From assembly GCF_040149665.1 (NCBI RefSeq), contig NZ_JBEFLP010000001.1, positions 2,542,001-2,606,000 of the forward strand: a DNA stretch of 64,000 bases, given 5' to 3'. Source of the stretch: Sulfitobacter sp. HNIBRBA3233 (GTDB taxonomy: Bacteria > Pseudomonadota > Alphaproteobacteria > Rhodobacterales > Rhodobacteraceae). The translations under genes were made by a program, and so were the position numbers. The notes under the pieces were generated by a model. The model was given only the letters and a program-made list of their open reading frames with translations. It was not told where the DNA came from and made no database searches. Shown in pieces: positions 1 through 64,000 of the stretch; the stretch's first letter is position 1, and the number at the start of each line of letters is the position of its first letter.

Positions 1-372
1 GGCGATGATGTCGTCGGCCTCATACCCCTCAAGCTCTTCGCAGGCGATATTGAACGCCTCTGTCGCTTCGCGGGTCAGGGGGATCTGCGGGCGCAGGTCT
101 TCGGGCATCTCTTCGCGGTTGGCCTTGTACTGGTCGTACATCTCGTTGCGGAAGGTATGGCTGCCCTTGTCGAAGATCACCGCGACATGGGTGGGCGCAT
201 CCGAACCGGTGTTCCCCTCGACGTAGCGCTGGAGCATGTTGCAAAAGCCGTGGACCGCGCCGATGGGCGCGCCGTCGGATTTGCGGGTCAGCGGCGGCAG
301 GGCGTGGAAGGCGCGGAAGATGAAGGCCGATCCGTCGATCAGGTGCAGATGGTGCCCTTTGCCGAATGCCAT
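1..372 (-). CDS. polA: DNA polymerase I, N-terminal fragment (5'-3' exonuclease domain)
   Basis: Partial gene: 124 codons run from ATG at 372 down to the window edge. The translation begins MAFGKGHHLHLIDGSAFIFR and continues with RAFHALPPLTR, FDKGSHTFRNEMYDQYKANR and CEELEGYEADDIIA. These are hallmark segments of the PolA 5'-nuclease (FEN-type) domain: the LIDGSAF metal-binding start, the FD..G..FR..Y..YKA block and the EADD acidic cluster. The domain removes RNA primers and damaged 5' ends during Okazaki-fragment maturation and repair. An AAGGAA ribosome-binding site lies about 9 nt upstream of the ATG. The polymerase domain, and whether a 3'-5' exonuclease domain is present, lie outside the window. 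Confidence 0.93.
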   Translation of the reverse strand, partial: MAFGKGHHLHLIDGSAFIFRAFHALPPLTRKSDGAPIGAVHGFCNMLQRYVEGNTGSDAPTHVAVIFDKGSHTFRNEMYDQYKANREEMPEDLRPQIPLTREATEAFNIACEELEGYEADDIIA

Positions 373-490
373 GTGGTGCGTTCCTTCCTGAAGGTTGTCC
401 CGGAGGAGCGGTGGACGACACGCGTCCTGCGCCTACCGGCGGGAATATAGGGCAGGGGGCCGTCCGGGACAGGGCGGAGGCCTGCGGGTG

Positions 491-670
491 TCAGACCTTG
501 CCTTCGAAATCGCGGTGAATGAACTTGCAATCGCAATAGCCGCATTCGACCCAGCCCTTGTCGGCGGGGATCTGGTACCAGACGCGCGGGTGGCCAAGCG
601 CCCCTTCGCTGCCGTCGCAGGCGATGCGGTAGCTGTCAACGATGCGGGTTTCTGGGACATCTTGTGTCAT
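491..670 (-). CDS. Small zinc-finger protein, zf-CHCC (NDUFS6-like) family
   Basis: A 59-residue protein starting [20 protein letters not shown]. Cys18 and His27 ([14 protein letters not shown]), followed by C43-G-Y-C46 near the C-terminus ([16 protein letters not shown]), match the Cys-His-Cys-Cys ligand pattern of the zf-CHCC family. That family is common as a free-standing small protein in alphaproteobacteria and is homologous to the zinc-binding domain of the mitochondrial complex I accessory subunit NDUFS6. Its bacterial role is not established; a link to complex I is only suggested by homology. It is upstream of polA on the same strand, separated by about 120 nt. Family assignment is firm, function is not. 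Confidence 0.85.
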
Positions 671-1258
671 CTGGGGCCTCGGGGCTGAACGAAAGGACCG
701 GCGTCACGCCATCGCCCGCCGTTATGGACAATGTGCGGCGGGCGGGCAAGGGCAAGCGCAAGCCGCGCTTGCGCCATCCGCATCAGGGGGTGATTCGCGC
801 CCGTCGGCCCCAGAGGTCGAATCGCGCGCCTGACGCCTACGCCACATCGTGTATGACCGGCCTCCGCTGGCGGATTATCTGGAGTCCGCCGGGGGAAAAT
901 ACACGGCAATCTCAAAATTTCGTTGATCGGGAGCCGGCGGAGAGTCAACATGTCGCCATACCAAGCATCTATAGAAAGATTCCTTTCTTTTCCCTCTTCT
1001 TTGTACCCAAGGGCGGGGCTGAAACGGAAGCGAACCGTAACGCTGCCGACGATTCGTCGGGAGCAGGCTGTGTGGCATATTTCGCCCCGCGGTCCCGGGT
1101 CGGGTCCGTGGCATCCCTCCCGGTGCGACCGGACGCTCTTGGGGCTCATTTCTTGACCTTCGCCCGCGCGGACTGCGCCCTTCCGAAATATGGGTTCAAT
1201 CCGGCGGCCAACGGCGTTAGAAGGCCGGTATCCTGTCACACCCTCCCAAGGAGCGTTC
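671..1258. other. Gene-free stretch with hairpins and an AT-richer patch
   Basis: About 590 nt between the zf-CHCC gene and gpmI hold no convincing coding sequence; open frames here lack family resemblance or are extensions of neighbours in other frames. Two inverted repeats are visible: GCCCGCCG at 714-721 pairing with CGGCGGGC at 736-743, and CCGACG-ATT-CGTCGG at 1046-1060. A pyrimidine-rich, AT-richer patch lies near 960-1010. It must contain the promoter and leader of gpmI and possibly of the minus-strand genes. An unannotated small RNA is possible but nothing identifies one. Confidence 0.5.
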
Positions 1259-2776
1259 ATGGCCCCCCGCAAGCCTGTTGTCCTGTGCATCCTAGATGGC
1301 TGGGGACTGAGTTCCCTGCGCAAAGGAAACGCCCCCCTGCTGGCCGAAACTCCGACGATGGACCGCCTGATGCAGGCCTGCCCGAACGCCACGCTGACGA
1401 CATTTGGCCCCGATGTGGGTCTGCCACGGGGGCAGATGGGAAATTCGGAGGTGGGCCATACCAATATCGGTGCGGGTCGCGTCGTGGCGATGGACCTCGG
1501 ACAGATCGACCTTGCCATCGAAGAAGACCGTTTCGCGACCAACCCGCCGCTGGTGGCGTTCATCGACGCGCTGAAGGTGTCCGGCGGCACCGCGCATCTT
1601 TTGGGGCTGGCCTCCGAGGGCGGTGTGCACGGGCATATCTCGCATATGATCGCGGCGGCGCGGGCGCTGGATGCGGCGGGCGTGCCGGTGGTGATCCACG
1701 CGCTGACCGACGGACGCGACGTGGCCCCGCAGGCGGCGGGTGACGATATCGCGGCGCTCGCGCAAGCGCTGCCCGATGGCGCGCGCATCGTGACGGTGAC
1801 GGGCCGCTATTTTGCCATGGACCGCGACAACCGCTGGGACCGCGTGGCCCGCGCCCATGGTGCGATCGTGCGCGGCGACGGCGAAGCGGCCCCCAGCGCG
1901 GGTGACGCGGTTCGGGCGGCCTATGCGGCGGGCACCACGGATGAGTTCATTTCGCCCCATGTGATTGATGGATACGCGGGCGCGCGTGACGGCGACGGTT
2001 TCTTCTGCCTCAATTTCCGCGCCGACCGCGCGCGGGAGATCATGGCCGCCCTTGCCGCGCCGTCCTTCGACGGGTTCGACCGGGGCGGGCGCATCGACTG
2101 GGCCGCCGTCATGGGCATGGCGCAGTATTCGAGCGCCCATGACGCCTATATGACGACGATGTATCCCAAGCCCGATATTCCGAACACCCTGGGCGCGTGG
2201 GTCGCGGCGCAGGGCCTGCGCCAGTTCCGCGTGGCCGAGACCGAAAAATACCCTCACGTGACCTTCTTCCTGAACGGCGGAGAGGAAGAGCCAGCCCCCG
2301 GCGAGGACCGCGATATGCCGCGTTCGCCCAATGTGGCGACCTATGACCTGCAGCCGGAGATGTCGGCGGAGGAGGTGACGGCGAAGCTGGTTGCAGCCAT
2401 CGGTTCGGGCTACGACCTGATCGTGGTCAACTACGCAAACCCCGACATGGTGGGCCACACCGGCGATCTGGAGGCGGCAATGGCTGCCTGTCACGCTGTG
2501 GATGCCGGTCTGGGCCGTGTCGTCGCGGCGCTGGAGGCGGCGGGCGGGTCGATGATCGTGACCGCCGATCACGGCAACTGCGAAACGATGATCGACCCCG
2601 ACACCGGCGGGCCGCATACGGCGCATACGCTGAACCCTGTGCCGGTCGTGCTGGTCGGCGGGCCCGAGGGCGCGCGCCTGCGCAGCGGCAGGCTCGCTGA
2701 TCTGGCGCCGACGGTGCTGGCGCTGATGGGCATCACACCACCGCCGGAGATGACCGGCGAAAGCCTGATCGTATGA
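1259..2776 (+). CDS. gpmI: 2,3-bisphosphoglycerate-independent phosphoglycerate mutase
   Basis: Interconverts 3- and 2-phosphoglycerate in the cytoplasm for glycolysis and gluconeogenesis, using a phosphoserine intermediate and two metal ions. The 505-residue product has the usual family length. It opens MAPRKPVVLCILDGWGL, with the metal ligand Asp13, and carries the active-site serine in QMGNSEVGHTNIG (Ser63). C-terminal metal-site motifs NYANPDMVGHTG and VTADHGNCETM are intact. The start at 1259 is chosen because AAGGAG sits 6-11 nt upstream; an in-frame start at 1190 would add residues absent from the family. The stop overlaps the next ATG by 4 nt, so the operon is translationally coupled. 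Confidence 0.97.
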   Translation: MAPRKPVVLCILDGWGLSSLRKGNAPLLAETPTMDRLMQACPNATLTTFGPDVGLPRGQMGNSEVGHTNIGAGRVVAMDLGQIDLAIEEDRFATNPPLVAFIDALKVSGGTAHLLGLASEGGVHGHISHMIAAARALDAAGVPVVIHALTDGRDVAPQAAGDDIAALAQALPDGARIVTVTGRYFAMDRDNRWDRVARAHGAIVRGDGEAAPSAGDAVRAAYAAGTTDEFISPHVIDGYAGARDGDGFFCLNFRADRAREIMAALAAPSFDGFDRGGRIDWAAVMGMAQYSSAHDAYMTTMYPKPDIPNTLGAWVAAQGLRQFRVAETEKYPHVTFFLNGGEEEPAPGEDRDMPRSPNVATYDLQPEMSAEEVTAKLVAAIGSGYDLIVVNYANPDMVGHTGDLEAAMAACHAVDAGLGRVVAALEAAGGSMIVTADHGNCETMIDPDTGGPHTAHTLNPVPVVLVGGPEGARLRSGRLADLAPTVLALMGITPPPEMTGESLIV

Positions 2777-3921
2777 AACTGCGGGCGGCGATCCTCGGCC
2801 TCGCGCTCATGGTGCCCTGCGCCGGGCTGGCGCAGGAGGGCGACGCCGCTGCCGAGGCCCGCGCGGCCGGGGTGCTTCTGGATGCGGCGATCGCGCGGCT
2901 CGACGCGGCCGACGGGGCGCGCGACAGGGTGCTGGCGTTGACCGAAACGATACAGGCTTTCGAGACCGGCCTTGCCGCGATGCGCACCGGCTTGCGGCAG
3001 GCGGCGATCCGCGAGGCGCAGCTGAGCCGCCGCCTGTCGGCGCGCGATACCGAGGTGGGCCAGCTTCTCTCCGCGCTGCAGAGCATCGGCAAGGGCGGAA
3101 CGCCGACGGCGTTTCTGCATCCCGACGGGCCGACGGGGACGGCGCGGGCGGGGCTGCTTCTGGCAGAGCTGACGCCGGCGCTGAACCAGCGCGCCGACCG
3201 GCTGCGCCGCGATCTGGAAGACGTGCAGACCCTGCGCGCGCTTCAGGTCGATGCCGAAGAACGCCTGCGCGAAAGCCTGACAGCCGTGCAGGCGGCGCGC
3301 ACCGCGCTGAACCAGGCGATGGCCGAACGGACCGACCTGCCCAGACGTTTTGTCGAGGATCCCGTATCCACGGCGATTCTGATCGCGTCGACCGAAACGC
3401 TGGAGGGGTTCGCATCGGGCCTGTCGCAGATCGTCGGCACCGAGAACATCAACGTCGAGACCCCCAACGCCATTGAGGCAGAGGCAGGCAGCCTGCCCCT
3501 GCCGGTTCAGGGAATCGTGCTGCGCGGCATGGACGAGCCCGACGCCGCGGGTGTCGCGCGGCCCGGCCTGCTGATCGCCACGCGTCCGCGCGCGATTGTC
3601 ACATCTCCAACGGCGGCCACGATACGCTACAAGGGGCCATTGCTGGACTTTGGCAATGTCATCATCCTGGAGCCGCGGGCAGACACGTTGTTTGTCTTCG
3701 CGGGGCTCGAAACCGTCTATGGCGAGACGGGGCAGGTCATTCCCGCGGGCACGCCCGTCGGGTTGATGGGCGGGCCGGATGGCGGTGTCGGCGGGGAATT
3801 GTCAACAGATGGTGAGGGTACTGGCGCTCGGCGCTCGGAAACGCTCTATATGGAAATAAGACAGGATAACGTTCCACGGGATCCCGGATCCTGGTTCAGA
3901 ACCGACAAGGATGGTGAGTAG
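2773..3921 (+). CDS. EnvC-like murein hydrolase activator (degenerate LytM/M23)
   Basis: A 382-residue periplasmic protein. Residues 1-20 form a signal peptide (cleavage after GLAQ), residues about 25-190 are Ala/Arg/Glu-rich and predicted coiled coil, and the last ~130 residues are a LytM/M23 fold. The usual zinc-binding HLHFE segment reads ETLYMEIRQDN, so both histidines are gone and the domain should not be a peptidase. That fits EnvC/NlpD-type activators, which switch on amidases during cell separation. It overlaps gpmI by 4 nt and abuts ctpA, an order resembling the gpmI-envC neighbourhood of enterobacteria. Family confidence is high; the identity of the partner amidase is unknown. Confidence 0.85.
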   Translation: MKLRAAILGLALMVPCAGLAQEGDAAAEARAAGVLLDAAIARLDAADGARDRVLALTETIQAFETGLAAMRTGLRQAAIREAQLSRRLSARDTEVGQLLSALQSIGKGGTPTAFLHPDGPTGTARAGLLLAELTPALNQRADRLRRDLEDVQTLRALQVDAEERLRESLTAVQAARTALNQAMAERTDLPRRFVEDPVSTAILIASTETLEGFASGLSQIVGTENINVETPNAIEAEAGSLPLPVQGIVLRGMDEPDAAGVARPGLLIATRPRAIVTSPTAATIRYKGPLLDFGNVIILEPRADTLFVFAGLETVYGETGQVIPAGTPVGLMGGPDGGVGGELSTDGEGTGARRSETLYMEIRQDNVPRDPGSWFRTDKDGE

Positions 3922-5259
3922 ATGAAGAAATTTCTGATGGCCGCACTGGGCGGCACTGTCGCGGGCGTGATCGCCACGACCCAGATCGCCGCCCCCCTGC
4001 TGGCGCAGGAAGCGGCCAAGACCGAAAGCGTTTACGAACAGCTTGACCTGTTCGGCGATATCTTCGAGCGGATCCGCAACCAGTATGTTACGGAGGTCGA
4101 CAGTTCCGAACTGATCGAGGCCGCGATTGACGGGATGCTGACATCGCTCGATCCGCACTCAAGCTACCTGTCGCCCAAGGATGCCGAAAAGATGCGCGAA
4201 CAGACGCGCGGCGAATTCGGCGGTCTGGGCATCGAGGTCACTCAGGAGGACGGCTTCGTCAAGGTTGTGTCGCCCATCGACGGCACCCCCGCCGACGAGG
4301 CAGGCATCGAAGCCGGCGATTTCATCACCCATGTGAACGGCGAAAGCCTGCTGGGTCTCGTTCTGGACGAAGCGGTGGATCTGATGCGCGGGCCGGTGGG
4401 GTCGGAGATCGTGATTACGGTGGTGCGCGAGGGCGAGCAGGAGCCGTTCGACGTGTCGATCATCCGCGACACGATCGAGCTGACGGTCGTGCGGTCGCGC
4501 ACCGAAGGCGAAACGGTCGTGCTGCGCCTGACGACATTCAATGAACAGACCTATCCCAAGCTCGAAGAACAGCTTGCCGAACGGGTCGAGGCGCTGGGCG
4601 GTATGGAAAACGTCAACGGCTTCGTGCTGGATCTGCGCAACAACCCCGGCGGTCTGCTGACGCAGGCGATCAAGGTGTCCGACGCGTTCCTCGACGCGGG
4701 CGAGATCGTGAGCACCCGTGGCCGCGAAGCCGCGGACGGGGACCGCTACAACGCCCGCGAGGGCGATCTGGCACAGGGCAAGCCCATCGTCGTGCTGATC
4801 AACGGCGGCTCTGCCTCGGCCTCCGAAATCGTCGCGGGCGCGTTGCAGGACCACCGCCGCGCCATCGTCATCGGCACCAAGAGCTTTGGCAAGGGGTCCG
4901 TGCAGACGGTGATGCCGCTGCGCAGCCAGGGCGCGATGCGACTGACCACCGCGCGGTATTACACGCCGTCGGGCCGGTCGATCCAGGCGCTCGGCGTGTC
5001 GCCTGACATCGTGGTGGCGCAGCCGCCCCGCCGCCCCGAGACCGAGGACGAGGAAGAAGGCGCCAACCGCCTGATCCGCTCCGAAGCGGACCTGCGCGGC
5101 AGTCTGAACAACGACAGCCTGAGCGAGGACCAGATCGAACAGATCGAGGAAGACCGCGAAAAGGCCGAGAAGACCGCCCAGTTGCGCGAAGAGGATTACC
5201 AGCTGGCCTACGCCATCGACATCCTCAAGGGCCTCTCCGCGCTGGGTCCGAAGGACTGA
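3922..5259 (+). CDS. ctpA: Carboxy-terminal processing protease (S41 family, PDZ domain)
   Basis: A 445-residue periplasmic or membrane-tethered serine protease. It has an N-terminal signal/anchor (MKKFLMAALGGTVAGVIATT), a PDZ domain at roughly residues 85-170 (EFGGLGIEVTQEDGFVKVVS) and an S41 catalytic core. The Ser-Lys dyad is readable as Ser299 in GGSASASEIVAG and Lys324 in GTKSFGKGSVQ, with the canonical 25-residue spacing. Such proteases trim C-termini and in several bacteria degrade cell-wall hydrolases. Position directly after an EnvC-type activator, with no gap, suggests joint control of peptidoglycan turnover (inference). The C-terminal ~80 residues are acidic and charged. The gene is followed by an intrinsic terminator. 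Confidence 0.95.
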   Translation: MKKFLMAALGGTVAGVIATTQIAAPLLAQEAAKTESVYEQLDLFGDIFERIRNQYVTEVDSSELIEAAIDGMLTSLDPHSSYLSPKDAEKMREQTRGEFGGLGIEVTQEDGFVKVVSPIDGTPADEAGIEAGDFITHVNGESLLGLVLDEAVDLMRGPVGSEIVITVVREGEQEPFDVSIIRDTIELTVVRSRTEGETVVLRLTTFNEQTYPKLEEQLAERVEALGGMENVNGFVLDLRNNPGGLLTQAIKVSDAFLDAGEIVSTRGREAADGDRYNAREGDLAQGKPIVVLINGGSASASEIVAGALQDHRRAIVIGTKSFGKGSVQTVMPLRSQGAMRLTTARYYTPSGRSIQALGVSPDIVVAQPPRRPETEDEEEGANRLIRSEADLRGSLNNDSLSEDQIEQIEEDREKAEKTAQLREEDYQLAYAIDILKGLSALGPKD

Positions 5260-5288
5260 GCAGGGCGCGTCAGCGGTGATACACTCAG

Positions 5289-5317
5289 GGGCCGTCCGGT
5301 ATCGGGCGGCCCTTTTT
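5289..5317 (+). terminator. Rho-independent terminator of gpmI-envC-ctpA
   Basis: Ten-base stem GGGCCGTCCG (5289-5298), loop GTAT, complementary arm CGGGCGGCCC (5303-5312) with one G:T pair, followed by five T. It lies 30 nt after the ctpA stop, in the position expected for the operon's end. Confidence 0.9.
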
Positions 5318-5412
5318 CATGGCCTCCTGTCAGGCGGCAGGCACGGGGTTTCAGGCGGAATGGAATGACAGCACCGGTTCGAGCGCGCGGACCAGCGCCC
5401 CAAGCCGGACAC

Positions 5413-5448
5413 GGGCGAGGAGCGCGCGCAGCGTAGCGAGGAGCCCCC
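5413..5448. repeat. Dispersed GC-rich intergenic repeat, copy A
   Basis: The sequence beginning GGGCGAGGAGCG and ending AGCGAGGAGCCCCC sits just past the 3' end of the minus-strand gene at 5449. The reverse complement of 14332-14358, next to the accD stop, has the same two ends but lacks about 9 internal bases. Each copy contains GCGAGGAGC twice as a direct repeat. There is no T-run, so it is not a standard intrinsic terminator. Confidence 0.55.
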
Positions 5449-5820
5449 TCAGCCGGTTTCGAGGCAATGCCTGCGGAATGCGCGCTTGAGCATGTCGAGT
5501 TCCGCGCGCAGCAGGTCCATCTCGACCCGCATGTCGTCGGCCAGCGCTTCGCCCGCCATCAGGGTGATGGACCCGATCTGTCTGGATGTGGCGGCATCCG
5601 CGATCAGCACCGTGTGCATGCCGTCGGCAATCGCCTCCCGCGGGATCGGGATCTGCACGGCGAAACCGTCGCCCGCGCCTGTCGCGCTCAGGGTCACGTC
5701 GGGGACGTCCTTTCCCTGATGCGTCACGGCCAGCTTCGGCACGGCCCCGCCGGTGCCGGTCAACAGCCCCTCCCAGACGCCCTGCTGCATCTTGGTCTTG
5801 GTCAGCGTGATCTCGGTCAT
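5449..5820 (-). CDS. Conserved-looking hypothetical protein
   Basis: A 123-residue protein beginning MTEITLTKTKMQQGVWEGLL. I do not recognise a named family. The N-terminal ~95 residues look like a beta-rich domain (alternating hydrophobics, GDGFAVQIPIPREAI, MHTVLIADAATS), followed by a short amphipathic helix, EMDLLRAELDMLKRAFRRH, that could mediate oligomerisation. No signal peptide or membrane segment. It is 16 nt downstream of the DUF6478-like gene on the same strand, so the two are probably co-transcribed and perhaps functionally linked. Codon pattern resembles its neighbours. Confidence 0.7.
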   Translation of the reverse strand: MTEITLTKTKMQQGVWEGLLTGTGGAVPKLAVTHQGKDVPDVTLSATGAGDGFAVQIPIPREAIADGMHTVLIADAATSRQIGSITLMAGEALADDMRVEMDLLRAELDMLKRAFRRHCLETG

Positions 5821-5836
5821 GGTGTCGCTCGCTCGC

Positions 5837-6610
5837 TCAAATCTGGGCCCGTGGCCGGCGTGAGAAGGTAAGGTCGCGCAGCGTGACCTCGTTCATTTCC
5901 GGCCCTTCAAAGATCAGGTCGATCCACGCGCCTTCGACCCGGCGCTCGTTGAGGTTGGAATAGGCGAGGTCGAATTCAACCACGATCTGATCTTCCCCGA
6001 GGTCGAGTTCGCGCACGATCTGTTCGGTGTTCGGCCCGTTCTTGATGTTCAGCCGCGCGAAAATCTCGATCGGCTTTTCCAGCTCGATGATCATGTCCAT
6101 GCGCAGCAGATGCGTGCGTTTGAGACCGGTAAACCCTTCATCGGGCAGGTCGATCACCAGCGACAGGAACGATCCGTCGAACTGGAACACGTCCATGCGC
6201 AGCCCGTAGGGCGCAAGATCCTCCTCGCGCAGGTTGCGCAGCTGGCGCAGGGTCAGTTCCGAAAAGTCGCAATCGTGGAACAGCGTCACCTCGTTGCCCA
6301 GCATCGACCGCGTCTGGACCGAGCTCATCCCCGGTACCGGCAGCGGCCCGCGCCAGAGTTCGGGGCGCCACGCCCAGTCGGCGTTATGTGGCTTGGGAAA
6401 GCTGGTGGAGCCTGTCAGCGGCAGCGCCAGACGTTCGTCCGCGATATGGATCAGATGGTCCAGATGCGCCTTCAGCTGGCGTGCGCGCAGACGCTGGCGG
6501 CGCAGCGACGACAGGTCCGCGGTGCGTGCCATACGCGCGTTGCGCGCCCATTTGGCGATCGCGCGGGTATAGAATGCCGCGTCGAGCAGATTTTCACCGA
6601 GTTTCGCCAT
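5837..6610 (-). CDS. Uncharacterised protein, resembles Rhodobacteraceae DUF6478 proteins
   Basis: A 257-residue protein read from MAKLGENLLDAAFYTRAIAK; an in-frame start at 6652 would add 14 low-complexity residues, and AAGG precedes the chosen ATG. The N-terminal ~70 residues are helical and very basic (ARTADLSSLRRQRLRARQLK). The rest is a beta-rich domain with repeated amphipathic strands (FDGSFLSLVIDLPDEG, DQIVVEFDLAYSNLNERR). No signal peptide or catalytic motif is evident. My recollection is that such proteins are annotated as DUF6478 and confined to Rhodobacteraceae; that is memory, not something tested here. It forms a unit with the downstream 123-residue hypothetical. Confidence 0.6.
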   Translation of the reverse strand: MAKLGENLLDAAFYTRAIAKWARNARMARTADLSSLRRQRLRARQLKAHLDHLIHIADERLALPLTGSTSFPKPHNADWAWRPELWRGPLPVPGMSSVQTRSMLGNEVTLFHDCDFSELTLRQLRNLREEDLAPYGLRMDVFQFDGSFLSLVIDLPDEGFTGLKRTHLLRMDMIIELEKPIEIFARLNIKNGPNTEQIVRELDLGEDQIVVEFDLAYSNLNERRVEGAWIDLIFEGPEMNEVTLRDLTFSRRPRAQI

Positions 6611-6737
6611 ACTGCCTATGCCTTGCTGCGTGCCGCCGGACCCTATGCGCACATTCCTTGCGTTCCGCTGAACGGGTGTGCTTTGGCGCAGAATGCCACC
6701 GAAGTCCCCCGTGACGCAAGCGCCCTGATCCTGTGCC

Positions 6738-7334
6738 TCAGGTCTTCGACCGTGTCCGTGCGATCAGGTCTTCCACAAGGCCCGCGCCCTCGATGGACAG
6801 GGCGCGTTTGCCCTCGGCCCCGAATAGCGCGACACCCATCGTATAGGTGCCGAGCCTTGCGACCGCGCGCCAGTGCAGATCCGACAGTTCCGGCGTGGGC
6901 GGGGTGCCGCGGGTCGCGAAAACCGTGTGATCGGCCGCGTCGCGCTGGCGTTCGGGCGCGGCCAGTCCCGCGGCTTTGGCATAGTCGCTGGCGCTGGGCA
7001 GCGCTGCGCCCGCCGCGCTGCGGGTGAAGCTGGCCGTCATCAGGCCCAGCGGAGCGCCACGGCCGCCGGTATTCGCCCCCAGCGTGTCGCAGCGCGCCAT
7101 CAGCGCGAAATCCTGCCGCAGGCTGTAGGGATCTATGCAAAACCCCGCCGGCGGCACCAGCGTGACCCCGCCGCGCATCATCACCGCCTGTGTCAGTGGG
7201 GGGCGGGCGGGTTTGGTGGCGCCGGACGTGGCCAGCGCGTCCAGAAATCCACCCGATCCGTCCACCCCCTCGCAGGCCGCAAGGCCCGCGCAACACAGCA
7301 GGGCTGCGCCGACCCTAGAGATCCATGTAGTCAT
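6738..7334 (-). CDS. Predicted lipoprotein of unknown function
   Basis: A 198-residue protein with a lipoprotein signal peptide: [21 protein letters not shown], where LAAC is the lipobox and Cys21 the acylated residue. The mature part has a conserved-looking segment, [20 protein letters not shown], with internal cysteines that could form a disulphide, and ends in a region predicted mixed alpha/beta. The gene starts inside the end of ilvD (20-nt overlap) on the same strand, so it is translated from the ilvD message. No functional link to branched-chain amino acid synthesis is apparent; the coupling may only reflect shared expression. Confidence 0.75.
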
Positions 7335-9081
7335 GGGTCTCGTGCTTGGCGCCGGGATGGGTCACGGCACCGAGATAGGTAGGCCCGACAAGCTGCGCGT
7401 ATTTCCACAGCGCGCCCGAGGCATAGTTGGTCTCGCGCGGGCCTGTCCACGCTTCGCGGCGCTTGGCGAGCTCGTCGTCCGACAGGTCCACGTCGATGGC
7501 GCCGGTGATCGCGTTGATGGTGATCATGTCGCCGTTCTTCAGCAGCGCGATGGGGCCGCCCATCGCAGCCTCCGGCCCGACGTGGCCCACGCAGAAACCG
7601 CGCGTCGCACCCGAGAACCGCCCGTCGGTGATCAGCGCGACTTTCTTGCCCATGCCCTGCCCGGACAGCGCCGCCGTGGTCGCCAGCATCTCGCGCATAC
7701 CGGGACCGCCGCGCGGACCCTCGTTGCGGATGACGAAGACATCGCCTTCGGAATAGGTGCGGTTCTGCACCGCCTCGAAGGCGTCCTGTTCGCATTCGAA
7801 CACCAGCGCGGGACCGGTGAAGACGATGCTGTCCTCGTCCATGCCCGCGATCTTCACGATGGCGCCTTCCGGGGCGAGATTGCCCTTCAGGCCGACAACG
7901 CCGCCGGTCTTGGAGATCGGATTGGCGACCGAGTGGATGACCTTGCCATCCGCCTCGCGCTCGATCTTGTCGAGCTCTTCGCCCATGGAATAGCCGGTGA
8001 CGGTCAGGCAGTCGGTGTGCAACAGGCCCGCCTTGCGCAGTTCGCGCATCACGACGGGAACACCGCCCACGTCGTAGAGATCCTTGGCGACGTACTGACC
8101 GCCCGGTTTCATATCGACGAAATAGGGCGTGTCGCGGAAGATCTCGCAGACGTCTTCGAGGAAGAAGTCGATGCCGGCCTCATGCGCCATGGCGGGCAGG
8201 TGCAGACCCGCGTTGGTAGAGCCGCCCGTGCAGGCCACGATGCGCGCGGCGTTCTCGAAGGCTTCGCGGGTGCAGATGTCGCGGGCGCGGATGTTCTTTT
8301 CGATCAGGTTCATCACCGCCTTGCCCGACGCGATGGCGTATTCATCGCGGCTCTCGTAGGGCGCGGGCGCGCCAGAGGAGTTGGGCAGCGCAAGGCCGAT
8401 CGCTTCGGAAACGCAGGCCATGGTGTTGGCGGTGAACTGACCGCCGCAGGCCCCCGCAGACGGGCAGGCCACGCGTTCCAGCACATCGAGCGCGGCTTGC
8501 GACATGGTGCCGTTCTGGAAATTGCCGACGGCCTCGAACATGTCCTGCACCGTCAGGTCACGGTCGGCGAAGCCTTCCGGCACATCCGCGCCCTTGGGCG
8601 CCTTGCCCGGCAGGATCGACCCGCCGTACATGAACACCGATGGCACGTTCAGCCGGATCATGGCCATCATCATGCCGGGCAGGGATTTGTCACAACCCGC
8701 GAGCCCGACGAGCGCATCGTAGCAGTGGCCCCGCATGGTCAGCTCGACCGTGTCGGCAATCGCCTCGCGGCTGGCCAGCGACGACCGCATGCCTTCGTGG
8801 CCCATGGCGATGCCGTCGGTGACGGTGATGGTGGTGAATTCGCGCGGCGTGCCCTGTTCGGCTGCAACGCCCACCTTGACCGACTGCGCCTGACGGTTCA
8901 GCGCGATGTTGCACGGCGCGGCCTCGTTCCAGCAGGTCGCCACGCCGACGAGCGGCTGGTGGATCTCTTCCTCCGTCATGCCCATGGCATAGTAATACGA
9001 CCGGTGTGGCGCGCGCGCCGGGCCTTCGGTCACATGGCGGCTGGGCAGTCTGGATTTGTCGAAACGGCTGTTGCTGGACAT
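7315..9081 (-). CDS. ilvD: Dihydroxy-acid dehydratase
   Basis: Dehydrates 2,3-dihydroxy-3-methylbutanoate (and the methylpentanoate homologue) to the 2-oxo acid in valine, leucine and isoleucine synthesis, using an Fe-S cluster. The 588-residue product starts [20 protein letters not shown]. The three cluster cysteines are visible in [25 protein letters not shown] and [32 protein letters not shown] holds the catalytic serine loop. These motifs fit IlvD better than the related 6-phosphogluconate dehydratase Edd. The start at 9081 is preferred because AAGGGAG lies just upstream, and because an extension to 9378 would be unlike the family. Confidence 0.95.
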
Positions 9082-9298
9082 CGGTACGCTCCCTTGTCGT
9101 GTCTTGCAAACTCGATAGGCGAGCGGGGCCGTGCTGGCAAGTCTGCTGCAAGGGGCAGGACCTGATCCGAGCGCGCGTTTCGCCCGCAGGTTTGGCGCTG
9201 GAAGGCCGCGCAGGCGGGACGCGCACAGTGCCTGCGCGTTGTAACCCGTGGTCTGCGGCCCTAGATTGTCCCTACGCCCCTTCACGGAAAGCCAGCCC

Positions 9299-12200
9299 AT
9301 GGAACGCAGCCTGTTCGCCTTCATCTGGAAGTATTCCAAGCGCGACCAGATTTTCCTGCTGGCGTTCACGGTTTTCACCTTTCCCTTTCTCTACGCCACG
9401 CTCGAGCTGCCGAAGCGGATCATCAACGATGCCATCGGCGCCGAGTCTTCTACCGTCGAGGTGTTCGGCAACCAGATCGGGCAGATCGAGTTTCTGGTAG
9501 CGCTGTGTCTGGCGTATCTGGGGGCGGTGATCGCGCACGGCCTGCTGAAGATGCGGCTGAACACCATGAAAGGCGTGCTGGCCGAGCGGATGCTGCGCAG
9601 GTTCCGCTATCGCCTGATTTCGCGGATGATGCGGTTCCCCAAACGCTATTACCAGAACACCAGCCAGGGCGAATTGGTCAGCATGATCACCTCCGAGGCC
9701 GAGCCCATGGGTGGGCTGATGGGCGATTTCATCGCCCAGCCGGTGTTTCAGGCCGGCCAGATGCTGATTATCGTGATCTTCCTGTTCATCCAGTCGTTCT
9801 GGTTCGGTCTGGCCGGTGTCGCGCTGATCCCGTTGCAGGCCTATGTGATCCCGATGCTGCAGCGCCAGATCAACCTTCTGAACAAGGACCGGATCGCGCA
9901 GGTGCGGCTGCTGTCCGCCGAGATCGGCGAAACGGCGGCGGGCATCGCCGACTTGCGCACCAACGGCGGCTGGCGCTTCCGTCTGGCGGCCTTCACGGAC
10001 CGGCTGGGGATGCTTTTCCGCATCCGTTTCCAGATCTACCAGAAGAAATTCTTCATGAAGTTCCTCAACAACTTCATCACCCAGCTTACGCCGTTCTTCT
10101 TCTATCTGGTCGGCGGCTATCTGGCGATCAAGGGCCAGATCACCGTGGGCGCGCTGGTGGCCGCACTCGCGGCCTACAAGGATCTTTCGAGCCCGTGGAA
10201 GGAATTGCTGGCCTATTACAACCAGACGCAGGACATGGGGCTGCGCTGGGAGATCGTCACCGAACGTTTCGCCCCGCGCGGGATGATCGACGAAGCCCTG
10301 TTCGAAGGCACACCGGACGAGATCCCGCACCTCAAGGGGGATATCCATATCCACAATGTCGTGGTGTCCAACGGCGAGGGCGGCAACGTGCTGGAAAACA
10401 TCACGCTTGAAATCCCCAAGGGCGCGCAGGTGGCGGTCAAGGCGTCGACACAGGCCGAACGCCGCGCCTTTGCCGAGCTTCTGACCCGCGAGGTGATGCC
10501 GTCGCGCGGGACGGTCACGATGGGCGGCCACGATATCGCGACCCTGCATCAGGCGGTGATCGCGGCGCGGATCGGCTATGTGCAGGCGCAGCCCTACCTG
10601 TTCAACGGCACCATCGGCGACAACCTGTTGATGTCGCTGCGCACCTCGCCGAAGACGGTGTTGTGGGACCCTGACAAGCGGGATCGCGATGCGATCGAAG
10701 CACGGCGCGCGGGCAACAGCCTCGACAGCCTCAAGGCCGACTGGCTGGACCCCGCGCTGGCCGATCTGCAGAAGGAACAGGACGTCTACGCGTGGTGGTT
10801 CGAACTGAGCCGCGTGCTGAACACCGACGAGGGGATCATCCGTAGCGTCCTGAATTCGCGGATGGACCCCGAAAGGCATCCCGTGCTTGCCAGCCGGCTG
10901 GTGGCCCTGCGCGACGATGTCGAGGCCACGCTGAAGGAGCGCGGATTGGACGGTGCCGTGTACCGCTTCGATCCCGACAGCTTCAACCCGGCGGTGCCGT
11001 TGGCGGGGAACCTTCTGTTCGCGGCACCGCGCCGCGACATTTCCCAGCAGGGGCTGGCCGCCGAAAAGCGGCTGCTCGGGATGATCGTCGAACAGGGGCT
11101 GGCCGAACAGGCCATCGCGATCTCGCAGACACTGGTCGAGACCCTGCACCAGACCTTTGGCCGCGACGGCACCGACCATCCGCTGTTTACCGCGCTGGGC
11201 ATCGAGGCGCAGCTTTACGAGCAGCTGGTGGATATCGCCGCGCGGCGCCGCGACGAGGGCGACGGCGCGTTGAGCGAGGAAGAATTCGCGCTGCTGCTGA
11301 CCGTGCCTTTCGCCTTTACCGCCGAACAGATCGGTCCGGCCTTCCCCGAAAGCTTCAAGGACGAGATTCTGGCGATCCGGCGTACCAGCGCCCCGACGCT
11401 GCGCGAACGCGCGTCGGACCTGTTCGTGCCCATCGCGCCCGAGAACTATCTGCCGCGGCTGACGCTGCTGGAAAACCTGCTCTACGGGCGGGTCTCCAAC
11501 ATGGCGGGCCTGCAGGAGGATCTGATCCTGGACGCGGTGTCGGACATCCTGCGCGAGAACGGTTTGCGCCAGATGGTCGCGTCGAATGTGTTCGACGTGC
11601 CGACAACGATTGGCGGGGCGAACCTGCCGCAATCGATTCACGAGCGCGCCTCGTTCACCCGCGCGGGGATCAAGAAGCCCGATGTGCTGATCTTCGACAA
11701 GGCGCTGATGGGTGGCGATCACGCGGCGGTGCGCAAGCGTCTGCGGGACCTGATGCCCGAGACCACGCAGATTTTCGTCAACGACACGATTGATGCGCCC
11801 GACACCTACGACATGCTGGTCGAGATCAGCCACGGCCGCATCGACGGTGTGGAGGCCGGAGCGGACCCCGCGATCAACGGCGGCGTGTCGGACGACCTGC
11901 GCCGCAAGCTGTCGGTGATCCAGCGCAACGACCTGTTCAGCAATCTCGAACCGCGGGCCCAGCGGCTGCTGGCCTTTGCAGCGCAGTGGTACGAAGCCCC
12001 GGCGGGGACCCGGATTTTCAGCATCGGAGAGCCGCCCGATGCGGCCTATCTGTGTCTGTCGGGCAAGGCGGAAATCTCGTTCACCAACGATGACGGGCGC
12101 GAACAGCATATCTCGACGGTCGAGCCGGGGCGCGTGATCGGCGATCTGGCGGTGATCGTGAACGAACCGCGCTCGGTCAGCCTGACCACGCTGGAGGATA

Positions 12201-12394
12201 CCCGGTTCCTGCGCCTTGGTGCCGCGCAGTTCCGGTCGGTCATCGAAAACGATACCGCCGTGATGATGAGCCTTCTGAAAACCGTCTCAGGCCATCTGAC
12301 CGGCGCGAGCGAGGTGATGCGCGCGGCCAATATTTCCGTGCCGCGCGATTTCGGGCCCTCCGCCCCGCCGCTGCTGCCGGAGGAGGGACGATGA
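9299..12394 (+). CDS. ABC-exporter-like protein with degenerate ATPase domain and C-terminal cNMP-binding domain
   Basis: A 1031-residue protein. Residues 1-320 form an ABC-exporter membrane domain (several hydrophobic helices; [34 protein letters not shown]). Residues about 345-445 are the first half of a nucleotide-binding domain, but the Walker A position reads [18 protein letters not shown]: glycines and the invariant lysine are missing. The Q-loop region is recognisable ([20 protein letters not shown]). Residues about 445-700 are an unusual insertion. The second half resumes with [16 protein letters not shown], then [19 protein letters not shown] instead of LSGGQ, and LIFDKAL, where the catalytic glutamate is Lys; no H-loop histidine. 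Residues about 895-1010 are a cyclic-nucleotide-binding fold ([38 protein letters not shown]). ATP hydrolysis is unlikely. The stop overlaps the CPBP gene by 4 nt. Confidence 0.85.
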
Positions 12395-13290
12395 GGGCGC
12401 TTCTGCCGGATTACGCGATGCACGCGTTGCATACGCGCGCCGCGCAAGGGACCGCCCAGATATGGCGCGTCCTGCTGGCCATCGTGCTGATGGTCGCGGC
12501 CTATATCAGCCTCAGCCTTGTCTACCGCGAGGGACTTTTCGCGCTGATCACACTCACCCCGTCGCTGCAGGAAGAGCTGGGCACGGGCAGTTCCGCGCGC
12601 GCCATGTACCTGATATTGCTCAACTTCGCAGTCATCACGGCGAGCGTGGCCATCGCCGTGCGGGTGGTGCATAGGCGTCCGGCGATCAGCGTTCTGGGGC
12701 CACTGGCGCTGCTGGTGCCGCATTTCGCACGGGTTATGGGGATACTGGTGGTGCTGGGCCTCGTCGTCATGGTGCTGCCCCCCTACGAGATCGGCGGCGC
12801 GCTGGTGCCCCATATGGCGCCGGGCAAATGGGCGCTTTTGCTGCCGGTGTCCCTGATCGCGGTGTTCATCCAGATCAGCGCCGAGGAAGTGCTGTTTCGC
12901 GGCTACCTGCAACAGCAACTGGGCGCGCGGTTCCGGTCGGCGCTGGTGTGGATGGTCCTGCCTTCGGCGCTGTTCGCCATCGGACATTACCAGCCCGCCG
13001 AAGCGGGCGGAAATGCGTGGATCATCGTGGTGTGGGCGTTTGTCTTCGGGATGCTGATGGCCGATCTGACCGCGCGGGCGGGCAATATCGGCCCGGCGCT
13101 GGCGGTCCATTTCGTCAACAACGTCGGCGCGCTGCTGATCACATCGCTGCCCGATACGCTCAGCGGTCTGGCGTTGTTCCACACGCCTTTCGGCATGGAC
13201 GACGAAGCGGCGCTGATGGCGTGGATGCCGGTGGATTTCGCGATGATGCTCTGCATGTGGCTGGCCGCGCGGCTGGCGTTGCGGCGCTGA
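12391..13290 (+). CDS. CPBP-family (Rce1-like) intramembrane metalloprotease
   Basis: A 299-residue polytopic membrane protein with about eight hydrophobic segments. The three CPBP/ABI motifs are present: EE and R in SAEEVLFRGYLQQQLG, a histidine in FAIGHYQP, and H-x3-N in GPALAVHFVNNVG, the residues proposed to form the metal-dependent active site in Rce1-type proteases. In bacteria the family includes bacteriocin immunity or maturation proteins and many of unknown role. The ATG lies inside the stop of the upstream ABC/cNMP gene (ATGA), so production of the two is coupled. Substrate unknown. The family call is firm, proteolytic activity is inferred from intact motifs. Confidence 0.9.
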   Translation: MRALLPDYAMHALHTRAAQGTAQIWRVLLAIVLMVAAYISLSLVYREGLFALITLTPSLQEELGTGSSARAMYLILLNFAVITASVAIAVRVVHRRPAISVLGPLALLVPHFARVMGILVVLGLVVMVLPPYEIGGALVPHMAPGKWALLLPVSLIAVFIQISAEEVLFRGYLQQQLGARFRSALVWMVLPSALFAIGHYQPAEAGGNAWIIVVWAFVFGMLMADLTARAGNIGPALAVHFVNNVGALLITSLPDTLSGLALFHTPFGMDDEAALMAWMPVDFAMMLCMWLAARLALRR

Positions 13291-13351
13291 TTGCAATTCC
13301 GGCGCCGCACCTTTATCTCAAGGCCAAACCTAACGTCAGGACCGTGACCCC

Positions 13352-14311
13352 ATGAACTGGATCAGCAATTACGTCCGCCCCCGGATCAATTCGATCTTCT
13401 CGCGCCGCGAGACGCCCGAGAACCTGTGGACGAAATGCGAGGAATGCGGAACGATGCTGTTCCACCGCGAGGTCAGCGAGAACCTCAACGTGTGTACGAA
13501 CTGCGGCCATCACATGCACATCACGCCGCGCGACCGTTTCAAGGCGCTGTTCGACGGCGGTGTCTATTCCGAGGTGAAAGTCCCCGCGCCGACGCCGGAC
13601 CCGCTGCATTTCCGCGACCAGAAGAAATACCCCGACCGCCTGCGCGCCGCGCAAAAGCAGACCGGCGAGACAGAGGCGATGCTGGTCGCCTCCGGTGATA
13701 TCGGGCGCACGCCAATCGTGGCCTGCGCGCAGGATTTCAGCTTTATGGCCGGATCGATGGGGATGTATGTCGGCAACGCCATCATCGCCGCTGCGGAAGA
13801 AGCGGTGAAGCTGAAGCGCCCGCTGGTGCTGTTTTCGGCCGCCGGTGGCGCGCGGATGCAGGAAGGGATCCTGAGCCTGATGCAGATGCCGCGCACCACC
13901 GTGGCGGTGCAGATGCTGAAGGAAGCGGGCCTGCCCTATATCGTCGTGCTGACGCATCCGACCACGGGCGGGGTTACGGCAAGCTACGCGATGCTGGGCG
14001 ATGTCCATATCGCCGAGCCGAACGCGCTGATCTGTTTCGCGGGACCGCGCGTGATCGAACAGACGATCCGCGAGAAGCTGCCCGAAGGGTTCCAGCGCGC
14101 CGAATACCTGCTGGATCACGGGATGCTGGACCGCGTGACACCGCGCACCGAGTTGCGCGAGGAGCTGATCACGATCGTGCGGATGCTGATGGGGCTGCCG
14201 CCTGCGGTGCGGGGCGATCTGCCGCCACCGGCGGACCTGCCGCACGAGCTGTCGCCCGAGCCCGAAGCGGAAGCCGCCCCCGCCCCCCCACCCGCAGCCA
14301 AGAAAGGATAG
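13352..14311 (+). CDS. accD: Acetyl-CoA carboxylase carboxyltransferase subunit beta
   Basis: The beta subunit of the carboxyltransferase that moves CO2 from biotin to acetyl-CoA, first committed step of fatty acid synthesis; partner of AccA. The 319-residue product carries the N-terminal four-cysteine zinc ribbon (C29EEC32 and C48TNC51 in [11 protein letters not shown]) and the carboxyltransferase core with oxyanion-hole glycines ([36 protein letters not shown]). The last ~35 residues are a Pro/Ala/Glu-rich tail of low complexity. It precedes folC on the same strand, the accD-folC order seen in many proteobacteria. Start ATG at 13352 gives the expected [11 protein letters not shown]-terminus. 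Confidence 0.97.
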
Positions 14312-14358
14312 CCGGCCCTTCGGCCGGCCACGGGGGCTCCTCGCTGCGCTCCTCGCCC
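14311..14358. repeat. GC hairpin plus dispersed repeat copy B between accD and folC
   Basis: Immediately at the accD stop lies a perfect hairpin, GCCGGCC-CTTC-GGCCGGC (14311-14328). It is followed at 14332-14358 by GGGGGCTCCTCGCTGCGCTC and then CTCGCCC, the inverted counterpart of the element at 5413-5448. No T-run follows, so it may slow or attenuate transcription rather than terminate it, or simply be a mobile-type intergenic repeat. Confidence 0.5.
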
Positions 14359-14394
14359 CTGACACCACCGTTTCGACAGACTGGACCCGCCGCG

Positions 14395-15678
14395 ATGGCC
14401 GACGCTGACACTGCTTCCTCGGATGTCATTCTGGACCGGATGATGGCGCTGCATCCCAAGGTCATCGACCTGACGCTGGACCGGATGTGGCGGCTGCTGG
14501 ACGCGCTGGGCAACCCGCAGAACGATCTGCCGGCGGTTGTCCATATCGCGGGCACCAACGGCAAGGGATCGACGCAGGCGATGATCCGCGCCGGGCTGGA
14601 GGCCGCGGGCCACCGCGTCCATGCCTATACCTCGCCGCATCTGGCGCGCTTTCATGAACGGATCCGGCTGGCCGGGACGCTGATCGACGAGGACGCGCTG
14701 AGCGCTGTGCTGGACGAATGCTATGCTGCCAATGGCGGCGAGAGCATCACCTATTTCGAGATCACCACCGCCGCAGCGCTGCTGGCCTTTGCCCGCACGC
14801 CCGCCGACTATACCCTGCTGGAGGTCGGTCTTGGCGGTCGGCTGGATGCGACCAATGTCATATCGAGCCCCGCCGCCACGGTGATCACGCCCGTCTCGAT
14901 CGACCACCAGCAATTTCTGGGCGATACGCTGGCGCAGATCGCGGGCGAGAAGGCGGGCATCATCAAGCGCGGAGTGCCCTGCATCGTCGGCCCGCAGGCC
15001 GAGGAGGGGCTGGAGGTGATCGAGGCGCGGGCCGCCCGTGTCGGCGCGCCCCTGCGTGCCTACGGCCAGCACTGGCATGTCGGCACGGAAGGCGGGCGGC
15101 TGATCTATCAGGACGAAAGCGGGCTGCTGGACCTGCCGCGCCCCAACCTGCTGGGCGCCCATCAGGTGCAAAACGCCGGTGCCGCGCTTGCCACCCTGCG
15201 CCATCTGGGTGCTGACGAGGCTGCCTGCACCGCTGCCGTCACCCAGGCCGAATGGCCCGCGCGCATGCAGCGGCTGCGCAAGGGGCCGCTTTTCGACATC
15301 GCGGGAACGGCGGAGCTGTGGCTCGATGGCGGCCACAACCCTGCCGCCGGAGAGGCGATTGCCGCGCTGCTGGCTGATCTGCCGAACGTGCCGACCCACC
15401 TGATCTGCGGAATGCTCAACACCAAGGACATCGGCGGCTATCTGCGGCCGCTTGCGCCGCATGTGGCGTCCCTTCAGGCGGTGTCGATCCCCGGCGAATC
15501 CGCGACACTGGCCGCCGAAACCACGGCCGAGGCAGCCCGCGCGGCGGGCATCACCGCCACCGCCGCCGACAGCGTCGAGGATGCGCTGCGCGCCATCGTG
15601 GCGCAGGACCCCCAGGCGCGGGTCGTCATCTGCGGATCCCTGTATCTTGCGGGCAACATTTTGCGGCGTAACAGTTAA
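14395..15678 (+). CDS. folC: Bifunctional dihydrofolate synthase / folylpolyglutamate synthase
   Basis: Adds glutamate to dihydropteroate and to reduced folates in the cytoplasm, using ATP. The 427-residue protein belongs to the Mur-ligase superfamily: P-loop HIAGTNGKGSTQAMI near residue 48, YTSPHLARFHERIRL, the second motif YFEITTAAALLAFA, LLEVGLGGRLDATNV, and SIDHQQFLGDTLAQIAGEKA with the carbamylated-lysine region. Length and order match FolC. It follows accD by 83 nt and is probably expressed from the same region. The minus-strand zapE gene lies beyond the small gene downstream. Confidence 0.95.
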   Translation: MADADTASSDVILDRMMALHPKVIDLTLDRMWRLLDALGNPQNDLPAVVHIAGTNGKGSTQAMIRAGLEAAGHRVHAYTSPHLARFHERIRLAGTLIDEDALSAVLDECYAANGGESITYFEITTAAALLAFARTPADYTLLEVGLGGRLDATNVISSPAATVITPVSIDHQQFLGDTLAQIAGEKAGIIKRGVPCIVGPQAEEGLEVIEARAARVGAPLRAYGQHWHVGTEGGRLIYQDESGLLDLPRPNLLGAHQVQNAGAALATLRHLGADEAACTAAVTQAEWPARMQRLRKGPLFDIAGTAELWLDGGHNPAAGEAIAALLADLPNVPTHLICGMLNTKDIGGYLRPLAPHVASLQAVSIPGESATLAAETTAEAARAAGITATAADSVEDALRAIVAQDPQARVVICGSLYLAGNILRRNS

Positions 15679-15697
15679 CGGAATTGCAAGCTTTCAG

Positions 15698-15712
15698 GGG
15701 TCAACTTGACCC
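15698..15712. promoter_or_regulatory. Perfect palindrome GGGTCAA-C-TTGACCC overlapping a possible -35 box
   Basis: Seven-base arms around a single central base, 20 nt after the folC stop and about 80 nt upstream of the small membrane-protein gene. Its right half contains TTGACC (15706-15711), which with TACCCT at 15729-15734 gives 17-nt spacing. A repressor bound to the palindrome would cover the -35 element. The regulator is unknown. Confidence 0.4.
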
Positions 15713-15794
15713 GTGGAAAGCGCCGAAATACCCTCGGAGCTATAACAGACCGGATGCGGCGATGCGCCTGTCCGGCATCAACCGAGGATCGAGC

Positions 15795-16019
15795 ATGACC
15801 CAGACTTCCGCCACAACGCGGGCCGCATCCGCGCCTGAAACTCCCGTGAAAAGGCAACTGATCGTCTGCGGCGTGGCGATTGCCATCATGTCCCTCGGCG
15901 TCTGGAGCCTGTGGAACGAGATGGCGCCCTACCATCCCGACAGCTACAGCGCGGGCCCCGGATTTGACGCAGAAGAAGTCAGCCGCGACGGCGGTTCGCT
16001 GACCGCAATCTCCGACTAG
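15795..16019 (+). CDS. Small single-pass membrane protein, unknown function
   Basis: A 74-residue protein read from MTQTSATTRAASAPETPVKR; the frame is open further upstream, but the preceding region holds a palindrome and promoter-like boxes, so the ATG at 15795 is the better start. A single hydrophobic segment (IVCGVAIAIMSLGVWSLW, residues about 23-40) is followed by an aromatic and acidic C-terminal tail (HPDSYSAGPGFDAEEVSRDG). No family recognised. It is a free-standing gene between folC and the convergent zapE. Confidence 0.6.
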   Translation: MTQTSATTRAASAPETPVKRQLIVCGVAIAIMSLGVWSLWNEMAPYHPDSYSAGPGFDAEEVSRDGGSLTAISD

Positions 16020-16032
16020 CGCCGCCCGCCGT

Positions 16033-17097
16033 TCAGGCCCCGTCACGGCCCCAGTCGGCGCTCTGCATCTCGCGCAGGCGCGAGGCGGTGCGCTCGAACT
16101 CGAACGTGCCCTCGCCTTCGAGGTAGAGCATTTCGGGCGAGGCCGCCGCCGAACAGATCAGGCGCACGCGCGCCTCGTAAAGCGCGTCTATCAGGGTGAC
16201 GAAGCGCTTGGCCTCGTTGAAGTTGCTGCGCCCCAGCGTCGGAATGTCGTCGAGCATCAGCACACGGACCGCTTCGGCGATGGCGAGGTAGTCCGCCGCG
16301 CCCAGCGGTTGCCCGCACAGCGCGTGAAACCGCGCGCGCCCGATCCCGCTGCGAAAGCGTGGCAGCACCACGTCGCGCCCCTTGACCCGCAGGGTCAGCG
16401 GTTCGGCGTCGCCCCCGGTCAGGTCCTCCCAGACCGCGTCCATCGCGGCGCGGCTTTCGTCGTTCACGGGGGTGAAATAGACCGGGCTGCCCGACAGCCG
16501 GTCCTGACGGTAATCGGTCGGGCTGGCAAGTTCGTGGACAACCATCCGGTCCTTGATCAGCTCGATGAACGGCAGGAAAATCTGCCGGTTCAACCCGTCC
16601 TTGTAGAGGTCGTCGGGAATGCGGTTCGACGTCGTGATCACGGTCACCCCGCCCGCGAACAGCGCCTCGAACAGGCGCCCGACGATCATCGCATCGGTGA
16701 TGTCGGTGATCTGCATCTCGTCGAAGGCCAGCAGGCGGATGCTGTCTGTCACCTCTTTCGCCACCGGTGCGATGGCGTCATCGACGCCTGTCTTGCGCGC
16801 GGCGTGCAGCTTTTCGTGGATTTCCTGCATGAAGGCGTGGAAATGCACGCGGCGTGCCGGAATATTGCCCAGCTCGCGCACGAAGAGATCCATCAGCATG
16901 GATTTGCCGCGCCCGACCCCACCCCAGAGATAGAGACCCTTTGGCGGTTCGGGCGCACGCCGGAAAAGCCCCTTCTTCACGGGCTTTTCCAGTGCGGCGC
17001 GGATGCGGTCGAATTCGGGAAGAACGGCCTCCTGCGCGGGATCGGGCGCAAGGGTGCCTTCGGCGATCATCTGGTCGTATCTCTGGCGCATGCTCAT
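16033..17097 (-). CDS. zapE: ZapE/AFG1-family cell-division ATPase
   Basis: A 354-residue P-loop ATPase of the AFG1/ZapE family. In E. coli ZapE associates with FtsZ and destabilises Z-rings; mitochondrial AFG1 homologues act in protein quality control. It has Walker A GGVGRGKSMLMD (residues 59-70), Walker B IRLLAFDEMQITD, and the family blocks RRVHFHAFMQEIHEKLH and VITTSNRIPDDLYKDGLNR. The start at 17097 (MSMRQRYDQMIAEGTL) matches the family N-terminus; the open frame extends much further upstream without family resemblance and across the divergent MFS gene. Free-standing, convergent with the small gene at 15795. Confidence 0.93.
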   Translation of the reverse strand: MSMRQRYDQMIAEGTLAPDPAQEAVLPEFDRIRAALEKPVKKGLFRRAPEPPKGLYLWGGVGRGKSMLMDLFVRELGNIPARRVHFHAFMQEIHEKLHAARKTGVDDAIAPVAKEVTDSIRLLAFDEMQITDITDAMIVGRLFEALFAGGVTVITTSNRIPDDLYKDGLNRQIFLPFIELIKDRMVVHELASPTDYRQDRLSGSPVYFTPVNDESRAAMDAVWEDLTGGDAEPLTLRVKGRDVVLPRFRSGIGRARFHALCGQPLGAADYLAIAEAVRVLMLDDIPTLGRSNFNEAKRFVTLIDALYEARVRLICSAAASPEMLYLEGEGTFEFERTASRLREMQSADWGRDGA

Positions 17098-17211
17098 GCA
17101 GGGATGCCTAGCGCGGCGGCGCGGCGTTGGAAAGTGTAAGGATACAATCTCGCAATTGACGAAACCGCGGACCCCGCGCAGGTTGGCCGGACAACTGCCG
17201 GAGTCGTCACA

Positions 17212-18450
17212 TTGGAAAAATCCCCGCTGTTCACGCCGGTGCTGATCGTCGGTTGCGCGATCATCATCGTCAGCTTCGCCGTCCGCGCGTCCTTTGGCGT
17301 TTTCCAGATCCCGATCGCCGAGGAATTCGGCTGGCTGCGGGCGGAATTCTCGCTCGCCATCGCGATCCAGAACCTTGCGTGGGGGATCGGGCAGCCGATC
17401 TTTGGCGCGCTGGCGGAGCGGATGGGCGACCGCAAGGCGATCGTCGCGGGGTCGGTGATCTATGCGCTGGGGCTGATCCTGTCGGCGGGCGCCGAGACGC
17501 CGCTGGCGCACCAGACCTATGCGTGGCTGGTGGGCTTCGGGATCGCAGGGACCGGGTTTGGCGTGATCCTTGCGGTGGTCGGGCGCGCCGCATCCGACGA
17601 CAACCGGTCGATGGCGCTGGCTGTCGTCACGGCGGCGGGCAGCGCGGGCCAGATCTTTGGCGCGCCGGTGGCCGAATGGTTGCTGGGCTTCATGGGCTGG
17701 CAAAGCGTTTTCCTGATCTTCGCCGCTGCCATCCTCGCGATAATCCTGACCCTGCCGTTCATGCGCGCGCCGGTACAGGCGGACCGGACCGAGCTGGAAG
17801 AAAGCATGGGCACGATCCTCATGCGGGCATTCCGCGATCCCAGTTACGCGCTGATCTTCCTCGGATTTTTCTCCTGCGGATATCAACTGGGGTTCATCAC
17901 CGCGCATTTCCCCGCCTTCGTCACCGAACTCTGCGGCCCGATTCTGGCCGGCGGGGTGCTGCACAACATGGGGATCACCACGACATCGGCGCTGGGTGCG
18001 GTGGCGATTTCGCTGATCGGGGCGGCCAATATCGCGGGATCGCTTGCGGCGGGCTGGGCCGGCAAGCGATATTCCAAGAAGTACCTGCTGGCGGGGATCT
18101 ACGCGGGGCGCACGGTGGTTGCGTCGGTGTTCATCCTGATGCCGATCACCCCCGCCAGCGTGATCGTCTTCTCCATCGCCATGGGGGCGCTGTGGCTTGC
18201 CACCGTGCCGCTGACCTCGGGGTTGATCGCGCATATCTACGGGCTGCGCTACATGGGGACGCTTTACGGGATCATCTTCTTCAGCCACCAGTTGGGCAGC
18301 TTCGTCGGTGTCTGGCTCGGCGGGCGGATGTATGACGTCTATGGCACCTACACGATGGTGTGGTGGATCGGCGTGGGCGTCGGCGCCTTCAGCGCGATCG
18401 TCCACCTGCCCGTGCGCGAACGCCCCGCCGGATTGCCCGAACCGGCATAG
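17212..18450 (+). CDS. MFS transporter, OxlT/monocarboxylate-type
   Basis: A 412-residue twelve-helix major facilitator, starting at TTG with GGAG 9 nt upstream; no in-frame ATG is available before the first membrane helix. The N-terminal half has the typical loop 2-3 segment GALAERMGDRKAIVAGSVIY. The overall pattern (IPIAEEFGWLRAEFSLAIAI, GFFSCGYQLGFITAHFPAFV, the GLRYMGTLYGIIFFSHQLGS block) resembles the oxalate/formate and monocarboxylate branch of the MFS. The substrate cannot be read from sequence. It is divergent from zapE across a 114-nt gap, and convergent with the alpha/beta hydrolase. Confidence 0.85.
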   Translation: MEKSPLFTPVLIVGCAIIIVSFAVRASFGVFQIPIAEEFGWLRAEFSLAIAIQNLAWGIGQPIFGALAERMGDRKAIVAGSVIYALGLILSAGAETPLAHQTYAWLVGFGIAGTGFGVILAVVGRAASDDNRSMALAVVTAAGSAGQIFGAPVAEWLLGFMGWQSVFLIFAAAILAIILTLPFMRAPVQADRTELEESMGTILMRAFRDPSYALIFLGFFSCGYQLGFITAHFPAFVTELCGPILAGGVLHNMGITTTSALGAVAISLIGAANIAGSLAAGWAGKRYSKKYLLAGIYAGRTVVASVFILMPITPASVIVFSIAMGALWLATVPLTSGLIAHIYGLRYMGTLYGIIFFSHQLGSFVGVWLGGRMYDVYGTYTMVWWIGVGVGAFSAIVHLPVRERPAGLPEPA

Positions 18451-18516
18451 CGCATCCGTACCATGCTTGGCGGGCTGGGCAGAAGCTATGGCCAGAAGGC
18501 AAAGAGGCCGCTGCCC

Positions 18517-19470
18517 CTAGTCGGCGAGGGGTGCTGCGGGCGCGGGCAGAAAGGCGGTGATCCGCTCTGTCACCTCGGACGCGTGGGTATAGGGCAGGCC
18601 GTGGCCCGCATCGGCGATGACGTCGTGGCGGACGTGGCGGTTCCACGCGGCAAGCTGCCCCATCGAACTTGTGGGGATCACCGTGTCATCCTCGCCCCAG
18701 ATCGCCAGAACCGGCAGGCCGTTGCGATGGATCGCCAGATGTTCGCCCTCCATCGGGCGGGCGAGGATGCCGCGCAGGCTGGCAAGCACCGCCGGAACGA
18801 ACCCCCGGAAATCGAGCTGCGCGCGTTGCAGATCCGCGATGCCGGGGACCGCGCTGGCCAGATCGCGTTCGGCGCGGATGCCCTGCCGCAGCGCGCGCGG
18901 ATAGAGCGCCAGCATCGCCCATGTGCCCAGAAGCCCACGGTCGCGGATAAAGCGCAGGGTCGGCGTGTCGGGCACGGACATTCCGGCGGGGGCGATCAGA
19001 ACCAGCCGGTCGACCCGTTCGGGCTGTGCCGCTGTGAACCCCGCCGCAATGGCGCCGCCCATGGAATAGCCGACAAGGTGGAAAGGTGTCGTGATATCGA
19101 GATGTGCCAGCAGCGCGTCGAGCTGCGCGAGAAAGAACCCCTTGTCCTCGACCCCTCCGGGCCGGTCGGAAAACCCCCGTCCGTACAGATCGTAGGCCAG
19201 CACCCGAAACCCGCGCACGGCCAGACCCCGCGCGATGGCCGTCCAGACAAAGCTGGGGGTGGTCAGCCCGTGGATCAGAACCACCAGCGGTCCGGTTTCG
19301 GGGCCGCTGAGGTGATAGTGCGTCACCCCGCCCTCAAGCTCGGCAAACTTCCCCGGTGCCGAGCCGCGCCGCCCATCCGACATTTGCGGCTTGTAGCGTT
19401 CGTAGACGAAAGGGGCGGCGAAGACCGCGAGCAGCAGAAGCGCCAGCCAGATCATCTGGCGCCGCGCCAC
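18517..19470 (-). CDS. Membrane-anchored alpha/beta hydrolase
   Basis: A 317-residue protein with one N-terminal hydrophobic helix (MIWLALLLLAVFAAPFVYER) that should anchor it facing the periplasm. An alpha/beta-hydrolase domain follows: oxyanion region VVLIHGLTTPSFVW, nucleophile elbow LVGYSMGGAIAAG, acid in IWGEDDTVIP and histidine in DAGHGLPYTH. The complete triad predicts an active esterase or lipase-type enzyme; the substrate is unknown. The gene starts within the end of the ornithine-cyclodeaminase-family gene (19-nt overlap) and is last in a chain of same-strand genes from fghA. Confidence 0.85.
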   Translation of the reverse strand: MARRQMIWLALLLLAVFAAPFVYERYKPQMSDGRRGSAPGKFAELEGGVTHYHLSGPETGPLVVLIHGLTTPSFVWTAIARGLAVRGFRVLAYDLYGRGFSDRPGGVEDKGFFLAQLDALLAHLDITTPFHLVGYSMGGAIAAGFTAAQPERVDRLVLIAPAGMSVPDTPTLRFIRDRGLLGTWAMLALYPRALRQGIRAERDLASAVPGIADLQRAQLDFRGFVPAVLASLRGILARPMEGEHLAIHRNGLPVLAIWGEDDTVIPTSSMGQLAAWNRHVRHDVIADAGHGLPYTHASEVTERITAFLPAPAAPLAD

Positions 19471-20372
19471 TGCTCAAGGATATAGCGGCTGGTCATCAGA
19501 TCGAGATGCGCACCGCCGCCGTTCTTGGCGATGGTGATCTCGTCAGGGCTGGTGCGGGTCACACGGTCGAGCGTGTAGTAATCCGCGATGATGTCTGATT
19601 TCTGGATCGTACCGGCCTCCAACGGGATCTTGAGCTCTCCGATATGGCCCAAAGTCGTGTCGAAACTGTCAACGAAGAGCCGCGCGCGGCCGAGTGCGGT
19701 GTCGTCGACCTCGCGCATGTCGGGGCGATAGGCGCCGATCAGGTCCAGATGCTGGCCGGGGCGCAGCCAGTCGCCCGCGATCACCGGCTCGGTGGCCATG
19801 GTTGCAGTCGCGATGATGTCCGCCGCGCCGACGGCTTCGGCAAGGTCGGTCGCGACTTTCAGCCCGGGGATATCGCGGGCCATCTCGCGGGCGTTGGCGG
19901 TGGTGCGGTTCCAGACGGTGAATTCGGCCTCCGGAAAGGCGGCGCTATAGGCCTCGACCAGTGACCGCGCGACGGTGCCCGCCCCGACCAGAAGGATGCG
20001 GCGGCTGTCGGGCCGTGCCAGCCTGCGCGCGGCCAGAAGGCTGTCACCTGCGGTTTTCCACTTGGTCACCAGATGGAAGTCGATGATCGCCTCCAGCGTG
20101 CCGTCCGCGTCGGAATAGAGGCTGACACCGCCGTTGATATTCGGTGTGCCACGGGCCGCGTTGCCGGGAAAGATCGTCGCGGATTTCACGGCGATGCCCA
20201 TGCCGTCGATCCATGCCGCGCGGCTGAGCAGCGTGTCGGGATCGCGGTAGAGAAAGGTATCGCCGATCTCGGCCTTCGGCAGGGCATGGCCCGCCGCCAG
20301 CGCATCGGTCAGGCCGATCCAGTCCATCGCCCGCTCTCCGGCCTCGAAGGAGATAAAGGGAATATCGCTCAT
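19452..20372 (-). CDS. Ornithine cyclodeaminase / mu-crystallin family NAD(P)-dependent enzyme
   Basis: A 306-residue Rossmann-fold protein with the dinucleotide-binding glycine motif ILLVGAGTVARSLVEAYSAA, the family substrate-site segment GVSLYSDADGTLEAIIDFHL and TATMATEPVIAGDWLRPGQH. The family includes ornithine cyclodeaminase, delta1-pyrroline-2-carboxylate and imino-acid reductases, alanine dehydrogenases and iminosuccinate reductase (BhcD). The sequence alone does not decide between these, and no beta-hydroxyaspartate-pathway gene is adjacent, so no symbol is given. It overlaps the upstream HAD gene by 4 nt and the downstream hydrolase by 19 nt. Confidence 0.88.
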   Translation of the reverse strand: MSDIPFISFEAGERAMDWIGLTDALAAGHALPKAEIGDTFLYRDPDTLLSRAAWIDGMGIAVKSATIFPGNAARGTPNINGGVSLYSDADGTLEAIIDFHLVTKWKTAGDSLLAARRLARPDSRRILLVGAGTVARSLVEAYSAAFPEAEFTVWNRTTANAREMARDIPGLKVATDLAEAVGAADIIATATMATEPVIAGDWLRPGQHLDLIGAYRPDMREVDDTALGRARLFVDSFDTTLGHIGELKIPLEAGTIQKSDIIADYYTLDRVTRTSPDEITIAKNGGGAHLDLMTSRYILEQWRGAR

Positions 20373-20989
20373 TGTGCGTCCTCCTGTGTCAGCAGCCCTT
20401 CGGCGACCAGCCGGTCGGCCCAGCCTGCGGACCCGGTGAAATGGTGTGTCTGCCAGCCGCGCGAACTGGCCTGCGCGATGTTGTCGGCGCGGTCATCGGT
20501 GAACAGCAGCGCGTCACCGGAGAGCCCCGTCGCCTCTTCCAGCATCCGGTAGATCGTCGGGTCGGGTTTGATCGTCCCCATATGCCCCGAGATGAAATCG
20601 CGGTCGAATTCGCGCAGGAACGGGTATTTCGTTTCGGCCAGCGCGTAGGTTTCAATTCCGAAATTGGTCAGGGAAAACACCGGCACGCCACGGCCCTGAA
20701 GGGCGCGCATCAGGCGCACGGAATGGTCGATGGCGGGCGACGCCATGTCGAGCCATCGGTCGTGCCAAAGCATCACGGCGTCGTGGAAATCGGGATGGTT
20801 CGCGGCGGTCTCTTCCAGAACGCTGGTGAAATTCTCGCCGCGATCGACGCGGTCGTTCATCGCGTGCAGGTCGATGGCCGCGAACAGCGCGCGGCGGCGC
20901 TCCTGCCCGATCTGCGCATCGAAGAACCGTTCGGGCTGCCATTCTATCAGGACGTTGCCGATGTCGAAAATCACCGCTTGCGGGGTCAT
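20369..20989 (-). CDS. HAD-superfamily hydrolase (subfamily IA, YihX-like)
   Basis: A 206-residue phosphatase-like protein starting MTPQAVIFDIGNVLIEWQPE, with AGGAGG a few nt upstream. HAD motif I is FDIGNVL with nucleophile Asp9 and the DxGN form typical of YihX-type sugar-phosphate phosphatases. Motif II serine/threonine is in VFSLTNFG, motif III Lys in GTIKPDPTIYRMLEE, and motif IV is LLFTDDRADNIAQA. The cap domain lies between motifs I and II. Substrate unknown; a small phosphorylated metabolite is expected. Translationally coupled (ATGA) to the downstream OCD-family gene. Confidence 0.9.
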   Translation of the reverse strand: MTPQAVIFDIGNVLIEWQPERFFDAQIGQERRRALFAAIDLHAMNDRVDRGENFTSVLEETAANHPDFHDAVMLWHDRWLDMASPAIDHSVRLMRALQGRGVPVFSLTNFGIETYALAETKYPFLREFDRDFISGHMGTIKPDPTIYRMLEEATGLSGDALLFTDDRADNIAQASSRGWQTHHFTGSAGWADRLVAEGLLTQEDAQ

Positions 20990-21053
20990 CAAGCCTCCTT
21001 TGGCAGGACGGATTGCTGTGCACCCTGCCGGTTTCGGGTTGTCGGTCGCGTGG

Positions 21054-21509
21054 CTAGCCCGCCCTGGCGGCGGCACGGATCTCACGCTCCAGCGCCTCCA
21101 GAAAGCGGGAACGGTCGGCCTTTGTAAAGCCTTTGCCGCCGCCCTGCCGGAACGGGTCGGCGGCGCGCAGGTCGGTCATCAGGTCGCGGGTGGCAAGCAC
21201 GTTGCCGATGTTCGCCTGCGTCAGCGCCTCGCCGTTGTGCTTGATCACACGCGCGCCGGCGGCGACGCATTTGGCGGCCAGCGGGATGTCACCGGTCACG
21301 ACCACGTCGCCCGGGCCCGCGCGTTCGGCGATCCACATATCGGCCACGTCCGGCCCGTCGGGGACGATCACGGTTTCCACCAGCGGGTTCTGCGATGGGC
21401 GCAGGCCGCCGTTGGAGACCACGAACATGCGCAGCCGGTGGCGCGTGGCGACGCGCTCGGCCTCGGCCTTCACGGGACAGGCATCGGCGTCGATGTAGAG
21501 CGCCGTCAT
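21054..21509 (-). CDS. YaiI/YqxD-family protein (UPF0178, DUF188)
   Basis: A 151-residue protein with the family's diagnostic start, [40 protein letters not shown] and the C-terminal [20 protein letters not shown] also match. The fold is PIN-like with conserved aspartates, suggesting nucleic-acid or metal chemistry, but no biochemical role is established. Its start overlaps the fghA stop by 4 nt, so it is made from the fghA message; the following HAD gene is 64 nt further on. Confidence 0.9.
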
Positions 21510-22339
21510 GCGGACCAGAGCGCTTCGGCGTGGAAGGTGACGTGGTCTTCCATGAAGGTCGAGATGAAGAAATAGCTGTGGTCATAGCCGGGCTGCATCC
21601 GGAAGATGCCCTGCTGCCGCCGTTTCGCCATGGCCGCGCTCAGCGCTTCGGGCATCAGCAGATGCAGAAACTGGTCGTCGGTGCCCTGATCGATCAGAAC
21701 GGGACCGTCAAAGCCTTTCTCGGCCATCAGAAGGGTCGCGTCATGGGCCTGCCATGTGCTGCGGTCCTCGCCCAGATAGGCAGTGAACTGCTTTTCGCCC
21801 CAGTCGCTTTCGGTGGGGTTGGCGATGGGTGCAAAGGCCGACACCGAGCGGAAGCGCCCCGGCAGCGACATCGCAAGCGTCAGCGCGCCGTGTCCGCCCA
21901 TGGAGTGCCCGGTGATGCTCTGGCGGTCCATGTCGAGCGGGAAGTGTTCGGCCAGAAGGGCGGGCAATTCGTCCGAGACATATGTCCACATCGCGAAATG
22001 CGCGGCCCAGGGATCCTGCGTGGCGTCGACGTAGAAACCCGCGCCCTTGCCGAGATCGAAAGCCTCGTCGTCGGCCACGCCGTCGCCGCGCGGCGAGGTG
22101 TCGGGAAAGACCAGCGCGATGCCCTGCTCGGCGGCCCATGCCTGCGCACCCGCCTTGACCATCGCGTTCTCGTGGGTGCAGGTCAGGCCCGACAGGAACC
22201 ACAGCACCGGCACCGGACCTTCCTGCGCCTCTGCGGGCAGAAACAGCCCGAAGGTCATGTCGCAGTCGCAGGCGGGGGATGCGTGTTTGATGACATGTTG
22301 CACACCGCCGAAGCAGGCGTTGGACGAAAGCGTTTCCAT
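21506..22339 (-). CDS. fghA: S-formylglutathione hydrolase
   Basis: Hydrolyses S-formylglutathione to formate and glutathione, second step of glutathione-dependent formaldehyde oxidation. The 277-residue protein is a typical esterase-D family member: [38 protein letters not shown], nucleophile Ser146 in [15 protein letters not shown], the Asp in [11 protein letters not shown] and the His in [16 protein letters not shown]. Length and motifs match FghA throughout. The usual partner, a class III alcohol dehydrogenase, is not within this window. It heads the minus-strand chain fghA, yaiI-like, HAD, OCD-family, hydrolase. Confidence 0.95.
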
Positions 22340-22407
22340 GGAATGTCTCCTGTTGCGGTTTGGCCTTGGCTACCGTGCCGGAGGGGCAGGCCGCAAGGGG
22401 CATGGCG

Positions 22408-23337
22408 TCATGCGCCCGTCAGCCACCCGATCCAGAGGCTGACCGTCACGATGCTGACTGCCGTCGAGACGAGGATCGCGGCCGAAACCCGCTGGGGTGC
22501 GACGCCGTAGTGCTGGGCCAGAATATAGACGTTACCGGCCACGGGCAGCGCCGCCGCCGAGATCACGACCGTCGCCTGATAGGGATCGACGTGGAACAGC
22601 GCAAAACAGGCGAAGGCCACGAAGAGCGGGTGCAGTACCAGCTTGCAGAAGGTCAGCCAGCCCGCGACGCTCAGCCGTTCCGCGGATTTCGACGCCAGCG
22701 ACGCGCCGATGGCAAAGAGCGCGCCGGGTGTGGCCGCGGCCCCCAGAAGGGACAGGAATTCGTTCATCGGGTCCGGAATGGGGATTTGCAGGCCCGACCA
22801 CAGAAGGCCGAGCGTGATCGCCACGATCATCGGATTCTTCAACAGCCCCAGGCCTACGGTGCGCAGGATCGCGATGCTCATCCGGCCATCGCGCGAGCCG
22901 GTGATCAGGATCACGATCAGCGAGGAGAAGACGATGAGGTCGATGGCCAGCGCCAGCATCACCGGACCGATGGCTTCGGCGCCCAGAAGCAGCGTCAGCA
23001 TCGGCACGCCCAGAAAGCCCACGTTGCCGATCACCGCGCATTGCGCCTCGATCGCCGTCACCTCGACCTTGAGACCGCGCAGATAGGCCACGATGGTCGC
23101 AATGCCGTAGACAAAGGCGGTGCCCCACAGATAGGCCGCCACCAGCCTGCCGTTCCACACATCGGCCAGCGACAGATTGGCGGAAAACCGGAACAGCATC
23201 GCGGAAAGCGCGAAGTAGAACACGAACTTGGTGAGGTAGGCGGTCGCTTCCTCGGAAAAGAATTTCGTGCGCCCGGCCCAGTACCCCAGACCGATGAGCG
23301 CGAAAAACGGAAGTGTTTTGAGGAAGATCGCAAGCAT
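22408..23337 (-). CDS. AEC-family (auxin efflux carrier-like) transporter
   Basis: A 309-residue integral membrane protein with about ten hydrophobic helices arranged as two five-helix halves. Family marks include the N-terminal FLKTLPFFALIGLGYWAGR, FVFYFALSAMLFRF, AIGNVGFLG-type segment AVIGNVGFLGVPML and the C-terminal AAALPVAGNVYILAQHYGV with its conserved small residues. AEC members export organic acids or malonate-like anions in bacteria; the substrate here is not determinable. It is transcribed divergently from a TetR regulator across 144 nt, which suggests that regulator may control it. Confidence 0.88.
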   Translation of the reverse strand: MLAIFLKTLPFFALIGLGYWAGRTKFFSEEATAYLTKFVFYFALSAMLFRFSANLSLADVWNGRLVAAYLWGTAFVYGIATIVAYLRGLKVEVTAIEAQCAVIGNVGFLGVPMLTLLLGAEAIGPVMLALAIDLIVFSSLIVILITGSRDGRMSIAILRTVGLGLLKNPMIVAITLGLLWSGLQIPIPDPMNEFLSLLGAAATPGALFAIGASLASKSAERLSVAGWLTFCKLVLHPLFVAFACFALFHVDPYQATVVISAAALPVAGNVYILAQHYGVAPQRVSAAILVSTAVSIVTVSLWIGWLTGA

Positions 23338-23425
23338 GAGCGAAGGGATAACTTGGCCGCAGGGTGCCTGCCAGAGAAAACGGCACCCGGCAGGGCAAAG
23401 GCTGCGGTGCGTTGCAAATTGTCTC

Positions 23426-23463
23426 TTGGAAGTGAACCGTTCTGTTTATATCCTCTGGGTTCA
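23426..23463 (+). promoter_or_regulatory. Candidate promoter and operator of the TetR gene
   Basis: TTGGAA (23426-23431) and TATCCT (23449-23454) are 17 nt apart, 28 nt before the TetR ATG. The inverted pair TGAACC (23433-23438) and GGTTCA (23458-23463) brackets the -10 box and could be an autoregulatory site, though its 19-nt spacing is long for a TetR operator. Confidence 0.45.
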
Positions 23464-23481
23464 GCCCAGATCGGAGACCGG

Positions 23482-24111
23482 ATGACCGAGACCGCAGAAC
23501 CCCTACACGACAGTGTGCACCGGGGCCGGAAATACGCGCAGGTGCTCGCCGGTGCGCGGCAGGTCTTCATGGCGGACGGGTTCGAAGGGGCCAGCGTCGA
23601 CGAAATCGCGCGCGTGGCCGAGGTCTCGAAAGCGACACTGTACAAGTATTTCCCCGACAAGCGGGTCCTGTTCATGGAGGTCGCCAACAGCGAGTGCCAG
23701 CGGCAGGCGGGCCGCGCCATCGACAGCATCGACAAGGCGGCGCCGCCACGCGAGGTGATGGGACAGACGGGCAGGCATTTCCTGCGCTTCATCACCAGCA
23801 AGTTCGGGCAACAGATCTTTCGCATCTGCGTGGCGGAATCGGACCGGTTTCCCGAACTGGGACGCAGTTTCTGGGAAAGCGGGCCGAAGGTGATGCGCGG
23901 CGAGATGGTCGCCTATTTCGCCGAAGCCTGCGCGCGCGGCCAGTTGCGCATCGACGACATGGGTCTGGCCGCCGACCAGTTCGGCGAGCTGTGCAAGGCC
24001 GATCTCTGGCCACGGCTGATATTCGGTGTCATCAAGGACGTCACATGCGAAGAGATCGACCGCGTGGTCGACAGCGCGGTGGACACATTTCTGGCGAGGT
24101 ACGGGACATGA
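23482..24111 (+). CDS. TetR/AcrR-family transcriptional regulator
   Basis: A 209-residue one-component regulator. The N-terminal helix-turn-helix is classic for the family: QVFMADGFEGASVDEIARVA followed by EVSKATLYKYFPDKRVLFM. The C-terminal domain (about residues 70-205) begins HFLRFITSKFGQQIFRICVA and contains DRFPELGRSFWESGPKVMRG, similar to the AcrR-type ligand domain (TetR_C_33-like). The effector is unknown. Divergent placement from the AEC transporter and overlap with the I78 lipoprotein gene make both plausible targets. Its stop overlaps the next ATG by 4 nt. Confidence 0.93.
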   Translation: MTETAEPLHDSVHRGRKYAQVLAGARQVFMADGFEGASVDEIARVAEVSKATLYKYFPDKRVLFMEVANSECQRQAGRAIDSIDKAAPPREVMGQTGRHFLRFITSKFGQQIFRICVAESDRFPELGRSFWESGPKVMRGEMVAYFAEACARGQLRIDDMGLAADQFGELCKADLWPRLIFGVIKDVTCEEIDRVVDSAVDTFLARYGT

Positions 24112-24383
24112 AATATTCGGTGATGATGCTGGCACTGCTGGCAGGATGCGGTGGCGCTGTCGTGCAGGCCCCGGCAGGCGGAACTGCCGGCGCGGGCCCC
24201 GACACCTGCGGCGCGTCCGGGTTTCAGGATCTGGTCGGACGGGGGGCCGCTGCGGCGCTTGTGGTGCCCGAGCCAAAGCGGCTTTACCGCACGGACGAGG
24301 CGATCACACAGGATTTCGTGCCCGGACGGCTGAATGTGGTGCTGGACGAAACCGATACGATCATCGCGGTGCGCTGCGGCTGA
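24108..24383 (+). CDS. Lipoprotein with peptidase inhibitor I78-like domain
   Basis: A 91-residue protein with a lipoprotein signal (MKYSVMMLALLAGC; lipobox LAGC, Cys14). The mature part matches the I78 inhibitor pattern: DTCGASGFQDLVGRGA, TDEAITQDFVPGRLNVVLDE and a terminal IIAVRCG, with two cysteines positioned for the family's single disulphide. I78 members resemble potato-inhibitor-type serine protease inhibitors; in Gram-negatives such a periplasmic lipoprotein could protect envelope proteins from self or foreign proteases. Coupled to the TetR gene by an ATGA overlap. The domain call is by motif pattern; inhibition is inferred. Confidence 0.75.
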   Translation: MKYSVMMLALLAGCGGAVVQAPAGGTAGAGPDTCGASGFQDLVGRGAAAALVVPEPKRLYRTDEAITQDFVPGRLNVVLDETDTIIAVRCG

Positions 24384-24420
24384 CCCCGGGTTTTTGGCCG
24401 AACCGGCGTGATCCGATTGA

Positions 24421-24440
24421 CGCGCCCCCGCGGGGGCGCG
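24421..24440. repeat. Perfect 20-bp palindrome CGCGCCCCCGCGGGGGCGCG
   Basis: A perfect self-complementary 20-mer in the 99-nt gap between the convergent I78 lipoprotein and paaK genes. It could form a strong hairpin in either transcript, but no T-run follows on either strand, so classical intrinsic termination is not supported. It may act with Rho or as a transcript-end barrier. Confidence 0.6.
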
Positions 24441-24482
24441 ACGACATTCCGGCTGTGTGCGCGGGCGTTCTGGCGTAACGCG

Positions 24483-25784
24483 CTAGCGTTTGTCGAGGAT
24501 GCGCACGGCCTTTCCCTCGGAGCGGGGCACTGCGCCGACCTCTCCCACCGTCACGGCGACGCTGATCCCGATGCTCTGCTTGATCGCTGCGGCGAGGTTC
24601 TGGCCCGCCTGGCTGCGCAGCGCTTCGGTGACCGCGGCGTCGGTCGCCTCGCAGAGGATGCGCATCTGGTCCATCCGGTCGGGCCGGGTGAGTTCGAGCT
24701 GGAAATGCGGCGCGAGACTGGGCATCTGCATCAGGATTTCCTCGATCTGGGTCGGGAAGACGTTGACGCCGCGCAGGATGATCATGTCGTCCGAGCGCCC
24801 CGTCACCTTTTCCATCCGGCGCATGGACCGCGCCGTGCCGGGCAGCAGCCGCGTCAGATCGCGGGTGCGATAGCGGATGATCGGAAACGCTTCCTTGGTG
24901 AGCGAGGTAAACACCAGCTCGCCGCGTTCCCCCTCCGCCACGGGCTGTCCGGTTTCGGGATTGATGATCTCGGGAAAGAAATGATCCTCCCATATGTGCA
25001 GGCCGTCTTTCGTTTCGACACATTCCATCGAGACGCCGGGGCCCATGACCTCGCTCAGCCCGTAGATGTCGACGGCGTGCATGTCGAAGGCGGTTTCGAT
25101 TTCGCCGCGCATCGCGTTGGTCCAGGGTTCGGCACCGAAAATGCCGACTTCGAGCGCGCTGTCGCGCGGATCAATGCCCTGTGCCGCGAATTCGTCGAGG
25201 ATCGACAGCGCGTAGGAGGGGGTGACGGTGATCCCCTTGGGGCGAAAATCGGTGATCAGGCGCACCTGCCGGGGCGTCATGCCCCCCGAGATCGGGACCG
25301 TCACCAGCCCCAGCGCATCGGCACCCAGATGGATGCCCAGCCCGCCGGTAAACAGCCCGTAGCCGTAGGCGTTGTGCAGCATGTCGCCGGGCCGCAGGCC
25401 GGCGGCGCGCAGGGACCGCGCGACGACCGCGCCCCAGTTCTGGAGATCGCGCTCGGTATAGCCGACCACCGTGGGCTGGCCGGTCGTCCCCGACGAGGCA
25501 TGGACGCGGCGCAGCTGATCCTGCGGGACGGCGAACATGCCGAAGGGGTAATTGTCGCGCAGGTCGGTTTTGACGGTGAAGGGAAACTTTGCCAGATCCG
25601 ACAGATCCTCCAGATCGTCAGGATGCACGCCCGCCGCATCGAAGGACGTCCGATAGAAAGGCACGTTGTCGTAGGCATGGCGCAGGGACCATTTGAGCCG
25701 GTCAAGTTGCAGGGCCGCGATTTCGTCGCGGCTCGCGATCTCGATCGGATCGAGGCTGCTGCGGTCTGGTGTGAGGTCTTTCAT
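24483..25784 (-). CDS. paaK: Phenylacetate-CoA ligase
   Basis: Activates phenylacetate to phenylacetyl-CoA with ATP, first step of aerobic hybrid phenylacetate degradation. The 433-residue protein is an ANL-superfamily enzyme of PaaK length: P-loop VHASSGTTGQPTVVGYTERD, NAYGYGLFTGGLGIHLGADA, EPWTNAMRGEIETAF, DIYGLSEVMGPGVSMEC and the hinge region VTGRSDDMIILRGVNVFPTQ. Its start overlaps the end of paaI by 4 nt. The ring-epoxidase (paaABCDE) and ring-cleavage genes are not nearby, so either they lie elsewhere or this pair serves a different aryl-acid supply. Convergent with the I78 gene. Confidence 0.94.
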   Translation of the reverse strand: MKDLTPDRSSLDPIEIASRDEIAALQLDRLKWSLRHAYDNVPFYRTSFDAAGVHPDDLEDLSDLAKFPFTVKTDLRDNYPFGMFAVPQDQLRRVHASSGTTGQPTVVGYTERDLQNWGAVVARSLRAAGLRPGDMLHNAYGYGLFTGGLGIHLGADALGLVTVPISGGMTPRQVRLITDFRPKGITVTPSYALSILDEFAAQGIDPRDSALEVGIFGAEPWTNAMRGEIETAFDMHAVDIYGLSEVMGPGVSMECVETKDGLHIWEDHFFPEIINPETGQPVAEGERGELVFTSLTKEAFPIIRYRTRDLTRLLPGTARSMRRMEKVTGRSDDMIILRGVNVFPTQIEEILMQMPSLAPHFQLELTRPDRMDQMRILCEATDAAVTEALRSQAGQNLAAAIKQSIGISVAVTVGEVGAVPRSEGKAVRILDKR

Positions 25785-26221
25785 TCCGTTTCTCCGTCTT
25801 CGGGGAAATGCTGTCCCCTGATCCGTCGCGACAGGCCGCGGAAGGTGGCCACGCAGCGCCCGTTCTCGCCCGTTACAGTCACATCGTAGACGCCGGACCG
25901 TCCGGCGACAGCGGTTTGCGTGGCCGTCGCGGTCAGCAATTCGCCCGCGCGACCGGGATCAACATAGGTGATCTGGTTTTGCTGCGCGACAGTAACCGCG
26001 TTGTAGCTGTTGCAGGCGAAGGCAAAGGCGCTGTCGGCCAGCGTGAAGATATATCCGCCGTGGCAGATTCCGTGCCCGTTGATCATCGCATCGGTGACGC
26101 GCATCGTCAGCGTCGCCGCGCCCGGCGCGATCTCGACGAGTTCCATGCCGAGCGCGCGCGAGGCGTTGTCGTTTGCCATCATCACGGCGGCGCTGCGGGT
26201 GGCGCGATCCTGCGGGTCCAT
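25781..26221 (-). CDS. paaI: Hydroxyphenylacetyl-CoA thioesterase (hotdog fold)
   Basis: A 146-residue hotdog-fold thioesterase. The sequence runs through the family's substrate loop, TDAMINGHGICHGGYIFTLA, with DSAFAFACNSYN supplying the catalytic Asp region, and ends with the typical RIRGQHFPED tail. PaaI releases stalled acyl-CoA intermediates to rescue coenzyme A during phenylacetate catabolism. Assignment to PaaI rather than a general thioesterase is supported by the 4-nt overlap with paaK downstream. Divergent from the DUF2794 gene, with a palindrome in the shared upstream region. Confidence 0.92.
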   Translation of the reverse strand: MDPQDRATRSAAVMMANDNASRALGMELVEIAPGAATLTMRVTDAMINGHGICHGGYIFTLADSAFAFACNSYNAVTVAQQNQITYVDPGRAGELLTATATQTAVAGRSGVYDVTVTGENGRCVATFRGLSRRIRGQHFPEDGETE

Positions 26222-26252
26222 GGGCGTCCTTCATGCGTTTCAATTTTTGGCG

Positions 26253-26275
26253 AGCGTACAGAATGCTGTAACGCT
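26253..26275. promoter_or_regulatory. Extended palindrome upstream of paaI
   Basis: TACAG-AATG-CTGTA (26257-26270) is a perfect inverted repeat, flanked by AGCG on the left and, one base off, CGCT on the right. It lies 32 nt upstream of the paaI start and overlaps a plausible minus-strand promoter (TTGAAA then TACGCT, 16-nt spacing). The arrangement suits an operator for a local-acting repressor. No regulator gene is adjacent to paaI itself. Confidence 0.45.
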
Positions 26276-26333
26276 TTCAAGAGTTTTGCGCACGGGGCTT
26301 GATTTGCCCGGCGAAGGGGGCAACTCTTGGATC

Positions 26334-26690
26334 ATGAACATACCCACGATCCCCCTACGCGGCGTGTCCGGTGGCGGACAGCGCCTGCCCGAGCAGGTGG
26401 CCTTTCACCGCACCGAGCTTTCACAGATCCTGTCGCTCTACGGGCGCATGGTCGCTGCCGGAGAGTGGCGCGACTACGGCATTTCCAGTCTGCGCGAGGT
26501 CGCCGTCTTTTCGGTTTTCCGGCGCACCGCCGAGATGCCGCTCTACCGGATCGAGAAACGTCCGAAGCTGAGGTTGAAGCAGGGGCAATATTCGGTCGTG
26601 GGGACGGATGGGCAGGTGCTCAAACGCGGGCACGATCTGAAATCCGTGTTGCGGGTGCTGGAGCGTAAGCTGATCCGTGTGGTGGATTAG
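26334..26690 (+). CDS. DUF2794 domain protein
   Basis: A 118-residue cytoplasmic protein read from MNIPTIPLRGVSGGGQRLPE. The central block QVAFHRTELSQILSLYGRMV, then AGEWRDYGISSLREVAVFSV and FRRTAEMPLYRIEKRPKLRL, is characteristic of DUF2794, a family broadly conserved in alphaproteobacteria and without known function. The basic C-terminal half (KRGHDLKSVLRVLERKLIRV) might bind nucleic acid, but nothing proves it. Divergent from paaI; free-standing. Confidence 0.88.
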   Translation: MNIPTIPLRGVSGGGQRLPEQVAFHRTELSQILSLYGRMVAAGEWRDYGISSLREVAVFSVFRRTAEMPLYRIEKRPKLRLKQGQYSVVGTDGQVLKRGHDLKSVLRVLERKLIRVVD

Positions 26691-26704
26691 GCGACACCGG
26701 ACTC

Positions 26705-26718
26705 GAGTTTAGGGGCAA
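26705..26718. repeat. Short dispersed motif GAGTTTAGGGGCAA, copy 1
   Basis: The same 14 bases recur at 63838-63851 beside a GC-rich stem repeat. Here the motif stands 14 nt after the DUF2794 stop, in the gap before the convergent NlpC/P60 gene. Two identical 14-mers, both intergenic, suggest a family of genome-wide elements rather than chance. Confidence 0.45.
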
Positions 26719-26773
26719 AATGGAGACAGACCGTCGCGTTCCGGCACGGGCGGTGGCGCCTTGGCGCGGGGGC

Positions 26774-27559
26774 TCAGGCGGGCAGGCGTCTGCGGGCGGT
26801 AATCCGGCCATCGGTGCGGGCGATGCGTGCGATGGCGCTGTCGAGCGGTTCGAAGACGACTGCCATGGCATGGGCATTGGCGTGGATCAGGGTCTGGGGA
26901 TCCCAGACGAGTGCGACATGCCCTTTCCAGAAGACCAGATCGTTGCGTCGAAGCGGCGTGTGGGGATCGAGCGGATCGCCCAGGTCCCGCTCCTGCATGT
27001 CGCTGTCACCGGGGCAGGGGATGCCGCAGGCGGTGCAGGCGGCCTGGACCAGACCGGAGCAATCGATGCCGAAGCGGCTGTTGCCGCCCCAGAGATAGGG
27101 CGTGCCGATGAAGAGCGCCGCCAGTTCCGCAGGGTCCGCGACGAGAGTATCGATCGGTGCGACATGCTGCGCGGGGATGTGCCCGTGCACCGTTTCGATG
27201 AACTGTCCGGACCGGTCCGTTGCCGCGACGCGGCTGCCGTGGCTGAGCGAGATGCGGTCGGGTGATTTGATGTCAGGGTCGAGATAGGCATGTGTCGCGG
27301 GGGCGATGACCCTGTGCGTCAGGGGCAGGGGGGCTGTGACCTCTGTCGTCCGCACGAAGCCGCAGTAGCCATCCGCCGCCGCCTGCACATAGGCCCAGCC
27401 GTCGGTTCGGTCCATCACTGTCACGTCGGCGCCCAGCAGCAGCTGGCGGTCGCGCGGGCCGCCGGGGCGGCGCATCAGATCGACCACGGGGCGGGCGATC
27501 TGCGCGGCCTCGCTGCCGCTCACGCGGGTGGGATCCGGTGTGGTGCGCGGATCGCTCAT
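26774..27559 (-). CDS. NlpC/P60-family cell-wall peptidase with SH3-like domains
   Basis: A 261-residue protein. Residues about 20-130 look like bacterial SH3-type modules (DRTDGWAYVQAAADGYCGFV, DRSGQFIETVHGHIPAQHV). The C-terminal part is an NlpC/P60 catalytic domain: the Cys nucleophile in GIDCSGLVQAACTACG and the His in FWKGHVALVWD, with HANAHAMAVVF nearby. Such enzymes cleave gamma-D-Glu-diamino-acid bonds in peptidoglycan stems. No signal peptide is seen, so it may act on imported muropeptides; the upstream, 4-nt-overlapping aminopeptidase gene fits a recycling role (inference). In alphaproteobacteria this gene pair is common. Confidence 0.88.
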   Translation of the reverse strand: MSDPRTTPDPTRVSGSEAAQIARPVVDLMRRPGGPRDRQLLLGADVTVMDRTDGWAYVQAAADGYCGFVRTTEVTAPLPLTHRVIAPATHAYLDPDIKSPDRISLSHGSRVAATDRSGQFIETVHGHIPAQHVAPIDTLVADPAELAALFIGTPYLWGGNSRFGIDCSGLVQAACTACGIPCPGDSDMQERDLGDPLDPHTPLRRNDLVFWKGHVALVWDPQTLIHANAHAMAVVFEPLDSAIARIARTDGRITARRRLPA

Positions 27560-28938
27560 CGTTTCAGGATACCCGCGAGCGCGCCGTACAGCGCGCGGGT
27601 GCCCTGCCCGACGCCGCCCTTGGGGCGTGCCGGTGCGGCGCTGGGCTGCCAGCCGTAGATGTCGAAATGGGCGTAGCGGCTTCGGGTGACGAAGCGGCGC
27701 AGGAACAGGGCCGCCGTGATACAGCCCGCGAACCCGCCTTTCGGCGCATTGTCGAGATCCGCGATATCCGGTTCGATCATTGTCTCGTAGGGGTCGTGGA
27801 AGGGCATCCGCCAGACCGGATCGGCGACGGCGACGGCGGAGGCCTCGAGCGCTGTGACGAAAAGGGGATCGTCGCTGAAATAGGGCGCGAGGTCGGGACC
27901 CACGGCGACCCGTGCCGCCCCTGTCAGTGTCGCCATCGAGATGATCTGGTCGGGCTTTTCCTCGTCCGCCAGCGCCAGCGCGTCGGCCAGAACCAGCCGG
28001 CCCTCGGCATCGGTATTGTTGATCTCGACCGTCAGGCCCTTGCGGGAGGTCAGGACATCCTGCGGGCGGAAGGCATCGCCGGACACGGAGTTTTCCACGG
28101 CCGGGATCAGAATCCGCAAGCGCATCCGCGCGCCGGTGGCCATCAGCATATGCGCCAGACCCAGAACCGCGGCAGCGCCGCCCATGTCCTTTTTCATCAG
28201 ACCCATAGAGGCGCCGGGTTTCAGGTTGAGACCGCCGGTGTCGAAACATACGCCCTTGCCGACCAGCGTGAGGGCGGGGCCTTCGTCGCCCCAGCGCATG
28301 TCGATGAGGCGCGGGGGTCGTGACGCCGCACGGCCCACGGCGTGGATCATCGGAAGATTGTTTTCCAGCAGCGCCTCGCCGCGGGTCACGTCAATGCTGG
28401 CGCCATGGCGTTCGGCCAGCTTGCGCGCCGCTGTTTCCAGTTCGGGCGGACCCATGTCGCTGGCGGGGGTGTTGATCAGGTCGCGTGTCAGCGCCTCGCC
28501 CGCCGCGATCGCCTCGAGACGAGCGGCGTCGACACCTTCGGGCGCCACGAGCCTGGCCCCTGCCGGTTTGGCCGACTTGTAGCGGTCAAAGCGGTAGCCG
28601 CCCAAAAGCCAGCCCAAGGCTTCGACCTCGAGGAGGTCTTCGGGCAGGCCGTCGGCGATGCGCCACGCGCCTTCGGGCAGTTTCGACGCTGCGGCCGCGA
28701 GTGTGAAGCGCCCGCGCAGGCGCTTGGCCGCTGTGCCGAACCCGATCAGAGCCCGCGCGGGCGCACCATCGGGGCCGGGCAGGACCAGCGCCTGCCCGAT
28801 CCCGCCGGTAAATCCCATGGCGCGCACCCATGCGGCATCGCGCGCCTCTTGCGTGTCCAGCCATGCGTCGACTGCGTCCTCTTCGAGAATGTGGAGGGGC
28901 AGGGCATCGGGGCCGTCGGCGGCGAAGGTGAGGGACAT
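27556..28938 (-). CDS. Leucyl aminopeptidase-family (M17) metallopeptidase
   Basis: A 460-residue cytosolic M17 aminopeptidase starting MSLTFAADGPDALPLHILEE. The C-terminal catalytic domain carries all family signatures: LVGKGVCFDTGGLNLKPGAS with metal-binding Lys and Asp, MKKDMGGAAAVLGLAHML, and the invariant NNTDAEGRLVLADALA. It uses two metal ions to remove N-terminal residues from peptides. The N-terminal domain is the variable part and the overall length is slightly short for PepA, so a specific symbol is not given. The stop overlaps the NlpC/P60 start by 4 nt. A start 60 nt further upstream is open but lacks a ribosome-binding site. Confidence 0.92.
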   Translation of the reverse strand: MSLTFAADGPDALPLHILEEDAVDAWLDTQEARDAAWVRAMGFTGGIGQALVLPGPDGAPARALIGFGTAAKRLRGRFTLAAAASKLPEGAWRIADGLPEDLLEVEALGWLLGGYRFDRYKSAKPAGARLVAPEGVDAARLEAIAAGEALTRDLINTPASDMGPPELETAARKLAERHGASIDVTRGEALLENNLPMIHAVGRAASRPPRLIDMRWGDEGPALTLVGKGVCFDTGGLNLKPGASMGLMKKDMGGAAAVLGLAHMLMATGARMRLRILIPAVENSVSGDAFRPQDVLTSRKGLTVEINNTDAEGRLVLADALALADEEKPDQIISMATLTGAARVAVGPDLAPYFSDDPLFVTALEASAVAVADPVWRMPFHDPYETMIEPDIADLDNAPKGGFAGCITAALFLRRFVTRSRYAHFDIYGWQPSAAPARPKGGVGQGTRALYGALAGILKR

Positions 28939-29040
28939 TGCGTTTCCTTGGCATATTCGGGTTCGCCGCCAGACTACGCAATCCTGTCGCAGCGGCAAGC
29001 GCCGCGTCGGCGCAGGCCCGAGGGCCCTTGGCCGGCAGCG

Positions 29041-29421
29041 CTAGAGGCTGCGTTCCTGCATCGACCAGATCGCCGAAAGCGACCTTTCCCCGGTGCGCAG
29101 CATCCGCGACAGGGTGGCTGACACCGCGACGCTGTCGCGATCGTCGATACAGGCGGTCACGTCACCGGCCACCTGTGCAAGGCGCTTCATGCCGAGCTGT
29201 TCGGAAATCGCGATCAGCGATCGCGCGTTCTTGCGCAGCTGGGCGGTCTTGCCCTCCTGCCAGAGCGACCGGCACAGGGACATGCGGACGGCCAGTTCCT
29301 CCATCGCACGGCACATCACGTTGTCGGCGCCGTCCGCGCCCAGCTGTCTGTAGAGCGCACCGATCCTGCCCTGATCCAGTTCGACCCTTTCGATCAAGCG
29401 CATTTCGAGTATCTCACCCAT
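29041..29421 (-). CDS. Hypothetical all-helical protein
   Basis: A 126-residue protein beginning MGEILEMRLIERVELDQGRI. It is predicted almost entirely helical, without signal peptide or membrane segment. One stretch, SLIAISEQLGMKRLAQVAGD, resembles the second and third helices of a four-helix histidine-phosphotransfer bundle, but the phosphorylatable histidine pattern is absent, so that relation is only structural guesswork. Transcribed away from the carbonic anhydrase gene, with which it shares a 147-nt upstream region. Function unknown. Confidence 0.65.
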   Translation of the reverse strand: MGEILEMRLIERVELDQGRIGALYRQLGADGADNVMCRAMEELAVRMSLCRSLWQEGKTAQLRKNARSLIAISEQLGMKRLAQVAGDVTACIDDRDSVAVSATLSRMLRTGERSLSAIWSMQERSL

Positions 29422-29568
29422 CTTTCACCCCTTCGTTTCGCCCCCACGGCTGGAGACGTTATGCGGGGCGTTGCTTTAGAAATCCTTTCGGGGAAACGGG
29501 ATTAAGGCTCGAATCTTCGGCGTTTTCCGTCTAATTCATCGAAACAAGAAATCAGGAGGTCCGCCACC

Positions 29569-30219
29569 ATGAAAGAGGCAAAGCCGCTGCCAGGATACCT
29601 TGTCCAGCGCTATCAGGGCTGGCGGGCGACGACCTTTTCCGCAAATCGGGCGTGGTATCAGAAGCTTGCCACCGACGGCCAGCATCCGCGCGCCATGGTG
29701 ATTTCGTGCTGTGACAGCCGGGTCCACGTCACCTCGATTTTCGGGGCGGACCAGGGGGAGTTCTTCATTCACCGCAATATCGCCAACCTCGTGCCGCCCT
29801 ATCAGCCTGACGGGCTTCAGCACGGCACCTCGGCGGCGGTGGAATACGCGGTGAACGTGCTGAAGGTCGCGCATCTGATCGTGCTGGGCCATTCCAACTG
29901 TGGCGGCGTGCAGGGGTGCCTGTCCATGTGCAAGGGGCACGCGCCGGAGCTGGAGGAGAAGACCAGCTTTGTCGGGCGCTGGATGGATATCCTGCGTCCC
30001 AAATACGAGCTGGTCGCGGAGATCGAGGACGAGGCCGCGCAGGTCAGGGCGCTGGAGAAACATGCGGTGATGATCTCGCTGGAGAATTTGATGACCTTCC
30101 CGTGGCTCGAAGAGAAGGTGCAGAGTGGGGATCTGACCTTGCATGGCATGTGGACCGATATCGGTGCCGGCGGCCTGGAATACTTCAGCCCGGCCGATAA
30201 CGGGTTCCAACCGGTCTGA
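29569..30219 (+). CDS. Beta-class carbonic anhydrase
   Basis: Interconverts CO2 and bicarbonate in the cytoplasm, supplying bicarbonate to carboxylases. The 216-residue protein has the beta-class zinc site: Cys47 with the Asp49/Arg51 dyad (ISCCDSRVHVTSIFG), His108 and Cys111 in VLGHSNCGGVQGCL. FFIHRNIANLVPPY and HGTSAAVEYAVNVLKV are also family blocks. AGGAGG stands 12 nt before the ATG. Length and motifs match proteobacterial beta carbonic anhydrases. Divergent from the helical hypothetical, and followed after 58 nt by the duplicated-domain protein. Confidence 0.95.
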   Translation: MKEAKPLPGYLVQRYQGWRATTFSANRAWYQKLATDGQHPRAMVISCCDSRVHVTSIFGADQGEFFIHRNIANLVPPYQPDGLQHGTSAAVEYAVNVLKVAHLIVLGHSNCGGVQGCLSMCKGHAPELEEKTSFVGRWMDILRPKYELVAEIEDEAAQVRALEKHAVMISLENLMTFPWLEEKVQSGDLTLHGMWTDIGAGGLEYFSPADNGFQPV

Positions 30220-30277
30220 GCCGCTGTTGCGGGCCGGATTAACAGGCCGTTAACCATGTCGGGGCCAGACTGGATCC

Positions 30278-31009
30278 ATGGAACTGGAATCGGTCACCCT
30301 CAAACTGCCGCGCGACCTGTTGTCGGGCGCACAGCGTGTCGCCACGGCGCGCGATGTCACCATCGGCCATCTGGTGCGGGTGCTGTTGAAACGCGAGGTG
30401 GAGCGTCAGCTGCGCGTGCCCAAGCCCCGCCCCGACCAGGGGCTCCTCGCGGCCCTTCAGGCGCTCCTCGCCCGTGACATCGCGGCTGCGGTGGACTGGG
30501 CGGATCTGGCCGCGCGCCTGCGCCCGCACGGATACGAGATGCGCGCGAAGGGCGGGGGGCTGGTTCTGGTCAAATCCAGTTGCGGCACGCAGGTCTGCAA
30601 GGCGTCGGACATCGGTTTCGCCTACGGCGATCTGGTTGCGCGGTTCGGAGTGGCCATGCCCGGCCACCCGCACAGCATGACCCATCGCGGTGTGATGCCC
30701 GCGGGGCAGATCGACCCGTGCCGGCACCGCCTGGTATCGGCCCATCTGGACGCGGCGGCGGACTGGTCCGATCTGGCAAACCGGCTGGCGGGGGAAGGGA
30801 TGGAACTGCGCCCCATGGGGGCCGGGCTGGGGATCCACATCCGCGCCACGGGACGGCATCTGTGCAATACCACCGCCGTGGGCGCGAGTTACGACGCGCT
30901 CATCGAACGGTTCGGTGGACCGGTGCCGGGCCACACACATGAGATCCCGCGCCAACTGCCGGACGCGCACCCGCAGGCGGGCGATTTCCATACCGTGGTG
31001 CGGGACTGA
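30278..31009 (+). CDS. Ribbon-helix-helix-like protein with a duplicated ~60-residue domain
   Basis: A 243-residue protein. Residues 1-45 (ESVTLKLPRDLLSGAQRVAT and TIGHLVRVLLKREVERQL) read like a strand followed by two helices, as in ribbon-helix-helix DNA-binding domains. Residues about 72-133 and 161-221 are an internal duplication sharing the pattern DWxDLAxRL, GxExRxxGxGL, a Cys, G-x2-Y-x2-L-x2-RFG and PGHxH. The unit recalls a module found C-terminal to relaxases of plasmid mobilisation (L...G...R..G.GL ... LE.RFG), but there is no relaxase domain here. It is probably a DNA-associated regulator; targets unknown. Confidence 0.65.
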   Translation: MELESVTLKLPRDLLSGAQRVATARDVTIGHLVRVLLKREVERQLRVPKPRPDQGLLAALQALLARDIAAAVDWADLAARLRPHGYEMRAKGGGLVLVKSSCGTQVCKASDIGFAYGDLVARFGVAMPGHPHSMTHRGVMPAGQIDPCRHRLVSAHLDAAADWSDLANRLAGEGMELRPMGAGLGIHIRATGRHLCNTTAVGASYDALIERFGGPVPGHTHEIPRQLPDAHPQAGDFHTVVRD

Positions 31010-31181
31010 ACCGGGCCAAGACCCTCGCGCGCGGACCTGTTCGCTGGCGGTGGTTGCCCGCACCGGCGGGCGCGGGCACAGGATCCGCCGCTATCTGGTG
31101 TCTGCATTCAGTTTAGGTCAACCGTCAGCGCGGCGGCTGGCCGTTTGCGCAGATCGCTCTGCGGCCCCTGTCCGCGGATGC

Positions 31182-32786
31182 CTAGCGCAACACCTTGCCC
31201 TCCGGCCAGCGGACGGTCTGCTCCAGCGTGATCTCGCGGGTGGCACCGGCGTCGAGGCTCAGGTTCCATTGCAGCAGCCCGCGGCGGTCCTCCGCGCGGG
31301 TCACGTCGGGCGCGGGGGTCGCGGACCAGTCGATGCGCAGGTCGTCCTGTTCGCTGTAGGGCACCGCCGCGCGCAGTTCGATCTCCCATGCTTCGTCGCC
31401 GAGGTTCTCGATCTTCGTGCGCACCGCTTCCACCCTTGCGGAATTGCGGTTGATGATGCCGGTGTCGCCCTCGCTGCGGTCCAGCACCGTGCGTGTCAGG
31501 CGCAACGCCTCGACCGGTCCGAAGGCCTGCGCGAAACTCTCCCCCGCGGGCACGGGCGGGAAATGCGTCCGCCCGACGAGCGTGCCATCCACAAACACCT
31601 GCGCCGTATCGGCGCGCAAAAGCGGCTCTTCGGTTGTATTGACCGCTTCGGCCATCAGGAACGCGGTCTCGTCGCGTTCGGGCACGGCGCGGGCAAAGAC
31701 CCGCGCGTCGAACTCGAGCGTATCCAGCGGCACCCGCGCGCCCTCGGCACCCGAGGCGATGCTGACCGGATCCTGCGGCGCATAGCTCACACCGGGGCCG
31801 TCGAACCGCGCCACGGCGGCGGCTTCGTCGGCGATCATCATCGATTCGGGGGCGGGTGCACCTGCCATCGACCTCTCCAGCGGGCGCGGCGGCAGCGGAT
31901 CGCCATAGCTCAGCAGTGGCGGATAAAGCTCGCTCGGCATGATTTGCCCGCCGGGGGACAGGGTCGAGAGTGTCAGGGTCACATTGTCCCATGCCTCGCC
32001 GCTGGTCTGGGTGACGATCGCCGCGCGGCCCAGCGTCAGCCGGTCCCGATCGCCCCGTGTCAGCCGCAGATCGTAGGTCGGTTGCCAATAGGCGGCGGCG
32101 GGGTAGCTGACGGTGGCAGCGACAGGGCCAGCGGTATCGGCGCTCACGCTCAGGGTCAGAAGCGCGCCCTCACCCGTGCGCGGCATCAGGGCGGCAAGGG
32201 CGGCCCGCGCGTCCTCCAGCGCCTCTTCAAGCGCGGGGCGTTCTTCGGCGATGCGCCGCGCCTCGCGCTCGGCCTCGTTCCTGTTGCGCACGGCGTCCAG
32301 CGTCTGCGCCTCGATCATCCGCGAAACGGCGGCAAGGGCATCGGGATCCGACGGCAGGGTCTGGCTCGACCCGAGGCTGGTGAGGAAGGTCACCCGCGCC
32401 TCGGCAGCGGTCGCGGCAAGGCGGGCATCCGCCACGCGGTCCTCCAGCACAACCAGCGCGCGCTCGGCCTCTTCGACACGGTCGCGGGCCGCGGCCACGG
32501 CGGGGCTGTCACGGTCGGGCTGCGGGGGCAGGGCATCGAAACGCAGGCGCGTGGTGCCCAGAACCGCACCGCTGACCGCCACGCGCAGGGCATCCGCGTC
32601 AACCCAGACCGGCATGTCGGGCAGCACGATCTCGTGGCGCCCGGCGCTCACATCCACGCTGACCGTGCGGGTTACCATTGCGAAATCCGAGTAGACCGTC
32701 ACCGCGCTGGGCGCCGACGGCAGGGTGTAGGTTTCCGCCACCAGCGGCAGCGGCATCAGAGCGAGGGCAAGAGCGGTGAAGCGCAT
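31182..32786 (-). CDS. DUF4139 / mucoidy-inhibitor MuiA-like secreted protein
   Basis: A 534-residue exported protein: signal peptide MRFTALALALMPLPLVAETY, then an N-terminal beta domain (VTVYSDFAMVTRTVSVDVSA) typical of the DUF4140/DUF4139 architecture. A long Ala/Arg/Glu coiled coil spans about residues 95-200. The C-terminal DUF4139 domain carries YPAAAYWQPTYDLRLTRGDR, ENLGDEAWEIELRAAVPYSE and the final WNLSLDAGATREITLEQTVR. Related proteins were linked to mucoidy suppression, but no biochemical activity is established. It is downstream of asd on the same strand, yet separated by that gene's terminator, so it likely has its own promoter. Confidence 0.85.
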   Translation of the reverse strand: MRFTALALALMPLPLVAETYTLPSAPSAVTVYSDFAMVTRTVSVDVSAGRHEIVLPDMPVWVDADALRVAVSGAVLGTTRLRFDALPPQPDRDSPAVAAARDRVEEAERALVVLEDRVADARLAATAAEARVTFLTSLGSSQTLPSDPDALAAVSRMIEAQTLDAVRNRNEAEREARRIAEERPALEEALEDARAALAALMPRTGEGALLTLSVSADTAGPVAATVSYPAAAYWQPTYDLRLTRGDRDRLTLGRAAIVTQTSGEAWDNVTLTLSTLSPGGQIMPSELYPPLLSYGDPLPPRPLERSMAGAPAPESMMIADEAAAVARFDGPGVSYAPQDPVSIASGAEGARVPLDTLEFDARVFARAVPERDETAFLMAEAVNTTEEPLLRADTAQVFVDGTLVGRTHFPPVPAGESFAQAFGPVEALRLTRTVLDRSEGDTGIINRNSARVEAVRTKIENLGDEAWEIELRAAVPYSEQDDLRIDWSATPAPDVTRAEDRRGLLQWNLSLDAGATREITLEQTVRWPEGKVLR

Positions 32787-32839
32787 GGCAATATTCCTTC
32801 GTGGCTTTGCCGCGAAGGATGCCCCGCCTTGCCCGAAAG

Positions 32840-32864
32840 AAAAAGGGGAGCCTTCCGGCCCCCC
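32840..32864 (-). terminator. Rho-independent terminator of asd
   Basis: Read on the minus strand: GGGGGGCC (32864-32857), loop GGAA, GGCTCCCC (32852-32845) with one G:T pair, then a run of T (32844-32840). It is 28 nt past the asd stop. Confidence 0.85.
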
Positions 32865-32891
32865 TCCATATCCGCGTCCGACAGGCGGATA

Positions 32892-33914
32892 TCAGCCCTT
32901 CTTGAGCACTTCGCGGCCCAGAAGCTCGGCGATCTGCACGGCGTTCAGGGCCGCACCCTTGCGCAGGTTGTCGCTGACGCACCACAGGTTCAGACCGTTG
33001 TCGATGGTGCTGTCCTGACGGATCCGGCTGATGAAAGTGGCGAAATCGCCGACACATTCGACAGGCGTGACGTAGCCGCCGTCCTCGCGCTTGTCGATCA
33101 CCATGATGCCGGGCGCCTCGCGCAGGATGTCGCGTGCCTCGTTCTCGTCGAGATGGTCCTCGAACTCGATGTTGATCGCTTCGGAGTGGCCGACAAAGAC
33201 CGGCACCCGCACGCAGGTCGCGGTGACCTTGATCTTGGGGTCGACGATCTTTTTCGTCTCGGCGACCATTTTCCATTCTTCCTTGGTCTCGCCGCTGTCC
33301 ATGAACACGTCGATATGCGGGATCACGTTAAAGGCGATCTGCTTGGTGAACTTGCTGGGCGGCACTTCGGAAGTCGGGTTGTAGATGCTCTTGGTCTGGT
33401 CCCAGAGCTCGTCCGCGCCTTCCTTGCCCGCGCCCGATACGGACTGGTAGGTGCTGACCACGACGCGTTTGATCGTCGCGCGGTCGTGCAGCGGCTTCAG
33501 CGCCACGACCATCTGCGCGGTCGAACAGTTGGGGTTGGCGATGATGTTTTTCTTGGAGTAGCCGTGGATCGCTTCGGGGTTTACCTCGGGCACGATCAGC
33601 GGCACGTCGGCATCGTAGCGGTAGAGCGACGAGTTGTCGATCACCACACAGCCCGCGGCGGCGGCCTTGGGCGCGTATTTCTTCGTCGCGTCCGAGCCGA
33701 CAGCGAAAAGCGCAATGTCCCATCCGGTGAAGTCGAAGGCATCCAGATCCTTGGTCTTCAACGTCCTGTCGCCAAAGCTGACCTCCGTGCCCAGTGACTT
33801 GCGGCTGGCAAGTACCGTGATTTCATCCACGGGGAACTGGCGCTCGGCCAGAATGTTCAGCATTTCGCGGCCCACGTTTCCGGTGGCACCCGCGACGACG
33901 ACGCGATAACCCAT
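32892..33914 (-). CDS. asd: Aspartate-semialdehyde dehydrogenase
   Basis: Reduces aspartyl phosphate to aspartate semialdehyde with NADPH, the branch point to lysine, diaminopimelate, methionine and threonine. The 340-residue protein begins with the NADP-binding motif VVVAGATGNVGREMLNILAE. It has the catalytic cysteine in IIANPNCSTAQMVVALKPLH, VVSTYQSVSGAGKEGADEL and the catalytic histidine region VRVPVFVGHSEAINIEFE. All family features are complete. It has its own terminator 28 nt downstream. The upstream neighbour on the same strand is an MFS gene, so asd is probably transcribed alone. Confidence 0.97.
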   Translation of the reverse strand: MGYRVVVAGATGNVGREMLNILAERQFPVDEITVLASRKSLGTEVSFGDRTLKTKDLDAFDFTGWDIALFAVGSDATKKYAPKAAAAGCVVIDNSSLYRYDADVPLIVPEVNPEAIHGYSKKNIIANPNCSTAQMVVALKPLHDRATIKRVVVSTYQSVSGAGKEGADELWDQTKSIYNPTSEVPPSKFTKQIAFNVIPHIDVFMDSGETKEEWKMVAETKKIVDPKIKVTATCVRVPVFVGHSEAINIEFEDHLDENEARDILREAPGIMVIDKREDGGYVTPVECVGDFATFISRIRQDSTIDNGLNLWCVSDNLRKGAALNAVQIAELLGREVLKKG

Positions 33915-33957
33915 TTCGTTTCACTCCAGATATGTGCGGTTGGGTGGTGCGGGCCTG

Positions 33958-35184
33958 TTATACGGCTTTGGCGGTGTTGGAAAGGGGCGCAGGCGTGGGT
34001 TTGTCGCGCGCGAAGAGATACACCAGCAGCCCGGCGCCCAGCAGCAGCGCGAAGAAACCGAGGATCGCGGTGTAGGGCGCGGCGGGATCGGCCCCGCCGC
34101 TGGTGGCCGAATGGATACGGCCGGTGACGAACTGCGCGACGCCCACACCGCCGATCGAACACAGGTTCAGCATGGTCACCCCCCGCCCCACCAGATGCGG
34201 CGGCAGGAAGCCGCGCCCGTGTGCCATGATCGCGGGGTAGGTCGAGCCGAAGAAGCCGATCGCGCACATCAGCACGACGATCAGCAGCGCAGAGGTATCG
34301 ACCACCGCCATCATCACGCCGGTCGAGCCCAGCACCAGCGCGCTTCCGGTAAAGATGATCCATTTGCGCGTCGCCACCACACGGTCCATCGCCCCGTAGG
34401 CAATCGGCCCGACGATCATCGCGATGCCCATGGCCAGCGTCGCCTGCCCGATGAGGCGCGGCGGGGCGGCGAAGACCTCGAACAGGTAGGGCCCGATCCA
34501 CAGGCCCCGCAGCGCGCCCACCTCGGCGTAGCTGACCAGCATCAGCGGAAAGATGAACCACAGCGGCTTGATCCGCAGGACGGCGGCGAAACTGCCGCGC
34601 TCTGTCTGCGGCTCTTTCAGCGGGTCGCGCACGAGAAAGAAGATCGCGATGGCCGTGACGCTCGATGCGGCGCACAAGGCCCACATCGCCGCGCGCCAGC
34701 CCACGGTTTCGGCGGCCAGCGTGACTGGGTAGGACGCCACGATATTGCCCAGCGTGCCGATGCCCACCATCAGCGCGGCAAGGAATGCGAAGCGCGCCGC
34801 CGGATGGTCGAGCGCGAAGATATAGTAGGATGCCATCAGCACCGGTGCGCAGCCCACGCCGATCAGCGTCATGGCCACCGAGATATGCAGCGGCGTGGTG
34901 GCCAGCGCAAAGACCGCCGATCCGCCGCCCGCACCCAGCAGCATCAGCCCCGCCGCCGTGCGGCGCGGTCCGTGGGTGTCCAGCGCCCAGCCGATCGGCG
35001 GTTGCAGCGCCGCGAAGGCGATGAACCACATCCCCGATGCAAAGGCGAGATCTTGCGGCGTTGCGCCCAGATCGGTGCTCAGAAACGGGCTGAGCACCGC
35101 GAGGAACGCGCGGAAGAACTGGCTGAGCACATAGGCGAAGGCGAGGACAGCGAGGCCGGAATTCACCTGCGCGTGCCTTGCCAT
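33958..35184 (-). CDS. MFS transporter
   Basis: A 408-residue twelve-helix major facilitator. The first helices (GLAVLAFAYVLSQFFRAFLA), the loop segment PPIGWALDTHGPRRTAAGLM with the Asp and Arg residues typical of MFS loop 2-3, and a central cytoplasmic stretch (VRDPLKEPQTERGSF) support the family. Start at 35184 falls within the last codons of the aldolase gene (22-nt overlap), so both are translated from one message. A substrate related to aldol-cleaved hydroxy-oxo acids is conceivable from this pairing, but that is inference only. Confidence 0.86.
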   Translation of the reverse strand: MARHAQVNSGLAVLAFAYVLSQFFRAFLAVLSPFLSTDLGATPQDLAFASGMWFIAFAALQPPIGWALDTHGPRRTAAGLMLLGAGGGSAVFALATTPLHISVAMTLIGVGCAPVLMASYYIFALDHPAARFAFLAALMVGIGTLGNIVASYPVTLAAETVGWRAAMWALCAASSVTAIAIFFLVRDPLKEPQTERGSFAAVLRIKPLWFIFPLMLVSYAEVGALRGLWIGPYLFEVFAAPPRLIGQATLAMGIAMIVGPIAYGAMDRVVATRKWIIFTGSALVLGSTGVMMAVVDTSALLIVVLMCAIGFFGSTYPAIMAHGRGFLPPHLVGRGVTMLNLCSIGGVGVAQFVTGRIHSATSGGADPAAPYTAILGFFALLLGAGLLVYLFARDKPTPAPLSNTAKAV

Positions 35185-35939
35185 TTCTGCGCCAGCGCGC
35201 GCGCGGCGTTGCCCAGCAACAGGATATCCGCGCCCACGGCCACGAATTGCGCGCCCGCCGCGATGGCGTCATTGGTCATCTCGTCGCGGGTGGACAGAAT
35301 GCCGGGGGCCTTTCCGGCGGCGCGGATGCGCGCCAGTGCGTCCATGATCGCCGCCTGTACCTCGGGATGATCGGCGCGGCCCATGTGGCCCATGTCGGCG
35401 GCCAGATCGGCGGGGCCGATGAACACGCCGTGCACGCCGTCCACTGCCAGAATCTCATCCAGCGCCGCCAGGCCGGCGCGGTTTTCGACCTGCACCAGCA
35501 GACAGATTTCGGCATCCGCCGCGGTGCCGTAGTCGGCGATCATGCTGAACCGCGAGGCGCGGGTCAGGGCGTATCCCACACCGCGCACCCCTTCGGGCGG
35601 ATATGTCACCGCGCGCACCAGCGCACGCGCCTCCTCGGCGCTTTCGACCATCGGCACCAGTACCGTCTGCGCGCCCGCATCCAGCACCTGTTTCAGGATC
35701 CACGTCTCGCCGATGGGCACCCGCACGACGGGATGGGCGGGCGTGCTTTCGAGGACCTGCAACATGCCAAGGATCGACCGGATGTGGTTCGGACCGTGTT
35801 CGCCGTCGATCACCAGCCAGTCGAAACCGGCGTGGCCCATCATTTCCGCAGATACCGTATCGGCAAGGCCCACCCAGCAGCCGAATTGCATCTCGCCCGC
35901 GGCGAGGGCGTGTTTGAACGGATTGCGGGGCACTTGCAT
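35163..35939 (-). CDS. HpcH/HpaI-family class II aldolase
   Basis: A 258-residue metal-dependent aldolase. Starting at MQVPRNPFKHALAAGEMQFG, preceded by AAAGGA at 8 nt; a start 21 nt upstream is less well placed. Family blocks are LVIDGEHGPNHIRSILGMLQ, VRVPIGETWILKQVLDAGAQ, VPMVESAEEARALVRAVTYP, the metal ligand in LLVQVENRAGLAALDEIL and VFIGPADLAADMGHMG. HpaI cleaves 4-hydroxy-2-oxoheptanedioate; relatives act on other 2-oxo acids, such as rhamnonate-derived ones. Without the homoprotocatechuate genes the exact substrate is open. Coupled to the MFS gene downstream. Confidence 0.88.
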   Translation of the reverse strand: MQVPRNPFKHALAAGEMQFGCWVGLADTVSAEMMGHAGFDWLVIDGEHGPNHIRSILGMLQVLESTPAHPVVRVPIGETWILKQVLDAGAQTVLVPMVESAEEARALVRAVTYPPEGVRGVGYALTRASRFSMIADYGTAADAEICLLVQVENRAGLAALDEILAVDGVHGVFIGPADLAADMGHMGRADHPEVQAAIMDALARIRAAGKAPGILSTRDEMTNDAIAAGAQFVAVGADILLLGNAARALAQKWQGTRR

Positions 35940-36033
35940 AGCGGGATTCCTTTCGGGCATTTCCGCCGGAGCCTAGCCCCGCGCCCCCGCCGATGACCAG
36001 AGACTGAATCGTACCAATCAATCGCGCGCCGGT

Positions 36034-36738
36034 TCAGAGAACCTTGATCACGTCCTTGTCGATGGCCAGCATATATCCGCGCCGCGCGATATTCTTGACC
36101 AGAAGCTCGCTGACGATCTGGTTGCCCAGCGTGTCGCGCAGCCGCTTGATGCGCGTCGCCCCCGCCGCCTCGTCGCAATCTGCGGCGGACCGGCCCGAGA
36201 TCATGCCCTCGATCTCGGATCCCGATAGAACGTCGTCGTCCATCCGCGCCTCTGCCAGTACCGATAACGTCTCCATCGCCGCATCGGTCAGCTTGAACCC
36301 CAGATTGTTGAGGTAGACCTTGTTTTCCTCGCGGCTGATCAGCAGCGACGAGACCTGAATGCCCGTCCGCTCGATCTGGGCCATCCTGCGGTTGAAGCCG
36401 ATCAGCATCACCAGAAAGGTCACCGCCGCCACCAGCATCGCGGCGGCGAAGATCAGCAGCACCCCGATCAGCACGCGGTAGTTGGTCAGCGTGTCGGAAA
36501 AGGCGGTGCCCGACTGCGCCAGAATCTCCAGCAGCTTGATCTCGGCGGCGCTGGTCAGATCGTCATTTTCGATAAAGATACGTTCGACCCGCGCGTTGAA
36601 CGCGTTGGCGTCGGGCAGGGCCCAGAACATCACGACAGCGCCGATCAGCAGCATGGCCACCACGGCGGCCACGCCGAAACCCACGAACCGCCCGCCGAAA
36701 CGGCGGATCTCAGAAGCGGAGAAAGTTTGATCCGGCAC
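36034..36738 (-). CDS. Membrane-anchored winged-helix transcriptional regulator
   Basis: A 234-residue protein with two transmembrane helices (residues about 19-40, FVGFGVAAVVAMLLIGAVVM, and 88-114, LIFAAAMLVAAVTFLVMLIG). Between them lies a ~45-residue periplasmic loop with acidic residues; the C-terminal domain (about 128-234) is OmpR/PhoB-like winged helix. In that domain, KVYLNNLGFKLTDAAMETLS and TRIKRLRDTLGNQIVSELLV precede RRGYMLAIDKDVIK, matching the strand-helix-wing ending of the fold. The layout resembles ToxR/CadC-type one-component regulators, but with the DNA-binding domain at the C-terminus. Its start overlaps the end of the small secreted-protein gene by 29 nt. Confidence 0.78.
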   Translation of the reverse strand: MPDQTFSASEIRRFGGRFVGFGVAAVVAMLLIGAVVMFWALPDANAFNARVERIFIENDDLTSAAEIKLLEILAQSGTAFSDTLTNYRVLIGVLLIFAAAMLVAAVTFLVMLIGFNRRMAQIERTGIQVSSLLISREENKVYLNNLGFKLTDAAMETLSVLAEARMDDDVLSGSEIEGMISGRSAADCDEAAGATRIKRLRDTLGNQIVSELLVKNIARRGYMLAIDKDVIKVL

Positions 36739-37003
36739 TGCTTCTCCTTTGGTCCAGTCCCTCGGGTCCGAAGACCGACACGATATTCAGAAGGGTCCAC
36801 CCCTTCGCGGCCAGCCGCTCGGCGAGTTCGCTGCGGGCGGCGCCCTTGGTGCAGTCGCCGCGCACCTCTGCCACACCGTAATGCAGTCTGAGGGGATTGT
36901 CCTGCTTCGCCTTGTAGTCGGCGTAGCAATCCGCCGCCTGCGCCTGTGCGCCTGCGGTGGTCAACAGGGCGACAAGGCCCAGAAGGGGAAGCATCTGTTT
37001 CAT
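36710..37003 (-). CDS. Small secreted protein of unknown function
   Basis: A 97-residue protein with a signal peptide, MKQMLPLLGLVALLTTAGAQ, cleaved near AQAADC. The mature part contains two cysteines (ADCYADYKAKQDNPLRLHYG and GDCTKGAARSEL) that could form a disulphide, then AAKGWTLLNIVSVFGPEGLD. No named family recognised with confidence. Overlap with the membrane-anchored winged-helix gene suggests the pair works together, for example as a periplasmic sensor partner (inference). Confidence 0.7.
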   Translation of the reverse strand: MKQMLPLLGLVALLTTAGAQAQAADCYADYKAKQDNPLRLHYGVAEVRGDCTKGAARSELAERLAAKGWTLLNIVSVFGPEGLDQRRSSAGSNFLRF

Positions 37004-37182
37004 AGGCTCACGATGCGCCCCGGCGCGCGGATATTCAATATCCCTTGGCGTCCGCCGCTGGCGTTATCCGATAACAGGCCCGCGTTATTGCCTGTCCGGC
37101 GGCCCCCGACCGATGTTGGCCTCACACCGCCGAACGTGGCCTCTGCCGCCCTCAGGCACCTTCGACCGAAAGGACCAGACCC

Positions 37183-37779
37183 ATGCGCCTGCTTTTTCCG
37201 AACCGCTTCATTCCGCTGTTGTTGGCAACGGCGGTTGCCCTGGCGGCCTTTACCTCTGTGCCCGCCTACGCCGACGACCGGCGCGCCGCGCGGACCATCG
37301 CGACGATTCTCGGCCTCGCGGTCGTGGGCAAGATCATCCACGACAAGCGCAAGGACGAGAAGAAAGCCAAGAAGGCAAAGAAAGAGGCCAAAGAAAGGTC
37401 ATACAAGGACGTGCAGCGCCGCCACTACGATCCGCAGCCCGCGCGCCGGCCCGCCCCGCTGGTCCATCGGCACGGAAACCTGACGCATGCGCACCGCGAC
37501 GGGGAATACGTCCACAACCACGGCTATACCCGCCACCAGCCTCGTCCGCTGCCGCAGGCCATAGACCGCAAGCTGCTACCCAAGCAGTGCTTCCAGAATA
37601 TCCAGACGCGCGACGGCTCCGCACAGCTCTTCGAGCGCCGCTGCCTCGAACGCTCCTACAGCTTCGTCGACAACATGCCGCAAAGCTGCGCACAGCGGAT
37701 CCGCACCCGCGATGGCACGCTCAGCGGCTATGACGCGCGCTGCCTGCGGCGCAACGGCTACAGCCTTGCACGCAGCTGA
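37183..37779 (+). CDS. Basic secreted protein, unknown function
   Basis: A 198-residue exported protein: signal peptide MRLLFPNRFIPLLLATAVAL to about residue 30, a small hydrophobic segment (TIATILGLAVVGKIIHD), then a lysine-rich stretch (KRKDEKKAKKAKKEAKERSY). A His/Arg/Pro-rich linker (APLVHRHGNLTHAHRDGEYV) follows. The C-terminus holds four cysteines in two similar units (PKQCFQNIQTRDGSAQLFER and QSCAQRIRTRDGTLSGYDAR), each CxxxIxTRDG...RCL. The charge and histidines suggest binding of polyanions or metals. Followed by a strong terminator. Confidence 0.7.
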   Translation: MRLLFPNRFIPLLLATAVALAAFTSVPAYADDRRAARTIATILGLAVVGKIIHDKRKDEKKAKKAKKEAKERSYKDVQRRHYDPQPARRPAPLVHRHGNLTHAHRDGEYVHNHGYTRHQPRPLPQAIDRKLLPKQCFQNIQTRDGSAQLFERRCLERSYSFVDNMPQSCAQRIRTRDGTLSGYDARCLRRNGYSLARS

Positions 37780-37854
37780 CGTCTGAAAGGGTACCGGCGC
37801 GGGGGTGTCACCGCTTTTGCGTCGGGTTGGCGGTGTGTGTGTGCCGCCAAAGGG

Positions 37855-37886
37855 AAGGAGGGGATGTTCGGGCATCCCCTCCTTTT
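37855..37886 (+). terminator. Strong intrinsic terminator between the secreted-protein gene and rnhB
   Basis: A perfect 12-bp stem, AAGGAGGGGATG (37855-37866) and CATCCCCTCCTT (37873-37884), around a TTCGGG loop, followed by TT. The purine-rich left arm and T-rich right end make it potentially bidirectional. It is only 38 nt before the rnhB start, so rnhB needs a promoter inside or just after it, or read-through. Confidence 0.9.
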
Positions 37887-37924
37887 CACTTGCGCGAAAG
37901 GGCTGCATCCGCTTTTCCGGTGTC

Positions 37925-38539
37925 ATGTTGCCTGATTTCTCATTCGAAGACGCCGCGCGCGCCCGCGGCTATACACGTATCGCCGGTGTGGACGAGGTCG
38001 GGCGCGGCCCGCTTGCCGGTCCGGTCACCGCCGCGGCTGTCGTGCTGGATCCGGCGCGCATTCCCGACGGCATCAACGACAGCAAACAGCTCAGCCGCAA
38101 ACGCCGCGAAGCGCTGCACGAGGTGCTGATGGAGGTGGCCGATGTCTCCGTCGCCCATGCCACGGTCGCGGAAATCGAGGAGCACAACATCCTGCGCGCC
38201 AGCCACATCGCGATGCGCCGCGCGCTCGCGGGGCTGCGGGTGCCCGCCGATTATTGCCTGATCGACGGCAATCGCCTGCCCGAAGGTCTGAACCTGCCCG
38301 GTCTTCCGGTCGTGAAGGGAGACACCCGTTCGCTGTCGATTGCGGCGGCCTCAATTATGGCAAAAATCTGTCGAGATTGTGTCATGTTGTCCCTCGCGCA
38401 ACAGCACCCCGGCTACGGATGGGAAACCAACATGGGATATGGATCAAAAAGCCACATGTCCGCGCTGCAAAAACTTGGCCCGACCCCACACCATAGACGA
38501 ACCTTCGCACCCGTACACAAGATGTTGTGGCAAGGTTAA
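37925..38539 (+). CDS. rnhB: Ribonuclease HII
   Basis: Degrades the RNA strand of RNA:DNA hybrids and starts ribonucleotide excision repair. The 204-residue protein has the HII signature IAGVDEVGRGPLAGPVTAAA (catalytic Asp-Glu pair), DYCLIDGNRLPEGLNLPGLP and SLSIAAASIMAKICRD, ending HRRTFAPVHKML. The start at 37925 (MLPDFSFEDAARARGYTRIA) follows the intrinsic terminator. The next gene is ccrM, the rnhB-ccrM order found in several alphaproteobacteria. Confidence 0.96.
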   Translation: MLPDFSFEDAARARGYTRIAGVDEVGRGPLAGPVTAAAVVLDPARIPDGINDSKQLSRKRREALHEVLMEVADVSVAHATVAEIEEHNILRASHIAMRRALAGLRVPADYCLIDGNRLPEGLNLPGLPVVKGDTRSLSIAAASIMAKICRDCVMLSLAQQHPGYGWETNMGYGSKSHMSALQKLGPTPHHRRTFAPVHKMLWQG

Positions 38540-38552
38540 TTCTTAAACTTTT

Positions 38553-39744
<1,192 letters not shown>

Positions 39745-39821
39745 ATACCCCCAGACATTCGAACACCGCCAGTGTCACTGCGCCCTCCACATGAGGGACC
39801 GCATTGCTGACACTCACCTTG

Positions 39822-39849
39822 GCCCCGCCTTCATTGGCGGGGCTTTTTT
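39822..39849 (+). terminator. Rho-independent terminator after ccrM
   Basis: Perfect 8-bp stem GCCCCGCC (39822-39829), loop TTCATT, GGCGGGGC (39836-39843), followed by six T. It lies 78 nt after the ccrM stop and ahead of the convergent response-regulator gene. Confidence 0.92.
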
Positions 39850-39905
39850 CTGTTCCGCCCCCCCTTTGGCGCGCGGGCCGCACCGGTATCCTTTCGCTTC
39901 CGCCC

Positions 39906-40331
39906 TCAGCTTACACGCGTGTTCCGGAGCGGGCGGCAGCGCAACGCCTGCTCGACGTAGCGCGCGCCGAACTCCGATTTGTTCACCACATAGAGAACCC
40001 CCGCACTCGCCGCCTTTTCCCACATGAAGGGCGTCGGCCAGTCGCTGACCATGATCACGGGGATTCGCGACAGCTTCGGGTCCGATGCGAGTTCCAGCGC
40101 GAAATTCGCCCCGATCCCGTCGGGCAGGTTGTTGTCGAGAAGGATCAGGCCGATCCCGCCGCGCGCCAGCGCGGCACGGGCCGAGTGCAGGGTCGCGGCG
40201 ATTTCGACCCGCATCTTACCGGCGGTCTTGCCGATCACCCGCGTCATCATCAGCTGGTCGAACGTGCTGTCCTCGACGATCAGACAGGTCGTTGGTTTCG
40301 ACTGTGGCATCGTGGCGGCATGGCTGTGCAT
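39906..40331 (-). CDS. Single-domain response regulator (CheY-like receiver)
   Basis: A 141-residue receiver domain without an output domain. The acidic pocket E20-D21 (TTCLIVEDSTFDQLMMTRVI), phospho-acceptor Asp66 (LILLDNNLPDGIGANFALEL), Ser96 (VIMVSDWPT) and Lys118 (YVVNKSEF) are all in place, so phosphorylation is expected. The LLDNNLPDG form differs slightly from the common DxxMPxMDG. The partner histidine kinase is not nearby. Convergent with ccrM; 62 nt downstream of alkB's 3'-side region it has its own start. Likely a phosphorelay or motility-independent signalling intermediate. Confidence 0.88.
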   Translation of the reverse strand: MHSHAATMPQSKPTTCLIVEDSTFDQLMMTRVIGKTAGKMRVEIAATLHSARAALARGGIGLILLDNNLPDGIGANFALELASDPKLSRIPVIMVSDWPTPFMWEKAASAGVLYVVNKSEFGARYVEQALRCRPLRNTRVS

Positions 40332-40393
40332 GGGATCCCCTCAACGGAAAATGGCGCATGCACCACTATCCATCACGGGGTCTTAAGATGCCC

Positions 40394-41539
40394 TTACCGG
40401 GGCATCGGCGTGCGCGCCTTGTTATAGTCCGCCCAGTCCTTGATCTCGGGATAGTAGGTCTTGCGCCAGCCGCGCACGCGCGGGTTCATCACCCGCCGCC
40501 AGAGCGGGGGCACCATCGCGATCATCGTCATCATGGGATAGCCGTAGGGCAGCTGCGGCGCCTCGTCCGGGCCATAGGTCTGCAGCACGGCAAACCGGCG
40601 GTCGGGCTTGAAATGATGGTCCGAATGGCGCTGGAGGTTGATCAGCAGCCAGTTCGATGCCTTTTGCGCCGCGTTCCACGAATGACGCGGCTGGACATGT
40701 TCGTATTTTCCGTCGCCCAGATGTTTGCGCGTCAGCCCGTAGTGTTCGATGTAGTTGACCAGCTCAAGCTGCCAGATCGCCACGCCCGCCTGCAGCACGA
40801 AGAGGCCCACGCCCGACCAGCCCCCCAGCGCGAAAGCCAGCGCCACGAATCCCGCCTGCAGGGCCCAGTACCGCCAGAACGGATTGGACCGATGGCTCCA
40901 GCGCAGACCCTTGCGCGACAGCATCGCGGCCTCGGCGCGGAACGCCGACCGCCAGCATTGCCACAACACGCGCGGATAATAGCGGTGGAAACCTTCGTTA
41001 TAGCGCGCCGACACCGGATCGCGCGGGGTGCCGACATAGCGGTGATGGACGAGCAGGTGTTCGGACCGGAAATGCGAATAGAGCACCATCGCCAGCAGGA
41101 TGTCGGCCATCCATCGCTCCAGCCGGTTGCGCTGGTGCATCAGCTCGTGGGCGTAGTTGATGCCCACCGTGCCGGTAATCACCCCGACGCCGAAGAAAAC
41201 CCCGATCCGTTCGGCGGTGCGCAGATGCTCCGCCTGCGGGACGTACCACAAAAGGCCCATCAGCATTGCCAGTTGGACCGGCACCCAGATCGTGGTGATC
41301 GCGCGGTACCAGAATAGATGCGCATCGGTCGCGGAGGGATCCGCGTTCTCGGTATTCAGCCCCAGGGCGGCATCCAGCGCGGTAAACAGGTACCACGTCG
41401 CCACCGGCACCAGCACGATCGCCCATCCGCCATAGAAGGCGGCGGTCCACGCCAGTGGCACCAGCGCCAGCGACAGCCAGAACGGCAGGGCGCGGCTGAG
41501 CTTGGCCAGCTCCGGTGGGGCGATCGTGGTCTCTGTCAT
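40394..41539 (-). CDS. alkB: Alkane 1-monooxygenase
   Basis: A 381-residue membrane di-iron hydroxylase that converts medium-chain n-alkanes to primary alcohols. Histidine boxes are intact: GINYAHELMHQRNRLERWMA, SEHLLVHHRYVGTPRDPVSA and LQRHSDHHFKPDRRF, plus NYIEHYG (HYG motif typical of AlkB) before the third box. About six transmembrane helices surround them. The enzyme needs rubredoxin and rubredoxin reductase, absent from this window. The gene is free-standing, on the same strand as mutY 72 nt upstream. Roseobacters frequently carry such a solitary alkB. Confidence 0.93.
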   Translation of the reverse strand: MTETTIAPPELAKLSRALPFWLSLALVPLAWTAAFYGGWAIVLVPVATWYLFTALDAALGLNTENADPSATDAHLFWYRAITTIWVPVQLAMLMGLLWYVPQAEHLRTAERIGVFFGVGVITGTVGINYAHELMHQRNRLERWMADILLAMVLYSHFRSEHLLVHHRYVGTPRDPVSARYNEGFHRYYPRVLWQCWRSAFRAEAAMLSRKGLRWSHRSNPFWRYWALQAGFVALAFALGGWSGVGLFVLQAGVAIWQLELVNYIEHYGLTRKHLGDGKYEHVQPRHSWNAAQKASNWLLINLQRHSDHHFKPDRRFAVLQTYGPDEAPQLPYGYPMMTMIAMVPPLWRRVMNPRVRGWRKTYYPEIKDWADYNKARTPMPR

Positions 41540-41611
41540 CTTCGTGTTCCGTGTTTGGCTACGGACCTACACAGTACCAGAAAATTCGGGAAGGGAATAT
41601 GTGGCCCGCTG

Positions 41612-42649
41612 TCACTGCACCAGATCGTAGGCTTTGCGCATCACCGTGGGCAGATCGGCGGGTCCGAACTCGGCGCGGGTATAGAAACGGCCGCGTGCGG
41701 GGGTGCAGTCGTGCGGCAGCTCGGCCAGCATGACCCGCAGGATCAGGTGGAAATGCGTAAAGGTATGGCGCACGTCACCGGCGACTTCTTCCCAGTCGCC
41801 CGGCGCGGGAGGGGGGCTTTCGGGATGCGGCTGGTCCGTGCCGATCCACTCCGACCCCGGCCAACCCAGCATCCCGCCCAGCAATCCGCGTTCGGGTCGG
41901 GTTTCCAGCAGCCAGGCACCATCCGCGCGGCGGCCCAGATAGACAGTGCCGTGGCGGACCGGTTTCGGTTTCTTCGGGGTCTTCTTCGGCAGTTCGCCCA
42001 TGGTGCCCGCGATCCGCGCGGCGCAGGGCTCGCGCCACGGGCAGATCCCGCAGGCCGGCGATTTCGGCGTGCAGATCGTGGCCCCCAGATCCATCACCGC
42101 CTGCGCGTAATCGCCGGGGCGTGTCTCGGGGGTCAGCGCCTCGGCTCTCGCCATCAGCAGCGGCTTTGCCTCGGGCAGCGGCGTGTGGATATCGTAGAGC
42201 CGCGCCATCACCCGCTCGACATTGCCGTCCAGAACCGCGTGCGGCAGGTCGAACGCGATCGAAGATACCGCAGCCGCCGTGTAGGGCCCTATGCCCGGCA
42301 GCTTGAGCAGCTGCGCATGATCGGCGGGAAACGCGCCGCCGTGCTCGGCCACGACCACGCGGGCACATTTCAGAAGGTTTCGCGCCCGAGCGTAATAGCC
42401 AAGGCCCGCCCATTCGGCCATCACCTCGGCGTCCTCGGCCGCCGCCAGATCGCGCACCGTGGGCCAGCGCGCGATGAACCGGCGGAAATAGTCGCGCACC
42501 GTTGCCACGGTTGTCTGTTGCAGCATGATCTCGCTCATCCAGACGGCATAGGCGTCGGGGCGCTCGCCTGCCTTGCGCGCCTGCGGGCCCACGCGCCACG
42601 GCATTTCGCGCGCGTGCCGGTCGTACCAGCCGAGCAAGGTTACAGACAT
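41612..42649 (-). CDS. mutY: A/G-specific adenine glycosylase
   Basis: Removes adenine mispaired with 8-oxoguanine or guanine in base-excision repair. The 345-residue protein has the N-terminal catalytic blocks YAVWMSEIMLQQTTVATVRD and EWAGLGYYARARNLLKCARV, the helix-hairpin-helix LPGIGPYTAAAVSSIAFDLP with Asp in VLDGNVERVMARL. The 4Fe-4S signature C-x6-C-x2-C-x5-C (CTPKSPACGICPWREPC) is present. The C-terminal ~120 residues form the NUDIX-like 8-oxoG-recognition domain. The ATG at 42649 is preferred over the in-frame TTG 18 nt upstream. Confidence 0.95.
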   Translation of the reverse strand: MSVTLLGWYDRHAREMPWRVGPQARKAGERPDAYAVWMSEIMLQQTTVATVRDYFRRFIARWPTVRDLAAAEDAEVMAEWAGLGYYARARNLLKCARVVVAEHGGAFPADHAQLLKLPGIGPYTAAAVSSIAFDLPHAVLDGNVERVMARLYDIHTPLPEAKPLLMARAEALTPETRPGDYAQAVMDLGATICTPKSPACGICPWREPCAARIAGTMGELPKKTPKKPKPVRHGTVYLGRRADGAWLLETRPERGLLGGMLGWPGSEWIGTDQPHPESPPPAPGDWEEVAGDVRHTFTHFHLILRVMLAELPHDCTPARGRFYTRAEFGPADLPTVMRKAYDLVQ

Positions 42650-42796
42650 GTTATCTTTGTCACGCAATCTTTATGCTCCGGTGGGGTTCTGACGGGGTGG
42701 CAGGGCGCGTACCTTGCGTTAGACTGATCACTGTCCCACATAGGGCGAAACCGTGATAGGCTCCACCGTCGCCGAAGGAAAGACCGCGCCAGCGAG

Positions 42797-43330
42797 ATGA
42801 CAAAGCGTTTTCCCACCACCAAGGGCTTTGCCCGAACCTCCAATCTGCTGGCCAAGCGGATTCGCGAGGCGTCGGAAAGCCGTGGTTTCGCGCAGTCGCG
42901 TCTGCTGACCAACTGGGCCGAAGTCGCGGGCGAAGACGCCGCTGCGATCTCGCGTCCGGTCGAGGTGTCCTACGGGCGCGGCGGGATGGGGGCGACGTTG
43001 ACCCTGCTGACCACCGGCGCCAATGCGCCGATCCTCGAGATGCAGAAGGAACAGCTGCGCGCGCGGGTGAACGCGGTCTACGGCTACAACGCCATCGCCC
43101 GGATCCGCGTCACGCAGACCGCCGCGACAGGCTTTGCCGAGGGGCGCGTCGCCTTCGACCACGCCCCGAAGAAGGCCGCCCCCGCGCCCGATCCCGCCCT
43201 GCGCGCCCGCGCCTCGGAAACCGCGGCCCCCATCGGCGACGCCGGCCTGCGCGACGCGCTCGCGCGGCTGGGCGAGAATATCCTGACCAAGACATCCGCA
43301 CCGGCGAACAAGACCCGGTCGGACCAATAA
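42797..43330 (+). CDS. DUF721/DciA-like protein
   Basis: A 177-residue protein starting MTKRFPTTKGFARTSNLLAK. The N-terminal domain (about residues 10-105) has the DUF721 pattern: QSRLLTNWAEVAGEDAAAIS, then a beta strand segment and ILEMQKEQLRARVNAVYGYN. DciA, the founder with known role, loads the replicative helicase DnaB in bacteria lacking DnaC. Residues 106-177 are a Pro/Ala-rich, poorly ordered tail ending in a possible amphipathic helix. Divergent from mutY and followed by the DsbA-family gene after 16 nt, an arrangement common in alphaproteobacteria. Role in helicase loading here is inferred. Confidence 0.8.
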   Translation: MTKRFPTTKGFARTSNLLAKRIREASESRGFAQSRLLTNWAEVAGEDAAAISRPVEVSYGRGGMGATLTLLTTGANAPILEMQKEQLRARVNAVYGYNAIARIRVTQTAATGFAEGRVAFDHAPKKAAPAPDPALRARASETAAPIGDAGLRDALARLGENILTKTSAPANKTRSDQ

Positions 43331-43346
43331 GACAAAGGAAAACACC

Positions 43347-44024
43347 ATGAACCGCAGAACTCTCCTTCTCGGCAGCGCCGCCCTTCTGGGCCTTGGCGGC
43401 TGGTACGCTTTCACACCGCGCCCCACAGGTGCGCTGTCGGAAGGGCTGTTGCCCGGCGCGGCCAATGCCCAGACCACCGACGAGACGGTCGATACCTCCG
43501 GTATCGTCGAGATGGTCGCAGGCAATCCCGACGCCGAAGTCGAGGTCATCGAATACGCGTCTTTCACCTGCCCCCATTGCGCCAGCTTCCACGCAGGCCC
43601 CTACAAGCAGCTCAAGGCCGACTACATCGACACCGGCAAGATCAAATTCGTCTACCGCGAGGTCTATTTCGACCGCTTCGGCCTCTGGGCGTCGCTGATC
43701 GCGCGCTGTGGCGGCGAAGAGAAGTTCTTCGGCATCGCGGACCTGCTCTATGCCGGCCAGTTCGAATGGACCCGCGCGGGCGAACCCGCCGCCATCGTCG
43801 AGGAGTTGCGCAAGATCGGTCGCCTTGCGGGGATGGAGAACGATGCCATCGAAGCCTGCCTTCAGGACGGTGAAAAGGCCAAGGCGCTGGTCACCTGGTA
43901 CCAGCAGAACGCCGAAGCCGATGACATCGACAGCACGCCGACCTTCCTGATCAACGGCAAGAAATACTCGAACATGGCCTACGCGGACATGAAAGAGATC
44001 ATCGAAGAGGCGTTGGCAGGCTGA
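43347..44024 (+). CDS. DsbA-family periplasmic thiol oxidoreductase
   Basis: A 225-residue exported thioredoxin-fold protein. A twin-arginine-like or Sec signal (MNRRTLLLGSAALLGLGGWY) precedes a linker. The thioredoxin domain starts EVEVIEYASFTCPHCASFHA with the CPHC redox site and ends with the cis-proline loop STPTFLINGKKYSNMAYADM. A helical insertion (about residues 115-180) is typical of DsbA. It should catalyse disulphide formation or exchange in secreted proteins. The stop shares one base with the start of the CoA-transferase gene. Similar to the DsbA-type proteins linked with DUF721 genes in Rhodobacteraceae. Confidence 0.9.
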   Translation: MNRRTLLLGSAALLGLGGWYAFTPRPTGALSEGLLPGAANAQTTDETVDTSGIVEMVAGNPDAEVEVIEYASFTCPHCASFHAGPYKQLKADYIDTGKIKFVYREVYFDRFGLWASLIARCGGEEKFFGIADLLYAGQFEWTRAGEPAAIVEELRKIGRLAGMENDAIEACLQDGEKAKALVTWYQQNAEADDIDSTPTFLINGKKYSNMAYADMKEIIEEALAG

Positions 44025-45136
44025 TGGCTGCGCCTCTCGCCGGACTGAAAGTCATCGAACTGGCGCGCGTTCTGGCTGGCCCATGGGCCGGCCAGACGCT
44101 GTCGGATCTGGGCGCGGATGTGATCAAGGTCGAAAGCCCGGCGGGCGACGACACGCGCCAGTGGGGTCCGCCCTTTGTCGAACGCGAGGGGGACCGGTCG
44201 TCGTCCTATTTCCACTCGGCGAACCGCGGCAAGGCGTCCGTGGTCGTCGATCTCAAGACCGACGCGGGCCAGCAGCGGATGCACGAGCTTCTGGACGGGG
44301 CCGACATCCTGATCGAGAATTTCAAGACCGGCGGCCTTGCCAAATACGGCATGGACTACGGCAGCCTCAAGGAGCGGTATCCGGGGCTGATCTATTGCTC
44401 GATCACCGGCTTCGGGCAAACCGGACCCTACGCGCACCGCGCGGGATATGATTTCATCATTCAGGGCATGTCCGGCCTGATGTCGATCACCGGCGAACCC
44501 GACCGCCAGCCGCAAAAGCACGGCATGGCGATCACCGATATCTTCACCGGCATCTACGCCACCACCGCGATCCTCGCGGCCCTGCACCAGCGCGGCACGA
44601 CCGGAACCGGGCAGCATATCGACATGGCCCTGCTGGACTGCGCGGTGGCCATCACCGGCAATCAGGCGATGAACTATCTGACCACCGGCACCGCGCCCAC
44701 GCGGCTGGGCAACGCACATCCGAACCTCACCCCCTACGAGGTATTCGAGACCTCCGATGGCCACCTGATCATCGCGACCGGGAACGACGGCCAGTACCAG
44801 CGGCTCTGCGCGCTTCTGGGGCTCGACGATATGGCCCGCGACCCCGATTACCTGACCAACGCAGACCGCGTCGCCAACCGGCCCGAGATGATCCGCCGTC
44901 TGGGCGCCGCCACGCTGAACTTCACCCGCGACAGCCTCCTGCAGGCCTGCGAGGACAACAACGTGCCCGCAGGGCCGATCAACGAGATGAACGATGTCTT
45001 CGCCGACCCGCAGGTCGTCGCGCGCGGGATGCAGATCGAACTCGACGGGATACCGGGCGTGCGGTCGCCCTTCGGTTTTTCGGATGCGGAGCTGTCGCTG
45101 GTCCGTCCCGCCCCGAAACTGGGCGAGGACGACTGA
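44024..45136 (+). CDS. CaiB/BaiF-family (class III) CoA-transferase
   Basis: A 370-residue protein of class III CoA-transferases. It opens LAGLKVIELARVLAGPWAGQ, then LGADVIKVESPAGDDTRQWG, and has the family block ILIENFKTGGLAKYGMDYGS followed by YCSITGFGQTGPYAHRAGYD. Asp143 in the segment GYDFIIQGMSGLMSITGEPD is a candidate catalytic Asp. CoA is moved between carboxylic acids through an enzyme-bound anhydride. Substrates are not readable: relatives include formyl-, succinyl- and carnitine-CoA transferases. It overlaps the dsbA-like stop by one base, though a functional link is unclear. Confidence 0.92.
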   Translation: MAAPLAGLKVIELARVLAGPWAGQTLSDLGADVIKVESPAGDDTRQWGPPFVEREGDRSSSYFHSANRGKASVVVDLKTDAGQQRMHELLDGADILIENFKTGGLAKYGMDYGSLKERYPGLIYCSITGFGQTGPYAHRAGYDFIIQGMSGLMSITGEPDRQPQKHGMAITDIFTGIYATTAILAALHQRGTTGTGQHIDMALLDCAVAITGNQAMNYLTTGTAPTRLGNAHPNLTPYEVFETSDGHLIIATGNDGQYQRLCALLGLDDMARDPDYLTNADRVANRPEMIRRLGAATLNFTRDSLLQACEDNNVPAGPINEMNDVFADPQVVARGMQIELDGIPGVRSPFGFSDAELSLVRPAPKLGEDD

Positions 45137-45227
45137 TCCCGCCCACCGTACTGCATTTTTCGGCCAGATCTGCTAGGCTTTCACGGGCCGCCGGCAACCG
45201 GCGACCCGCGAAAGAAAGGATCGGAAT

Positions 45228-45515
45228 ATGCCAAAAGGGTATCTCATAGGGCACATCGACGTGCACGACAGCGCGGCCTTTGAAGAGTTCAAGACCATGT
45301 CGGGGGCCGCGATCAAGGCGCACAACGGGCGCGTCCTGATCCGCAATCCCGACCCCGAAGTGCTGGAAGGCGAGGTCCGGAAGCTGACGATCGTCGTCGA
45401 ATTCGACAACATCGAGGCGGCACGCACCTTCTATCACTCCGATGCCTATACCCAGGCGCGGCAACTGCGCGAAAAAGCGTCCGATACCGATCTGATGCTT
45501 GTCGAAGGGATCTGA
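45228..45515 (+). CDS. DUF1330 domain protein
   Basis: A 95-residue protein of the dimeric alpha-beta barrel (ferredoxin-like) fold family DUF1330: MPKGYLIGHIDVHDSAAFEE, AAIKAHNGRVLIRNPDPEVL and VVEFDNIEAARTFYHSDAYT, ending with AREKASDTDLMLVEG-like sequence. The function of the family is not known; members often sit in catabolic operons. GAAAGGA precedes the ATG. It is 91 nt downstream of the CoA-transferase gene and convergent with lpxK, whose stop is 13 nt away. Confidence 0.88.
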   Translation: MPKGYLIGHIDVHDSAAFEEFKTMSGAAIKAHNGRVLIRNPDPEVLEGEVRKLTIVVEFDNIEAARTFYHSDAYTQARQLREKASDTDLMLVEGI

Positions 45516-45527
45516 AAACCTCGCGGG

Positions 45528-46523
45528 TCAGCGGATCTCCGAGGTCACCCGCTTCAGCGCGTCTACCAGTGCCGCGTCGTCATCCATCTGCAACCGGACG
45601 GGCAGGGTGATGACCTTCATCCGCCACTCGGGCGGCAGGCGCACCGCGTCCTTTTCCGTTGTCACCAGCTGCGCCCCTGCGGCGCGGGCATCCGCGTCCA
45701 GCCGCGACAGCAACGCGCCGGTCAGCGGCTGGTGATCGTCCAGCGGCTCGGCGTGGATCAATGTCGCGCCCAGACCGCGCAGCGTGTCGAAAAACTTCTC
45801 CGGGTGGCCAATGCCGGCAAAGGCCAGCATCGGTGTATCGGTCCAGTTCATTCCCGTTTGCAGCGGCACCAGCTCTGCCGCGACCCGTGGCAGCGCGGGC
45901 GGCAGGGGCCAGAGCTGCGCAAAGCGCTCCTGCGCCGCCGCCTCCCCGATCGAGACCAGCAGATCGGCCCGCGCCAGCGCGGTCTCCACCGGCTCGCGCA
46001 GGGGCCCTGCGGGCAGACACAGCCCGTTGCCGAACCCGCGGGCCGCATCGACCACGACAAGGCTCAGGTCGTGGGCCAGCGCGGGGTTCTGGAAGCCGTC
46101 GTCGAGCACGATCACTTCTGCGCCGCCGCCGACAGCCGCGCGGGCGCCCGCCGCGCGGTCCTCGGCAACCCAGACTTCGGCAAAGGCCGACAGCAGCAGC
46201 GGCTCGTCGCCCACCGCTGAGGCACGGTGGCGGCGCGGATCGACACGCACCGGCCCCTTCAGGCTGCCGCCGTATCCCCGGCTGACCACATGCGGCTCGA
46301 GATGCAGCGCGCGGAGCCGATCGACCACCGCGATCACCGTGGGCGTCTTGCCGGTGCCGCCCGCGTTGATGTTGCCCACGCAGATCACCGGCACGCCGAC
46401 GCGGGCGCGGTCGCCCCCGGCCAGCCGCCGCGCCGTGGCACGGGCATAGAGCGCGCCAAGCGGTTGCAGCGCCCGCGCGGCCAGACCGGGCCGCCTGCTG
46501 TCCCAGAACCGGGGCGGGCGCAT
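45528..46523 (-). CDS. lpxK: Tetraacyldisaccharide 4'-kinase
   Basis: Phosphorylates the 4' position of the lipid A disaccharide at the inner membrane. The 331-residue protein begins [20 protein letters not shown], a membrane-associating N-terminus, and has the P-loop [20 protein letters not shown] (Walker A at residues about 50-61). [36 protein letters not shown] and the segment [20 protein letters not shown] are specific to LpxK. ATG at 46523 shares one base with the waaA stop; upstream in-frame codons lie within waaA. Last gene of the minus-strand pmbA-cysQ-DUF4170-waaA-lpxK series. Confidence 0.94.
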
Positions 46524-47755
46524 CAGCCCATCCCCGCTTGCGTGTCCAGCGTGTCCTGCACCAGATCGGTGATCCGGTCCGACAGCGCCGCGCCTTCGCT
46601 GATAACCTCCCAACCCGCATGCGCCATCAGCGCCGCCTGATCGGGCGCAACCAGCCGGGTTACGGCGGTGCCGAGGGCGGAACTGTCGTTGATGATCCGT
46701 GCCGCCCCCGCATTGGCAAGCCGCGAATAGCTTTGCAGGTATTGCCCCACCCGCGGGCCGTAGAGAACCGCCGACCCCAGCGCGGCCGCCTCCAGCGGGT
46801 CACAGCCCAACTCACCGGCGACCAGCGATCCACCCAGAAACGATACCGGCGCCATGCGGTAGAAAAGCCCGACATCGGCGAGATCCTCGGTGATCAGCAC
46901 CTGTGTCGTCTCGTCGGGAAACTGGCCGTCGTCCCAGCTGAGCGTGCGGAACTCGCGCGCGCGCGCCTGTTCATGCGCCAGTGCGATGGCCGTGCGACCG
47001 GCGGGGCGCAGGATCAGCAGCAACCGGTGCGACAGGCGCAACGCCTGCCGGTGGGCAGCAAGCACGGTCTGCAGCTCGTCCTGCTGGACCCCGTTGGCGA
47101 ACCAGATGGGCCGCCCCACGCAGGCGGCTGCCAGCTCTGTGATGTCGGTCTCGTTGCACGGCAGCGCCTGGCTGCCCGCGCTCAGCGGTGCGGTCAGCGC
47201 GATATCGTCCCGGTTCAGGCCCAGCTGCGTCAGCCTGCGGGCGGCTTCGGGCGTGCGGGCCATCACGGCGGCAAAGCGCGGCAGCAACGCGCGTGTGACA
47301 TCGGGCAGCCAGCGGTCGCGCTGGCGGTCGAACCCGTGCGCATCGGCATTCACCAGCAGCAGCGGGACATCGCGGTCGGAGGTGGCGATCACGAGGTTCG
47401 GCCGCAGACCGCCCCACGTCCAAAGGCAGCAATCGGGCTGCCAGTGGTCCAGAAACGCCGTGACGCTGTCGGGATGTTCGGACGGCAGCACATCGAGGAT
47501 CACGCCCCGATATTCCGCCGCGAGGTCGCGCAGGCTGCTGCGCGGCTCCTCGGCAAAGGTGATGAGCACGCAAAGCCCCTCGCGGCTGCTCATCTGGCGC
47601 AGGGCCAGATCCTGCACCGCGATGAAATCGTCCGGCGTCCCGCAGTGCACCCACAACAGCTCGCCCGACGGGCGCGGCACGTCTCGCTTTGGCAGCGTGG
47701 CCTCCCCGCGCCGCATCAGCGCGCGGTAGGCCGTCAGTCCGAGCGTGCCGGCCAT
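46523..47755 (-). CDS. waaA: 3-deoxy-D-manno-octulosonic-acid (Kdo) transferase, divergent
   Basis: A 410-residue GT30-like glycosyltransferase that should add Kdo to lipid A precursor. Two Rossmann-type halves are visible, joined around residue 200. [20 protein letters not shown] occupies the place of the WxHxxSVGE block, and the catalytic glutamate position appears to be Asp or Phe. The donor site [20 protein letters not shown] replaces the usual GGSLxxxGGHNPLEPA, losing His and Asn. The N-terminal membrane helix is short. Gene order (between DUF4170 and lpxK) strongly supports WaaA, but these changes make activity or specificity uncertain. Confidence 0.78.
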
Positions 47756-47764
47756 GGATGTATC

Positions 47765-48007
47765 TCAGCCCAGCTCTTCGGTGGGCGACGCCGGCTTTTC
47801 CTCGTCGCGCAGACGGTGAAGATGGGCGATGAAATAGCGCATGTGGGCATTGTCCACCGTGCGCTGCGCTTCGGTCTTCCACGCGTTATAGGCGCTGGCG
47901 TAGTCGGGAAAGATCCCGACGATGTGAATGTCGTCGACGTTCTTGAAAACATTCTCGCTGGGTTTGACCAGTTCGCCACCGAAAACCAGATGAAGTCTTT
48001 GTGTCAT
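47765..48007 (-). CDS. DUF4170 protein
   Basis: An 80-residue protein, MTQRLHLVFGGELVKPSENV, with IVGIFPDYASAYNAWKTEAQ and TVDNAHMRYFIAHLHRLRDE, the DUF4170 pattern. The family is small, alphaproteobacterial and of unknown function; its recurring position between cysQ and waaA hints at a role tied to lipid A/Kdo assembly (inference). The stop is 9 nt from the waaA start. Confidence 0.88.
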   Translation of the reverse strand: MTQRLHLVFGGELVKPSENVFKNVDDIHIVGIFPDYASAYNAWKTEAQRTVDNAHMRYFIAHLHRLRDEEKPASPTEELG

Positions 48008-48064
48008 CGTACATATCCCTTGGGTTGGATCAGTTGCGTGTGTGCACGGGCGCGGGGGCGCGCG

Positions 48065-48856
48065 TCAAGCGGCAGGCACCGGTTCGAGGGCGTCGATCAT
48101 CGCGCCGTGCAGCGCCGCGCCGCCCGCCACCACCCCGTCTAGGCGCGGATCGGTGTTGTTGAACAGCAGCGGCGCGCCGTGGCGGTTGCTGCATCGCCCG
48201 CCCGCTTCCTCGACGATCAGCGCACCGGCGGCGATGTCCCATTCCCAGCTGCGCCGGAGCGTGAGCATCGCGTCGAACCGCGCCTCGGCCACCAGCCCCA
48301 GCCGGTAGGCCAGCGACGGGCGGTAGGCGCGTTTGAACGATGGCGCCGCCCCGCCCCGCCAGAGTGTCCCGTCGAGCGCGGGTTTCGCCGCCAGCACGGT
48401 CGCGCGGTCGAAGGCATCGATGCCCGACGCCCGGATCGGCACGCCGTTCAGCCACGCGCCCTGCCCCAGTGCGGCGGAATACAAAAGCTCGCGCAAGGGC
48501 AGGTAGATCACCGCCGCCGTGACGACGCCGCGTTCGGCCACCGCCAGCGCATGCGCCCAGGTATCCGCGCCTTCGACAAAGCTGCGGGTGCCGTCGATGG
48601 GATCGATGATGAAGATCCGCTCGTGGCCGCTGCGGTGGGTGGCGTCGCCCGATTCTTCCGACAGCCAGCCATAGCCGGGCCGCGCGGTCGTCAGCACGTC
48701 GCGCAGCAGCCGGTCCACCGCCAGATCGGCCTCGGTCACCGGCCCTGCGTCGCCGGGTTTCTCCCAGCGCTCCGCGCGCGTCCCGCTGAAACTGGTCGAG
48801 ACTTTCGCCGCCAGCCGCGCCGCGTCGATCAGGAGGGGCAGGTCAGTCGCCGGCAA
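48065..48856 (-). CDS. Inositol-monophosphatase-family phosphatase (CysQ-like)
   Basis: A 263-residue lithium-sensitive-type phosphatase. Metal-binding motifs are GPVTEADLAVDRLLRDVL, ESGDATHR (WLSEESGDATHRSGHERIFI), DPIDGTRSF and the C-terminal WEWDIAAGALIVEEAGGRCS. The family includes myo-inositol monophosphatase, fructose-1,6-bisphosphatase-like and 3'(2'),5'-bisphosphate nucleotidase (CysQ) members; gene neighbourhood and size favour the last, but the substrate is not proven. It starts within the last codons of pmbA (14-nt overlap) and precedes DUF4170 by 57 nt. Confidence 0.88.
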   Translation of the reverse strand: MPATDLPLLIDAARLAAKVSTSFSGTRAERWEKPGDAGPVTEADLAVDRLLRDVLTTARPGYGWLSEESGDATHRSGHERIFIIDPIDGTRSFVEGADTWAHALAVAERGVVTAAVIYLPLRELLYSAALGQGAWLNGVPIRASGIDAFDRATVLAAKPALDGTLWRGGAAPSFKRAYRPSLAYRLGLVAEARFDAMLTLRRSWEWDIAAGALIVEEAGGRCSNRHGAPLLFNNTDPRLDGVVAGGAALHGAMIDALEPVPAA

Positions 48857-50189
48857 GGGTCATCCCCGGCACCAGAAGCGATGGCACCACGCGGCTGAGG
48901 TGCGTGCGCGCGTCATTCGCCGGTACGATCGACAGCAGCATGTCGCGCAGGTTGCCGGCGATGGTGCATTCATTGACGGGATAGGTAATCTCGCCGTTTT
49001 CCACCCAGAACCCCGCAGCACCCCGTGAATAATCGCCGGTGTTGGGGTTGATGGTCGATCCGATCATCGACGTGACCAGCAGACCGGTTCCCATGTCGCG
49101 CAGCAGCTCGGCACGGCTGGCGCTGCCTTGCGTCAGGCTGACGTTCCATGTGCTGGGCGAGGGCTGTGATCCGGTGCCGCGCCCCGCGTTCGCGGTCGAC
49201 GGCAGGCCCAGCTGGCGTGCGGTCGCCAGATCCAGCGTCCAGCCTTGCAGGATGCCGTTCTCGACGATGGCACGGCGCGCGGTGGGCAGCCCTTCGGCAT
49301 CGAAGGGGCGCGATCCGGTGGCGCGCGGACGGTGCGGATCCTCGATCAGCGACAGGCCCTCGGGCAGCACGGCTTCTCCCATGGCGCCGCGCAGGTAGGA
49401 CGCGCCGCGCGCGATGGCGCTGCCGTTGATCGCGCCCAGCAGATGGCCGATCAGCGTGCTGGCGACCCGTTCGTCGAACAGCACCGGATAGCGGCCCGTC
49501 TTGGGGCGGCGCGCGCCGCTGCGTTCGACCGCGCGTTCGGCGGCGCGGCGGCCGATTTCCTCCGGGCGGCGCAGATCGGACTGGAAGATGCGGCTGTCGC
49601 CGTCGTAATCGCGCTCCATCCCGGTGCCGGTGCCCGAAATCGCAACACAGCTGATGCCGCGATCGGTGCGGCGGTAACCGCCCGCGAAGCCGTTGCTCGC
49701 CGCCAGATGGACCTCCCGCGCGCCGTAGCCCGCGCTCGACCCCTGCACCTGGCTGACGCCCGCAACCTCCAGCGCCGCCGCTTCCGCCGTTGCGGCATCC
49801 TCCTGCAATGCCTCGGGCGAAGGCTCCTCCGCCGGATCGTGCAGCTCTAGCGCCGCGGCATCCGTGTCGCGGGCAAGCTGCGCAGGCTCGGCCAGACCGG
49901 CAAAGGGGTTCTCAGGAGCCTCGCGCGCCATGGCGACCGCGCGGGTGGCCATTTCATCGACCGTGCGCGAGGACGTATCCGAGGCCGAGACGATGGCACT
50001 GCGCTGGCCCACGAAGACCCGCAGGCCGATATCGGTGCTTTCCTCGCGCTGCGCTTCTTCCAGCGTGCCGCCACGGACATCCACGGACATGGATGTCCCG
50101 CGCACGGCCATGGCGTCGGCACTGTCCGCTCCGGCGGCTTTCGCCGCGTCCAGCAATTGCGCGGTCAGCGTGTCTAGCGCCTGCGTCAT
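48843..50189 (-). CDS. pmbA: TldD/PmbA-family metalloprotease regulator or subunit (PmbA/TldE)
   Basis: A 448-residue TldE/PmbA-type protein. In E. coli TldD-TldE is a heterodimeric metallopeptidase that trims unfolded peptides and matures microcin B17, with the metal site on TldD. Here MTQALDTLTAQLLDAAKAAG begins the N-terminal domain; the C-terminal barrel has GRYPVLFDERVASTLIGHLL, IVENGILQGWTLDLATARQL and AAGFWVENGEITYPVNECTI. The HExxxH zinc motif of TldD is absent, as expected for PmbA. AGGAG precedes the ATG at 50189. First gene of the minus-strand LPS-linked cluster. Confidence 0.93.
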   Translation of the reverse strand: MTQALDTLTAQLLDAAKAAGADSADAMAVRGTSMSVDVRGGTLEEAQREESTDIGLRVFVGQRSAIVSASDTSSRTVDEMATRAVAMAREAPENPFAGLAEPAQLARDTDAAALELHDPAEEPSPEALQEDAATAEAAALEVAGVSQVQGSSAGYGAREVHLAASNGFAGGYRRTDRGISCVAISGTGTGMERDYDGDSRIFQSDLRRPEEIGRRAAERAVERSGARRPKTGRYPVLFDERVASTLIGHLLGAINGSAIARGASYLRGAMGEAVLPEGLSLIEDPHRPRATGSRPFDAEGLPTARRAIVENGILQGWTLDLATARQLGLPSTANAGRGTGSQPSPSTWNVSLTQGSASRAELLRDMGTGLLVTSMIGSTINPNTGDYSRGAAGFWVENGEITYPVNECTIAGNLRDMLLSIVPANDARTHLSRVVPSLLVPGMTLAGD

Positions 50190-50366
50190 GTGATGATCTC
50201 CTGTCCCCGGGGTCGGCAAAGAGGTAGCGGCGCCCCGCCCCTGCCGCAAGGGCAGGGGGTGATATTGACGCGCCCCGCGTCGCTAAGATCGCTCCGCGCC
50301 CGACAAAAAGGCGCGGGCGGCACCCCCGGCGCAGGTTTGCGCGGCGGAGGCGGGGCCTGCGGGCGG

Positions 50367-51914
50367 CTACCTGATCTGCTGCCCGTTGGCGAGAATGCGG
50401 CCGTCTTCGCTGAAGGTGATGGTGGATTTCAGCGTGTCGGGCGCGTCGCCCGGCACCGCGAAAAGCCCCATCATCATCCGCGCACCCATCGCCTGATCCG
50501 CAGGGATGAGCCCCATCGCCGCCAGTTTTTCCAGCAGCGCATTGGCGCCTGCAAGATCTATGTTGATCTCGCCGACTGGCTTGGGAAAGCCCGGCAAGGT
50601 GGTCTTGTCGGTGTTGTCAAAGGCGACATCGCCGGTGGCATTCACCTCGGCGCCCACGGCGTCGACGGTCAGGTCGTTGATCGTCACACGCTCGATCTCG
50701 CCCGGCACGGTACCGGGCGCCATGTTCGCCGCGACCTGCGGGTCGAGGAAATCGTACAGCAGCTTCACCTTGCCGGTCAGATCCAGTGCAACCGTGGCGG
50801 GGTCGTGCGGCAATTGCCCCTGCGGATCGACCATGCCCCAGATCATGTCCGGCAGGTCCAGCTCCGTCAGGTTGAAGCCCAGTGCGAAATCCTGCGCGTC
50901 CTCACCCTTCAGAACCGGTGCCCGCAGGGTGAAACCGCTTTGCGCCATCGACGCCGACAGCGGCAGCGGGAACCCGGCAAACTGTGCGGCCATCGCCACC
51001 TCTTGCGATGCGATGTCGTAGCGGATGCCGTCGGGGGTCATCGCGACGCCGAAGGTGGCGTTGGCCGATCCGGTGGTAATCTTGCTCTGCCCGTCGCTGC
51101 CGGTCAGGTCGATGTTGGTCTGCGCGCCTTCGCTGCGGATCGTCCCGTCAAAGGCAAAACCCGCGTCGAGCATGGCGGTGATGTCGCCAGCGGAGGCGAT
51201 CGGATCGGCGGGCAGAGCGCTGGTTCCGCCAAGCTCGATCTTGTTTGCGGTCAGGTTCAGCGCCATCTGGTCCGGGCCGTCGGGCGACTGGAAAAACGCA
51301 TCGTAGACGAAATTGTCAAAGGTCATGTTCTGCACGTACTGCCGCACCTGCGCGACCGTGACGCCGGTGGTCGACAGCAGGTTCTGCCCCGAGAGGGTGA
51401 ACCGCGCGCTTTCGGCGGCGGCGGCGGCCTCTTCATCATCCGTCTCCAGTGACAGATTGCTCAGGGCGACGGCAAAGCTGTCGGCGGAATAGTCGTATTG
51501 CATCGCCTCGGGGGTGCCGCTGGCGATCATGCGCTGACCCGATTGCGTGTAGGTCATGTTGATCGTCGCGGGCTGGCCCAGTTCCTCGTTGGTCATGCGG
51601 ATCGTGACCGGAATCGTGTCGGGCATCACGACCTCGACAGTGCCATCGCTGGCCTCGACGAATTCCAGACTGCCCAGCGTCATCGTCATGTCCTGCCCAT
51701 CGGCCGCATCCGGGGCCAGAGCGACAGCGATGCCCGTCACCGCGAGGGTATCGCCCCGCGCGGTTTCGGTCGCGGTCACGACGTATCCCATGCCCTGCAT
51801 GTAGCTGCGCCAATCGCCCCAGACGTCGGCGGCCGTCAGGTCTGCGGCGGCGGAGGTTGCAAGAAACACCAGCCCGAGAGCCGTGCTGCCGGTAAGAGTA
51901 CGCGCGCGTGTCAT
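50367..51914 (-). CDS. DUF2125-family periplasmic protein
   Basis: A 515-residue exported protein, signal peptide MTRARTLTGSTALGLVFLAT to about residue 24 (AAADLTAAD). The rest is long, beta-rich and low in charge, with repeating strand-turn patterns such as TGIAVALAPDAADGQDMTMT and GFPKPVGEINIDLAGANALL. That fits DUF2125, an alphaproteobacterial family of unknown function that may form an elongated envelope-associated beta structure. The C-terminal ~70 residues contain a helix, NALLEKLAAMGLIPADQAMG. 117 nt upstream of pmbA on the same strand; separate transcription is likely. Confidence 0.82.
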   Translation of the reverse strand: MTRARTLTGSTALGLVFLATSAAADLTAADVWGDWRSYMQGMGYVVTATETARGDTLAVTGIAVALAPDAADGQDMTMTLGSLEFVEASDGTVEVVMPDTIPVTIRMTNEELGQPATINMTYTQSGQRMIASGTPEAMQYDYSADSFAVALSNLSLETDDEEAAAAAESARFTLSGQNLLSTTGVTVAQVRQYVQNMTFDNFVYDAFFQSPDGPDQMALNLTANKIELGGTSALPADPIASAGDITAMLDAGFAFDGTIRSEGAQTNIDLTGSDGQSKITTGSANATFGVAMTPDGIRYDIASQEVAMAAQFAGFPLPLSASMAQSGFTLRAPVLKGEDAQDFALGFNLTELDLPDMIWGMVDPQGQLPHDPATVALDLTGKVKLLYDFLDPQVAANMAPGTVPGEIERVTINDLTVDAVGAEVNATGDVAFDNTDKTTLPGFPKPVGEINIDLAGANALLEKLAAMGLIPADQAMGARMMMGLFAVPGDAPDTLKSTITFSEDGRILANGQQIR

Positions 51915-52079
51915 CGGTGAAATATCCTTTGCATCAAATCAACGGGCAAAGGCTCTGCCAAAGCGGCGGTGGGGTCAAGGGGCGGCTTCGCGCGCCATGG
52001 GCTGGCCCCGGCGCGTCGCATTGGATACCAAGGGCAAAACGCGCCCCCGGCGCGGGCGCAGAACACAGGGAGACACACG

Positions 52080-52829
52080 ATGGATATGACCGGAAAGACC
52101 GTAATGATTACCGGCGCAAGCCGTGGCATCGGGGCCGAAGCCGCGCGGGTTTTCGCCAAGGCGGGCGCGAACGTGGCCCTTCTGGCGCGCAGCCAGGACG
52201 ATATCGCCACGCTGGCGGGTGAAATCGGCCAGCAGGCCATCGCCATCCCCTGCAATGTCGCGCGCTTTTCCGAACTCTCCTCGGCGGTGGAAACCACCGT
52301 CAGCGCCTTCGGCGGGCTGGATGTGCTGATCAACAACGCGGGTGTTGTCGAGCCGATCAGCCACATCGCCGATGCCGACCCCGACGCATGGGGACAGCTG
52401 ATCGACATCAACGTCAAAGGTGTCTTTTACGGGGTGCGCGCGGCGCTGCCTGCGCTGCGGGCAAACGGCGGTGGTTCGGTCCTGACGATCAGCTCGGGTG
52501 CTGCCCATAACGCCATCGAAGCCTGGAGCGCCTATTGCGCCTCCAAGGCGGCGGTCAACATGTTCAACCGCGCGCTGCACCTCGAAGAACACGCCAACGG
52601 CATCCGCGCCATCGGCCTGTCACCGGGCACCGTGGCCACCGAAATGCAGCGCAAGATCAAGGCGTCGGGGATCAATCCGGTCAGCCAGCTGGACTGGGAG
52701 ACCCACATCCCCGCCGACTGGCCCGCGAAATGCCTGCTCTGGATGTGCTCGCCCGAGGCGGATGACTGGTGCGGCGACGAAATCTCGCTGCGCGACGAAG
52801 ATATCCGCAGCAAGGTGGGCCTGACATGA
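52080..52829 (+). CDS. Short-chain dehydrogenase/reductase (SDR)
   Basis: A 249-residue NAD(P)-dependent oxidoreductase of the classical SDR family. It has the cofactor motif VMITGASRGIGAEAARVFAK, the NNAG motif in LDVLINNAGVVEPISHIADA, and catalytic Ser/Tyr/Lys in SVLTISSGAAHNAIEAWSAY followed by CASKAAVNMFNRA (YxxxK as YCASK). The C-terminal substrate part (ASGINPVSQLDWETHIPADW) is less common. Its stop overlaps the enoyl-CoA hydratase start by 4 nt, so the two are coupled; a shared acyl-CoA or hydroxyacyl substrate is plausible but not shown. An in-frame start 111 nt upstream is not preferred. Confidence 0.9.
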   Translation: MDMTGKTVMITGASRGIGAEAARVFAKAGANVALLARSQDDIATLAGEIGQQAIAIPCNVARFSELSSAVETTVSAFGGLDVLINNAGVVEPISHIADADPDAWGQLIDINVKGVFYGVRAALPALRANGGGSVLTISSGAAHNAIEAWSAYCASKAAVNMFNRALHLEEHANGIRAIGLSPGTVATEMQRKIKASGINPVSQLDWETHIPADWPAKCLLWMCSPEADDWCGDEISLRDEDIRSKVGLT

Positions 52830-53443
52830 TCGAACTGGCGCAGGACGGCGGCATCTGGACCGTCACGCTGAACCGGCCCGACAAGGCGAACGCGCTGACC
52901 GAGGATATGCTGGTCGAGCTGTGCGAGATCATGGAGCGCGCGGGCGACGCGCGCGCCGTTATCCTGACGGGCCGTGGCAAGATCTTCAGCGCCGGTGCGG
53001 ACCTCGATGCCGCCCGCGCGGGCCTCGCCACCTCCGATCTCTGGGAGCGTCTGTCGGGCGCCATCGCTCAACTGCCGGGGCTGACCATCGCGGCGCTGAA
53101 CGGGACGCTGGCGGGCGGCGCGATGGGCATGGCGCTTGCCTGCGACATGCGCATCGCCGTACCGGGAGCGAAATTCTTCTATCCGGTGATGAAACTGGGC
53201 TTCCTGCCACAACCCAGCGATCCGGCGCGCATGGCGGCGCTCACCGGCCCGGCCCGCGCCAAGCTGATCCTGATGGGCGGGCAGAAGATCCTCTCCGACG
53301 AGGCGCTCTCGATCGGGCTGATCGACCGTATCGTCGATCCCGAATCGCTGATCGAAACGGCCCGCGCGCTCTGCGCCGATACCGTCGCCGCCGACCCCGA
53401 GATCGCACGGGCCATCAAACGGATGTGCACCGGCCGGGCGTGA
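52826..53443 (+). CDS. Enoyl-CoA hydratase/isomerase (crotonase) family protein
   Basis: A 205-residue crotonase-fold protein, shorter than the ~260 of typical hydratases. MIELAQDGGIWTVTLNRPDK, VILTGRGKIFSAGADLDAAR (oxyanion-hole region) and IAALNGTLAGGAMGMALACD match the family, but the two catalytic glutamates of enoyl-CoA hydratase are not evident: the usual second position is in FYPVMKLGFLPQPSDPARMA, with no Glu. It may be an isomerase, hydrolase or binding-type member. Coupled with the upstream SDR by an ATGA overlap. Substrate unknown. Confidence 0.86.
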   Translation: MIELAQDGGIWTVTLNRPDKANALTEDMLVELCEIMERAGDARAVILTGRGKIFSAGADLDAARAGLATSDLWERLSGAIAQLPGLTIAALNGTLAGGAMGMALACDMRIAVPGAKFFYPVMKLGFLPQPSDPARMAALTGPARAKLILMGGQKILSDEALSIGLIDRIVDPESLIETARALCADTVAADPEIARAIKRMCTGRA

Positions 53444-53484
53444 CAGCCGGGAGGCGCGTTAACCTATTGATAATAAATGGCAAA

Positions 53485-53500
53485 GTTACCCACGGGTAAC
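53485..53500. repeat. Inverted repeat GTTACCC-AC-GGGTAAC
   Basis: Perfect 7-bp arms around AC, between the crotonase gene and the tiny minus-strand lipoprotein, 15 nt beyond the latter's stop. On the minus strand it is followed by TTTGCC and an AT-rich tract, so it could be a weak terminator for that gene. Confidence 0.4.
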
Positions 53501-53515
53501 CGTGCCCCGGCCGCG

Positions 53516-53590
53516 TCAGATCAGCGGCACGAAAGGCACATCGCAGGCTGCGAGGGTCAGAAGGACACCCAGAAGGACAAGAATACGCAT
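53516..53590 (-). CDS. Tiny predicted lipoprotein (24 residues)
   Basis: ATG at 53590 opens a 24-codon frame, MRILVLLGVLLTLAAC then DVPFVPLI and stop. The whole peptide is a lipoprotein signal with lipobox LAAC (Cys16) and an 8-residue mature tail. The upstream bases on the minus strand include GGAGCAGCAGCC, a possible though loose ribosome-binding region. Entericidin-like and other very small lipoproteins are known in Gram-negatives; no family is recognised for this one. Too short for length-filtered prediction; the complete, frame-correct lipobox is the main support. Confidence 0.55.
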   Translation of the reverse strand: MRILVLLGVLLTLAACDVPFVPLI

Positions 53591-53649
53591 GGCTGCTGCT
53601 CCGGTTTGTTGGGGGTCATGCCCCGTTTTGCGGGCAGACTAGCACGGCT

Positions 53650-54021
53650 TCAGCGCTTGCGCATGCCACCCGGAACCTTTGATTTGAACGATGGCGGACG
53701 TTTGCTCACCCATTTGGCGAATTTCTCCAGCCTCGGATGCGAACGCAGCGCTTCGGGCGTGTGATAGTCGCGCGCCAGCTCGGCCTCGGTCAGGCTGGCG
53801 TGGACCTCGCGGTGGCAGATGTGGTGCATCAGAACCGTCGGTCCGCCCTTTCCCCCTTTCAGCTTAGGAATCAGGTGGTGCAGGCTTTGCGGCACACCCG
53901 GCGGGATCGGCCGCAGACACAGCGGGCAGATCGGATCATCGGTCGGTGTGTCCAGCGTGCGGGCCAAGGGCTTGATCCTGAAACGGGGCTGCGCCAATAG
54001 AGTGGTACGGTCGCGCAGCAA
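53650..54021 (-). CDS. HNH endonuclease-domain protein
   Basis: A 123-residue protein with an HNH nuclease fold. CPLCLRPIPPGVPQSLHHLI gives the first zinc Cys pair and the HH catalytic start; KGGPTVLMHHICHREVHAS supplies the second metal pair and the final His. A basic C-terminus (KRPPSFKSKVPGGMRKR) may help DNA binding. Such small HNH proteins occur singly in many alphaproteobacterial chromosomes, role undefined. The start at 54021 is 8 nt from the divergent MscS gene. No toxin or restriction partner nearby. Confidence 0.85.
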   Translation of the reverse strand: MLRDRTTLLAQPRFRIKPLARTLDTPTDDPICPLCLRPIPPGVPQSLHHLIPKLKGGKGGPTVLMHHICHREVHASLTEAELARDYHTPEALRSHPRLEKFAKWVSKRPPSFKSKVPGGMRKR

Positions 54022-54029
54022 GGCAAGGG

Positions 54030-55370
54030 ATGCCCATGGATTTCGATCTCACCGCGTTTCCGCCGATCGTCCAGCAGATCGCGGGCTACGCCATTCAGGG
54101 GTACGAGCTGGCACTTGGCTGGCTGCTCAGCCCCGCGGCATGGTCGCAATTCGCGGTTCTCGTGGTGGCCTACCTGCTGGCGGTGGTCATCGCGCGCCGG
54201 ATGCGCCCCGCGCTCAGCTCCCTGATCGACCCCGGCGAACGGCGTGGCATCTTTTCGGCCCCGCGCCGGTTCATCCTGCGCTTTCTGCCCCTGATCCTGC
54301 CGTTGCTGGCCTATGCGCTGACCGGGATCGGCGAACAGGTGATCCGCTCGATCTTTGAAAGCGGGGCGGTCATTGCCTTCGGCAAGCGGCTGTTCCTTCT
54401 GCTGGCCGCGCGCATCTTCGTGCGCGACATTCTCAACGATCCGTTTCTCAAGCTGCTGGGCCGTTTCATCCTGCTGCCCATCGCCGCGCTCTACGCTGTG
54501 GGGCTGCTCGACACGGTGGTGCTGCAACTGTCCGAAACCGTCGTCGGTGTCGGCAACATCCGCTTTTCGCTGATCTCGATCGTGCGCGGCCTGATCGCGG
54601 GGTCGCTGCTGTTCTGGCTCGGGCAATGGTCGAACCAGCAGACCGTCGCGGTGATCGAAAAGCAGCGGGAAATGCGCCCGTCGATCCGGCAGTTGCTGAT
54701 CAAGACCGTCGAATTCGCGATCTTCGCGATCGCCTTCATCCTGCTGATGAACATCATGGGCATCAACCTCAGCACTCTTGCGGTGCTGGGCGGTGCCATC
54801 GGTGTCGGTCTGGGTTTCGGCCTGCAAAAGATCGCGTCGAATTTCATCTCCGGGGTGATTCTGCTGGTCGAGGGTCAGGCGACCGTTGGCGATTTCGTCG
54901 AACTCGACGGGGGCGAGGCGGGCACCATCGTCAAGATGACCGCCCGCGCGATCATTCTGGAAACCTACGATGGCCGCTGGATCGTGGTCCCGAACGAGGA
55001 TTTCATCGTCACCCGCGTGGTGAACTATTCCGACTCCGGTTCTGCCAACCGCTACGAGGCGCCGTTCAGCGTGAGCTACGACACCGACATCAACCGCGTT
55101 CCGGGTATCATCGAACGGGCCGTGGCGACCCATCCCGAAGTGCTGTCGGAGCCCTATCCCCCCGATTGCGAATTGCGCGGCTTTGGCGACAGCGGCATAG
55201 ATTTCGCGGTGGAATTCTGGGTCAACGGCATCGACGATGGCCCGAACAAATACACCTCCGACGTGCTGTTCCTGATCTGGAACGCGCTGCGCGACGAGGG
55301 GATCGAGATCCCCTATCCGCACCGCGTCGTCGAAATCAAGGGCGGCCCTGTCCCCGCCGCGCCGGAATGA
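54030..55370 (+). CDS. MscS-family mechanosensitive channel
   Basis: A 446-residue inner-membrane channel. Five to six N-terminal hydrophobic helices precede the MscS core: pore helix with glycine/alanine packing GGAIGVGLGFGLQKIASNFI, the beta domain GVILLVEGQATVGDFVELDG and VVPNEDFIVTRVVNYSDSGS, and a C-terminal alpha/beta part ending near IPYPHRVVEI. The extra N-terminal helices make it longer than E. coli MscS, similar to YbdG/YnaI-type or KefA-derived members. It protects against hypo-osmotic shock. The translation probably starts at 54030 or at the ATG two codons later. Stop overlaps the flavoprotein gene by 4 nt. Confidence 0.92.
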   Translation: MPMDFDLTAFPPIVQQIAGYAIQGYELALGWLLSPAAWSQFAVLVVAYLLAVVIARRMRPALSSLIDPGERRGIFSAPRRFILRFLPLILPLLAYALTGIGEQVIRSIFESGAVIAFGKRLFLLLAARIFVRDILNDPFLKLLGRFILLPIAALYAVGLLDTVVLQLSETVVGVGNIRFSLISIVRGLIAGSLLFWLGQWSNQQTVAVIEKQREMRPSIRQLLIKTVEFAIFAIAFILLMNIMGINLSTLAVLGGAIGVGLGFGLQKIASNFISGVILLVEGQATVGDFVELDGGEAGTIVKMTARAIILETYDGRWIVVPNEDFIVTRVVNYSDSGSANRYEAPFSVSYDTDINRVPGIIERAVATHPEVLSEPYPPDCELRGFGDSGIDFAVEFWVNGIDDGPNKYTSDVLFLIWNALRDEGIEIPYPHRVVEIKGGPVPAAPE

Positions 55371-56542
55371 GCCACGCGGTCGTCATCGGCAGCGGCCCCG
55401 CCGGTCTGATGGCGGCGGCTGCGCTGGCGCAGGCGGGCCACCCCGTCACGATCTGCGAGGCCAAGCCCTCCGTCGGGCGCAAGTTCCTGATGGCGGGGAA
55501 ATCCGGTCTGAACCTGACGAAAGACGAACCCGCCGATGCCTTCCTGCGCGCCTACGCCGAGGCGCAGCCGCCCCTGCGCCCGATGCTGGACGCCTTCGGC
55601 CCGTTGCAGGTGATGCGCTGGGCCGAGGATCTGGGAGAGCCGGTGTTCGCGGGCAGCTCCGCGCGGGTCTTCCCGAAGGCGATGAAGGCCTCGCCGCTGC
55701 TGCGCCGCTGGCTTGCGCAACTCGGTGCAAGCGGCGTCACGATCAACACGCGCTGGCGCTGGACCGGATGGGACGGCGCTGCGCTGGCTTTCGAAACGCC
55801 CGCCGGCGTGCAGCACCTTCATGCGGATGCAACGGTTCTGGCGCTCGGGGGCGCAAGCTGGCGGCGGCTGGGGTCGGACGGGGAATGGACAGGCTTGCTG
55901 GCCGGACGGGGCGTGCCTCTGACACCCTTCGCGCCCGCGAACGCGGCGGTGGCGATGGCCTGGTCGGATCATATGACGCGCCACTTCGGGGCCGCGCTGA
56001 AATCCATCTCGCTGGCCTGCGGCCCCTATACCTCGCGCGGGGAGGCGGTGATCTCCCGGCGCGGGCTCGAAGGGGGCGGTATCTACAGCGTCAGCCGCGG
56101 CCTGCGCGAAGGGCATCCGCTGGTGGTTGATCTCGCCCCCGACCTGCCGGCCGCGCAGATCGCCCAAAGGCTGTCACGCCCCCGCGGCAAAGCCACGCTG
56201 TCGAACCATCTGCGCAAAACCCTGCGTCTCGATCCGGTGAAAATCGCGCTGTTGCAGGAAATGGCGCATCCGCTGCCCGACGACGCGGCGGCACTGGCGG
56301 GGTTGGTCAAGGCGCTGCCGTTGCACCACGCGGGGCTGCGCCCGCTGGACGAGGCGATCTCCACCGCCGGTGGCATCGCGTGGGCGGGGCTGGACGAGGG
56401 GCTGGGCATTCGCGCATTGCCGGGTGTTTTCGCCGCCGGAGAGATGCTGGACTGGGAAGCGCCGACCGGCGGCTATCTGATCACCGCCTGTATGGCGACC
56501 GGGTTATGGGCCGGTCGCCACGCAGCCGCGGCGATGGGCTGA
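55367..56542 (+). CDS. TIGR03862/BaiN-like flavoprotein
   Basis: A 391-residue FAD-binding protein of the HI0933/BaiN-like family. FAD motif AVVIGSGPAGLMAAAALAQA with CEAKPSVGRKFLMAGKSGLN, the family block that often reads GRKxxxSGxGRCN. Then ADATVLALGGASWRRLGSDG and VSRGLREGHPLVVDLAPDLP; C-terminal FAAGEMLDWEAPTGGYLITA holds the second FAD contact. Uncertain reaction: BaiN-type members are reductases of unsaturated steroids, but TIGR03862 proteins are uncharacterised. It overlaps the MscS stop (ATGA), a coupling with no obvious functional reason. Convergent with the GST. Confidence 0.88.
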   Translation: MSHAVVIGSGPAGLMAAAALAQAGHPVTICEAKPSVGRKFLMAGKSGLNLTKDEPADAFLRAYAEAQPPLRPMLDAFGPLQVMRWAEDLGEPVFAGSSARVFPKAMKASPLLRRWLAQLGASGVTINTRWRWTGWDGAALAFETPAGVQHLHADATVLALGGASWRRLGSDGEWTGLLAGRGVPLTPFAPANAAVAMAWSDHMTRHFGAALKSISLACGPYTSRGEAVISRRGLEGGGIYSVSRGLREGHPLVVDLAPDLPAAQIAQRLSRPRGKATLSNHLRKTLRLDPVKIALLQEMAHPLPDDAAALAGLVKALPLHHAGLRPLDEAISTAGGIAWAGLDEGLGIRALPGVFAAGEMLDWEAPTGGYLITACMATGLWAGRHAAAAMG

Positions 56543-56551
56543 ACGCCCCTC

Positions 56552-57142
56552 TCAGGCGCCGCGTGCCTTTGCGGCCTTGAACGCGTCGCGCTTGCGCAGG
56601 CCGGCGGCCCATGTGCCAAGCTTGTCGTCCACCGCAGGGAATCCCGCGCCGATGGACCAGTTGATGCAATGCACGGCCAGCAGGTCCGGCACGGTGATCT
56701 CTTCGCCCATCAGGAACGGCCCCTGCAGCCGTTCGGACAGCTGGCCGGAGGTGCGGGCAAACTCCGCCTTGAGGCTGTCCTTGATCGCGGGCACGCGCTG
56801 GTCTTCGGGGAAGACAAAGCTGTGCTTGGCCGCGGCCCACAGGATCGCGTCGAATTCATCGATCAGCCAGAACAGCATCGCGTCCTGACGGGCCCGCGCG
56901 ATTGTGCCCGCCGGTGCCGTCAGCGCGCCGTGCTTGTCCGCGAGATATTGCATGATCGCGACAGAATCGGTCAGCAATTCATCACCGTCCAGAAGCGCCG
57001 GCACCTTGCCGGAGGGATTGTACTCCATCGCTTCGGGCGAGCGCGGCTTGGCCGGAACCAGATCGAAGGGCTGGCCCAGTTCCTCGAGCATCCACATCAC
57101 GCGGAACGCCCGTGTCTGGGCTGCGCCGATCAGTTTGTACAT
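56552..57142 (-). CDS. Glutathione S-transferase family protein
   Basis: A 196-residue GST with N-terminal thioredoxin-fold domain (MYKLIGAAQTRAFRVMWMLE, SGKVPALLDGDELLTDSVAI, where the Asp-Ser pair binds gamma-glutamyl) and an all-helical C-terminal domain. GGAGG precedes the ATG at 57142. The residue that activates glutathione at the N-terminus appears to be within QTRAFR, but class is not clear. It is last in the DUF3576-leuS-lptE-holA direction, 19 nt after holA; whether co-transcribed is uncertain. Confidence 0.88.
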   Translation of the reverse strand: MYKLIGAAQTRAFRVMWMLEELGQPFDLVPAKPRSPEAMEYNPSGKVPALLDGDELLTDSVAIMQYLADKHGALTAPAGTIARARQDAMLFWLIDEFDAILWAAAKHSFVFPEDQRVPAIKDSLKAEFARTSGQLSERLQGPFLMGEEITVPDLLAVHCINWSIGAGFPAVDDKLGTWAAGLRKRDAFKAAKARGA

Positions 57143-57161
57143 GTCTTTCCTCCCGTTGGTT

Positions 57162-58160
57162 TCAGGTCGCGCCATACATCGCGAGGCGGATGAAAAGCCG
57201 CTCGATGATGGCCAGCGCAGGGGCGGTTTGCCCGGCGGAGCGCAGTTGCAGATCGGTATCGGTCAGCATTGTCAGCGCATTCTCCAGCTTGGCCGTGCCC
57301 CACGCGCGCGCCTGCCGCGCCACGCGGTCGCGGTCGCGCACGCCGTAGATCGGCGCGCCGGGTGAACAGGCCACGCGGTGCAGGGTGCGAAAGTGGCGCA
57401 TCGCCATGATGCTGAGTGTCACCGCGTTCACACCCTGGCTTTGCAGGCGGCGCATCAGCGGGCCGATCTTGGCCGACTGCGCCTCGGCCACGACGTTGAG
57501 AATGTCGTCCACGCCCGCCTCGACGGACGCGGGGGCACAGGCGGCGATATCGTCCAGCGTGACCGGATCATTCGGGGTGCTGAGCTTGTAGAGCGACAGT
57601 TTCTCGAGGGTCTGGCGAAAGTCACCGGGATCGAGCGTGCGCGCGAGATCCTCGAGTGCCGCCATGACGCTGCCTTCGGCCTGCAGTCCGGTGTCGGCCA
57701 GCAGGCGCGCGATCTCGGCGCGGTCGGGGGGATCGTCGTAGATCGCCAACGCGTAGGCATTGGGGTGGCTTTCGAAGGCCTTGCGCAGTTTCGACGTCTT
57801 TTTCAGATCGCCCGCGCTGACGACGATCTGGGCATCGCCCGGCTGCCAGTCCGACAGCGCATCGAGGACCGCACCGGCCACCTGTTCGGTGGCGTCCTCG
57901 ACAAAGGCGGCGCGGGGGCCGGGGAAAAATCCGACCGCCTTGATCGCGTCGTTCAGCAGCGCCGGTTCGCGGCGCAGATCGGCGGCGGGGATGCGTGTGA
58001 GGCGCATTTCCTCGTCGGCGGCGGGACCGAGAAGGGCGCGCAGGTATTCCTGCCGCTTGATCGCCACGCGCATCGCGTCCGATCCGAAGACAAGCAGTCC
58101 CAGCCTGTCGGCGGGGGGCTTGGCGATCAGGGCGGTCGCGTCGCGGCGGTTCAGTTTCAT
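57162..58160 (-). CDS. holA: DNA polymerase III subunit delta
   Basis: Clamp-loader subunit that opens the beta sliding clamp. The 332-residue protein has the HolA organisation: N-terminal domain starting [20 protein letters not shown] with LLVFGSDAMRVAIKRQEYLR, a central AAA-like part SAGDLKKTSKLRKAFESHPN, and a C-terminal collar domain (NVVAEAQSAKIGPLMRRLQS, WGTAKLENALTMLTDTDLQL). Delta lacks a functional P-loop, as seen here. Its start overlaps the lptE stop by 4 nt, and the leuS-lptE-holA order is widely conserved. Confidence 0.95.
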   Translation of the reverse strand: MKLNRRDATALIAKPPADRLGLLVFGSDAMRVAIKRQEYLRALLGPAADEEMRLTRIPAADLRREPALLNDAIKAVGFFPGPRAAFVEDATEQVAGAVLDALSDWQPGDAQIVVSAGDLKKTSKLRKAFESHPNAYALAIYDDPPDRAEIARLLADTGLQAEGSVMAALEDLARTLDPGDFRQTLEKLSLYKLSTPNDPVTLDDIAACAPASVEAGVDDILNVVAEAQSAKIGPLMRRLQSQGVNAVTLSIMAMRHFRTLHRVACSPGAPIYGVRDRDRVARQARAWGTAKLENALTMLTDTDLQLRSAGQTAPALAIIERLFIRLAMYGAT

Positions 58161-58657
58161 GCGGGCAGGGCCGTGGTGAACAGCCGCGCGACGATCTGGT
58201 CGGCGAGGATGGTCATCAGCCGCTCAACCGCGTCGCGTTCGGCAGCAAGCGTCGCCACGGTGGTGCCGGTGGCGGAATAGGCGGTGAAGTTGCGCACGTC
58301 GCCCGAGGTCACGATGCTGCCGGTGGTGGTATCGCGCAGGGCAAAGCCCGCCTCGCCGATCAGGTTGTAGCGCGTGATGTCGCCCGCGCTGTTGATGGCG
58401 AGCCCTTCTTCGGCCACGTCGAGCGTCATGTCGAGCGCGTAGCGCGCGGCCGGATTGCTGCGCCCCAGACGCGTTTCGAGCTGGCGCGCCAGAAGATAGC
58501 CGGGCTGTGTTGTCGGTTCCTGCACCAGAACCTGTCCGCGCAGGGCCGCACCGGCGCCGCCGGGCGCGTAGACGGGCGTAAAGCCGCAGGCACCCAACCC
58601 CAGAGCCGCAAGCGGCAGGGCAAGGCGCAGCAGGCTGCGGCGGTCAAGCAACGACAT
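58157..58657 (-). CDS. lptE: LPS assembly lipoprotein LptE
   Basis: Outer-membrane lipoprotein that forms the plug of the LptD-LptE complex and delivers LPS to the cell surface. The 166-residue protein has a lipoprotein signal [20 protein letters not shown] with lipobox LGAC (Cys24), followed by the family's [10 protein letters not shown] segment and a short alpha/beta domain ([40 protein letters not shown]). It sits in the conserved leuS-lptE-holA slot; overlap with leuS is 14 nt and with holA 4 nt. Confidence 0.92.
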
Positions 58658-61205
58658 TCACGATCCGGCCGGGCACAACGATCACCTTCTTCGGGGTTGC
58701 CCCGTCGAGTGTACGGACAACCGCCTCGTGGGCAAGGGCGAGCTTTTCGATCTCGGCCTTGTCCATGTCGGCGGGCACCTGTATTTCCGCGCGCCGCTTG
58801 CCGTTGACCTGAATCGGCAGGGTGACGGTATCGTCGACCAGCATCGCCTCGTCCGCCGTGGGCCACGGGGCGGTGGCAATCAGGCCCTCGCCACCCTGTG
58901 CGGACCAGATCTCTTCGGACAGATGCGGTGTCATCGGCGACATCAGTTGCGCCAGCGTCATGACGGCCTCACGTTGCGCGGCCTTGGAGGCTTTGGATTT
59001 CTGCAGGGTCGCGGTGAAACCGTAGAGCTTGGCGATGGCAGCGTTGAAGCCGAAGGATTCGACCCCCATGGTCACATCGTGGATCGTCTTGTGCATCGCG
59101 CGCAAAAGCTCTTCGTCCCCCTCGCCTGCGGCTCCGTCGCTCATCGCGGCGATCCGGTCCGAAAGGCTCCAGACCCGTCCGAGGTGTTTATAGGCGGCTT
59201 CCGCACCCGACGCGGTCCATTCCACGTCGCGTTCGGGGGGCGAATCGCTGAGCACGAACCAGCGGGCGGTATCGGCCCCGAAGGACGAGATGATGTTGAG
59301 CGGGTCGACCACGTTGTTCTTGGATTTCGACATCTTGGCGGAGGGGATGACCTCGACCTCCATGCCGGTTTCCCTGAGCACCGCGCGGTCGCCCTGCAGC
59401 TCGACCTCTTCGGGGAAGTGGAACACCGGGCGCCCCTCGGGCCCCTTGCTGCGATAGATCGCGTGGGTCACCATTCCTTGGGTAAAGAGCGCATCGAAGG
59501 GTTCGATCGCCGACTCGGGCAGGTGCCCCGTGATCTGCATCGCGCGGGCGAAGAAGCGGGCATAGAGCAGGTGCAGGATCGCGTGCTCCACGCCGCCGAT
59601 GTACTGGTCGACGTTCATCCAGTACTGCGCGTCTTCCATGACCGTCGGCGTTTCGGCGCGCGGCGCGGTGAAACGCGCGTAGTACCAAGACGAATCGACA
59701 AAGGTGTCCATCGTGTCCGTCTCGCGCTTGGCGTCCTTGCCGCAGGCGGGGCAGGGCACGTTGCGCCACGCGTCATGACGGTCCAGCGGGTTGCCGGGAA
59801 TGTCGAAGGTGACATCCTCGGGCAGTTTGACGGGCAGGTTTTCCTTTCGCTCGGGCACCACGCCGCAGGCGTCGCAATGCACCACCGGGATCGGGCAGCC
59901 CCAGTAGCGCTGGCGCGACAGGCCCCAGTCGCGCAGGCGGTATTTGGTCACGCCTTGGCCGACACCCTTGGATTCGCAGAACGCGATGGCGGCCAGGACG
60001 GCCTCTGCCCCCGTCTGCCACTGCTCGCCCGCGAAGCCGCGGTTGTAGAAGACCTTTTCGGTCTTCGGCGGGACATAGGCGACAAAGAGCTCTTCGTCGG
60101 CATCCTCCGACGGCAGGAAGGTCGAGATGATCGGCAGGCCGTATTTGGTGGCGAATTCGAAATCGCGCTGGTCGTGCGCCGGACAGCCGAAGATCGCACC
60201 GGTGCCGTAGTCCATCAGGATGAAGTTGGCGATGTAGACGGGCAGCTCATGGGAGGTGTCGAAGGGATGGCGCACGCGGATGCCGGTATCGAAGCCCAGC
60301 TTCTCGCCGGTTTCGATCGCTTCCTCGGTGGTGCCGCCCTTGCGGCATTCGGCGACGAAATCCGCGACTGCGGGGTTGTCACGCTCCAGCGTCTTGGCAA
60401 GCGGGTGATCGGGCGAGATGCCGACAAAGCTTGCGCCCAGCAGGGTGTCGGGACGTGTGGTGTAGACCTCGATCCGGTCGTGGCCGTCAGGCGCATCAAT
60501 GGTGGAAAAGGCAAATTGCAGGCCACGCGACTTGCCGATCCAGTTCTCTTGCATCAGGCGTACCTTGGCGGGCCAGTTTTCGAGCCTGTCGAGGGCGGAG
60601 AGAAGTTCCTCGGAGTAGTCGGAGATGCGGAAGAACCACTGCGTGAGCTCGCGCCGCTCCACCAGCGCGCCCGAGCGCCAGCCGCGCCCGTTCTCGACCT
60701 GTTCGTTGGCCAGAACCGTCATGTCGACCGGATCCCAGTTGACCACCGCGTTCTTGCGGTAGATCAGGCCGGCCTCGATCATGTCGATGAACATCGCCTG
60801 CTGGTGGCGGTAGTATTCGGGATGGCATGTCGCGATCTCGCGCGACCAGTCGAGCGAGAAGCCCAGCGGCTTCAGCTGGCTCTTCATGTCCTCGATGTTC
60901 TGGTAGGTCCATGTGCCGGGGTGGATGCCCTTTTGCATGGCCGCGTTTTCGGCGGCGAGACCGAAGGCATCCCAGCCCATCGGGTGCAGCACATTGAAGC
61001 CGCGCGCCAGTTTGTAGCGCGCGATCACGTCGCCCATCGTGTAGTTGCGCACATGGCCCATGTGGATGCGCCCAGAGGGGTAGGGGAACATCTCGAGCAC
61101 GTAATACTTGGGCTTGTCGGCACTGCGGGTGGCGCGGAAAATCTCGTGCTTTTCCCAAGCGGCCTGCCAGCGGGATTCGATCTCGGACGGGGTGTAGCGG
61201 GTCAT
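58644..61205 (-). CDS. leuS: Leucyl-tRNA synthetase
   Basis: Class I synthetase charging tRNA-Leu. The 853-residue protein is the usual bacterial length. It has the HIGH motif as HMGH (residues 48-51 in [20 protein letters not shown]), the KMSKS loop at about residue 625 ([20 protein letters not shown]), the CP1 editing domain in the middle ([20 protein letters not shown]), the zinc-ribbon [20 protein letters not shown] with a second Cys pair CPACG, and the anticodon-binding domain at the C-terminus. It is 94 nt downstream of DUF3576. Confidence 0.98.
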
Positions 61206-61299
61206 TGTCGGGCCTTTTTACGCAATCCGCCGAGCGCGTGCGTGTCACGACTGCCCGGCGTTGCGATGGAGAGAATGGAATATGTGGGCGAACGGTAGG

Positions 61300-61800
61300 C
61301 TAGAGGCGGTTGTCGGCGATCCGCATTTCACGGGCCCGCGACAGAATGGCGTCTTCGACAGCGCGGGCGGTGGCGCGGCTGACAGGGCCGCCCCGCGATT
61401 GCAGCGCCAGGTTCAGGGACCGGGCATCGAGCGCGGGGTCGTCGATCAGGACCGTGGCGCGGTAGGCACGCCCGCCGCCGGGCGGTGTGCCGTAGCCTGT
61501 CACGATGACACCGGTGAAGGGATCGACAGACTGCACCGGCAGGAAGTTCAGCACTTCGAGCGAGGCGGACCATAGATACTTGTTCACCTTGACCGTGGTT
61601 TCGGTGTTCTTCTTGTTGAGAAGCGACCAGATCGTGTTGTCGGGGTTGGTTTCGATCGTGCCGGGATTGTTGGGGTTGTTATAGTAGCCGGGCCGCTCCG
61701 TTGCCGGAGAGCCGAATCTGCCGCCGCAGGCCGCGACAGCGCCGAGCGCTACCGCCATCACCGCGAAATTGAGTACCTGTCTGCGCCCCATGACCGCCAC
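61300..61800 (-). CDS. DUF3576 lipoprotein
   Basis: A 166-residue exported protein: signal MAVMGRRQVLNFAVMAVALG with lipobox VAAC (Cys25). The mature part has DNTIWSLLNKKNTETTVKVN, KYLWSASLEVLNFLPVQSVD and DPFTGVIVTGYGTPPGGGRA, the DUF3576 signature. The family is alphaproteobacterial and of unknown role, often beside leuS-lptE; an outer-membrane or LPS-related job is conceivable. An alternative start at the Met 9 nt further in is possible. The -10 TATAAT at 61863-61858 (minus) and a palindrome lie upstream. Confidence 0.85.
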   Translation of the reverse strand: MAVMGRRQVLNFAVMAVALGAVAACGGRFGSPATERPGYYNNPNNPGTIETNPDNTIWSLLNKKNTETTVKVNKYLWSASLEVLNFLPVQSVDPFTGVIVTGYGTPPGGGRAYRATVLIDDPALDARSLNLALQSRGGPVSRATARAVEDAILSRAREMRIADNRL

Positions 61801-61857
61801 CTTTATCCTGATTGGCTATGGAATACCCAAGCGGGCCATGCGGGGCAAGCTATATGT

Positions 61858-61881
61858 ATTATAGTGAAAACCGCTGTTTTC
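61858..61881 (-). promoter_or_regulatory. DUF3576-leuS operon promoter: consensus -10 and palindrome
   Basis: On the minus strand TATAAT (61863-61858) is a perfect -10 box, 57 nt before the DUF3576 start. The palindrome GAAAAC-CGCT-GTTTTC (61866-61881) fills the spacer just upstream of it; the -35 is weak by eye. A protein bound there could activate or repress the operon. Confidence 0.5.
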
Positions 61882-62079
61882 TGGCCTGCCGGACGTGCGC
61901 GCAGCGGGCTGCGGCGGGGGTGTGACGCAAAACTGTGGCAAAGCTGCACCAACATTGAGCGCAGTTTTGGGCAATGTTCGCGTTTGCTTGCCAAAACGCG
62001 GGGTGAAGAGCAAAAGACCCTCATACCTAGATCGGAATTCCCCGGTCGGGTCTTATGAATTCAAACCGAGGGAAAACTC

Positions 62080-63021
62080 ATGAAAAAAGTTCTCTTCGCA
62101 ACAACAGCTCTGGTTGCCACAGCTGGCGTTGCAGCAGCAGACGTTACCTTTGGCGGCTACGGCCGTTTTGGTATCCTCTACGTGGACAACGCCGCTGGCG
62201 ACTCCACAGACATCACAAGCCGCTTCCGTCTGCAGATCGACGCGACAGCAGAATCCGACGCAGGTGTGACATTCGGTGCACGCGCTCGTATCCAGCAGGA
62301 CAACGACGGTGCGGCCTCTTCCGCAAACGTCGGTCGTGACATCGACGGCGACGGCACACCAGACTTCCGCGGTGACCGCGAAGAAACAGGCATCAACGGC
62401 GTTCGCTTCTTCGCACGTTCCGGTGGCCTGGAAGTCGGCGTTGGCAACATCTTCGGCGCGCTGGAATTCATGCCTGGCATGTACCCCATCGATCTGGGTC
62501 TGACCGGTCACTCCTATGACTACACCGCGTACAACTTCCGCGGCGACGCATACGACTCCGACGGCAACGGCGCAGCCGGTGCAAACGGTGTTGAAGTTCT
62601 GTACTCCGCAGGCGACTTCTCGGTTCACGTGTCGGCTTCCGACATCAACGACCGTATCGCCGCACACGCAGCGTACACATGGAACGGCTGGACATTCGCT
62701 CTGGCTGCTCAGGACTCCGACAGCGCGACAGACACCGAGTTCGCAGCTTCGGTTGGTGGTTCCTTCGGCATCGCCGACGTGACACTGGCATATGCCGACA
62801 ACGGCACATCCGGCGACCACTGGGTTCTGGCAGGCCGCTTTGACGTTGGCGCAGCCACAAACGTCGAAGTCTACGTTGCTGACGCGGATTACTTCGCTGA
62901 AACATCCTACGGTATCGACTTCAACCACGACCTGGGCGGCGGTACATCGCTGCGCGGCGGTGTATCCTCCAACGGTGCCGACGTGACGCTGGTTGACTTC
63001 GGTGTGCGCTTCAACTTCTAA
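62080..63021 (+). CDS. Major outer-membrane porin
   Basis: A 313-residue Gram-negative porin: signal peptide MKKVLFATTALVATAGVAAA (cleaved before DVTFGGYGRFG), then alternating beta strands and short periplasmic turns, ending in Phe (VDFGVRFNF), the typical outer-membrane signature. Loop 3-like acidic segments (DIDGDGTPDFRGDREE) could line the pore. The codon mix is unlike neighbours: many ACA, GCA, GGT, CGT and TCC codons in place of C- or G-ending synonyms, typical of a very highly expressed gene. GAGGGA precedes the ATG. It is followed by a strong terminator. Divergent from DUF3576. Confidence 0.92.
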   Translation: MKKVLFATTALVATAGVAAADVTFGGYGRFGILYVDNAAGDSTDITSRFRLQIDATAESDAGVTFGARARIQQDNDGAASSANVGRDIDGDGTPDFRGDREETGINGVRFFARSGGLEVGVGNIFGALEFMPGMYPIDLGLTGHSYDYTAYNFRGDAYDSDGNGAAGANGVEVLYSAGDFSVHVSASDINDRIAAHAAYTWNGWTFALAAQDSDSATDTEFAASVGGSFGIADVTLAYADNGTSGDHWVLAGRFDVGAATNVEVYVADADYFAETSYGIDFNHDLGGGTSLRGGVSSNGADVTLVDFGVRFNF

Positions 63022-63047
63022 GTTGAGCCATCGTAGTTAAGAAGTTT

Positions 63048-63080
63048 GGGGCGGACCTTCGGGTTCGCCCCTTTTCTTTT
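63048..63080 (+). terminator. Rho-independent terminator of the porin gene
   Basis: GGGGCGGACC (63048-63057), loop TTCG, GGTTCGCCCC (63062-63071) with one mismatch, then a T-rich run to 63080. It stands 26 nt past the porin stop. Confidence 0.88.
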
Positions 63081-63118
63081 GCGTCCGACTGTTATCTCTA
63101 GACCCCTGGAGGTGACCG

Positions 63119-63772
63119 ATGACGTTGCAGGATATATCAGACCGTATCGCGAAGGCCGAAGAGGCCGCGGGCCGTGCCGCTGGAGACACCACGCTGATCG
63201 CGGTGAGCAAGGTGCAGCCCAACGAGCGTGTGGCGGCGGTTCTGGAGGCCGGACACCGGGTGTTCGGGGAGAACCGCGTGCAGGAGGCGGCGGGCAAATG
63301 GCCCGATTTCAGGGAGCGGTTCGACGGGATCGAGCTGCATCTGATCGGCCCCTTGCAGACCAACAAGGCCCGGCAGGCGATGGAGCTGGCGCAGGCCATC
63401 CACACGCTGGACCGCCCGAAACTGGCGAAAACCATTGCCCGGCTGGCGCAGGAGATGGGCCAGTGCCCCAAGCTGTTCGTTCAGGTGAATACGGGTGAGG
63501 AAGAGCAGAAGGCAGGCGTGCTGCCCGCCGAGGCGGATGACTTCATCGCCAGCTGCCGTGACATGGACCTGACGCTGGAGGGGTTGATGTGCATTCCCCC
63601 CGTCGAAGAGGAACCCAGCCTGCATTTCGCCTTGCTTGCGAAGATCGCCGAGCGCAACGGCCTGAAGGGGCTTTCCATGGGGATGAGTGGCGATTTCGAA
63701 CGTGCGATCGCGCTGGGTGCGACCCATGTGCGTGTCGGATCTGCGATTTTCGGGGAGCGGACCGCGGGCTGA
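63119..63772 (+). CDS. YggS/PLPBP-family pyridoxal-phosphate homeostasis protein
   Basis: A 217-residue PLP-binding protein of the YggS/PROSC family: the cofactor lysine is Lys31 in TTLIAVSKVQPNERVAAVLE, followed by FGENRVQEAAGKWPDF, LHLIGPLQTNKARQAMELAQ, and the phosphate site near the C-terminus, GLSMGMSGDFERAIALGATH. These proteins maintain vitamin B6 and amino-acid balance and have no clear catalytic activity. AGGTG lies a few nt upstream of the ATG. Confidence 0.94.
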   Translation: MTLQDISDRIAKAEEAAGRAAGDTTLIAVSKVQPNERVAAVLEAGHRVFGENRVQEAAGKWPDFRERFDGIELHLIGPLQTNKARQAMELAQAIHTLDRPKLAKTIARLAQEMGQCPKLFVQVNTGEEEQKAGVLPAEADDFIASCRDMDLTLEGLMCIPPVEEEPSLHFALLAKIAERNGLKGLSMGMSGDFERAIALGATHVRVGSAIFGERTAG

Positions 63773-63794
63773 ATCGTGTGAGGCAGGTGGTGCA

Positions 63795-63851
63795 GGGGGG
63801 CCAGCCCCCCTCCTGCGCGCGGCGCAGGATCCCCCCGGAGTTTAGGGGCAA
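63795..63851. repeat. GC-rich double-stem intergenic repeat with GAGTTTAGGGGCAA tail
   Basis: GGGGGG-CCAG-CCCCCC (63795-63810) is followed by TCCTGCGC-GCG-GCGCAGGA (63811-63829), then TCCCCCC and the 14-mer GAGTTTAGGGGCAA (63838-63851), also found at 26705-26718. The first G run can pair with either following C run, so two folds compete. It resembles intergenic repeats I associate with Rhodobacteraceae. It sits between the convergent yggS and L,D-transpeptidase genes. Confidence 0.6.
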
Positions 63852-63874
63852 GCAGAGAAGGGCCGCCGCGCGGG

Positions 63875-64000
63875 TCAGGCCACGATCAGGCGGGTCCGGT
63901 AGGAAATCAGCGGCGCGATGCGGTGCAGGTTCTGGCGGCTGAAGGCGATGCAGCCTTCGGTCGGGAAGCCCGGCCTGCGCCACTGGTGCAGGAATATTGC
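63875..64000 (-). CDS. L,D-transpeptidase-family protein, C-terminal fragment (YkuD)
   Basis: The last 41 codons of a gene that continues beyond the window. The translation AIFLHQWRRPGFPTEGCIAF then SRQNLHRIAPLISYRTRLIV ends at TGA 63877-63875. The His in IFLHQW and the catalytic Cys in PTEGCIAF match the HxxxxxxxxxGC(I/V)A pattern of small YkuD proteins, which crosslink peptidoglycan or are of uncertain role. Full length and signal peptide cannot be judged. Confidence 0.85.
   Translation of the reverse strand, partial: AIFLHQWRRPGFPTEGCIAFSRQNLHRIAPLISYRTRLIVA

Follow-up and report, generated by a model that had tools for sequence, protein, structure and literature searches.

A family of exporter-like ABC proteins in Alphaproteobacteria with a degenerate ATPase domain and a linked cyclic-nucleotide-binding domain

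ABC exporters are defined by their use of ATP. Here, we focused on a window of 64,000 nucleotides (the whole stretch analyzed) from Sulfitobacter sp. HNIBRBA3233, encoding an exporter-like protein whose ATPase domain appeared to have lost nearly all catalytic motifs and which ends in a cNMP-binding domain. This raises the question of what such a protein does in the membrane, and whether the loss is peculiar to this gene or shared by its relatives. A first-pass annotation based on the sequence had proposed a pseudo-transporter that may act as a cyclic-nucleotide-gated or scaffold membrane protein rather than as a pump. Searches of the open-licence literature by domain terms yielded no description of the family.

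Domain organization of the protein

The gene (9299..12394; this and all following window features lie on the plus strand) is a stop-free open frame of 1031 codons, supported by congeneric homologues and an AlphaFold2 model. A GTG located 51 nt upstream of the ATG is a possible alternative start; the orthologue alignments begin at the ATG. An exporter transmembrane domain is followed by a degenerate ATPase domain and a C-terminal cNMP domain. The Pfam search suggested in the first-pass annotation found ABC_membrane at residues 61–290 (E 2.9e-19), which together with conservation supports a type IV exporter-like transmembrane domain at residues 1–330 (9299..10288). It also found cNMP_binding (PF00027) at residues 900–985 (E 4.9e-18; 65.3 bits, cut-off 27.5) within a cNMP (CAP_ED) domain spanning residues 872–1010 (11912..12328). 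ABC_tran gave only a weak match at residues 370–466, with 18.6 bits against a cut-off of 25 bits. The AlphaFold2 model, predicted from input without plasmid-record sequences, reached a mean pLDDT of 82 and a pTM of 0.67, and its best Foldseek matches are ABC exporters, with TM-scores that are modest over this long multidomain chain. The six-helix transmembrane domain of type IV ABC exporters is thus present according to the ABC_membrane match, the model and Foldseek. Directly downstream, the gene of a CPBP (Rce1-like) membrane protease (12391..13290, Pfam PF02517) overlaps the stop codon of the exporter gene.

Between the Q-loop strand region (12 residues, 10574..10609, placed by alignment) and the signature position, the ATPase domain contains a family-specific insertion of about 300 amino acids (residues 446–750, 10634..11548). 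This insertion is partly an internal duplication: repeat unit 2 (19 residues, 10964..11020) is a duplicate of repeat unit 3 (20 residues, 11429..11488; hhalign E 1.5e-16 between the two), and each is similar to the Q-loop/helical segment over just 21–24 columns (hhalign). The first-pass annotation had read the motif loss in this domain correctly and had overlooked the insertion. Compared by sequence and structure with the type IV ABC exporters MsbA, PCAT1 and TmrAB, the protein shares the transmembrane fold and the first half of the ATPase domain, but it differs from them in the missing Walker A, signature, catalytic Glu and H-loop, in the insertion of about 300 residues and in the C-terminal cNMP domain.

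Family-wide loss of the ATPase motifs

An alignment of 96 full-length family members was used to locate the catalytic elements. At the Walker A position (residues 378–389, 10430..10465) the glycines and GK(S/T) are lost, at the signature position (residues 774–783, 11618..11647) LSGGQ is replaced, and the H-loop position (residues 824–833, 11768..11797) has no His, with an Asp in its place. Walker B reads DVLIFDKAL (residues 795–803, 11681..11707), keeping its Asp and carrying Lys for the catalytic Glu. Re-reading the translation and the alignment confirmed all four degenerate motifs as quoted initially. The Lys, however, is a peculiarity of the window protein, the common state in Rhodobacterales being Gln (18/30).

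The same orthologue comparison, likewise proposed at the outset, revealed that degeneration is shared. An intact Walker A of the form GxxGxGK(S/T) was found in 0/96 members and an LSGG signature in 0/96, while 12/96 have DE at Walker B; no member retains more than four of the six canonical ATPase elements. In contrast, the 24 Yej-type ATPases encoded at the same loci, labelled so from gene make-up, are intact in Walker A (24/24), LSGG (23/24) and Walker B DE (24/24), so that the motif loss in the family is not due to chance. Outside Rhodobacterales (66 members), the Walker A Lys position holds Lys in 35 members and Arg in another 21, and the Ser/Thr position is occupied by Glu in 31, Asp in 22, His in 5 and Ser in 4; the Mg-ligand positions are therefore lost even in members that retain the Lys. 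Walker B Asp is present in 10 of these 66 members, the catalytic Glu in 35 and the H-loop His in 19. Among the 30 Rhodobacterales members, Walker A Lys, catalytic Glu and H-loop His are each absent (0/30), and of all motifs only the Walker B Asp persists, in 13/30. Based on these counts, the loss extends through the whole family and goes furthest in the lineage of the window. We had also considered a degeneration confined to Rhodobacterales within an otherwise active family, and rejected it, as the whole family is degenerate, in a milder form outside this order. Sequencing error was ruled out as well, since 19 congeneric orthologues at 66–74% identity are stop-free (one is cut by a contig end) and have lost the same motifs.

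All domains are under purifying selection, with pN/pS values of 0.16–0.60 and the short C-terminal tail as the exception. The membrane domain is the most conserved part (82–86% identity between orthologues) and the ATPase domain less so. Judged by its sequence, the window protein is very probably a pseudo-ATPase, and the earlier view of a pseudo-transporter, as opposed to a pump driven by ATP, has good support from a degeneracy that runs through the whole family and is both conserved and under purifying selection. Several members outside Rhodobacterales, carrying Walker A Lys, Walker B Glu and H-loop His, may retain residual ATP binding or hydrolysis.

Distribution, cyclic-nucleotide link and gene neighbourhood

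A homologue over the whole length occurs in 24/24 congeneric Sulfitobacter genomes. The window's clade is present in 20/24 of them at 66–74% identity, one copy being contig-cut, and the other four contain a relative at 51–54%. In addition, many congeners and the window's own genome (C2, L021) carry a second homologue at 39–50% identity. For tracing the family more widely, a profile of the insertion region was built from residues 432–772. It detected members in 131/385 sampled Alphaproteobacteria, corresponding to 86/276 genera, and in 38/197 genera of the window's taxonomic family, but no member outside Alphaproteobacteria among 398 sampled Pseudomonadota genomes.

Several paralogues show other arrangements. 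In the window's genome, one (L022:6407-7804, G000:C3) consists of the transmembrane domain alone, with 41% identity over residues 1–324 and without ATPase or cNMP domain; it is flanked by genes for a plastocyanin-like protein and a cytochrome c, and has homologues in about half of the congeners. This suggests that an ATPase domain is dispensable for the membrane domain to work. Stand-alone exporter transmembrane domains of a second type, more distantly related (323–364 aa, 25–27% identity), were seen at L029:6360-7454 and L032:6092-7063. The second homologue of the window's genome and a gene in which a class III cyclase is joined to an AAA ATPase domain are arranged divergently (L021:4526-7582 and 7725-10889, G000:C2), the paralogue at L031 is followed by FecR and CHASE2-cyclase genes, and a clade-B member (L026:4276-7313, genome G013) has a type I secretion-like pair of ABC transporter and HlyD genes upstream of it.

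The cNMP domain is a near-universal companion, which supports the cyclic-nucleotide link proposed in the first-pass annotation. Outside Rhodobacterales, a separate cNMP gene lies directly downstream on the same strand within 400 bp in 57/66 members, and the domain is fused in 7/66. A single branch separates fused from split forms (SH-aLRT 99 in a quick, unrooted tree without mixture model). The separate cNMP proteins have a canonical phosphate-binding cassette, GEIAILxxxPRTAT, with Glu in 56/59, Arg in 59/59 and Ala in 58/59, and the cassette Arg is conserved in all 96 cNMP domains compared. In Rhodobacterales, the Arg is kept in 30/30 and Glu is replaced by Asp in 23/30, including the window protein (cassette of 21 residues, 12128..12190). 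Because of this altered cassette, nucleotide binding is less certain in the window's subfamily, where the Asp might make the binding of a ligand weaker or different. Nearby, there is a modest enrichment of class III cyclase genes, at 9/57 loci compared to 2.5 expected (P about 0.001). In PADLOC, the cNMP part matched Pycsar effectors and one NBD matched mads_3; we take both matches to reflect no more than common domains.

Within flanks of mostly about 9 kb per side, the non-Rhodobacterales loci are rich in glycan-cluster genes. The six cluster genes encode two GT28-like and two GT4-like glycosyltransferases, a histidine phosphatase and a polysaccharide deacetylase, the last named after an annotated Azospirillum homologue and without Pfam match; at least two of the six occur at 47/66 loci and at least four at 38/66. 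Yej-type importer genes and a methyltransferase are also frequent. The fused Azospirillum members adjoin the glycan cluster as well, and a fused Rhodobacterales member (L030) sits at the end of one. In the window's subfamily the glycan neighbours are gone: its clade is flanked by ilvD on one side and by the CPBP protease, accD and folC on the other, with the protease directly downstream at L001-L017, L073 and L077. A surface-glycan role of the split family is likely, with a confidence close to even; the link derives from gene neighbourhood and is not seen at the window copy.

The Sinorhizobium meliloti locus connects the split form to published work. We took the downstream LacI regulator as SM_b21272, which is a LacI-family regulator in PMC11387232, and matched it to the annotated gene order. 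Counting back from there places the FkbM gene at SM_b21271, the cNMP gene at SM_b21270, the ABC gene at SM_b21269 and the GT28-like gene at SM_b21265, the last consistent with the “smb21265 glycosyltransferase family protein” of the literature. Production of a surface polysaccharide requires nine genes between smb21252 and smb21271, and an smb21265 mutant is hypersensitive to phazolicin (PMC10128002). Seven of the nine polysaccharide genes are up-regulated under attack by Myxococcus (PMC10315480). By gene order, the family homologue and its cNMP gene (about SM_b21269 and SM_b21270, respectively) would fall inside the region smb21252–smb21271; the main text of the phazolicin study mentions neither of them and leaves the protective polysaccharide uncharacterized (PMC10128002). 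In the record of strain 1021, one extra base on pSymB splits the ABC gene into two ORFs (L135:15685-18436). Strain 2011 has a full-length match without this base, and the split in 1021 may be either a real frameshift or a sequence error.

Competing explanations and a proposed mechanism

Could the family still consist of ATP-dependent flippases or exporters with a non-canonical ATPase site and the cNMP subunit as a regulator? Glycan clusters usually require a flippase or exporter, no other exporter was seen to recur within the analyzed flanks, and some split members retain Lys, Walker B Glu and His, for example L128 with four of the six elements. However, hardly any member retains the Walker A Ser/Thr and none the signature Gly-Gly, and the Rhodobacterales have dispensed with all these motifs except the Walker B Asp in 13/30, which leaves this explanation unlikely. 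We give even less weight to a degenerate half of a heterodimeric exporter that pairs with an intact half encoded elsewhere, as in TM287/TM288, BmrCD or TAP1/TAP2-type transporters. The exporter fold and sequence matches to the heterodimeric exporters TM_0288 and TmrAB fit this idea, and degenerate sites are common in heterodimers (PMC7756269). Within the analyzed flanks, however, no half-transporter gene recurs at the loci, and the nearby ABC genes found there are Yej-type importer ATPases plus one diverged member of the pseudo-ABC family itself. Moreover, to our knowledge the known degenerate halves of heterodimeric exporters retain an ATP-binding Walker A, unlike the Rhodobacterales proteins, in which it is erased.

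A gene on its way to loss in the window's lineage would fit the vanished catalytic motifs and the finding that the second half of the ATPase domain diverges faster than the membrane domain. Such a loss is highly improbable in view of full-length open frames in many genomes, a conserved neighbourhood and the pN/pS values given above for all domains. What we favour, and consider reasonably probable, is a pseudo-ABC exporter that is gated by cyclic nucleotides or serves as a scaffold and is connected with the synthesis of surface glycans, with an ancestral glycan job. Of the initial proposal, the pseudo-ATPase and the cNMP linkage stand, while gating or scaffolding itself is something we infer.

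The proposed mechanism starts from a type IV exporter-fold protein, presumably a homodimer. Its ATPase domain would no longer bind or hydrolyze ATP in the usual manner and would be retained as a coupling module bearing the cNMP domain, so that cAMP or cGMP instead of ATP would set the conformation. The transmembrane part might then either gate the passage of a substrate without ATP or serve as a membrane switch for partner proteins. A cyclic-nucleotide-dependent conformational switch would be the most economical function, and we regard it as about evenly balanced. The ancestral job, visible in most Alphaproteobacteria with the family, would be to help make or export a surface glycan that the glycosyltransferases encoded next to it produce. 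Rhodobacterales have the fused form, often in two copies and with a more degraded ATPase domain, and the chromosomal copy in the window lies apart from any glycan genes. For the whole family, signal-controlled membrane devices are probably a better description than ATP-driven pumps. More tentatively, this may be a class-wide alphaproteobacterial family in which a cyclic nucleotide replaced ATP as the conformational ligand, forming a cAMP/cGMP-gated glycan or lipid conduit or a switch in surface-glycan assembly.

CFTR and SUR1 are known cases of an exporter fold serving as a channel or a regulator and not as a pump, and both CFTR and SUR still bind ATP. The likeness proposed here lies in an exporter fold without pumping, and we claim no sequence relation beyond the superfamily; the ligand differs, being ATP there and, as proposed, a cyclic nucleotide here. 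A combination of CNB domains with ABC-type membrane and ATPase regions was described previously for group 16 of CNB proteins, a group characterized there by AAA-ATPase domains and a quite variable PBC arginine (PMC2246266). Compared by description, our family differs from that group in the Arg kept in 96/96 cNMP domains and in the degenerate ATPase.

If this reading is true, the family would correspond in bacteria to CFTR or SUR, with another ligand; it would be a widespread family in which the fold was kept under selection, the ATPase dropped and a cyclic-nucleotide sensor nearly always attached. It would also provide Alphaproteobacteria with a non-transcriptional membrane effector for cAMP or cGMP, and its S. 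meliloti member would be a candidate component for the uncharacterized polysaccharide on the rhizobial surface, which confers protection from an antimicrobial peptide.
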